29,876 bases of DNA, taken from positions 1 through 29,876 of the forward strand of contig CAUJJP010000136.1 in NCBI GenBank assembly GCA_963205525.1. The letters run 5' to 3'. Below are positions 1-29,876 of this stretch, piece by piece. Both the position numbers and the translations under genes were made by a program. This stretch comes from Pseudomonadota bacterium (GTDB lineage Bacteria; Pseudomonadota; Gammaproteobacteria; Burkholderiales; Burkholderiaceae). Numbering within the stretch: the first letter of the stretch is position 1; each line of letters opens with the position of its first letter. The notes below the pieces were generated by a model. That model was not told the origin of the DNA and ran no database searches. It saw only the letters and a list, made by a program, of their open reading frames with translations.

Positions 1-190
1 CGGCGTCCGTGCGCCCCGGTGCTGCCGCACGCGGTTTCGCCGTGGTCCCCGCTGCGGTCGAACCACCCCCACGTTCACAGGTGTATTCCTTGCCTGCACG
101 GGCGCAGACGTGCAGATTACTGATCTGCGACAACGAAACTCATTCTCATTCGGAGCTAGATTCGCGCATCCTTTCTCAGCACATCCCACC
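1..190. other. Leader region before the iron operon
   Basis: I see no convincing gene here. Open frames in this stretch have no recognisable protein content. The right half is less GC-rich and promoter-like: a TTGCCT at 90-95 could be a -35 element with a weak -10 (CAGATT or AGATTA) at about 113-119. Next comes a palindrome, GCAGAT-TACTG-ATCTGC (112-128), and then a Fur-box-like run (133-152). The promoter call is tentative. Confidence 0.4.
133..152 (-). promoter_or_regulatory. Candidate Fur box upstream of the ftr-like operon
   Basis: Read on the minus strand, 135-151 is GAATGAGAATGAGTTTC. This resembles the hexamer-repeat form of the Fur operator ([17 protein letters not shown]), with two clear GAATGA/GAATGA units and a degenerate third. 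It lies about 40 bp before the start codon of the P19-type gene, which is where an iron-dependent repressor would act on an iron-uptake operon. Assignment rests on motif resemblance plus context only. Confidence 0.5.
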
Positions 191-751
191 ATGGTCTTCA
201 CTGTCCGAACCCTCGCCGCCTCCACCCTCGTCTCGCTGGCGCTGCTCGCCGGTCCCGCGCAGGCGGTCGAGTACCCGATCGGTGCGCCGCAGAACGTCGC
301 CGGCATGGAGGTGGCGGCGGTCTACCTGCAGCCCATCGAGATGGAGCCCGAGGGGCACATGCGCAAGGCTTCGGAGTCGGACGTGCACCTGGAGGCCGAC
401 ATCCACGCCCTGGCCAACAACGCCAACGGCTACGCCGAGGGTGCGTGGATCCCCTTCCTGCTGGTGCGCTACCAGATCACCAAGATCGGCTCCGGCGAGG
501 TGATCAAGGGCGACATGATGCCCATGGTGGCCAGCGACGGACCGCACTACGGCGACAACGTCAAGCTCGCCGGTCCCGGCAAGTACAAGCTCAAGTTCAG
601 CGTCCTGCCGCCGAACGCGGCCGACAACGCCTCCGGCCACAGCTTCGGCCGCCACACCGACCGCGCCACCGGCGTGCGGCCCTGGTTCAAGCCCTTCGAC
701 CTGGAGTGGGAGTTCACCTTCGCCGGCGTCGGCAAGAAGGGCGGCTACTGA
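191..751 (+). CDS. ftrA: P19/Tp34-family periplasmic iron-binding protein (FtrA-like)
   Basis: A 186-residue protein that starts with a Sec signal peptide (hydrophobic core about residues 8-24, cleavage likely after AQA at 25). The mature protein opens with VEYPIG and continues NVAGMEVAAVYLQPIEME, the signature of the P19/Tp34/FetP family. That family binds copper/iron in the periplasm and hands iron to an FTR1 permease. Likely metal-site residues are E40, the Met/His-rich stretch at 51-57, M109-M112, H119, H150 and H155. An in-frame ATG at 110 would put an arginine-rich stretch before the signal peptide, so the ATG at 191 is preferred, although no good Shine-Dalgarno precedes it. The next gene starts one base after the stop. 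In Bordetella ftrABCD and Brucella, the P19 protein works with a cupredoxin, an FTR1 permease and a polyferredoxin, all of which follow here. Symbol is by analogy. Confidence 0.9.
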   Translation: MVFTVRTLAASTLVSLALLAGPAQAVEYPIGAPQNVAGMEVAAVYLQPIEMEPEGHMRKASESDVHLEADIHALANNANGYAEGAWIPFLLVRYQITKIGSGEVIKGDMMPMVASDGPHYGDNVKLAGPGKYKLKFSVLPPNAADNASGHSFGRHTDRATGVRPWFKPFDLEWEFTFAGVGKKGGY

Positions 752-752
752 G

Positions 753-2258
753 ATGGCATCGCCTTCCATGATGCGCCGGCTGCAGCGGCCATGGCCGGCG
801 CGCAGCCTCGTCGCTGCCGCCGCGCTGGTGCTGCTGGGCGCACCGGCGCTGGCCGCGGGCGACGGCGCGCCCACCCAGGCCGATTTCCGCAAGCTGATGG
901 AGCGCGTGGAGCGGCTGGAGCAGCGCAACCGCGAGCTCGAGTCCGCGCTCGAGTCCAGCCGCGGCGCCGACGCGCGGCTGAAGAAGCTCGAGCAGGCGCA
1001 GCAGCAGACCGATGCCGCGCTCTCCACCGAGCGCCTGAGCGAGAAAGAGCCCGAGCTCGTGACGCGGCTGAAGGCGATCGAGTTCATGTCGCTGGACATG
1101 CAGAAGCAGGCGCGCCAGATCGAGGCGCTGGAGGGCATCTCGGTCGGTGCCAGCCTGACTGCGGTGGTGCAGGGCGTGAACGGCGCCGGCAGCGACAGCG
1201 ACAAGCGCCAGACGCGCGCCAACTACCGTGGCGACGTCACGGTGGCCCTGCCCGGCGGCAGCATGGGCAATGCCGAGGGCAGCATCTACACCCAGTTCCG
1301 CTTCGGCCAGGGCAGTGGCCCGGGCCTGCGCCCGAGCTACACCAGCACCGTCAACACCACCGCCTTCCAGGCCGAGGCGGGGGCCTCGGACGCCTACCTG
1401 CTGCTGGCCCAGGCCTGGTACCAGCTCGACATTCCGCTGCCGCTGGACGGCGTGAAGGCCAACTCGCGCCAGCGCCTGGTGCTCAACGTCGGCAAGATGG
1501 ACCCGTTCCTGTTCTTCGACCAGAACGCCGCCGCCGACGACGAGACCGCGCGCTTCATGAACAACGTGCTGGTGCACAACGCCTTGCTCGATGCCGGCGG
1601 CGGCGCCGGCCTGGATGCCTACGGCTTCACGCCCGGGCTGCGCCTGGCCTACGTGGACGAGCGCGACGCCGGCATGGCCTGGGGCGCGTCGATCGGTGTC
1701 TTCGGCTCCGGTGCCGGGGCCGACTTCTCGGGCTCGCTGGGGCGGCCGTTCGTGATCGCGCAGATCGACGCCGCGCCCAAGATCGGGCCCGGCCTGGGCG
1801 GCAACTACCGGCTCTACGCCTGGACCAACGGCAAGGCCACCGGCATCGACGACGGACGCACGCGCAACACCGGCTGGGGCGCCTCGGTCGACCAGCGCGT
1901 CAACGAGGACTGGACGCTGTTCGGCCGGCTGGGCCGGCAATCCAGCGGCAGCGTGCGCTACGACGCCACCCTGAGCCTGGGCGCCGAGACCGACGGCAGT
2001 CTGTGGGGGCGCGGCGCCGATGCGCTGGGCATCGGTCTGGCCACCCTGCACACCAGCCGCGAGTTCCGCCTCGCCAGCCCCGGCCTGGTGGGCTATGCCG
2101 CCAGCGGGCGCGAGACCGACGTCGAGATCTACTACCGCTGGCGCCTGAACGAGCGCGTCGAACTCAGCCCCAACCTGCAGTGGATAGGCCGGCTCGGCGG
2201 CAACCCCGAGGCACGCTCGGCCTACGCCGTCGGCCTGCGCGCCAAGGTGGGCATCTGA
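753..2258 (+). CDS. OprB-like outer-membrane porin with N-terminal coiled coil
   Basis: A 501-residue exported protein. Signal peptide at about 1-34 (Arg-rich start, then a hydrophobic Ala/Leu core), followed by a charged heptad-like stretch at about 40-125 (repeated KLMERVERLEQ-type and LKKLEQAQQQ-type motifs) that should form a coiled coil. The rest is glycine- and aromatic-rich alternating sequence typical of a beta barrel. The C-terminal part (YYRWRLNERVELSPNLQWI...GGNPEARSA) resembles the end of OprB-type porins; the last residue is Ile, not the usual Phe. Alternative ATGs at 768 and 771 sit right before the signal peptide and are equally plausible starts. The start lies one base after the P19 stop and the stop overlaps the cupredoxin start, so the gene is embedded in the iron operon. 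I infer that it lets iron or an iron complex through the outer membrane. The specific substrate cannot be seen. Confidence 0.75.
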   Translation: MASPSMMRRLQRPWPARSLVAAAALVLLGAPALAAGDGAPTQADFRKLMERVERLEQRNRELESALESSRGADARLKKLEQAQQQTDAALSTERLSEKEPELVTRLKAIEFMSLDMQKQARQIEALEGISVGASLTAVVQGVNGAGSDSDKRQTRANYRGDVTVALPGGSMGNAEGSIYTQFRFGQGSGPGLRPSYTSTVNTTAFQAEAGASDAYLLLAQAWYQLDIPLPLDGVKANSRQRLVLNVGKMDPFLFFDQNAAADDETARFMNNVLVHNALLDAGGGAGLDAYGFTPGLRLAYVDERDAGMAWGASIGVFGSGAGADFSGSLGRPFVIAQIDAAPKIGPGLGGNYRLYAWTNGKATGIDDGRTRNTGWGASVDQRVNEDWTLFGRLGRQSSGSVRYDATLSLGAETDGSLWGRGADALGIGLATLHTSREFRLASPGLVGYAASGRETDVEIYYRWRLNERVELSPNLQWIGRLGGNPEARSAYAVGLRAKVGI

Positions 2259-2623
2259 TGCGCAGGCGCGGCGCGGCGGCTCGGCTTGCCCGCTCGGCCC
2301 TGTTCGCGGCCGGCACCGTCCTCGGTGCCGGCTGGCTGGCGCCTGCAGCGGCGCAGGAGACGCTCACCTACACGGTGCTGCTCAGCGGCGGGCGCATCGA
2401 GCCGGCGCGGCTGGAGGTGCCGGCGGGCAAGCGCATCAAGTTCATCGTCCGCAACGCCGGGCCGGGGCCGGTCGAATTCGAGAACCTGGAGCTGCGGGTG
2501 GAGAAGGTGCTGGCGCCGGGTGCCAGCTCCTTCGTCGTCATGGCCCCGCTGCGCCCGGGCAGCTACCGTTTCATCGACGAGTTCCACCCCGAGACCGGGC
2601 GCATGGACGTCGTCGCCAAGTAA
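2258..2623 (+). CDS. ftrB: Cupredoxin-domain periplasmic protein (FtrB-like)
   Basis: A 121-residue protein with a signal peptide (about 1-32, ending PAAAQ) and one small cupredoxin fold (about 35-121). The pattern RLEVPAGKRIKFIVRNAGPGPVEF followed by PLRPGSYRFIDEFHPE is that of the EfeO-type/FtrB cupredoxin domain. In Bordetella FtrABCD and related systems this protein is proposed to oxidise or hold iron together with P19 before transport by the FTR1 permease. The ATG overlaps the TGA of the porin gene (TGATG), so translation is coupled. The permease gene follows 33 bases later. The typical blue-copper Cys is absent, as expected for this subfamily; the candidate ligands are His, Glu and Met residues. 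Confidence 0.85.
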   Translation: MRRRGAAARLARSALFAAGTVLGAGWLAPAAAQETLTYTVLLSGGRIEPARLEVPAGKRIKFIVRNAGPGPVEFENLELRVEKVLAPGASSFVVMAPLRPGSYRFIDEFHPETGRMDVVAK

Positions 2624-2656
2624 GCCCCCGAAAGCCGTGAAGCCACAGGACCGAAC

Positions 2657-4948
2657 ATGATCAGCGCCTTCATCGTCGTCTGGCGCGAGAGCCTGGAGGC
2701 GCTGCTCGTGATCACCGTGCTGCTGGCCTGGATCACGCGCCAGGATGAGCCCGCCGTGCTGCGGCGTGGCGTCTGGGCCGGGCTGGCCGGCGGGCTGGCG
2801 CTCGCAGTCGCCCTCGGCGCCGCCACCTTTGCCGTCAGCAGCCAGCTCCAGGGCGAGGCTCTGGAGGTCTTCCAGGCCGCGATGGCGCTCGTCTCGGCGG
2901 CCCTGATCCTGCAGATGGTGGCCTGGATGCGGCGCCACGGCGCGGGCATGAAGCGCGAGCTGGAGTCGCGTGCCAGCGGCGCTTCGGGCAGCTCGGGCGC
3001 GCTCGGCGTGGCCCTGGTGACGGCGCTGGCGGTGGCACGCGAGGGCGCGGAGACGGTGGTCTTTCTGTACGGCATCGGCCTCGAGCACGGGGCCGAGGGC
3101 GCGCCCGCGCTGTGGGCCGGCGGCGCCGGTGGGCTGGCGCTGGCGCTGGCCTGCGCCTGGATCATCGCCCGCGGGGCGCGCCACCTGAACATGCGCACCC
3201 TGCTGCGCGCCAGTGAGATCATGCTGCTGGCGGTCGCCACCGCCATGCTGGGCCACGGCGTCGAGCGTCTGATCGGCCTGGAGTGGCTGCCCACCCTGGC
3301 CGACCCGCTGTGGGACACGAGCGCGCTGCTCGACGACCGCGCCGGCATCGGCCGCGTGCTCGCCGACTTCGCCGGCTACCGTGCCCTGCCCACCGGCACC
3401 CTGGTGCTGGCCTACGCCGTGTTCTGGGGCCTGGCGCTGATCGCCCTGCGTCCGCGCGCCGCGCAGCCTGCGGCCGTGGCGCGCGCCACCAGAGGAAGCG
3501 TCCCGCGGCAGGACCCGATGCGCAGCATCCCCATCGTCGTCGAGGCGGCTCAGGTCGGCAGTTCGCCGTCGGCCGCGCGCGGCCGGCTGGCCTGGCTGGG
3601 TGACCTGCTGCGGCGGCACCGGCGCGCCATCGTCGCCCTCCAGTGGGGCGTGGTGCTGTGCTATGCGGTGCTGGTGGTGGTGCCGGCCTTCCTGCCGCTG
3701 CCCGAATCGGGGGCGAGCATGGTCTCCAACCTCAGGCTGGCGGCGCAGTTCGCGTTCTGGGGTGTCTGGTGGCCTTTCGTCATCCTCAGCGTGATGGCGC
3801 TCGGGCGCAGCTGGTGCGGCCTGCTGTGCCCGGAGGGCATGCTCACCGAGCTCGCGAGCCGTCACGGCCTGGGACGCAGCATCCCGCGCTGGATGCGCTG
3901 GTCGGGCTGGCCGCTCGTCGCCTTCTTCGGCACCACGATCTACGGCCAGCTCCTGAGCGTCTACGAGTACCCGGACGCGACCCTGCTCATCCTGGGCGGC
4001 TCGACGCTGGCGGCGCTGGCGGTGGGCGCGCTCTACGGGCGCGGCGGCAAGCGCGTCTGGTGCCGCTACCTGTGCCCGGTGACCGGCGTCTTCGGCCTGC
4101 TGGCCAAGCTTGCGCCGCTGCACTACGCGACCGACGCCGAACGCTGGCAGCGCAACCACGGCGCGCCCGAGCGCGTCGACTGCGCGCCGCTGCTGGACCT
4201 GCGCCACCTGCAGAGCGCCTCTGACTGTCACGCCTGCGGCCGCTGCAGCGGCCACCGCGGGGGTGCGATCGCGCTGCGCTGGCGCTCGCCCAACCAGGAG
4301 GTGCTGCAGACGCCCGTAGCCCGTGCCGGTGCCAATCCCTATCCGGCGCGGCTGCTCGTGTTCGGCCTGCTTGGCCTTGCGCCGGGTGCCTTCCAGTGGA
4401 GCGCCCACCCCTGGTTCGTCGCCATCAAGCAGGGCGCGGCGCAGTGGCTGATCGAGAACGACCACGTCGGCTTCTTCTTCCGCGACGACCTGCCCTGGTG
4501 GCTGCTGACCCAGCAGCCCGAGGCCGGCGACGTGTTCAGCGTCCTCGACGGCCTGTCCATCCTCGCCTTCATGCTGGGTGCGACCCTGCTGCTGGGCGGT
4601 GCGAGCTGGCTCGCGCTGCGCGCCGCGGCCTGGGCTTGCGGCCGCGCGCGCAGCCACTGGCAGGTGCTGGCGATGGCGCTCATCCCGATGGCGGGCATAG
4701 GCCTGTTCCTCGGCCTGTCGATGATGACCCTGACCCAGTTGCGCGCCGAGGGCATCGTCCCCGGCTGGACGGCGGCGGCGCGTGCGACGCTGCTGGCGGC
4801 GGGCGCGATCTGGTCGGGCTGGCTGGCGGCGCGCCTGGTGGCGCAGCAGACGCCGGATCCGGCGCGGCGCGCCCTGGCCTGGCTGTGCATGCTGACGCCG
4901 GTGGCGCTGCAGCTCGCGGTCTGGGGCCGCATGTTCTTCGTGCGCTGA
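2657..4948 (+). CDS. FTR1 iron permease fused to NapH/FtrD-type polyferredoxin
   Basis: A 763-residue polytopic inner-membrane protein made of two parts. Residues 1 to about 275 are an FTR1/EfeU-type permease with both REXXE iron-binding motifs visible: RESLE at 10-14 and REGAE at 128-132. A polar linker (about 278-312) leads into a second membrane half with cysteine motifs of NapH/CcoG-like polyferredoxins: WCGLLCPEG (C387, C391), WCRYLCPVTG (C469, C473), and DCHACGRCSGH (C524, C527, C530). In Bordetella ftrC (permease) and ftrD (polyferredoxin) are separate genes; here there is no stop between them. The polyferredoxin is thought to take electrons left by iron oxidation. ATG at 2657 is preceded by ACAGGA seven bases upstream. 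It is the last gene of the operon. Confidence 0.9.
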   Translation: MISAFIVVWRESLEALLVITVLLAWITRQDEPAVLRRGVWAGLAGGLALAVALGAATFAVSSQLQGEALEVFQAAMALVSAALILQMVAWMRRHGAGMKRELESRASGASGSSGALGVALVTALAVAREGAETVVFLYGIGLEHGAEGAPALWAGGAGGLALALACAWIIARGARHLNMRTLLRASEIMLLAVATAMLGHGVERLIGLEWLPTLADPLWDTSALLDDRAGIGRVLADFAGYRALPTGTLVLAYAVFWGLALIALRPRAAQPAAVARATRGSVPRQDPMRSIPIVVEAAQVGSSPSAARGRLAWLGDLLRRHRRAIVALQWGVVLCYAVLVVVPAFLPLPESGASMVSNLRLAAQFAFWGVWWPFVILSVMALGRSWCGLLCPEGMLTELASRHGLGRSIPRWMRWSGWPLVAFFGTTIYGQLLSVYEYPDATLLILGGSTLAALAVGALYGRGGKRVWCRYLCPVTGVFGLLAKLAPLHYATDAERWQRNHGAPERVDCAPLLDLRHLQSASDCHACGRCSGHRGGAIALRWRSPNQEVLQTPVARAGANPYPARLLVFGLLGLAPGAFQWSAHPWFVAIKQGAAQWLIENDHVGFFFRDDLPWWLLTQQPEAGDVFSVLDGLSILAFMLGATLLLGGASWLALRAAAWACGRARSHWQVLAMALIPMAGIGLFLGLSMMTLTQLRAEGIVPGWTAAARATLLAAGAIWSGWLAARLVAQQTPDPARRALAWLCMLTPVALQLAVWGRMFFVR

Positions 4949-4974
4949 GCCCGCGCCGCAGCCCAGGCCGGGGC

Positions 4975-5010
4975 AAAAAAATGGAGCCCCGACGCAGCGC
5001 CGCAGGCTCC
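4975..5010 (-). terminator. Intrinsic terminator (minus strand)
   Basis: Outer stem GGAGCC/GGCTCC (5010-5005 with 4988-4983) plus an inner five-pair stem with one G-U pair and a CTG loop, followed on the minus strand by ATTTTTTT (4982-4975, complement of the A-run). This is a textbook rho-independent terminator facing left, toward the end of the iron operon. On the plus strand the A-run lies before the stem, so it would not work well for the iron operon. Confidence 0.7.
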
Positions 5011-5057
5011 AGAAGGTTCGCTTCTATCCGCCCCAACCACAGAGTGTCCGGGGCGGG
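4975..5057 (-). ncRNA. Candidate small RNA with three adjoining hairpins
   Basis: Read on the minus strand from about 5057 down, the sequence folds into three hairpins with almost no spacer. Hairpin 1 (5056-5028): CCGCCCC pairs with GGGGCGG, with an upper CAC/GTG stem closed by UCU. Hairpin 2 (5025-5011): AGAAG-CGAAC-CTTCT. Hairpin 3 (5010-4983): GGAGCC pairs with GGCTCC, with an inner CGGCG/CGTCG stem and a three-base loop, followed at once by A and seven T (4981-4975). A TACAAT -10-like box lies four bases before hairpin 1 (5066-5061). No minus-strand protein gene lies to the right for this terminator to serve, so a stand-alone RNA of about 80 nt is the simplest reading. I do not recognise an Rfam family. 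The -35 region is poor. Confidence 0.5.
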
Positions 5058-5060
5058 TTC

Positions 5061-5109
5061 ATTGTATTTGAGCAAATGCGTACGCCTACTGCGGACTTCC
5101 ACGTAGGCG
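5061..5109 (-). promoter_or_regulatory. Putative promoter and operator region of the candidate RNA
   Basis: TACAAT on the minus strand (5066-5061) fits a sigma-70 -10 box with a start near 5054-5057. The -35 position (about 5083-5089) reads GTAGGC/TAGGCG, a poor match. That position lies in an inverted repeat, CGCCTAC (5083-5089) and GTAGGCG (5103-5109), and two further palindromes, ATTTGAGCAAAT (5066-5077) and GCGTACGC (5078-5085), overlap the spacer. Poor -35 plus palindromes suggests control by a DNA-binding protein; this is inference. Confidence 0.3.
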
Positions 5110-5161
5110 CCGCGGTCGCCGCAATCGCCGCGGTCGCTGCCATCGCCGCCATCGCCACTGG
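5108..5161 (+). repeat. 9-bp tandem repeat, about six imperfect units
   Basis: Units CGCCGCGGT, CGCCGCAAT, CGCCGCGGT, CGCTGCCAT, CGCCGCCAT and CGCCACTGG run head to tail. They lie between the candidate RNA promoter and the 13-bp repeat upstream of rmuC, in non-coding DNA. Confidence 0.7.
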
Positions 5162-5209
5162 CGATGCGTGCTGCGGGCAGGCTTGGCGCTCCGGCTCGGC
5201 GCTGCCGGG

Positions 5210-5274
5210 TGGCGCTCCCGGATGGCGCTCCCGGGTGGTGCTCCCGGGTGGTGCTCTCGGGTGGTGCTCTCGGG
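5210..5274 (+). repeat. 13-bp tandem repeat, five units
   Basis: Five head-to-tail copies of a 13-mer: TGGCGCTCCCGGA, TGGCGCTCCCGGG, TGGTGCTCCCGGG, then TGGTGCTCTCGGG twice. The last two are identical, suggesting recent slippage duplication. The array ends 43 bases before the rmuC start codon, inside what should be its leader. Confidence 0.85.
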
Positions 5275-5317
5275 TGATGCGCGTGCGCGGTGGCAGCGGC
5301 GCGCGGACAATGCCGCG

Positions 5318-6739
5318 ATGGCTGACGCGAACCCCGATCTGTGGCTGCTGACGGCGCTGCTCGCGCTGGCGGTGGCGACCCTGCTGACCCTGCTGTGGCT
5401 GGCGCTGCGGCGCCGCGACCCGGCGGCCCTGCAGCGCATCGAGCTGCTCGAGCGCGCGCTGCGCGACGAGCTGGGCCGCCATTCCCAGACCACGCGCACC
5501 GACCTGGCCGGTGTCCAGCAAGGCCTGATCGCGCAATCGGGCGAGGTGGCACGGCTGCACAACGATCAGATCGACGCCCTGCGGCTGCAGATCGCCGCCA
5601 CCCAGGGCACGCTGAGCCAGCAGGCGCAGGCGCAGCAGGCCGCCCTGGCGCAGCAGGCGCAGACCCTGCAGGCGGCGCTCACCCAGCAGGCGCAGGCCTT
5701 GCAGGCGGCGCTGGTGCAGCAGTCGCAGGCCGCGCGCGATGCCCAGGACGCCGCCTTGCGCCGGCTCGGCGAGGCGATGGAGCAGCGATTGCACCGCCTG
5801 CAGGAGGGCAACGAGGCGCGGCTGGAGCAGATGCGCGCCACCGTCGACGAGAAGCTGCACGCCACCCTGGAGCAGCGCCTGGGCGAGAGCTTTCGCCAGG
5901 TGGCAGAGCGGCTGGAGCAGGTGCACCGCGGGCTGGGCGAGATGCAGCACCTGGCGCGCGACGTCGGCGCCCTGAACCGCGTCCTCACCAACGTGAAGAC
6001 ACGCGGCGTGTTCGGCGAGGTGCAGCTCGCCGCCTTGCTGGAGCAGGTCTTCACGCCCGAGCAGTACGCACGCAACGTGGCCACCCTGCCGGGCAGCCGC
6101 GAGGTGGTGGAGTTCGCGATCCGGCTGCCCGGGCAGCGCGCCGATGGGGCGCCGCTGTGGCTGCCGATCGATGCCAAGTTCCCGCGCGAGGACTACGAGC
6201 GCCTGCTCGAGGCGCACGAGCGCGCCGACCCGGTGGCGGCGGAGGCGGCGGCCAAGGCGATCGAGACCCGGCTGCGGCTGGAGGCGCGCAGCATTCGCGA
6301 GAAGTACGTCGGCCCGCCGCACACGACCGACTTCGCGATCCTGTTCCTGCCCACCGAGGGGCTGTACGCCGAGGCCTTGCGCCGGCCCGGGCTGAGCGAG
6401 GCGCTGCAGCGCGAGCACAAGGTCATGCTCGCCGGCCCGACCACCTTGCTCGCCACCCTGAGCAGCCTGCAGATGGGCTTTCGCACCCTGGCGCTGGAGA
6501 AGCGCTCGGCCGAGGTCTGGGAGGTGCTGGGGGCGGTGAAGACCGAGTTCGGCAAGTTCGGCGAGGTGCTCGCGAAGACGAAGAAGAAGCTGGAGGAAGC
6601 CGGCAACACGATAGAGGCCGCCGAGGTGCGCACGCGCGCGATGGCGCGCCAGCTGCGCGGCGTGGAGGCGCTGCCGGAAGGCCGCGCCGCGCAACTGCTG
6701 CCGGCCGTGGCGGGCAGCGACGAAGCCGCCGTCGAATGA
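5318..6739 (+). CDS. rmuC: DNA recombination protein RmuC
   Basis: A 473-residue RmuC-family protein, close to the E. coli length. One N-terminal membrane segment (about 8-30) is followed by a long Gln/Ala-rich coiled coil (about 35-170) and the RmuC domain with its PD-(D/E)XK-like fold (about 190-440), showing RGVFGEVQLAALLEQVF, LPIDAKFPREDYERLL and HTTDFAILFLPTEGLYAE. RmuC limits inversions and short-repeat recombination and is believed to be a membrane-tethered nuclease. A start 50 codons upstream would translate the 13-bp repeat into Arg/Gly-rich sequence, so ATG 5318 is chosen. Within the coiled coil, residues 101-144 consist of four 11-residue repeats. The stop overlaps the start of the next gene (ATGA). 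Confidence 0.93.
   Translation: MADANPDLWLLTALLALAVATLLTLLWLALRRRDPAALQRIELLERALRDELGRHSQTTRTDLAGVQQGLIAQSGEVARLHNDQIDALRLQIAATQGTLSQQAQAQQAALAQQAQTLQAALTQQAQALQAALVQQSQAARDAQDAALRRLGEAMEQRLHRLQEGNEARLEQMRATVDEKLHATLEQRLGESFRQVAERLEQVHRGLGEMQHLARDVGALNRVLTNVKTRGVFGEVQLAALLEQVFTPEQYARNVATLPGSREVVEFAIRLPGQRADGAPLWLPIDAKFPREDYERLLEAHERADPVAAEAAAKAIETRLRLEARSIREKYVGPPHTTDFAILFLPTEGLYAEALRRPGLSEALQREHKVMLAGPTTLLATLSSLQMGFRTLALEKRSAEVWEVLGAVKTEFGKFGEVLAKTKKKLEEAGNTIEAAEVRTRAMARQLRGVEALPEGRAAQLLPAVAGSDEAAVE
5618..5749 (+). repeat. 33-bp in-frame repeat in rmuC, four units
   Basis: Units start at 5618, 5651, 5684 and 5717 and encode QQAQAQQAALA, QQAQTLQAALT, QQAQALQAALV and the diverged QQSQAARDAQD. 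An 11-residue period is a hendecad, compatible with a nearly straight, slightly right-handed coiled coil. Confidence 0.8.
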
Positions 6740-7956
6740 GCGACGAGGCGCCGGCCGCGCAGGAGAGCCCTTCGGCAGCGGCCGCACCGGCCGCACCCGC
6801 CTTCGGCCGCCTGCTCCTGGCCCTGGTGGCGAGCCAGGTCGGGCTGCATGCGGCGATGACGGGGCTGCGCATGGCCGCGCCGCTGGACGCGCTGGCGCGT
6901 GGTGCCACGCCGTGGCGGGTTGGCGTGCTGCTGGCCTTGTTCGCTGCCGCCCCGGTGTTGCTGGCGATGGCCGCCGGCCGCCTGGCCGACCGCTGGGGCT
7001 TTCACCGGCCGATGCGCCTGGCCGCCGCCCTGGCCTGCGCCGGCCTGCTGCTGGCGCTCGCCTCGGCGCCGCTGCAGGGCTGGCCGGCGGCGCTGCTGCT
7101 GGCCGCAGGCGCGCTCACCACCGGCGCCGGCACCAACATCGGGCTCATCGCGGTGCAGCGCACGGGCGGTCTGACGGCGCGCGACCCGGTGCAGCGGGTG
7201 CAGGTCTTCAGCGTCCTCGGCCTGGCGCCTTCGCTGGCCAACGTGGTCGGCCCGGTGGCGGCCGGGGTGCTGATCGATGCCGGCGGCTTCGGCGTCGCCT
7301 ACGCCGCCTTGCTCGTGCTGCCGCTGGCCAGCGTGCTGGCGGCGCGGGCGGTGCCGGTGACGGCGGCGCCGGGTGCGGCGCGTGTCGGCGGCGGCTTGCC
7401 GCTGCGCGAGCTGTTCGCGCTGCCGGGCATGAAGCGGCTGCTGGCGGTGAACTGGCTGCTCTCGATGTGCTGGGACGTGCACGGCTTCGCGGTGCCCATC
7501 CTCGGCCACGAGCGCGGCTTCAGCGCCACCACCATCGGCCTCGTGCTGGGCAGCTTCACGCTCTCGGTCACCGGGGTGCGCGTGCTCATTCCCGTGCTGG
7601 CGCGCCACCTGCGCCCGGCGCGCGTGGTGGGCGCGGCGATGCTGGGCACGGCGCTCGTCTTCGCCCTCTACCCGCTGGCCCTGCAGCCCTGGATGATGGG
7701 CGTCTGCGCCGTGGCGCTGGGCCTGACCCTGGGCTGCGTGCAGCCGATGCTGATGACGGAGCTGCACCACCTGACGCCGGAAGACAGGCACGGCCAGGCG
7801 CTGGCGTTTCGCTCGATGACGATCAATGCCTCGAGCACCGTGACGCCGCTGCTGTTCGGCGCTGCGGGGGCGGCGATCGGCGCTGCCTCGATGTTCTGGG
7901 TGGCCGGTGCCCTGGTCGGCAGCGGCAGCTGGCTGACGCGCCGGCTGCGTGCCTGA
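6736..7956 (+). CDS. MFS transporter
   Basis: A 406-residue polytopic protein of the major facilitator superfamily, with about 12 hydrophobic segments beginning near residue 23 after an Ala/Pro-rich cytoplasmic tail. The loop after TM2 carries GRLADRWGFHRPMRL, a good match to MFS motif A (GxLaDrxGrkxxl). The rest (for example FSVLGLAPSLANVVGPVAAG) fits a drug/metabolite exporter or unknown-substrate MFS. The ATG overlaps the rmuC stop, so the two are probably co-transcribed. It converges on the glutaredoxin-like gene. No substrate can be assigned. Confidence 0.85.
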   Translation: MSDEAPAAQESPSAAAAPAAPAFGRLLLALVASQVGLHAAMTGLRMAAPLDALARGATPWRVGVLLALFAAAPVLLAMAAGRLADRWGFHRPMRLAAALACAGLLLALASAPLQGWPAALLLAAGALTTGAGTNIGLIAVQRTGGLTARDPVQRVQVFSVLGLAPSLANVVGPVAAGVLIDAGGFGVAYAALLVLPLASVLAARAVPVTAAPGAARVGGGLPLRELFALPGMKRLLAVNWLLSMCWDVHGFAVPILGHERGFSATTIGLVLGSFTLSVTGVRVLIPVLARHLRPARVVGAAMLGTALVFALYPLALQPWMMGVCAVALGLTLGCVQPMLMTELHHLTPEDRHGQALAFRSMTINASSTVTPLLFGAAGAAIGAASMFWVAGALVGSGSWLTRRLRA

Positions 7957-7989
7957 CGCCGATCGGCTCGGGTCTGGAGCCCAGAGGGT

Positions 7990-8024
7990 CTGGGGCCTGG
8001 GGTCTGGGGCCTGGGACCTGGGGC
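7990..8024 (+). repeat. 7-bp tandem repeat, five units, at a gene 3' end
   Basis: CTGGGGC, CTGGGGT, CTGGGGC, CTGGGAC and CTGGGGC run head to tail and touch the stop codon (complement of CTA, 8025-8027) of the minus-strand gene. This is the space between two convergent genes; no T-run hairpin terminator is obvious. Confidence 0.75.
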
Positions 8025-8657
8025 CTAGAAACGGATGCCGCTCGGGTTGCCGTCGCTGCCCGACTCGACCTCCACCGGGGTCGGCGGCGGTGGGGCGGCT
8101 GGCGTGTTCGTCGTCGGCGTGGCGGTCGGCACCGCGCGTGCCACCAGCGGCGTCGCGGCAGGCGCTTCCCAGCCGCGCGGCAGCCGTGAGTCGCGCGGGT
8201 AGCCGGCGGCGTCCAGGTAGGAGGTCCAGTCGGCGACCGAGAAGCCGCGCAAGGCCTGGCCGCCCACCGTCAGCGAGGGCACGGTGCGCCCGCCCACGGT
8301 GCGCTCCAGCGCCGCCACGTCGTCGTTGCTGATGATCAGCCGCTCGCTGTAGGGCACGCCGCGCTGGCGCAGAAGCTCGCGCCCGCTGTCGCAGGGTGGG
8401 CAGTTGGCGGCCGCGAACAGGGTGACCGGGAAGCGGCCGACGATGCGCTGCAGCTCGGCCGGCAGGGCGCTTGCGGCCGACGGCTCGGCGGGGGGCGCCC
8501 GGCGGCCGATCTCGGTCACGCGCGCGCTGGCGTCGGCCGGCGGTCGGTCGGTGTAGGTGACGCGGCCATCCGGGGCGACGATCTTGTACTGGGCGCTGGC
8601 CGGCGCGCAGGTGCCGGCCAGCGCCAGGGCGCACAGGAGGAGCGATTGAAGGCGCAT
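8025..8657 (-). CDS. DUF4124 and glutaredoxin-like thiol-redox protein, exported
   Basis: A 210-residue protein with a signal peptide (about 1-22, PASAQ). It has a short DUF4124 segment (YKIVAPDGRVTYTDRPP, residues 24-40) and then a glutaredoxin/thioredoxin-like domain (about 76-155) with the CPPC active site at 86-89 and the cis-proline in TVPSL (P127). The C-terminal 50 residues are Pro/Thr/Ala-rich and disordered-looking. It should act as a thiol-disulfide protein in the periplasm; the partner is unknown. The start lies 31 bases after the stop of the M3 peptidase, so it is probably the last gene of the folD transcript. Confidence 0.85.
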   Translation of the reverse strand: MRLQSLLLCALALAGTCAPASAQYKIVAPDGRVTYTDRPPADASARVTEIGRRAPPAEPSAASALPAELQRIVGRFPVTLFAAANCPPCDSGRELLRQRGVPYSERLIISNDDVAALERTVGGRTVPSLTVGGQALRGFSVADWTSYLDAAGYPRDSRLPRGWEAPAATPLVARAVPTATPTTNTPAAPPPPTPVEVESGSDGNPSGIRF

Positions 8658-8688
8658 GACGGGAATCTAACCTGCGCGCGCGGCCCGC

Positions 8689-10740
8689 TCAAGCCGGCGC
8701 CGATGCGGCGTCGGCGTCGAGCAGGCCCTGATGGCGCAGCAGGGCGTCGATGCGCGGCGCCCGGCCGCGGAAGGCGACGAAGCTCGCCAGCGCGCTGCGG
8801 CTGCCGCCGCTGGCCAGCACCTCGCGGCGCCAGCGCTCGCCGGTGGCTGGGTCGAAGATGCCGGCCTCCTCGAAGGCGGCGTAGGCGTCGGCCGACAAGA
8901 CCTCGGCCCAGTGGTAGCCGTAGTAGCCGGCCGCGTAGCCGCCGTCGAAGATGTGCAGGAAGCTGTTCGGCCAGCGGTCGTCGTGCGGGCGCCGGGTGAG
9001 CGCCACTTCGCGTTCGACCTCTCTGGCCAGCGCCTGGATGCGGCCGCTGGAGTCGGTCTCGGTGTGCAGCCGCAGGTCCAGCAGCGCCGCCTCGACGCCG
9101 CGCAGCATGCGCAGCCCGGCGCCGAAATGGCGGCTCCTTGTCAGGCGCTCGAACAGCGTGCGTGGCAGCGCTTCGCCGGTTTCGACGTGGGCGCTGATGC
9201 GCTGCAGCAGCGGCCATTCCCAGGCGAAGTTCTCCATGAACTGGCTGGGCAGTTCGACCGCGTCCCACTCCACGCCGCCGATGCCCGAGAGCGGGAGCTC
9301 GTCGACCTCGGTCAGCAGGTGGTGCAGGCCGTGGCCGAACTCGTGGAACAGGGTGATCACCTCGTCGTGGGTCAGCAGAACGGGCCGGCCGCCGACCGGC
9401 GGTGCGAAGTTGCACACCAGCTGCGCCAGCGGCGTCTGCAGCCGGCCATCCGGGCGCTGCCAGCGCGTGCGCGCCTCATCCATCCAGGCGCCGCTTTGCT
9501 TGCCGGCGCGCGCAAAGGGGTCGAGCCAGAAGCGGCCGATCTCGCCCCCCGCGCGCAGCACCCGCCAGTGGCTGACGTCGGCGTGCCAGGACGGCGCCTG
9601 GTCGGCCAGGATCTGCAGCCCGAACAGCTGCTCGGCGAGGCCGAACAGGCCTTGCAGCACGCGCGGCAGGGCAAACCAGGGCCGCAGCGTCTCGTCGCTG
9701 ATGCCCAGGCGCTGCTGCTTGAGCCGCTCGCCGACGAAGCTGAGGTCCCAGGGCTGCAGGCCGTCCAGGCCCAGGCCGTGGGCGTGCGCCTGCAGGTCGC
9801 CGAGCTCGCGCTGCGCGAAGGGGCGGGCGCGGCGTGCCAGGTCGCGCAGAAAGGCGAGCACCTCCTCGGCGCTGCCGGCCATGCGCGGCACGAGGGCGAG
9901 CGCCGCGTAGTGCGGCCGCCCCAGCAGCGCCGCCTGCTCGTGGCGCAGGGCGACGATCTCGCGCATCAGTGCGCCGTTGTCCAGCGCCGCCGGGCCGTGC
10001 TCGCTGGCCAGCCGGGCGTGGGCGCGCCAGACCGTCTCGCGCAGCTCGCGGTCCTCGGCCAGCGCGAGCACCGGGACGCGGCAGGGCGCGTGCAGGCTCA
10101 GGCGGGCCTGGCCGGCGCTCAGGCCGGCCGTGGCCGCGCGCTCGAACGCGGCCTGCTGGACGTCGGCCGGGATCCCGGTCAGGCGTGCCGCCGGCACATC
10201 GAGCGTCCAGGCGTCGGTGGCGTCGAGCACGTTCTCGCCGAAGCGCTGCGAGAGCTCGGCGAGCCGCAGCTCGATGGCAGCGAAGCGCTCGCGGGCCGCG
10301 CCCTGCAGCGCGGCGCCGCCGAGTTCGGCGTCGCGCAGCGCGTCGCCCAGCGCCTTGCGGCGCACTGCCGGCAGCTGTGCGAATTCAGGCCCGGCGGCGA
10401 TGGCGTGCAGCTTGGCGTAGAGCGCGCTGTCGGCCGCGAGCCGGGTCAGGAAGTCGGTCACGCGCGGCAGCTGGGCGCCATAGGCGCTGCGCAGCTCCGC
10501 GTTGTCGGCCACCGCGTGCAAATGGTTCACCTGGCTCCAGGCGCGGCGCAGGCGTTCGACCGCGGGATCGAGCGCGGCAGCCAGCGCATCGGCCTGCGCC
10601 GGCACCTCGGCCCCGCCGCTGCGTGCGAGCGCAGCCTCGGCGTCGGCGAGCAGAACGTCCAGCGCCGGTGCGACATGGGCCGCCGCGATGGCGTCGTAGC
10701 GCGGCAGCTCGCCTTCTTGCAGCAGCGGGTTGGCGGCCAC
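8689..10740 (-). CDS. prlC: Oligopeptidase A-like M3 zinc metallopeptidase
   Basis: A 683-residue cytosolic M3-family peptidase close in length to E. coli PrlC/OpdA (680). The zinc site HEFGH is at 466-470 and the third ligand Glu lies in VELPSQ (E496), followed by FMENFAWEW. It degrades short peptides such as cleaved signal peptides. There is no ATG near the expected N-terminus. GTG at 10740 gives M-A-A-N-P-L-L, which fits the family's NPLL start; TTG at 10746, which overlaps the folD stop (TTGA), is the alternative and adds two residues. Frame upstream of this lies inside folD and is Arg-rich shadow. Probably translationally coupled to folD. Confidence 0.92.
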   Translation of the reverse strand: MAANPLLQEGELPRYDAIAAAHVAPALDVLLADAEAALARSGGAEVPAQADALAAALDPAVERLRRAWSQVNHLHAVADNAELRSAYGAQLPRVTDFLTRLAADSALYAKLHAIAAGPEFAQLPAVRRKALGDALRDAELGGAALQGAARERFAAIELRLAELSQRFGENVLDATDAWTLDVPAARLTGIPADVQQAAFERAATAGLSAGQARLSLHAPCRVPVLALAEDRELRETVWRAHARLASEHGPAALDNGALMREIVALRHEQAALLGRPHYAALALVPRMAGSAEEVLAFLRDLARRARPFAQRELGDLQAHAHGLGLDGLQPWDLSFVGERLKQQRLGISDETLRPWFALPRVLQGLFGLAEQLFGLQILADQAPSWHADVSHWRVLRAGGEIGRFWLDPFARAGKQSGAWMDEARTRWQRPDGRLQTPLAQLVCNFAPPVGGRPVLLTHDEVITLFHEFGHGLHHLLTEVDELPLSGIGGVEWDAVELPSQFMENFAWEWPLLQRISAHVETGEALPRTLFERLTRSRHFGAGLRMLRGVEAALLDLRLHTETDSSGRIQALAREVEREVALTRRPHDDRWPNSFLHIFDGGYAAGYYGYHWAEVLSADAYAAFEEAGIFDPATGERWRREVLASGGSRSALASFVAFRGRAPRIDALLRHQGLLDADAASAPA

Positions 10741-10742
10741 GC

Positions 10743-11582
10743 TCAAAGCCCGGTCCCGGCCGCTTCCAGTGTGTTGACGAGCAGCATGGCGCGCGTCATC
10801 GGGCCCACGCCGCCGGGTACTGGCGTGATCCAGCCCGCGACCTCGCGCACGGCGTCGAAGTCGACGTCGCCGCACAGCTTGCCCTGCTCGTTGCGGTTCA
10901 TGCCGACGTCGATCACCACCGCGCCTGGCTTGACCATGTCGGCGCGCAGGACGTTTCGCTTGCCGACCGCGGCGACCACGATGTCGGCCTGCCGGGTGTG
11001 CAGGCCCAGGTCCGGGGTCGCGCTGTGGCAGACGGTGACGGTGGCGCTGGCCTGCAGCAGCAGCATCGCCATCGGCTTGCCGACGATGTTGCTGCGCCCG
11101 ATCACCACCGCGTGCTTGCCGCGCGGGTCGCAGCCGATGGATTCCAGCATCTTCATGCAGCCGTAGGGCGTGCAGGGGCGGAAGCCCGGGCGGCCGATCA
11201 TCAGCGCGCCGGCGCTCGCGACGTGGAAGCCGTCCACGTCCTTGGCCGGCGAGATGGTCTCGATCACGCGCTGGGCGTCGATGTGCGGCGGCAGCGGCAG
11301 CTGCACCAGGATGCCGTGCACCGCGGGGTCGGCGTTCAGCGCCGCCACGCGCGCCAGCAGCGCGGCCTCGCTCAGGCTGGAAGGGTGGCGCTCCAGCAGC
11401 GAGCGCATGCCCACGCCCTCGCAGTCGGCGACCTTGTGCTTGACGTAGACCTGCGAGGCCGGGTCGTCGCCGACCAGGATCACCGCCAGCCCGGGCGCGG
11501 CCGCGAGCGTGGCCACGCGCTCGGCGACCCGGGAGCGGATGCGCGCGGCGAGCGCGTTGCCGTCGATCAACTGGGCAGACAT
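10743..11582 (-). CDS. folD: Bifunctional methylenetetrahydrofolate dehydrogenase/cyclohydrolase FolD
   Basis: A 279-residue FolD. It interconverts 5,10-methylene-THF, 5,10-methenyl-THF and 10-formyl-THF with NADP+, supplying one-carbon units for purine and formyl-Met synthesis. Visible signatures are [17 protein letters not shown] with the YxxxK catalytic pair (Y46, K50), the GRSNIVGKP dinucleotide-binding region, and the C-terminal [14 protein letters not shown] block. The length is typical. The ATG at 11582 has a good AAGGAG about nine bases upstream. It follows the response regulator on the same strand but a hairpin terminator lies between them. Confidence 0.96.
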
Positions 11583-11605
11583 GGGAGGACTCCTTGGAAA
11601 GCGAA

Positions 11606-11629
11606 GAAGGCCGCGCGCAGGCGGCCTTC
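11606..11629 (-). terminator. Hairpin terminator between response regulator and folD
   Basis: A perfect 9-bp inverted repeat, GAAGGCCGC (11606-11614) and GCGGCCTTC (11621-11629) with a six-base loop. On the minus strand it is followed by TTCGCTTTCC, moderately T-rich. It lies 29 bases after the stop of the response regulator and 23 bases before the folD start, so it probably ends the kinase-regulator transcript or attenuates read-through into folD. Confidence 0.65.
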
Positions 11630-11658
11630 GGTGGCGATGGGTTTGCTCGGGGCCTGGA

Positions 11659-12273
11659 TCAGGCCTTGCTCTGCGCGCCGAGGGCGATCTTCAGCAGGTC
11701 GGCCACCGTGTTGGCGGCGAGCTTTTCCATGATGTTGGCGCGGTGCGCCTCCACCGTCTTGATGCTGATGCCCAGGTCGTCGGCGATCTGCTTGTTCAGC
11801 CGCCCGGCGACGATGCGCTCCAGCACCTGGCCCTCGCGCGTGGTCAGGCGTGACAGCAGGGCGTCGCGGCTGGCCTGTTCCTGGTGCTGGCTGAAGGCGC
11901 TGCGCGCCTGATCGAGCATGCGCTCCACCAGCGACAGCAGTTCTTCTTCCTTGAACGGCTTCTCGATGAAGTCCATCGCCCCCTTCTTCATCGTCGTCAC
12001 TGCCATCGGCACGTCGCCGTGACCGGTGATGAAGACGATGGGCAGCGGGCTCTTGCGCTCGACCAGCCGGTCCTGCAGTTCCAGCCCGCTCATGCCGTCC
12101 ATGCGGATGTCGGCGATCAGGCAGGCCACTTCACGCGGATCGAAGCGGGCGAGAAAGGACTCCGATGAATCGAAGCACTTGACGCGGTAGTCCTTGCCTT
12201 CGAGCAGCCACTGCAGAGAGTCGCGCACCGCCTCGTCGTCGTCGACGACGTAGACCGTGCCTTTCTTCGGGAT
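11659..12273 (-). CDS. FixJ/TodR-type response regulator, start codon unresolved
   Basis: A receiver plus LuxR-type HTH regulator of about 205 residues. The receiver shows the acidic cluster [12 protein letters not shown], the phospho-acceptor Asp in [15 protein letters not shown], and the conserved Lys in EKPF. The C-terminal HTH is [36 protein letters not shown]. The first canonical start in frame is GTG at 12228, but this would remove the acidic cluster. Between the upstream in-frame stop (12321-12319) and 12228 there is no ATG, GTG or TTG. Protein-like sequence begins at about [10 protein letters not shown] (12273, an ATC codon), which I use as the left limit of homology, not as a claimed start. 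A single-base change in the C6 run (12290-12285, minus strand) would join this frame to a GTG at 12334. It is the partner of the upstream kinase. Confidence 0.8.
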
Positions 12274-14831
12274 CCGGCTCTTGCGGGGGGTCGGGGTGGG
12301 TTGGTGGAACCGCCCGCGTCAGCGGTGTCGGCACAGCGGGCCGCCAGTTCCACCGGCAGCGTGAACGAAAATCGGCACCCGGCGACCTGGTCGCCATTGT
12401 AGAGGGTCTCCGCGCGCATGCGGCCGCGGTGCGACTCGACGATGGTGCGGCAAAGGCCCAGCCCTATGCCCAGGCCGTCGGGCTTGGTGGAGAAGAAGGC
12501 CTCGTACAGGCGCTCCAGCGTCTGCGCCGGCAGCCCCGGGCCCTGGTCGGTGACGCTGAACTCGATCACCCCGCCTTCCTCGGCGGTGTGGCGCGGCACC
12601 ACGCGCAGCTCGATGTGGCGGCGCGGCGGTGCCATCTCGGCGCCGTCTATCGCCTCGGCGGCGTTCTTCAGCAGGTTCAGCAGCACCTGCTCGATGAGGA
12701 TGGGGTCGACCATCAGCAGGGGCAGGCGCTGGGCGACGTAGACGCGGATCGCGACGTGGCGCCGGCGCAGCTCGATGCTCGCGAGCTCGACCGCGTCCTC
12801 CACGATCTTGCTCGCCTGCGAGGGCTGGCGCTGCGGCTCGCTGCGCTTCACGAAGGCGCGGATGCGGTGGATGATCTGGCCCGCCCGCTGCGCCTGGCGC
12901 GCGGTCTTCTGCAGCGCGGCGACGAGGTCGTCCTTGTCTATGGTGTCGGCCTGCACGCGCGAGACCATGCCGTTGCAGTAGTTGGTGATCGCGGTCAGGG
13001 GCTGGTTCAGCTCGTGCGCCACCGAGCTCGCCATCTCGCCCATGGTCACCAGCCGGCTCGTCACCTGCGCCTTCTCGGCCTGCGCGTCGGCGATCTCCTC
13101 GGCGCGCACGCGCGCCGTGATGTCGGTGGCGATCACCATCTGCGCGAGCCGGCCGTCGGTCCACTGCAGATAGCGCGCGCGCACGTCGAACCACTTCTGG
13201 CGCGACTCCACGAAGACCTCGCGCGGGTGGATGCCGGCCTCGGTGAGTTCGTGCGCCGGCAGCCCGGAGAGCTCGTCGTAGTCCTCGGACACGGTGGGCT
13301 CCTCGTCGCCGTGGCTGCCGGCGAGCACCGCATGCCCGCGCGGATCGCTGCCGAACCACAGGCGGTAGGAGCGGTTCACGAACAGCAGCTCGCGCTGCTG
13401 CACCGAGAGCACCGAGACCGAGGCGTCCAGCCCCTCGAGCACGGTGGTGAAGCGCTCGTGGCTGGCCGAGAGCTGGTCGCGGATGCGCTTGGCCTCGGTG
13501 ATGTTGGTGACGCTGGTCATCCAGCCGGTCTGCTGGCCCTTGGGGTCGACCAGCGGCGAGATGTACATGCGGGCGTCGAACTGGGTGCCGTCCTTGCGCA
13601 GCACGCGCACCTCGATGCCGCCGGTCGGGCTGCGCCCCTGCAGCTCCTGCTGCAGCATGCGCATGTTCTCCTCGATGCGGTTCTTCGGCCAGTAGGGGAA
13701 GGGCGGCGTGCAGCCGACCAGCTCCGCCTCGGTGAAGCCGACCATGTTGCAGAACGAGGCGTTGACGTAGGTGATGCGGCCTTCCAGGTCGAGTGCGCGC
13801 ATGCCGGTGGGCATGGAGTTCTCCATCGCGCGCCGGAAGTTGGTCTCCAGCATCAGCTCGCGCTGGATCTGCGCGCGCCGGCGCATGTGGCGCCAGCTGC
13901 CCAGCAGCATCCAGACCGTCAGCACCGACAGCGCCACCACCATCCAGAACAAGGTGTTGCCGATGAGGCCGATGGAGGTCCGGTAGCCCTCGCCGCGCAG
14001 CACCAGACCGTTCAGCGCGGGTACCAGCGGCAGCTCGTGGGCGATCGCGCGCCGACGCAGCTCGGCACCCGGCATCGCGGTCACCGAGCTGGCATAGGTG
14101 TGGCCGCCCAGGTCGACCACGCTGATGCGGTGACGCGCGGTGAACTCGGACGACACCTCGTGGCGCAGCAGGGCGTCGACCGCGTACTCCACCACCAGCA
14201 CGCCGTCGAAGGTCGAGCCGTCCACCAGCGGCACGTAGAGCTGGAACACCGCCGCGCCATTGCCGTCGCTGAACACGCTGGAGTAGGTGGGCAGCAGGCG
14301 CTCGCTGGCCAGGGCGAAGGCCTCTGCGGCCGGGTTGCCCGAGACGGGCTGCGAGGCGCGCGCCACCGCCTCGTCGGGCGCCAGCACGCCGTAGTGCAGC
14401 GGCGACCACTGCAGCGTCAGCGGCTTGCGGCGCGCGTCGTACCAGGCCATGTGGGTGATCTCGGGCCGGTCGCGCAGAAAGGTCTGCAGCACCTGCGGCA
14501 GGGCATCGGCGTCGACCTGGCGCGCCGACAGCCCGCCGGCCAGGCGCACCAGCTGCTCCTGGTTCTGGATCAGGCGCAGGCTGATCTGCTGCTGGATGAG
14601 CTCGACGTCGCGCTTGACCGACTCCACCTCGCGCTCGAATTCCTCGTTGCGCAGGTACCAGAAGGCCGAGATGATCGCCGCCAGGAACAGCAGCACCGAC
14701 ACCAGCGGCGCGACGGTGATGAAGCGGTCCTGGCGTGCCGGCGACTGCTGGCGCCACCAGCGCCCGAACAGACGCGACAGGCCGCTGGCCGTGAGGGGAG
14801 CCGCCGACGGCGGGCGGGTGGCCGAGGTCAT
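12117..14831 (-). CDS. Membrane PAS sensor histidine kinase
   Basis: A 904-codon frame. TM1 is at about 37-60, a periplasmic sensor region at 61-288 and TM2 at 289-311. Two PAS domains follow (about 335-455 and 460-585), then the HisKA box MASSVAHELNQPLTAI with the phospho-acceptor H606 and an ATPase domain with DQGPGLP and GLGIGLGLCRTIVESH. The layout resembles DctB/FixL-type kinases paired with LuxR-type regulators. Recognisable kinase sequence ends at about FTLPVELAARC (near 12330). The following 70 or so residues (Arg/Ser/Thr-rich) are an out-of-frame reading of the response regulator, so the true stop is probably lost through an indel or the genes overlap unusually. Divergent from aceE. 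The signal is unknown. Confidence 0.88.
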   Translation of the reverse strand: MTSATRPPSAAPLTASGLSRLFGRWWRQQSPARQDRFITVAPLVSVLLFLAAIISAFWYLRNEEFEREVESVKRDVELIQQQISLRLIQNQEQLVRLAGGLSARQVDADALPQVLQTFLRDRPEITHMAWYDARRKPLTLQWSPLHYGVLAPDEAVARASQPVSGNPAAEAFALASERLLPTYSSVFSDGNGAAVFQLYVPLVDGSTFDGVLVVEYAVDALLRHEVSSEFTARHRISVVDLGGHTYASSVTAMPGAELRRRAIAHELPLVPALNGLVLRGEGYRTSIGLIGNTLFWMVVALSVLTVWMLLGSWRHMRRRAQIQRELMLETNFRRAMENSMPTGMRALDLEGRITYVNASFCNMVGFTEAELVGCTPPFPYWPKNRIEENMRMLQQELQGRSPTGGIEVRVLRKDGTQFDARMYISPLVDPKGQQTGWMTSVTNITEAKRIRDQLSASHERFTTVLEGLDASVSVLSVQQRELLFVNRSYRLWFGSDPRGHAVLAGSHGDEEPTVSEDYDELSGLPAHELTEAGIHPREVFVESRQKWFDVRARYLQWTDGRLAQMVIATDITARVRAEEIADAQAEKAQVTSRLVTMGEMASSVAHELNQPLTAITNYCNGMVSRVQADTIDKDDLVAALQKTARQAQRAGQIIHRIRAFVKRSEPQRQPSQASKIVEDAVELASIELRRRHVAIRVYVAQRLPLLMVDPILIEQVLLNLLKNAAEAIDGAEMAPPRRHIELRVVPRHTAEEGGVIEFSVTDQGPGLPAQTLERLYEAFFSTKPDGLGIGLGLCRTIVESHRGRMRAETLYNGDQVAGCRFSFTLPVELAARCADTADAGGSTNPPRPPARAGSRRKARSTSSTTTRRCATLCSGCSKARTTASSASIHRSPFSPASIRVKWPA

Positions 14832-14957
14832 GGCCGGATTATCGGTGGGGGCCGCCTTTGTTCTTCCGCGATGTGAGATTGATGCGCACTATTTGAAACC
14901 GTACCCGCTTGTGCCACACTCGCAAGCCAGCGTCGAACCCAGATCAAGGAGACAAGA
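14832..14957. promoter_or_regulatory. Divergent promoter region of the kinase gene and aceE
   Basis: The 126-base gap must hold promoters for both the minus-strand two-component genes and the plus-strand pyruvate dehydrogenase operon. It is less GC-rich in the middle (around 14870-14900). A TTGAAA at about 14894 with a weak CACACT 18 bases later is the best plus-strand sigma-70 guess. A good Shine-Dalgarno (AAGGAG) precedes aceE. I see no clear operator palindrome. Confidence 0.4.
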
Positions 14958-17663
14958 ATGTCCGCTGTGCCGAGCAAACTGCATGCGCTCGCCGCTCCCG
15001 ATGCCGACGAGGTGGAAACCCGCGAGTGGCTGGACGCGCTGGCCGCGCTGATCCAGGCCGAAGGCCGCGAGCGCGCGCATTTCATCCTCGAGCACTTGCT
15101 GGAGGAGGCGCGCGTGCACGGCATCGACATGCCGCTGTCGGCGACCACCGGCTACGTCAACACCATCGAGCCCGAGGACGAGGCCAAGAGCCCCGGCAAC
15201 CTCGAGCTGGAGGGCCGGCTGCGCGCCTACATGCGCTGGAACGCGATGGCGATGGTGGTCAAGGCCAACCGCCTGCACCCGGCCGATGGAGGCGATCTGG
15301 GCGGCCACATCAGCAGCTTCGCCAGCCTGGCGCACATGCTGGCCGCCGGCTTCAACCACTTCTGGCACGCCGAGAGCGCGGACCACGGCGGCGACCTGCT
15401 GTACCTGCAGGGCCACAGCGCACCGGGCATCTACGCACGCGCCTTCATGGAGGGCCGGCTGACCGAGGACCAGCTGCTGCACTTCCGCCAGGAGGTGGGC
15501 GGGCGCGGACTGTCGAGCTACCCGCACCCCAAGCTGATGCCCGAGTTCTGGCAGTTCCCCACCGTCAGCATGGGCCTGGGGCCGCTGATGTCGATCTACC
15601 AGGCGCGCTTCCTCAAGTACCTGCACGCGCGCGGCATCGCCGACACCGCCAGGCGCAAGGTCTGGGTCTTCCTCGGCGACGGCGAGATGGACGAACCCGA
15701 AAGCCTGGGCGCGATCAGCCTGGCGGCGCGCGAGAAGCTGGACAACCTGGTGTTCGTCATCAACTGCAACCTGCAGCGGCTGGATGGCCCGGTGCGCGGC
15801 AACGGCAAGATCATCCAGGAGCTCGAAGGCGAGTTCCGCGGCTCGGGCTGGAACGTGATCAAACTGATCTGGGGCAGCAACTGGGACCCGCTGCTGGCCA
15901 AGGACAAGGATCGTGCGCTGCGCAAGATCATGCTGGAGACGCTGGACGGCGACTACCAGGCCTTCAAGGCGAACGACGGCGCGCACGTGCGCAAGCACTT
16001 CTTCGGCCGTGACCCGCGCACCCTGGAGATGGTGGCGCGCATGAGCGACGAGCAGATCTGGAGCCTGCGCCGCGGCGGCCACGACGCGGCCAAGGTCTAC
16101 GCCGCCTTCCACGCCGCCAACGCCCACCAGGGCTATCCCACCGTGATCCTGCTCAAGACCGTCAAGGGCTGGGGCCTGGGGCGCGCCGGCGAGGGCAAGA
16201 ACACCGCCCACCAGGCCAAGAAGCTGAGCGACGACGACATCCGCTACTTCCGCGACCGCTTCAACATCCCGATCTCCGACGCCGACCTGCCGAGCATTCC
16301 GTTCTACCGGCCGGCCGACGACACGCCGGAGATGCAATACCTGCACGCGCGGCGCAAGGCGCTGGGCGGCTACCTGCCCAAGCGCCGCACGCGCGCCGAC
16401 GAGCAGCTGCCGCTGCCGCCGCTGGAGACCTTCAAGGCGGTGCTGGACCCGACCGCTGAAGGCCGCGAGATCAGCACCACGCAGGCCTTCGTGCGCTTCC
16501 TGACCCAGCTCCTGCGCGACAAGGAGCTCGGCCCGCGCGCGGTGCCCATCCTGGTCGACGAGGCGCGCACCTTCGGCATGGAAGGCCTGTTCCGCCAGAT
16601 CGGCATCTACAACCCCGCGGGCCAGAAGTACACCCCGGTCGACAAGGACCAGGTCATGTACTACCGCGAGGACAAGGCGGGCCAGATCCTGCAGGAAGGC
16701 ATCAACGAGCCCGGCGGCATGGCGAGCTGGATCGCGGCGGCGACCTCGTACTCGACGAACAACCGCATCATGCTGCCGTTCTACATCTACTACTCGATGT
16801 TCGGCTTCCAGCGCTTCGGCGACCTCGCCTGGGCCGCGGGCGACATGCAGGCGCGCGGCTTCATCCTCGGCGGCACCAGCGGGCGCACCACGCTCAACGG
16901 CGCGGGCCTGCAGCACGAGGACGGGCACAGCCAGGTCCAGGCCGGCCTGATCCCGAACTGCATCAGCTACGACCCCAGCTTCGCCCACGAGGTGGGGGTG
17001 ATCCTGCACCACGGCCTGGAGCGCATGGTGGTCAAGCAGGACAACGTCTACTTCTACATCACCCTGCTCAACGAGAACTACGCCATGCCCGGCCTGCGCC
17101 CCGGCACCGAGGAGCAGATCATCAAGGGCATGTACCTGCTGGAGGAGGGCGCGCGCCGCACGCCGCGCGTGAACCTGCTGGGCAGCGGCAGCATCCTGCG
17201 CGAGAGCATCGCCGCGCGCGCGCTGCTGGAGTCCGACTGGGGCGTGGCCGCCAACGTCTGGAGCTGCACCAGCTTCAACCAGCTCGCGCGCGAGGGCCAG
17301 GACTGCGAGCGCTGGAACCTGCTGCACCCGACCGCTGAGGCGCGCGTGCCCTACGTGACGCAGCAGCTCGCGGCGCACGCCGGGCCGGTGGTGGCGAGCA
17401 CCGACTACCTGAAGAACTACGCCGAGCAGATCCGCGCCTTCATCCCCAAGGGTCGCGCCTTCAAGGTGCTGGGCACCGACGGTTTCGGGCGCAGCGACTT
17501 CCGCACCCGGCTGCGCGAGCACTTCGAGATCGACCGCCACTACATCGTGGTGGCGGCGCTGAAGGCGCTCGCCGACGAGGGCACGGTGCCGCTGTCCAAG
17601 GTCGCGGAGGCGATCGCCAGGTACGGCATCCAGGCCGACAAGATCAACCCGCTGTACGCCTGA
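14958..17663 (+). CDS. aceE: Pyruvate dehydrogenase E1, homodimeric type
   Basis: A 901-residue thiamine-diphosphate enzyme that decarboxylates pyruvate and reductively acetylates the lipoyl groups of E2. The length matches the homodimeric AceE of proteobacteria. The ThDP motif runs from GDG (240-242, in FLGDGEMDEPES) to the VINCN segment about 27 residues later. Other family stretches are GLSSYPHPKLMPEFWQFPTVSMGLGP, KTVKGWGLG, GRTTLNGAGLQHEDGHS and the C-terminal GTDGFGRSD. The ATG at 14958 is preceded by AAGGAGACAAGA. First gene of the PDH operon; aceF starts 27 bases after the stop. Membership of the complex is certain from order and sequence. Confidence 0.98.
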   Translation: MSAVPSKLHALAAPDADEVETREWLDALAALIQAEGRERAHFILEHLLEEARVHGIDMPLSATTGYVNTIEPEDEAKSPGNLELEGRLRAYMRWNAMAMVVKANRLHPADGGDLGGHISSFASLAHMLAAGFNHFWHAESADHGGDLLYLQGHSAPGIYARAFMEGRLTEDQLLHFRQEVGGRGLSSYPHPKLMPEFWQFPTVSMGLGPLMSIYQARFLKYLHARGIADTARRKVWVFLGDGEMDEPESLGAISLAAREKLDNLVFVINCNLQRLDGPVRGNGKIIQELEGEFRGSGWNVIKLIWGSNWDPLLAKDKDRALRKIMLETLDGDYQAFKANDGAHVRKHFFGRDPRTLEMVARMSDEQIWSLRRGGHDAAKVYAAFHAANAHQGYPTVILLKTVKGWGLGRAGEGKNTAHQAKKLSDDDIRYFRDRFNIPISDADLPSIPFYRPADDTPEMQYLHARRKALGGYLPKRRTRADEQLPLPPLETFKAVLDPTAEGREISTTQAFVRFLTQLLRDKELGPRAVPILVDEARTFGMEGLFRQIGIYNPAGQKYTPVDKDQVMYYREDKAGQILQEGINEPGGMASWIAAATSYSTNNRIMLPFYIYYSMFGFQRFGDLAWAAGDMQARGFILGGTSGRTTLNGAGLQHEDGHSQVQAGLIPNCISYDPSFAHEVGVILHHGLERMVVKQDNVYFYITLLNENYAMPGLRPGTEEQIIKGMYLLEEGARRTPRVNLLGSGSILRESIAARALLESDWGVAANVWSCTSFNQLAREGQDCERWNLLHPTAEARVPYVTQQLAAHAGPVVASTDYLKNYAEQIRAFIPKGRAFKVLGTDGFGRSDFRTRLREHFEIDRHYIVVAALKALADEGTVPLSKVAEAIARYGIQADKINPLYA

Positions 17664-17690
17664 GCACAACGAGATCGGAGACGACAAGCC

Positions 17691-19403
17691 ATGGCAATGG
17701 TCGAAGTCAGGGTCCCGGACATCGGGGACTTCAAGGAGGTCGCGGTCATCGAGCTGCTGGTCAAGCCGGGCGACACGGTGGCGGTCGAGCAAAGCCTGAT
17801 CACGGTGGAGAGCGACAAGGCGTCGATGGAGATCCCGTCCTCGCACGCCGGCGTGCTGCGCGAGCTGCGCGTGTCGCTGGGCGACAAGGTGGGCGAGGGC
17901 AGCGTGCTGGCGCTGGTGGAGACCGCAGCGGCGGCGGCGGCCGTGCCTCCCTTCACCGCGGCCACCGCGGCCACTGCGGCCGCTGCGCCCGCCCCCTCCG
18001 CCGCCTCCGCCGCGCCCGCGCTGCCCGCCGGTGCGGCGCCGGCTGCCACTGCGCCGGCCGCGCCCGCGCCTTCCAGCGGCGCGCCGATCGAGGTCCGGGT
18101 GCCCGACATCGGCGACTTCAAGGACGTGGCCGTGATCGAGGTGATGGTCAAGCCGGGCGACACGGTGCGCGCCGAGCAGAGCCTGATCACGGTGGAGAGC
18201 GACAAGGCCTCGATGGAGATCCCGTCCTCGCACGCCGGCACGGTGCGCGAGCTGCGGGTTGCGCTCGGCGAGCGCATCAGCCAGGGCTCGGTGATCCTGC
18301 TGCTCGCGCCGGATGCCGCTGGCGAGCCGGTGCCAACCGCCGCGCCGACGGCGCCGGCTGCGGTGGCGCCGGTGGCAGCCGGCACAGCGGTGGCGCCCGC
18401 CGCGCCGGTTCTGGCGGCTGCGCCGGTGGCCGCTGCCCTCGCCGCCACCACGGTGCCTGTTGCCGCCGGCACGCTGGCGCACGCCTCGCCCTCGGTACGC
18501 CGCTTCGCGCGCGAACTGGGCGTGCCGCTGGCGCAGGTGGCGCCCAGCGGGCCCAAGGGCCGCATCCTGCACGCCGACGTGCAGGCCCACGTCAAGGGCG
18601 TGATCGCCGCTGCGGCGCGCCAGGCCAGCGCACCGGCCGTGTCTGGCGCCGTACCCGGCGTGGCCGCTGGCAGCTTCCCCGGCCTGTTGCCCTGGCCGCA
18701 GGTGGACTTCGGCAAGTTCGGTCCCGTCGAGCGGCGCGACCTCTCGCGCATCAAGAAGATCAGCGGCGCCAACCTGCACCGCAACTGGGTCCTCATTCCC
18801 CACGTCACCAACCACGACGACGCCGACATCACCGAGCTGGAGGCGTTCCGGGTCCAGCTCAACCAGGAGCAGGCGGGCGTCAAGGTCACCATGCTCGCCT
18901 TCATGATCAAGGCGGCGGTGGCGGCGCTGCAGAAGTTTCCCGAGTTCAACGCCAGCCTGGACGGCGAGCAGCTGGTGCTGAAGAAGTACTTCCACATCGG
19001 CTTCGCCGCCGACACCCCGAGCGGACTCGTGGTGCCGGTGGTGAAGGACGCCGACAGGAAGGGCATCCTGCAGATCAGCCAGGAGATGGGCGAGCTGGCC
19101 AAGAAGGCGCGCGAGGGCAAGCTCGCGCCGGCCGACATGTCCGGCGGCTGCTTCAGCATCAGCAGCCTCGGGGGCATAGGCGGGCGCTACTTCACGCCCA
19201 TCATCAACGCCCCCGAGGTCGCGATCATGGGTGTGTGCCGCAGCAGCATGGAGCCGCGCTGGGATGGCAAGCAGTTCGCGCCGCGCCTGATCCTGCCGCT
19301 GAGCCTGAGCTGGGACCACCGGGTGATAGACGGCGCGTCGGCGGCGCGCTTCAACGTCTATTTCGCGTCGCTGCTGGCGGACTTCCGCCGCATCGCGCTT
19401 TGA
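17691..19403 (+). CDS. aceF: Pyruvate dehydrogenase E2, dihydrolipoyl acetyltransferase
   Basis: A 570-residue E2 that carries acetyl groups on lipoyl-lysine and transfers them to CoA. Two lipoyl domains (about 4-76 and 133-205) each contain ESDKASME with the lipoylated lysine at K43 and K172. They are joined and followed by Ala/Pro-rich swinging linkers. The peripheral-subunit-binding domain is at about 263-300 ([13 protein letters not shown]...GPKGRI) and the catalytic domain at 335-570 with the HxxxDG motif (H543, D547, in SWDHRVIDG). The ATG at 17691 has GGAG ten bases upstream. The next gene starts 19 bases after the stop. Confidence 0.97.
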
Positions 19404-19600
19404 ACGGCCACGGAGACGCACGATGGCCATCATCGAAGTGAAGGTTCCCGACATCGGCGACTTCAAGCAGGTCGCGGTGATCGAGCTGCTGGTCAAGCCG
19501 GGCGACACGGTGCAGCGCGAGCAAAGCCTGATCACGGTGGAGAGCGACAAGGCCTCGATGGAGATTCCCTCTTCCGCCGCCGGGGTCGTGAAGGAGCTCA
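17703..19600 (+). repeat. Three near-identical lipoyl-domain DNA segments
   Basis: Segments at about 17703-17860 and 18090-18245 (aceF) and 19435-19595 (lpdA) are highly alike at DNA level, including runs of more than 20 identical bases around the lipoyl-lysine codon in all three. The coordinates give the outer limits of the family, not one continuous repeat. Confidence 0.8.
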
Positions 19601-21252
19601 GGCTCGCGCTCGGCGACAAGATCTCCGAGGGCTCGACCATCCTGCTGCTGGAAGTCCAGGCGGCCGCTGCCGACGCCGCGCCCACGGTGGCCTCTGCAGC
19701 AGCCCCTGCAGCAGCCCCTGCAGCCGCCCCTGCAGCAGCCCCTGTGGCCGCTGCGACGCCCGTGGCCGCTGTGCCGCCCGTGGCCGCGCCGCAGCCGGCA
19801 GGCCTGGACGCCGACCTCGACTGCGACCTGCTGGTGCTGGGCGCCGGCCCGGGCGGCTATTCGGCGGCCTTCCGCGCCGCCGACCTGGGCATGAAGGTGG
19901 TCCTGGTCGAGCGCTACGCCAGCCTGGGCGGGGTGTGCCTGAACGTGGGCTGCATCCCGAGCAAGGCGCTGCTGCACGTGGCGGCGGTGATGGACGAGGT
20001 CAGGCACTTCGCCGAGCTGGGGGTCGAGTTCGGGGCGCCGCGGATAGACGCCGCGCGGCTGCTCGCGCACAAGGACAAGGTGGTGGCCAAGCTCACCGGC
20101 GGCCTGGCGGCGATGGCGCGCATGCGCAAGCTCACGGTGCTGCGCGGCTACGGCAGCTTCAGCGATCCGCACCACCTGCGGGTCGAGGAGACCGGCGGCA
20201 GCGCCCAGGACAAGACCGGCAAGGTGCAGACCGTGCGCTTCCGGCAGTGCATCGTCGCCGCCGGATCGCAGGCGGTGCGGCTGCCCTTCCTGCCGGACGA
20301 CCCGCGCATCGTCGACTCCACCGGTGCCCTGCAGCTGCGCCAGCTGCCGAAGAAGATGCTCGTCATCGGCGGCGGCATCATCGGCCTGGAGATGGCCACC
20401 GTCTACAGCAGCCTGGGCGCGCGGCTGGACGTGGTGGAGATGATGGACGCGCTGATGCTGGGCGCGGACCGCGACCTGGTGCGCGTGTGGCAGAAGATGA
20501 ACGCGCCGCGCTTCGACCGCATCATGCTCAAGACGCGCACCGTCGCCGCCGAGGCCACGCCGCAGGGCATACGCGTGCGCTTCGAGGGCACCGACGGGCA
20601 GGCCAGCGACGGCTTGTACGACCTCGTGCTGCAGGCCGTGGGCCGCAGCCCGAACGGCCACAAGATCGGCGCAGAGAAGGCCGGGCTGGAAGTCAGCGAG
20701 CGCGGCTTCATCGCCGTCGATGCGCAGATGCGCACCCGGGTGCCGCACATCTTCGCCATCGGCGACATCGTCGGCCAGCCCATGCTGGCGCACAAGGCGG
20801 TGCACGAGGCACACGTGGCGGCGGAGGCGGCGGCCGGACAGAAGTCGTCCTTCGACGCGCGCGTCATCCCGAGCGTGGCCTACACCGACCCCGAGGTCGC
20901 CTGGGTCGGTCTGACCGAGGACGAGGCCAAGGCGCAGGGCATTGCCGTGAGCAAGGGTCTGTTCCCCTGGGCGGCCAGCGGTCGCGCGATCGCCAACGGC
21001 CGCGACGAAGGCTTCACCAAGCTGCTGTTCGACGCCCGGCCCGAGGGCGGGCAGCGCATCCTGGGCGGTGGCATCGTCGGCACCCACGCCGGCGACATGA
21101 TCGGCGAAGTCGCGCTGGCCATCGAGATGGGGGCGGACGCGCTGGACATCGGCAAGACCATCCACCCGCACCCGACCCTGGGCGAGAGCATAGGCATGGC
21201 CGCCGAGGCCGCGCACGGCAGCTGCACCGACTTGCCGCCGGCCCGGCGTTGA
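19423..21252 (+). CDS. lpdA: Dihydrolipoamide dehydrogenase (E3) with N-terminal lipoyl domain
   Basis: A 609-residue FAD enzyme that reoxidises the dihydrolipoyl groups of the complex with NAD+. An N-terminal lipoyl domain (about 4-76, lipoylated K43) precedes a long Ala/Pro linker (about 78-125). The flavoprotein core begins at about 128 with the FAD motif [17 protein letters not shown], the redox disulfide C172/C177 in [12 protein letters not shown], the NAD-binding [10 protein letters not shown] and the C-terminal dimerisation region with HPHPTLGES. The core is the usual size; the extra N-terminus is common in this order and in Neisseria-type PDH operons. ATG 19423 lies behind GGAGACGCACG. 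Last gene of the PDH operon. Confidence 0.97.
19696..19743 (+). repeat. 12-bp tandem repeat in the lpdA linker, four units
   Basis: GCAGCAGCCCCT at 19696, 19708 and 19732, and GCAGCCGCCCCT at 19720. They encode A-A-P-A-type linker peptide, so length changes would be tolerated. Confidence 0.85.
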
Positions 21253-21351
21253 TGGCGTTGTCGGCGGCGACCGCGACCGCCGCATCGACGACGGCCGGCG
21301 TGCGCCGACGCCGAGCGCGGCCGGCACGCACCGGCGCTGGCGGCGCGCCGT

Positions 21352-21798
21352 TCAGCTGCGGCCGAGTTCGGCCGCCAGCCGGTCCAGGTTCTGCTCGTTG
21401 CTCGGCGCGCACAGCGGCGCCATGCGCGCGCAGGTCTCGGGGTCGGGAAAGGTCTGGCGCCAGCCCAGGCGGGTGCCGCCATCCTGCGGCGCCAGCGTCA
21501 GCGCGAGCTCGAACCAGTGCAGGTTCAGGTGCTCGATCACGACCAGACGCTCGTTTTCGATCGCGGTGAAGCGACAGACGTTGGGCCAGTCCTTGCCGTC
21601 GGGTCCGTGCAGGGTGAAGACCCATTCGCCGCCGGGGCGGAAGTCGAAGCGCTGGAAGCTGCTGCGGAAGTCCTTCGGCCCCCACCAGCGCGCCAGCCGC
21701 TGCGGGTCGGAGATGGCGGCGAACACCGCCGCCGGTGCGGCGGCGAGCACGCGCGCCGTGCACAGGGCGCGGATCTCTTCTCGGGGAAAGCTGCTCAT
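21352..21798 (-). CDS. SRPBCC/AHSA1-domain protein
   Basis: A 148-residue small protein of the START-like SRPBCC superfamily (AHSA1/Aha1-C-like branch). The N-terminal strand is followed by APAAVFAAISDPQRLARWWGPKDFRSSF, then FRPGGEWVFTLHGPDGKDW, the characteristic pattern of the hydrophobic ligand cavity fold. The ATG at 21798 is used because longer in-frame starts (to 21930) translate tandem repeat DNA as Arg-rich sequence. Function is unknown; such proteins often lie beside VOC proteins and small regulators. It is separated from the lpdA stop by 99 bases of GC-rich DNA in which I see no clear feature. Confidence 0.85.
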   Translation of the reverse strand: MSSFPREEIRALCTARVLAAAPAAVFAAISDPQRLARWWGPKDFRSSFQRFDFRPGGEWVFTLHGPDGKDWPNVCRFTAIENERLVVIEHLNLHWFELALTLAPQDGGTRLGWRQTFPDPETCARMAPLCAPSNEQNLDRLAAELGRS

Positions 21799-21885
21799 GG
21801 TCTGGCTTCTTCGAGGGGATGAATGCCGCTGGCGCGTACGGCGGCCTGATCGTGACGGCGGTGCTGCGCTGCGGGCGGCGGCGGC

Positions 21886-21976
21886 GACCGTCCACCCTGG
21901 CCGTCCACCCTGACCGTGATCTCCGGCCATCAGCCCCGGCCATCAGCCCCGGCCATCAGCTCCGGCCAGCAGCCCC
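21886..21976 (+). repeat. 13-bp tandem repeat, seven imperfect units
   Basis: Seven head-to-tail 13-mers: GACCGTCCACCCT, GGCCGTCCACCCT, GACCGTGATCTCC, GGCCATCAGCCCC twice, GGCCATCAGCTCC and GGCCAGCAGCCCC. They lie between the SRPBCC gene start and the truncated VOC reading frame, and overlap the last part of the latter. Confidence 0.85.
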
Positions 21977-22040
21977 GGCGCGCGGCCTCTTCGGCGCCGC
22001 GGTCGAACCACAGGCAGACGGGGTTCCTGGCGTGCGTCAT
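21930..22040 (-). pseudogene. 5' remnant of a VOC/PhnB-like gene
   Basis: A 36-codon frame from ATG 22040 begins M-T-H-A-R-N and continues PVCLWFDRGAEEAAR, the start of PhnB/YjdN-like VOC proteins (family pattern: CLWFD..AEEAA.FY). After about 18 codons the similarity stops abruptly and the frame runs into the 13-bp repeat and ends at 21930. No further VOC sequence is found in any frame down to the next gene. It sits in the same orientation between two SRPBCC genes, 20 bases after the stop of the upstream one. I read it as a gene mostly deleted, with only its first codons left. A short real peptide is possible but unlikely. Confidence 0.6.
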
Positions 22041-22060
22041 CTGGCAGCTCCGGCGTTGGA

Positions 22061-22531
22061 TCAACCCGGGATCTCGGGCTCGACGAGTGCGGCGAGCTGG
22101 GCCAGCGATTCCTGCCAGCCCAGGTAGCACATCTCGAGCGGGATCGCCTGCGGGATGCCGGCCTGCGTGATGTGCAGCTCGGTGCCGCAACTCACCGCGC
22201 GCAGGCGCACCGTCACCTCCAGCGTGCCTGGCAGATTCGGGTCTTCGAAGCGATCGGTGTAGCGCAGCAGCGCGTCGGGAAGCAGTTCCAGGTACTCACC
22301 CCCGAAGGCGTGCTCATGGCCGCTGCCGAAGTGGCGAAAGGAGATCCGGAAGCTGCCGCCGACGCGCGCATCCAGGTGCCGGACCTCGGCAGTGAAGCCG
22401 CCCGGTGGCAGCCACTTGGCGAGCGCGGAAGCCTCGGTGAAGGCGCGGAAGACCTTGTGCGGCGGGCAGCGCAGCACGCGGTGCAGGCGGACCGTGCGGT
22501 CTGCCGTCGGGGAGGGGTCGGGGTGCGGCAT
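22061..22531 (-). CDS. SRPBCC/AHSA1-domain protein
   Basis: A 156-residue SRPBCC-superfamily protein. Conserved pattern: RTVRLHRVLRCPPHKVFRAF, LAKWLPPGGFTAEV, GGSFRISF, YTDRFEDPNLPGTLEVTV, and the C-terminal CYLGWQESLAQLAALVEP. It is clearly related in fold to, but distinct in sequence from, the protein at 21352-21798. The start at 22531 (M-P-H-P-D) is chosen because the family begins about here; an ATG at 22582 would add 17 Pro/Arg-rich residues. No strong Shine-Dalgarno is seen for either. It lies between the VOC gene upstream and the VOC remnant downstream, suggesting one transcript. Ligand unknown. Confidence 0.85.
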   Translation of the reverse strand: MPHPDPSPTADRTVRLHRVLRCPPHKVFRAFTEASALAKWLPPGGFTAEVRHLDARVGGSFRISFRHFGSGHEHAFGGEYLELLPDALLRYTDRFEDPNLPGTLEVTVRLRAVSCGTELHITQAGIPQAIPLEMCYLGWQESLAQLAALVEPEIPG

Positions 22532-22610
22532 CGGGGTGGGCGGCAGGGGCCGGGTGCGGCGACTCGGAGCCTGTGACGGCATGCATCATGCGCGGGCACG
22601 ATTCATATCT

Positions 22611-23057
22611 TCACAGGCTCTCAGCCTGGTCCACGACGTTGATCATCCACGGGGTGCCGAAGCGATCGCGCACCATGCCGAAGCCCGGCGACCACCAGGT
22701 GGCGGCAAAGGGCATCACGGTGCTGCCGCCCTGCGCCAGGGCGTCGAACAAGCGCCGTCCCTCGGCCACGTCGACCGCGGGAATCGAGACCCACAGACCG
22801 CGCGCGGGTTCGTAGCCGCCGCAACTCGGGTCCGCGCCCGGCATCGCGTCCGAACCCATCAGCGACTGCTCCTTGATCTGCAGGTGCATGTGCATGATGC
22901 GCTTGCGCGCCGACTCGGGAATCGGCGGTCTGCCCTCGTCGGGCGGCATGTCGCCGAACTCGCCCTGGTAGACGATGGTGCCGCCGAACAGCCGGGCGTA
23001 GAAGGCAAAGGCCTCGGCGCACTGGCCGTCGAAGTTCAGGTAGGGGACGAACTGCAT
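22611..23057 (-). CDS. VOC-family protein, PhnB-like
   Basis: A 148-residue vicinal-oxygen-chelate (glyoxalase/bleomycin-resistance fold) protein of the PhnB/YjdN branch. It opens MQFVPYLNFDGQCAEAFAFY, followed by LFGGTI, and shows the paired beta-alpha-beta-beta-beta modules ending WWSPGFGMVRDRFGTPWMIN. PhnB-type proteins lack a settled function and mostly have no demonstrated metal catalysis. It is the first gene of the minus-strand cluster and is divergent from the TetR gene, which is a natural candidate for its regulator. Confidence 0.9.
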   Translation of the reverse strand: MQFVPYLNFDGQCAEAFAFYARLFGGTIVYQGEFGDMPPDEGRPPIPESARKRIMHMHLQIKEQSLMGSDAMPGADPSCGGYEPARGLWVSIPAVDVAEGRRLFDALAQGGSTVMPFAATWWSPGFGMVRDRFGTPWMINVVDQAESL

Positions 23058-23217
23058 CGCGGTCTCCGGCTGGTGTGACGAAACGCCCGGTTCAGGGACT
23101 CACGCGGCGTGCCGGCAGCCCCACCGACGGTCGATGAACGCAGCCCTGATTCAGCTCAAATGTGGACGCCGTTCACTTATCCTAGACTCCGATGTGGATG
23201 GTGTCCACAATTTTTCG
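23058..23217. promoter_or_regulatory. Divergent control region between VOC and TetR genes
   Basis: This 160-base gap contains an AT-richer patch (about 23141-23217). The clearest signal is an inverted repeat TGTGGATGGTGTCCACA (23193-23209; arms TGTGGA/TCCACA), directly before the TetR start codon. A further TGTGGAC half-site lies at 23161-23167, 32 bases (about three helical turns) away. A TAGACT at 23183-23188 is a possible plus-strand -10. An operator for the TetR protein itself is the natural inference. Confidence 0.5.
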
Positions 23218-24021
23218 ATGACTTCCGTGCCCCCGGTTCCAGCGCCGCCGCGGCGCAGCTATCGCCACGGCGACCTGCGGCAAGCCCTGCTCGACGCTGG
23301 GGTCGCGCTGGCGCGCGAGGGCGGTCCGCAGGCGGTGGTGCTGCGCGAGGCCACGCGCCGAGCCGGGGTGGTGCCCAACGCCGCCTACCGCCACTTCGCC
23401 AACCACCAGGCGCTGCTGGAAGCGGTGCGCGTGCAGGCCCTGGCGATGCTGGCACGGGCGATCGAGGCGCAGCTCGCGGCGGCGCAGCGCGTGCGCGACC
23501 CGCAGCGGCGTGCACGCGCCGTCTTGCGCGCGATGGGCCTGGGCTATCTGGGATTCGCGCGCGCGCAGCCGGGGCTGTTTCGAACCGCATTCGCGGCCCG
23601 CGCGTTCGGGCTCGCCGAGCCCGCGACCGCGGACATGGCGCCGCGCGGCGCCAGCGGGCTGGACCCCTATGAGCTCCTTGGCAGCGCGCTGGACGGTCTG
23701 GTCGCCGCCGGCCTGCTGCCCGCGGCGCAGCGTCCCGGGGCCGAGTTCATGGCCTGGTCGGCGGTGCACGGGATGGCGCTGCTGATGCTGGACGGGCCGC
23801 TGCGCGAGCTGGACGAGGCGGCATTCCTGTGCCTTGCCGAGCGCCTGGTGGCGATGGTCGAGCAGGGCTTGACGGCGCCGATTGGAATCCGACACCGCCC
23901 CGTACCCCAGGAGGCGCCCCAGCGGGCGCCCCAGGATGCGCCCCGGGAGGCGCCCCAGGAGTTGCGCCAGGCGGGCGACGAGGCGGCGCCAAGCCTCATC
24001 GCTCAGGTGCGCTTGGCGTAG
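23218..24021 (+). CDS. TetR-family transcriptional regulator
   Basis: A 267-residue regulator. The N-terminal DNA-binding domain (about 14-62) shows SYRHGDLRQALLDAGVALAREGG and the HTH LREATRRAGVVPNAAYRHFANHQALLEAV, typical of TetR proteins with a TetR_C-type ligand domain (WHG-like) behind it. An ATG 28 codons upstream would translate the operator-like region, so 23218 is chosen. The last 40 or so residues (after about 227) are a Pro/Gln/Glu/Arg tail encoded by a 12-bp tandem repeat and are unlike a normal TetR end. The 3' end overlaps the convergent HiPIP gene by 19 bases. Probable role: self-repression and control of the divergent VOC/SRPBCC cluster. Confidence 0.88.
   Translation: MTSVPPVPAPPRRSYRHGDLRQALLDAGVALAREGGPQAVVLREATRRAGVVPNAAYRHFANHQALLEAVRVQALAMLARAIEAQLAAAQRVRDPQRRARAVLRAMGLGYLGFARAQPGLFRTAFAARAFGLAEPATADMAPRGASGLDPYELLGSALDGLVAAGLLPAAQRPGAEFMAWSAVHGMALLMLDGPLRELDEAAFLCLAERLVAMVEQGLTAPIGIRHRPVPQEAPQRAPQDAPREAPQELRQAGDEAAPSLIAQVRLA
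23905..23964 (+). repeat. 12-bp in-frame tandem repeat in the TetR gene tail, five units
   Basis: Units CCCCAGGAGGCG, CCCCAGCGGGCG, CCCCAGGATGCG, CCCCGGGAGGCG and CCCCAGGAGTTG encode a four-residue period (A-P-Q-E, with changes). The array lies after the normal end of TetR homology. Confidence 0.85.
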
Positions 24022-24308
24022 GCGCTGCACCAGCCGGTGGCGGCCACTTCCTTGCCGGGGAAGAGCGCGCACTTGCCGCTGGGGGCCTTGCCGCCCTGGT
24101 ACAGCGCGCAGGCGCCGCAGTGCTGGCCGGGCGCGTACTGCTTGTACCTGGCGCGGTCGGCGCGCGTGGCATCGCTCACATAGCCCAGCGCCTTTGCCTG
24201 TGCCTGGTCCTCCTCGACCAGCGCGGCCCGGGCGTGGCCGGCGGCGAGCAGCCAGGCGGCGGTGCCCGCGGCGGGAATGATGCGGATGAAGTGGCGGCGG
24301 CTGGTCAT
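24003..24308 (-). CDS. High-potential iron-sulfur protein (HiPIP)
   Basis: A 101-residue precursor with a twin-arginine signal (SRRHFIR at 3-9, then a hydrophobic stretch to about 28), as expected for a protein exported with its cluster. Mature HiPIP carries one [4Fe-4S] cluster, held here by C64, C67, C80 and C94 (pattern HCGAC...GKC...GWC). HiPIPs are periplasmic one-electron carriers between the bc1 complex and a reaction centre or terminal oxidase. ATG 24308 has a strong AGGAG. The stop lies inside the TetR gene on the other strand (19-base convergent overlap). The upstream region has a perfect 20-bp palindrome. Confidence 0.93.
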   Translation of the reverse strand: MTSRRHFIRIIPAAGTAAWLLAAGHARAALVEEDQAQAKALGYVSDATRADRARYKQYAPGQHCGACALYQGGKAPSGKCALFPGKEVAATGWCSAYAKRT

Positions 24309-24343
24309 GCGGGGTCTCCTGGGGCTTTCGGCCCGCTGCTCGG

Positions 24344-24363
24344 GGGGTGCCGGCCGGCACCCC
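24344..24363. promoter_or_regulatory. Perfect 20-bp palindrome upstream of the HiPIP gene
   Basis: GGGGTGCCGGCCGGCACCCC is fully self-complementary. It lies 35 bases before the HiPIP start codon and about 120 bases after the stop of the transglutaminase gene on the same strand. It could be a terminator hairpin without a T-run, an operator, or a 5'-UTR stem. I cannot decide between these from sequence. The rest of the gap (24309-24481) shows no gene. Confidence 0.5.
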
Positions 24364-24481
24364 GAATCCAAGGTCAACGTGGCAGGCTGCGGCGGCGTCT
24401 ACAGGTCCGCGCCGCGCCTTGCGTTCTGCAGGCGGCGGGCGGCGGACGGTGGACGGCAATGATGAACGACGCGCAGGCGGC

Positions 24482-26500
24482 TCAGCGCCGACGCGGCGCC
24501 GGCAGGCGTGCTGCCTCGGCCATGAACTGGCGGCGCCAGCGGCGGTCCAGCGGCGGCCGGCCCGGGTGGCCGTAGCGTTCGTGGTCCAGGCGCTCCAGGC
24601 AGCGGGCGAGCGTCTCGCCGGCCGGGCCGAGCGCCTGGCGCACGGCGGCGGCGCGGCTGCGCGGCGGCTCGTGCGCCGCCACCGCCACCCCCAGCCGTGC
24701 CAGCCGCTGCGCGACCTGGCGCTGCAGGCGCTGCCAGGGATCCTGGCGCCAGCGGTCCCACAGGGCCCAGGCTGCGCCCGCCAGGCTGGCCACGCCCAGC
24801 AGCAGGGCGAGCACGGTGGCGAGGTCTCGCCAGTCGGGCTCCTGCATGCCCAGCGCCTCCAGGATGTCGAACTGGCGGCTGCGCGAGTAGTTCAGCACCC
24901 AGTCGTTCCAGCGCTGGTCGACGCGCTCCCACAGGCCGCGCAGCTGCGCCGCCAGGGCCGGGCTGACGGTGTTCAGCGTGCCCGCCACCAGCCCCGGCGT
25001 CGGCACCAGGCTGCGCCCGAGGCGGATGCGGTCCGGCGCCACCGCCGCCGTGGGATCGACCCGCATCCAGCCGGCGCCCGCCTGCCAGACCTCGGCCCAG
25101 GCGTGGGCGTTGCTCTGGCGCACGATGTGCCAGCCGTCGACAGTCACCGGATCGGCTCCCTGGTAGCCGGTGACGATGCGCGCCGGCACCCCCAGCACGC
25201 GCATGACGACGACGAAGGCGCTCGCGAAGTGTTCGCAGAATCCCTGCCGGCGATCGAGCCAGAACTCGTCGATCGCGTCCGCCGAGGTGTAGGCGCCCGG
25301 TGCCAGGGTGTAGACGTAGCCGGCGGCGCGGATGTGGCCCAGCACCGCCGCTGCCAGCGTGCGCGCGTCGGCGCTGCGCAGTTCGGGGCGGCGCCGCAGC
25401 TCGCTCGCCCACTGGCGGGTGCGCGGGTTCTGCGCCGGTGCCAGCGCCAGCGCCTCGCGCAGGGTCTCGTCGCTGTCGCGCGGGCCGTAGCGGTAGTGCG
25501 TCCAGGCCTGGACCGTCATCGCGATGCGGGTGTCCAGCGGGCGGTCGGCGACCCACTGCTGGTCCGGCCGCAGCCGCAAGCTGAAGCCATGCGCCTGCGG
25601 CGTGTAGGCGGGGTCGCTGCCAGCCAGCTCCAGCAGCGGCAGCGCGGGCAGGCGGCTGGGCTCCAGCATCAGCTCGTAGCGCAGCGGGCGGCCGAGCAGC
25701 TCGGGCGCAGGCTCGGGCTCCGGGTGCTCGATGCGGGTCCAGGTGCGGCCGTCGAAACGGGTCAGCACCGGGCCGCGGAAGTACATCGCCTCGCCCGGTG
25801 GCGCGCCGTCGATGAAGCGCAGCCGCATCGCGATCGAGTCGTCGTTCGCCAGCTCGGCGACACCGCCAAGCTCCATCGACCCCGACAAGCCGGTGCGCCC
25901 GCCAGCATCGCCCGGCAGGCCCCACAGCGGACCGATGCGCGGGAACAGCAGGAACAGCACCAGCATCACCGGCAGCCCCCAGAGGGCGCTGCGCGCCGCG
26001 ACCCGGCCCGCCGACCACAGCGAGGGCACGCCGACCGGCATGTGGGCCAGCGCCAGCGCGCTCAGCAGTCCCCAGACCGCGACCAGCATCGCCCCTGCCA
26101 CCAGCGGCGACTGCGAGTACAGGAAGTTGGTGAGCACGAGGAAGAAGCCGAGCAGGAACACCACCAGGGCGTCGCGCCGGGCGCGCAGCTCCAGCGTCTT
26201 GAGCGCCATCAGCGCCACCAGCAGGGTGACGCCGGCCTCCTTGCCGAGCAGCGTGCCTTCGCTGACCAGGGTCAGCACGATCGCCAGCACCAGGATCGCC
26301 GCCAGCGTCCAGCGGCTGGGCAGGGCGGCGCCGCTGATCGCCAGCCGTGCGCGCACGAGCAGGATCACGGCCGCCAGCGCGCTGCACCAGGGCGCCAGGT
26401 GCAGGGTGTGGGGCGCGATCGTCCAGGCGATGACGGCGAGCTGGAACAAGGTGTCGCGCGCTTCGCGCGGCAGGTGGCGCCAGCGCTCGGGAATGCTCAT
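24482..26500 (-). CDS. Transglutaminase-like membrane protein (DUF3488, TgpA-like)
   Basis: A 672-residue inner-membrane protein. Several hydrophobic segments fill about 15-190 (DUF3488 region). A large periplasmic transglutaminase-core domain follows with the Cys-His-Asp triad visible at C422 (RQGFCEHFASAF), H466 (SNAHAWAEVW) and D482 (MRVDPTAA). Another membrane segment (about 555-577) and a DUF4129-like cytosolic tail close the protein. This is the architecture of Pseudomonas TgpA, reported as important for growth there. The ATG overlaps the DUF58 gene stop (ATGA). Together with MoxR and DUF58 it forms a widespread three-gene operon of unclear function. Confidence 0.93.
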   Translation of the reverse strand: MSIPERWRHLPREARDTLFQLAVIAWTIAPHTLHLAPWCSALAAVILLVRARLAISGAALPSRWTLAAILVLAIVLTLVSEGTLLGKEAGVTLLVALMALKTLELRARRDALVVFLLGFFLVLTNFLYSQSPLVAGAMLVAVWGLLSALALAHMPVGVPSLWSAGRVAARSALWGLPVMLVLFLLFPRIGPLWGLPGDAGGRTGLSGSMELGGVAELANDDSIAMRLRFIDGAPPGEAMYFRGPVLTRFDGRTWTRIEHPEPEPAPELLGRPLRYELMLEPSRLPALPLLELAGSDPAYTPQAHGFSLRLRPDQQWVADRPLDTRIAMTVQAWTHYRYGPRDSDETLREALALAPAQNPRTRQWASELRRRPELRSADARTLAAAVLGHIRAAGYVYTLAPGAYTSADAIDEFWLDRRQGFCEHFASAFVVVMRVLGVPARIVTGYQGADPVTVDGWHIVRQSNAHAWAEVWQAGAGWMRVDPTAAVAPDRIRLGRSLVPTPGLVAGTLNTVSPALAAQLRGLWERVDQRWNDWVLNYSRSRQFDILEALGMQEPDWRDLATVLALLLGVASLAGAAWALWDRWRQDPWQRLQRQVAQRLARLGVAVAAHEPPRSRAAAVRQALGPAGETLARCLERLDHERYGHPGRPPLDRRWRRQFMAEAARLPAPRRR

Positions 26501-27447
26501 GACCAGGTCGCCAGCCGCTCCAGCGCCAGCCGGCGGTGGCTGTCGCCCTGCGCCGCCTGCAACTCCACGCCCGGCAGGCGCAGCCCCCAGACCAGGCCGC
26601 GGCGCTCGGCCTGCTCGATCCAGGCCGCGAGCCGGGACATCCTGGCCTCGGTGTCGCCGCTGGCCAGCGCCCAGTCCAGCCACAGCTCGCGGCTGCCGCT
26701 GGCAGCGGTTTCGCGGCTGACGAGCTCGCCGCTGCGCGCGACCTTCTTCCACACCACCTGGCGCAGCGTGTCGCCGCGCCGCCAGGGTCGCACGCCGTCG
26801 AGCTCGCCGCCCGGCGCGCGCTGCGCGGACGGCTGCTCACCCGGCGCTGCCTGCGCCACCGGCAGCAGGGGCGCCGGGTGCTCCGGGCGCGGCCAGGCGA
26901 GCAGCCGGGACGTCGGGCGCCAGACCGTCCAGGCGCGGAAGAAGCCGAAGGGGAATCCGGTCTCGACCACGATGGGCGGCACCGTGTGCCAGCCGCGCCG
27001 CTGCGGCACCACGCTCAGGGTGGCGCCGGCCTGGCCACCGGCCGGCACGTCGACCGCGGTCCAGGTCTGGCCGCGTCGGCCGCGTTCGCGCCAGCGCACC
27101 GCCAGCGCATGGCGGGCGCGGTCCGGGCTGTCCAGCACCACCTCCAGCAGCAGCGGCTCGCCGACGTAGCCGGGCGGCCCGGGGCGGATGCGCAGCGTCA
27201 GTCCGCGCAGGCTGGCGTGGGTGACGTGCATGGACACCGCCGCCGCCCCGGTGAGCAGGAAGGCCAGCACATAGCCCAGGTTGAGCTGGTAATTGATGGC
27301 GGTGACCAGGATCAGCAGCAGCAGGGCGGCGAAGGTCCAGCCGCCGCGGGTGGGCAGGATGTAGATGTTGCGCTGGCCCAGGGTCCAGGTGTCGGCCTCG
27401 GGCAGGCGGGCGACGAACCAGTCCTCCAGGCGCCTGAGCAGGCCCAT
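26497..27447 (-). CDS. DUF58-domain protein
   Basis: A 316-residue protein with two N-terminal membrane segments (about 30-75), a beta-rich middle and the DUF58 signature ELDGVRPWRRGDTLRQVVWKKVAR followed by LVSRE in the C-terminal half. DUF58 proteins are von-Willebrand-A-like in fold and occur next to MoxR ATPases, which may act as chaperones for them. The start at 27447 (M-G-L-L-R-R) is two bases after the moxR stop. The stop overlaps the transglutaminase start. Confidence 0.9.
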   Translation of the reverse strand: MGLLRRLEDWFVARLPEADTWTLGQRNIYILPTRGGWTFAALLLLILVTAINYQLNLGYVLAFLLTGAAAVSMHVTHASLRGLTLRIRPGPPGYVGEPLLLEVVLDSPDRARHALAVRWRERGRRGQTWTAVDVPAGGQAGATLSVVPQRRGWHTVPPIVVETGFPFGFFRAWTVWRPTSRLLAWPRPEHPAPLLPVAQAAPGEQPSAQRAPGGELDGVRPWRRGDTLRQVVWKKVARSGELVSRETAASGSRELWLDWALASGDTEARMSRLAAWIEQAERRGLVWGLRLPGVELQAAQGDSHRRLALERLATWS

Positions 27448-27449
27448 GT

Positions 27450-28376
<927 letters not shown>

Positions 28377-28412
28377 CCGCACGATGTTGCACCAAAGGCC
28401 AGCCGCCCGCGC

Positions 28413-29348
28413 ATGAGCACCGCTTTCTATTCGCACGCCGAGTGCCGTTTGCACGACATGGGTGTCGGCCACCCGGAGTGCCCGCAACGGCTGGACGCGA
28501 TCCAGGATCAGTTGCGCGCGAGCGGGCTGGACATCGCGCTGGACTTCCTGGACGCGCCCGAGGCGACGCTGGAGCAGCTCGAGCGCGCGCACACCACGGG
28601 CTACGTGCTGCAGCTGCGCGACACCATGGCGCGCGTCGCCGCCAGCGGCGAGACGAAGGCGATGGACCCCGACACCATCGTCTGCCCGGCGACCTGGCAG
28701 GCCGCGCTGCGCGCCGCCGGTGCCGCGGTGGCGGCGACCGACCGCGTGCTCGCCGGCCAGGCCGAGAACGCCTTCTGCGCCGTGCGCCCGCCGGGCCACC
28801 ACGCCACGCGCGACGAGACGATGGGCTTTTGCTTCTTCAACAACGTCGCGGTGGCGGCGCGCCACGCGCTGGACGTGCACGGTCTGCAGCGGGTGGCGAT
28901 CATCGACTTCGACGTCCACCACGGCAACGGCACCGAGGACATCATCGCCGGCGACGAGCGGGTGCTGATGTGCAGCTTCTTCCAGCATCCGCTGTACCCG
29001 CACAGCGGCGCCGTGCCCAAGGGCAGCAACATGATCAACCTGCCGGTGCCGCCCTACACCCGCGGGCCGGAGATCCGGCAGATGATCGAGCAGGCCTGGC
29101 TGCCGGCGCTGGAGGCCTACCGGCCGCAGATGATCTTCATCTCTGCCGGCTTCGACGCCCACCGCGAGGACGACCTCGGCCAGCTCGGGCTGGTGGAGGC
29201 CGACTACGAGTGGATCACGCGCCAGGTCATGGCGGTCGCCGAGCGCCACGCCGGCGGGCGCATCGTCTCCTGCCTGGAGGGCGGCTACGCGCTGTCGGCG
29301 CTGGCGCGCAGCGTGGTGGCGCACCTGCGTGTGCTGAGCGCGGTCTGA
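28413..29348 (+). CDS. Histone-deacetylase-family hydrolase
   Basis: A 311-residue arginase/deacetylase-fold enzyme of the class II HDAC-like bacterial branch. The charge-relay His pair H129-H130 (RPPGHHATRD), the zinc ligands D167 and H169 (DFDVHHGNGTED) and D248 (SAGFDAH), and the catalytic Tyr292 in LEGGY are all present, so it should be active. Bacterial members remove acyl groups from polyamines, acyl-lysines or other small acylated amines; the substrate here cannot be told. Start at ATG 28413 gives the family's usual short N-terminus (STAFYSHAECRLH). Followed 50 bases later by the MscS-type gene. Confidence 0.93.
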   Translation: MSTAFYSHAECRLHDMGVGHPECPQRLDAIQDQLRASGLDIALDFLDAPEATLEQLERAHTTGYVLQLRDTMARVAASGETKAMDPDTIVCPATWQAALRAAGAAVAATDRVLAGQAENAFCAVRPPGHHATRDETMGFCFFNNVAVAARHALDVHGLQRVAIIDFDVHHGNGTEDIIAGDERVLMCSFFQHPLYPHSGAVPKGSNMINLPVPPYTRGPEIRQMIEQAWLPALEAYRPQMIFISAGFDAHREDDLGQLGLVEADYEWITRQVMAVAERHAGGRIVSCLEGGYALSALARSVVAHLRVLSAV

Positions 29349-29398
29349 GCATCGATGGCGGGCGCGATGCGCGGCGGCCGTGAACCCCGGGGCCGGCG

Positions 29399-29876
29399 GT
29401 GAGTGCGGCCGCGGGCTCCGATGAGCTGCTGGCGCTGGCACGTGCGCTGCTGACGCCGACCGCCCTTGCCGAGCTGGCGGTACTGACCGGCTGCCTGGGC
29501 CTGGCCTGGGCGGTGGTGCGGCTGTTGCGCGGGCCCGTGCGACCCGCGAGCTCGATCTGGTTCGGCCGGGCCATCGTCGACGGCGTGCTGTTTCCCCTGC
29601 TCGCCCTGCTGCTGGCCCTGCTGGCGCGCCGGCTGCTGGAAGCCTGGGTGCCGATCGCGGTGTTCCGGGTCGCGCTGCCGGCGTTGATGGCGCTGGCCGC
29701 GATCCGCGTCACGGTGCGCGTGCTGCGCCACACCTATGCCGAGTCGGCGCTCATGGGGGTCGTCGAGCGCAGCGTGTCCTGGCTGGCCTGGCTGGCGACG
29801 CTGGCCTGGGTCACCGGCGTCGCGCCGCTGCTGCTGGCCGAGATGGACGAGCTGCGCTGGACCATGGGCGGCACCC
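29399..29876 (+). CDS. MscS-type mechanosensitive channel, N-terminal part (cut by window edge)
   Basis: A frame opened by a stop at 29381-29383 runs to the window end. Its only usable early start is GTG at 29399 (M-S-A-A-A-G-S-D). The 159 visible residues are hydrophobic with four or so membrane segments, including ELAVLTGCLGLAWAVVRLL, IVDGVLFPLLALLLALLARR and SVSWLAWLATLAWVTG. They match from memory the N-terminal transmembrane region of the larger MscS-family channels found in Burkholderiales. The pore-forming TM3 and MscS beta domain lie beyond the window, so the family call is not confirmed here. No strong Shine-Dalgarno is seen. Confidence 0.7.
   Translation, partial: MSAAAGSDELLALARALLTPTALAELAVLTGCLGLAWAVVRLLRGPVRPASSIWFGRAIVDGVLFPLLALLLALLARRLLEAWVPIAVFRVALPALMALAAIRVTVRVLRHTYAESALMGVVERSVSWLAWLATLAWVTGVAPLLLAEMDELRWTMGGT

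What the first reader, a model, noticed from the sequence alone, without database searches (positions are those of the whole stretch)
4975..5057. Undescribed-looking small RNA on the minus strand between the iron operon and rmuC
Three hairpins adjoin with only two unpaired bases between the first two and none before the last. The last is a strong two-part stem followed by seven T. A TACAAT box sits right before hairpin 1. No protein gene on this strand could need the terminator. Its position antisense to and just downstream of an iron-uptake operon makes an iron- or redox-linked role conceivable, but that is speculation.
Basis: partly seen in the sequence, partly recalled or inferred. Interest (0 to 1): 0.7.

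Follow-up and report, generated by a model that had tools for sequence, protein, structure and literature searches.

The report
Undescribed small RNA with osmotic-type promoter
This looks like a real, uncatalogued small-RNA gene of betaproteobacteria; in relatives it usually sits beside a chloride channel and a regulator gene, and its promoter carries a DNA pattern also found before some genes for coping with salt and water stress, so the suggested link to iron is not supported.

Summary
Minus strand 5078-4975 carries a -10 box, two stable hairpins with a weak one between, and a U-tail. Rfam has no match. Homologues form a family of 44 loci found here, 38 of them in one genus. In the 44-row alignment the first stem covaries (15 of 19 pairs overall have double changes) and the terminator is fixed. 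The window belongs to a divergent subgroup of four, tied to the rest by promoter, layout and synteny; a model of the RNA body alone does not find it.

The promoter palindrome YATTTGNNCAAATR overlaps the -10 box and also precedes sucrose-phosphate synthase, MscS and glycine-betaine-binding genes (7 of 30 sites; 6 are sRNA promoters, 17 others have no evident osmotic role). A ClC gene flanks the RNA in 38 of 44 loci. In the main genus a MarR gene occurs in 25 of 25 RNA-positive genomes tested and 3 of 19 negatives, usually within 3 kb; but in the genus nearest the window 36 genomes have this MarR without a detected RNA.

Best reading: a standalone, probably trans-acting sRNA of an osmotic-stress regulon, perhaps repressed by that MarR. 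Transcription, binding and targets are untested. None of 43 other loci has the iron genes.

The parts
5065..5078 (-). 14-bp promoter palindrome CATTTGCTCAAATA (YATTTGNNCAAATR), candidate repressor operator overlapping the -10 box
   Evidence: Only exact match in the 29,876-base window, 0 in 100 dinucleotide shuffles; ATTTGNNCAAAT is exact in the 21 members of the first set, which were selected by it, and in 14 of 23 members found by the model
5061..5066 (-). -10 box TACAAT; no -35 consensus; inferred RNA start about 5054
   Evidence: Sequence and coordinates; TACANT or TATANT at the same place in most relatives
4975..5054 (-). predicted small RNA, about 80 nt (start inferred, end at the U tail)
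   Evidence: Fold z -3.39; homologue at the same place beside rmuC in L001, L083 and L085
5028..5056 (-). hairpin 1, kept as a stem in the four-member window subgroup (31 of 32 cells paired, two pairs with double changes; not beyond shuffles with 4 sequences)
5011..5025 (-). linker AGAAGCGAACCUUCU: weak hairpin in the window, conserved mainly as sequence (AGAAGCGACCUU in L001, L083, L085); candidate seed
4983..5010 (-). intrinsic terminator hairpin GGAGCC...GGGGCUCC
   Evidence: terminator helix 100% paired in 43 distinct rows
4975..4981 (-). U7 tail
5318..6739 (+). rmuC, divergent neighbour; also divergent from the RNA in L001, L083, L085 and in L199, L200, L215, L238
   Evidence: Pfam RmuC; tblastn
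2657..4948 (+). FTR1/NapH-like iron permease gene convergent with the RNA; a neighbour seen only in the window
   Evidence: no homologue in the 43 other loci

Best explanation
It is a standalone small-RNA gene of a family with no Rfam entry. Shown by comparison: a conserved promoter core (palindrome over the -10 box), a 5' stem kept by compensatory changes in the main group, a linker containing AGCGA or CGAG in most members, and a U-tailed terminator, with no conserved reading frame. Inferred: a repressor, most likely the MarR protein encoded nearby in most relatives, sits on the palindrome and blocks RNA polymerase. Osmotic or ionic stress releases it together with sucrose-phosphate synthase, MscS and glycine-betaine uptake, whose promoters carry the same palindrome in some relatives. 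In most main-group members an activator site (GGGN4CCC about 43 bp upstream of the inferred start) adds a second input; the window's subgroup lacks it. The roughly 80-nt RNA (about 65-70 nt in the main group) then base-pairs with mRNAs through its linker and 5' hairpin loop, probably with Hfq or ProQ on the U tail, to adjust envelope or transport proteins.
For: No Rfam match. All 44 candidate loci given to model R1 match it, 15 of them used to build it; the window, not used, at E 5e-4. In the alignment 15 of 19 pairs have double-sided changes, 59 cells against 25.0 +/- 4.2 shuffled and at most 17 in slid controls. No closed ATG ORF of 8 or more codons in 44 RNAs, 3 of 44 if GTG/TTG count. Palindrome: 30 sites in 11 genomes against 1 for the reversed control; 6 are sRNA promoters, 6 sucrose-phosphate synthase and/or MscS (4 of these 6 new in that search), 1 a glycine-betaine binding protein (families checked on one example each). 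MarR in 25 of 25 sRNA-positive and 3 of 19 negative genomes (Fisher p 2e-9, not corrected for kinship); in 24 of 25 it is on the sRNA's contig within 3 kb. Two sRNAs each with its own MarR in G477, G506 and G083. GGGN4CCC in 26 of 40 main-group members, its centre 19-20 bp from the palindrome in all 26.
Against: A model of the RNA body without the promoter does not find the window at E up to 5, and finds L001, L085 and L083 only at E 2-3. With four sequences the subgroup's stem covariation is not beyond shuffles (52 of 500). In the 44-row alignment three of the 12 first-stem pairs are unpaired in most sequences. In the genus of G001, 39 of 81 genomes have this MarR (E up to 1e-20) but only 3 a detected sRNA, and G201 and G521 have two MarRs but one sRNA. 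17 of the 30 palindrome sites lie inside genes or before genes of no evident osmotic role, and the 11 genomes were chosen as RNA-positive, some with sites already known. In 17 MarR loci inspected no exact palindrome lies outside the sRNA promoter. ClC and MarR are not beside the RNA in the window. Two genomes keep MarR-ClC without the RNA (L335, L337). No expression data.
Confidence: 0.57

Rival explanations
1. A real small RNA, but not osmotic: the palindrome is a general operator or promoter element, and the upstream GGGN4CCC box (perhaps a carbon-status regulator's site) is the main control.
For: AAGGGTWWNCCCTW also precedes, by eye, CoA-transferase, DctA and TRAP-type C4-dicarboxylate genes; 17 of 30 palindrome sites are not at sRNA or osmotic genes.
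Against: The palindrome recurs at SPS/MscS in 6 of 11 genomes and at glycine-betaine uptake in one; the GGG box is absent from the window subgroup (0 of 4).
Confidence: 0.28
2. A leader or attenuator of marR: the terminator controls read-through into the MarR gene.
For: MarR is the next recognised gene on the same strand in L001, L114, L215, L245, L257, and in L238 after a ClC remnant.
Against: In 35 of 44 loci an apparently intact ClC gene lies downstream on the opposite strand, and the window has no plausible same-strand gene downstream.
Confidence: 0.06
3. A terminator or DNA hairpin with no RNA product, serving the convergent iron or ClC gene.
For: It sits just past the 3' end of the convergent gene in the window and most relatives.
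Against: The U run is on the sRNA strand; the promoter is conserved; the 5' stem covaries.
Confidence: 0.06
4. An iron- or redox-regulated antisense RNA to the iron operon.
For: Position beside the FTR1 gene in the window.
Against: 0 of 43 other loci has these genes; the RNA ends 26 nt short of the gene.
Confidence: 0.03

Closest known systems
Enterobacterial osmotic or envelope sRNAs (MicF, OmrA/OmrB, RprA; recalled, not retrieved)
   Same: Short, standalone, own regulated promoter, hairpin plus intrinsic terminator; stress input (inferred here)
   Different: No Rfam match to any family; promoter logic is a palindrome over the -10 box and a linked MarR, not OmpR or Rcs (recalled); targets unknown
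CosR/EctR MarR-type osmotic repressors (PMC7876524, passages read)
   Same: MarR-type repressors of compatible-solute and glycine-betaine genes
   Different: No CosR/EctR model is among the NCBIfam hits of the linked MarR and no CosR sequence was compared; whether it binds this palindrome is unknown; no sRNA appears in the passages read
Betaproteobacteria repeated element and Bordetella sRNAs (PMC3110155, passages read)
   Same: Non-coding elements in related bacteria, including Rhodoferax
   Different: A repeat in many copies in some genomes (up to 29 in the table passage seen); here 1-2 copies with recurrent neighbours; sequences not compared

Membership tests
Standalone bacterial small RNA gene | Own promoter, not shared with a downstream gene | tested here: met
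   Conserved -10 and palindrome; in 35 of 44 loci the downstream ClC gene is on the opposite strand
Standalone bacterial small RNA gene | Intrinsic terminator at the 3' end | tested here: met
   Terminator helix 100% paired in 43 distinct rows
Standalone bacterial small RNA gene | RNA structure under selection | tested here: met
   44-row alignment, mostly main group. The window subgroup alone is inconclusive with 4 sequences
Standalone bacterial small RNA gene | No conserved coding | tested here: met
Standalone bacterial small RNA gene | Transcript observed | not testable with these tools
   No RNA-seq available
Any Rfam 15 family | Match at or above gathering score | tested here: not met
   Window and 20 relatives; none at E up to 0.5 for six more; for the window only microRNA chance hits far below threshold
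R1 sRNA family defined here | Promoter plus RNA match to model | tested here: met
   Window E 5e-4, 32.7 bits, not used to build the model
R1 sRNA family defined here | RNA body alone matches | tested here: not met
   Window not listed at E up to 5; kinship rests on promoter, layout and synteny through L001, L083, L085
Osmotic-stress regulon | Operator shared with osmotic genes | tested here: met
   7 of 30 sites in 11 related genomes; not tested in the window's own genome
Osmotic-stress regulon | Induction by osmotic shock | not testable with these tools
   Needs expression data
CosR/EctR regulon | Linked MarR is a CosR/EctR orthologue | tested here: inconclusive
   MarR domain present; best NCBIfam match Saro_0803, far below its cut-off
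marR leader/attenuator | Same-strand regulated gene directly downstream | tested here: not met
   MarR directly downstream in 5 of 44 loci, or 6 counting L238 with a ClC remnant between

The most novel reading that the evidence does not exclude
A three-part turgor module: an ion- or chloride-sensing MarR repressor, a ClC chloride channel and an sRNA that travel together and in three genomes are duplicated together, the sRNA being the post-transcriptional arm of a regulon that also drives MscS and sucrose synthesis. The window's lineage kept the sRNA at its rmuC site after ClC and MarR were lost from beside it.
Probability: 0.27. Interest if true: 0.72.

Novelty: new member of a known kind. Interest (0 to 1): 0.55.

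Why it matters
Regulatory RNAs of these betaproteobacteria seem little charted (my impression): literature searches combining small RNA with rmuC, Comamonadaceae, osmotic stress in Burkholderia, MarR/ClC, Rubrivivax or Rhodoferax listed no paper recognisably about this one (listings only, open-access papers, 10 of 19 shown for rmuC). If true, the promoter palindrome gives a testable operator for an osmotic regulon in this group and names a candidate regulator.

Tried and rejected
Iron or antisense role: rejected. Rfam identity: none. MarR leader: at most 6 of 44. Terminator for the convergent gene: the U run is on the other strand. The middle hairpin as a conserved helix: weak. Plasmid collection: no match. 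Order-wide model search: 1 of 399 genomes, only the seed genome G423, but with strict filters and 11 candidates scored per genome, so it says little about absence. Of 80 rmuC loci, some cut off before the upstream region, only L001 carries a copy detectable by similarity or motif. In the genus of G001, 3 of 81 genomes carry it by BLAST and motif; the other hits that I inspected were terminator-only or chance matches, and more diverged copies could be missed. Most coding-region palindrome hits were set aside as chance. Completeness of the 19 sRNA-negative genomes is not given by the tool; one of them (G501) holds a copy without promoter. RNA-only model as an independent test of the window: negative. 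Literature on CosR motifs and on SPS/MscS regulation: nothing usable. On re-checking I lowered two odds slightly (best explanation 0.60 to 0.57, novel case 0.30 to 0.27) because 36 genomes of G001's genus have the MarR without a detected RNA and two genomes have two MarRs but one RNA; the first rival rose from 0.25 to 0.28.

Full report
Observation. The minus strand between the FTR1 gene (stop at 4948) and rmuC (start 5318) contains TACAAT (5066-5061), hairpins at 5056-5028, 5025-5011 and 5010-4983, and U7 (4981-4975). The fold is better than 199 of 200 dinucleotide shuffles (z -3.39). Hairpins 1 and 3 carry the stability; the middle one is weak. Rfam 15 has no family for it.

Relatives. The window's own genome is not held. 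A scan with its RmuC gave 80 loci. One of them, L001, has the RNA at the same place, divergent from rmuC. L001 then led to G033 (L083) and G006 (L085) among 81 genomes of its genus, a genus that also holds genomes whose contigs are titled Rubrivivax sp.. All four share CATTTGNTCAAATACANT, a GC-rich hairpin, a linker GGAYAGAAGCGA(A)CCUU and a terminator. A pattern search of 399 family genomes matched 10, of which four carry the RNA, G083 and G423 being new. The genus of G423 (89 genomes, unnamed by the tool) proved rich: 15 genomes by pattern and 21 of 40 further genomes by a covariance model, one of them (G490) weakly. The other 34 genomes of that genus were not searched with the model. G083 has two copies.

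Structure. Model R1 (15 sequences, promoter included) matches all 44 candidate loci given to it, including the window (E 5e-4) and its three close relatives, none of which was used to build it. On the 44-row alignment (43 distinct) 83.7% of cells pair, 15 of 19 pairs have double-sided changes and 59 cells covary, against 25.0 +/- 4.2 in shuffles and at most 17 in slid controls. All 12 pairs of the 5' stem vary on both sides, but three of them are unpaired in most sequences and the stem as a whole is 72.8% paired. That alignment is fitted to the structure; the unfitted 15-row alignment A3 gives 8 pairs (14 of 500 shuffles reach this) and 17 cells against 6.9 shuffled (0 of 500), while the number of pair types is not beyond shuffles. 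Its structure was drawn from the same sequences. A model of the RNA without the promoter finds L114, L257, L259 and the promoterless L336 copy, but not the window, and L001, L083 and L085 only at E 2-3. The window subgroup is therefore divergent in its RNA body. Its link to the main group is the promoter, the hairpin-linker-terminator layout and shared neighbours. Within the subgroup 31 of 32 stem cells pair, with two double changes, too few sequences to exceed shuffles. No ATG reading frame of 8 or more codons lies in any of 44 RNAs; 3 of 44 have one if GTG/TTG count.

Neighbours. Downstream of the RNA lies a ClC gene in 38 of 44 loci: 35 convergent, two on the same strand (L244, L249) and one remnant (L238). 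In five more (L001, L114, L215, L245, L257) a MarR gene follows on the same strand. The window has the iron operon instead, and none of 43 other loci does. In G006 and G033 the order is rmuC, sRNA, ClC, MarR. In 44 genomes chosen by sRNA status (G083 and 43 of G423's genus) this MarR occurs in 25 of 25 positives and 3 of 19 negatives (Fisher p 2e-9, not corrected for kinship). In 24 of the 25 it lies on the sRNA's contig within 3 kb; in G487 it is a partial copy on another contig. G477, G506 and G083 have two sRNAs, each near its own MarR; G201 and G521 have a second MarR without a detected sRNA. Of the three exceptions among the negatives one carries a copy whose promoter is gone (L336) and two show another gene in its place beside ClC (L335, L337). 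The 25 positives given to one search are part of 40 positive genomes known then. Against a tight link: in the genus of G001, 39 of 81 genomes have this MarR (46-63% identity outside the three best) but only three have a detected sRNA; those three do have the three best MarR matches (100, 81 and 71%).

Promoter. The palindrome YATTTGNNCAAATR overlaps the -10 box. It occurs once in the window and in 0 of 100 shuffles, and 30 times in 11 genomes against one site for the reversed pattern. The 11 genomes were chosen as RNA-positive, some of them with sites already seen. Six sites are sRNA promoters; six stand before sucrose-phosphate synthase and/or an MscS channel (G475, G476, G497, G498, G511, G531; those of G475, G476, G498 and G531 were new); one stands before a glycine-betaine binding protein. 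The SPS, MscS and OpuAC assignments were confirmed on one example each, the rest by eye. The other 17 sites, all looked at, lie inside genes or before genes without an evident osmotic role. A further MscS-like gene in G032 (L125) and a glutamine-synthetase-like gene in G358 (L113, two copies) also have the ATTTGNTCAAAT core upstream (by eye). In 17 MarR loci inspected the exact palindrome occurs only at sRNA promoters. GGGN4CCC, centred 19-20 bases upstream of the palindrome, occurs in 26 of 40 main-group members (0.27 expected) and in 0 of 4 of the window subgroup. If the start is about 7 nt after the -10 box its centre is near -43, a classical activator position (recalled).

Interpretation. 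Supported by comparison: an sRNA gene with its own promoter and terminator, under structural selection in the main group, usually beside ClC and MarR genes, with an operator-like palindrome shared with some osmotic genes. Inferred: MarR binds the palindrome; osmotic or ionic stress is the signal; the RNA acts in trans through the AGCGA or CGAG linker. Not shown: transcription in any strain, and any target.

Noticed in passing
L282, L287, L298 (about 1501-1514) and L301 (about 1800-1813): Divergent MscS and sucrose-phosphate synthase genes share one intergenic palindrome; in L282 and L287 its arms reach 16 bp (GCACCAATTATATTTG in L282). A candidate osmotic operator.
   Followed up: partly
L304, L308, L315, L321, L327 (about 1501-1514): AAGGGTWWNCCCTW boxes like the one upstream of the sRNA precede, judged by eye from translations, TRAP/DctA C4-dicarboxylate and CoA-transferase genes; a response-regulator site is a guess.
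   Followed up: partly
window 2657-4948: FTR1 iron permease fused to a NapH-like 4Fe-4S (Fer4_5) membrane domain in one 763-aa ORF.
   Followed up: no
window 5184-5280: GC-rich tandem array of a 13-base unit (about 7 copies) between the sRNA promoter and rmuC.
   Followed up: no
L238: ClC fragments (40- and 51-aa matches) between the sRNA and MarR in G477, a likely intermediate in loss of ClC.
   Followed up: partly
L336 5780-5877: An sRNA copy next to ClC keeps its 3' half and terminator while another reading frame lies where the promoter would be.
   Followed up: partly
window 11659-14831: FixJ-like LuxR-type response regulator (below the FixJ cut-off) and, by eye, a large sensor-kinase gene on the minus strand.
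   Followed up: no
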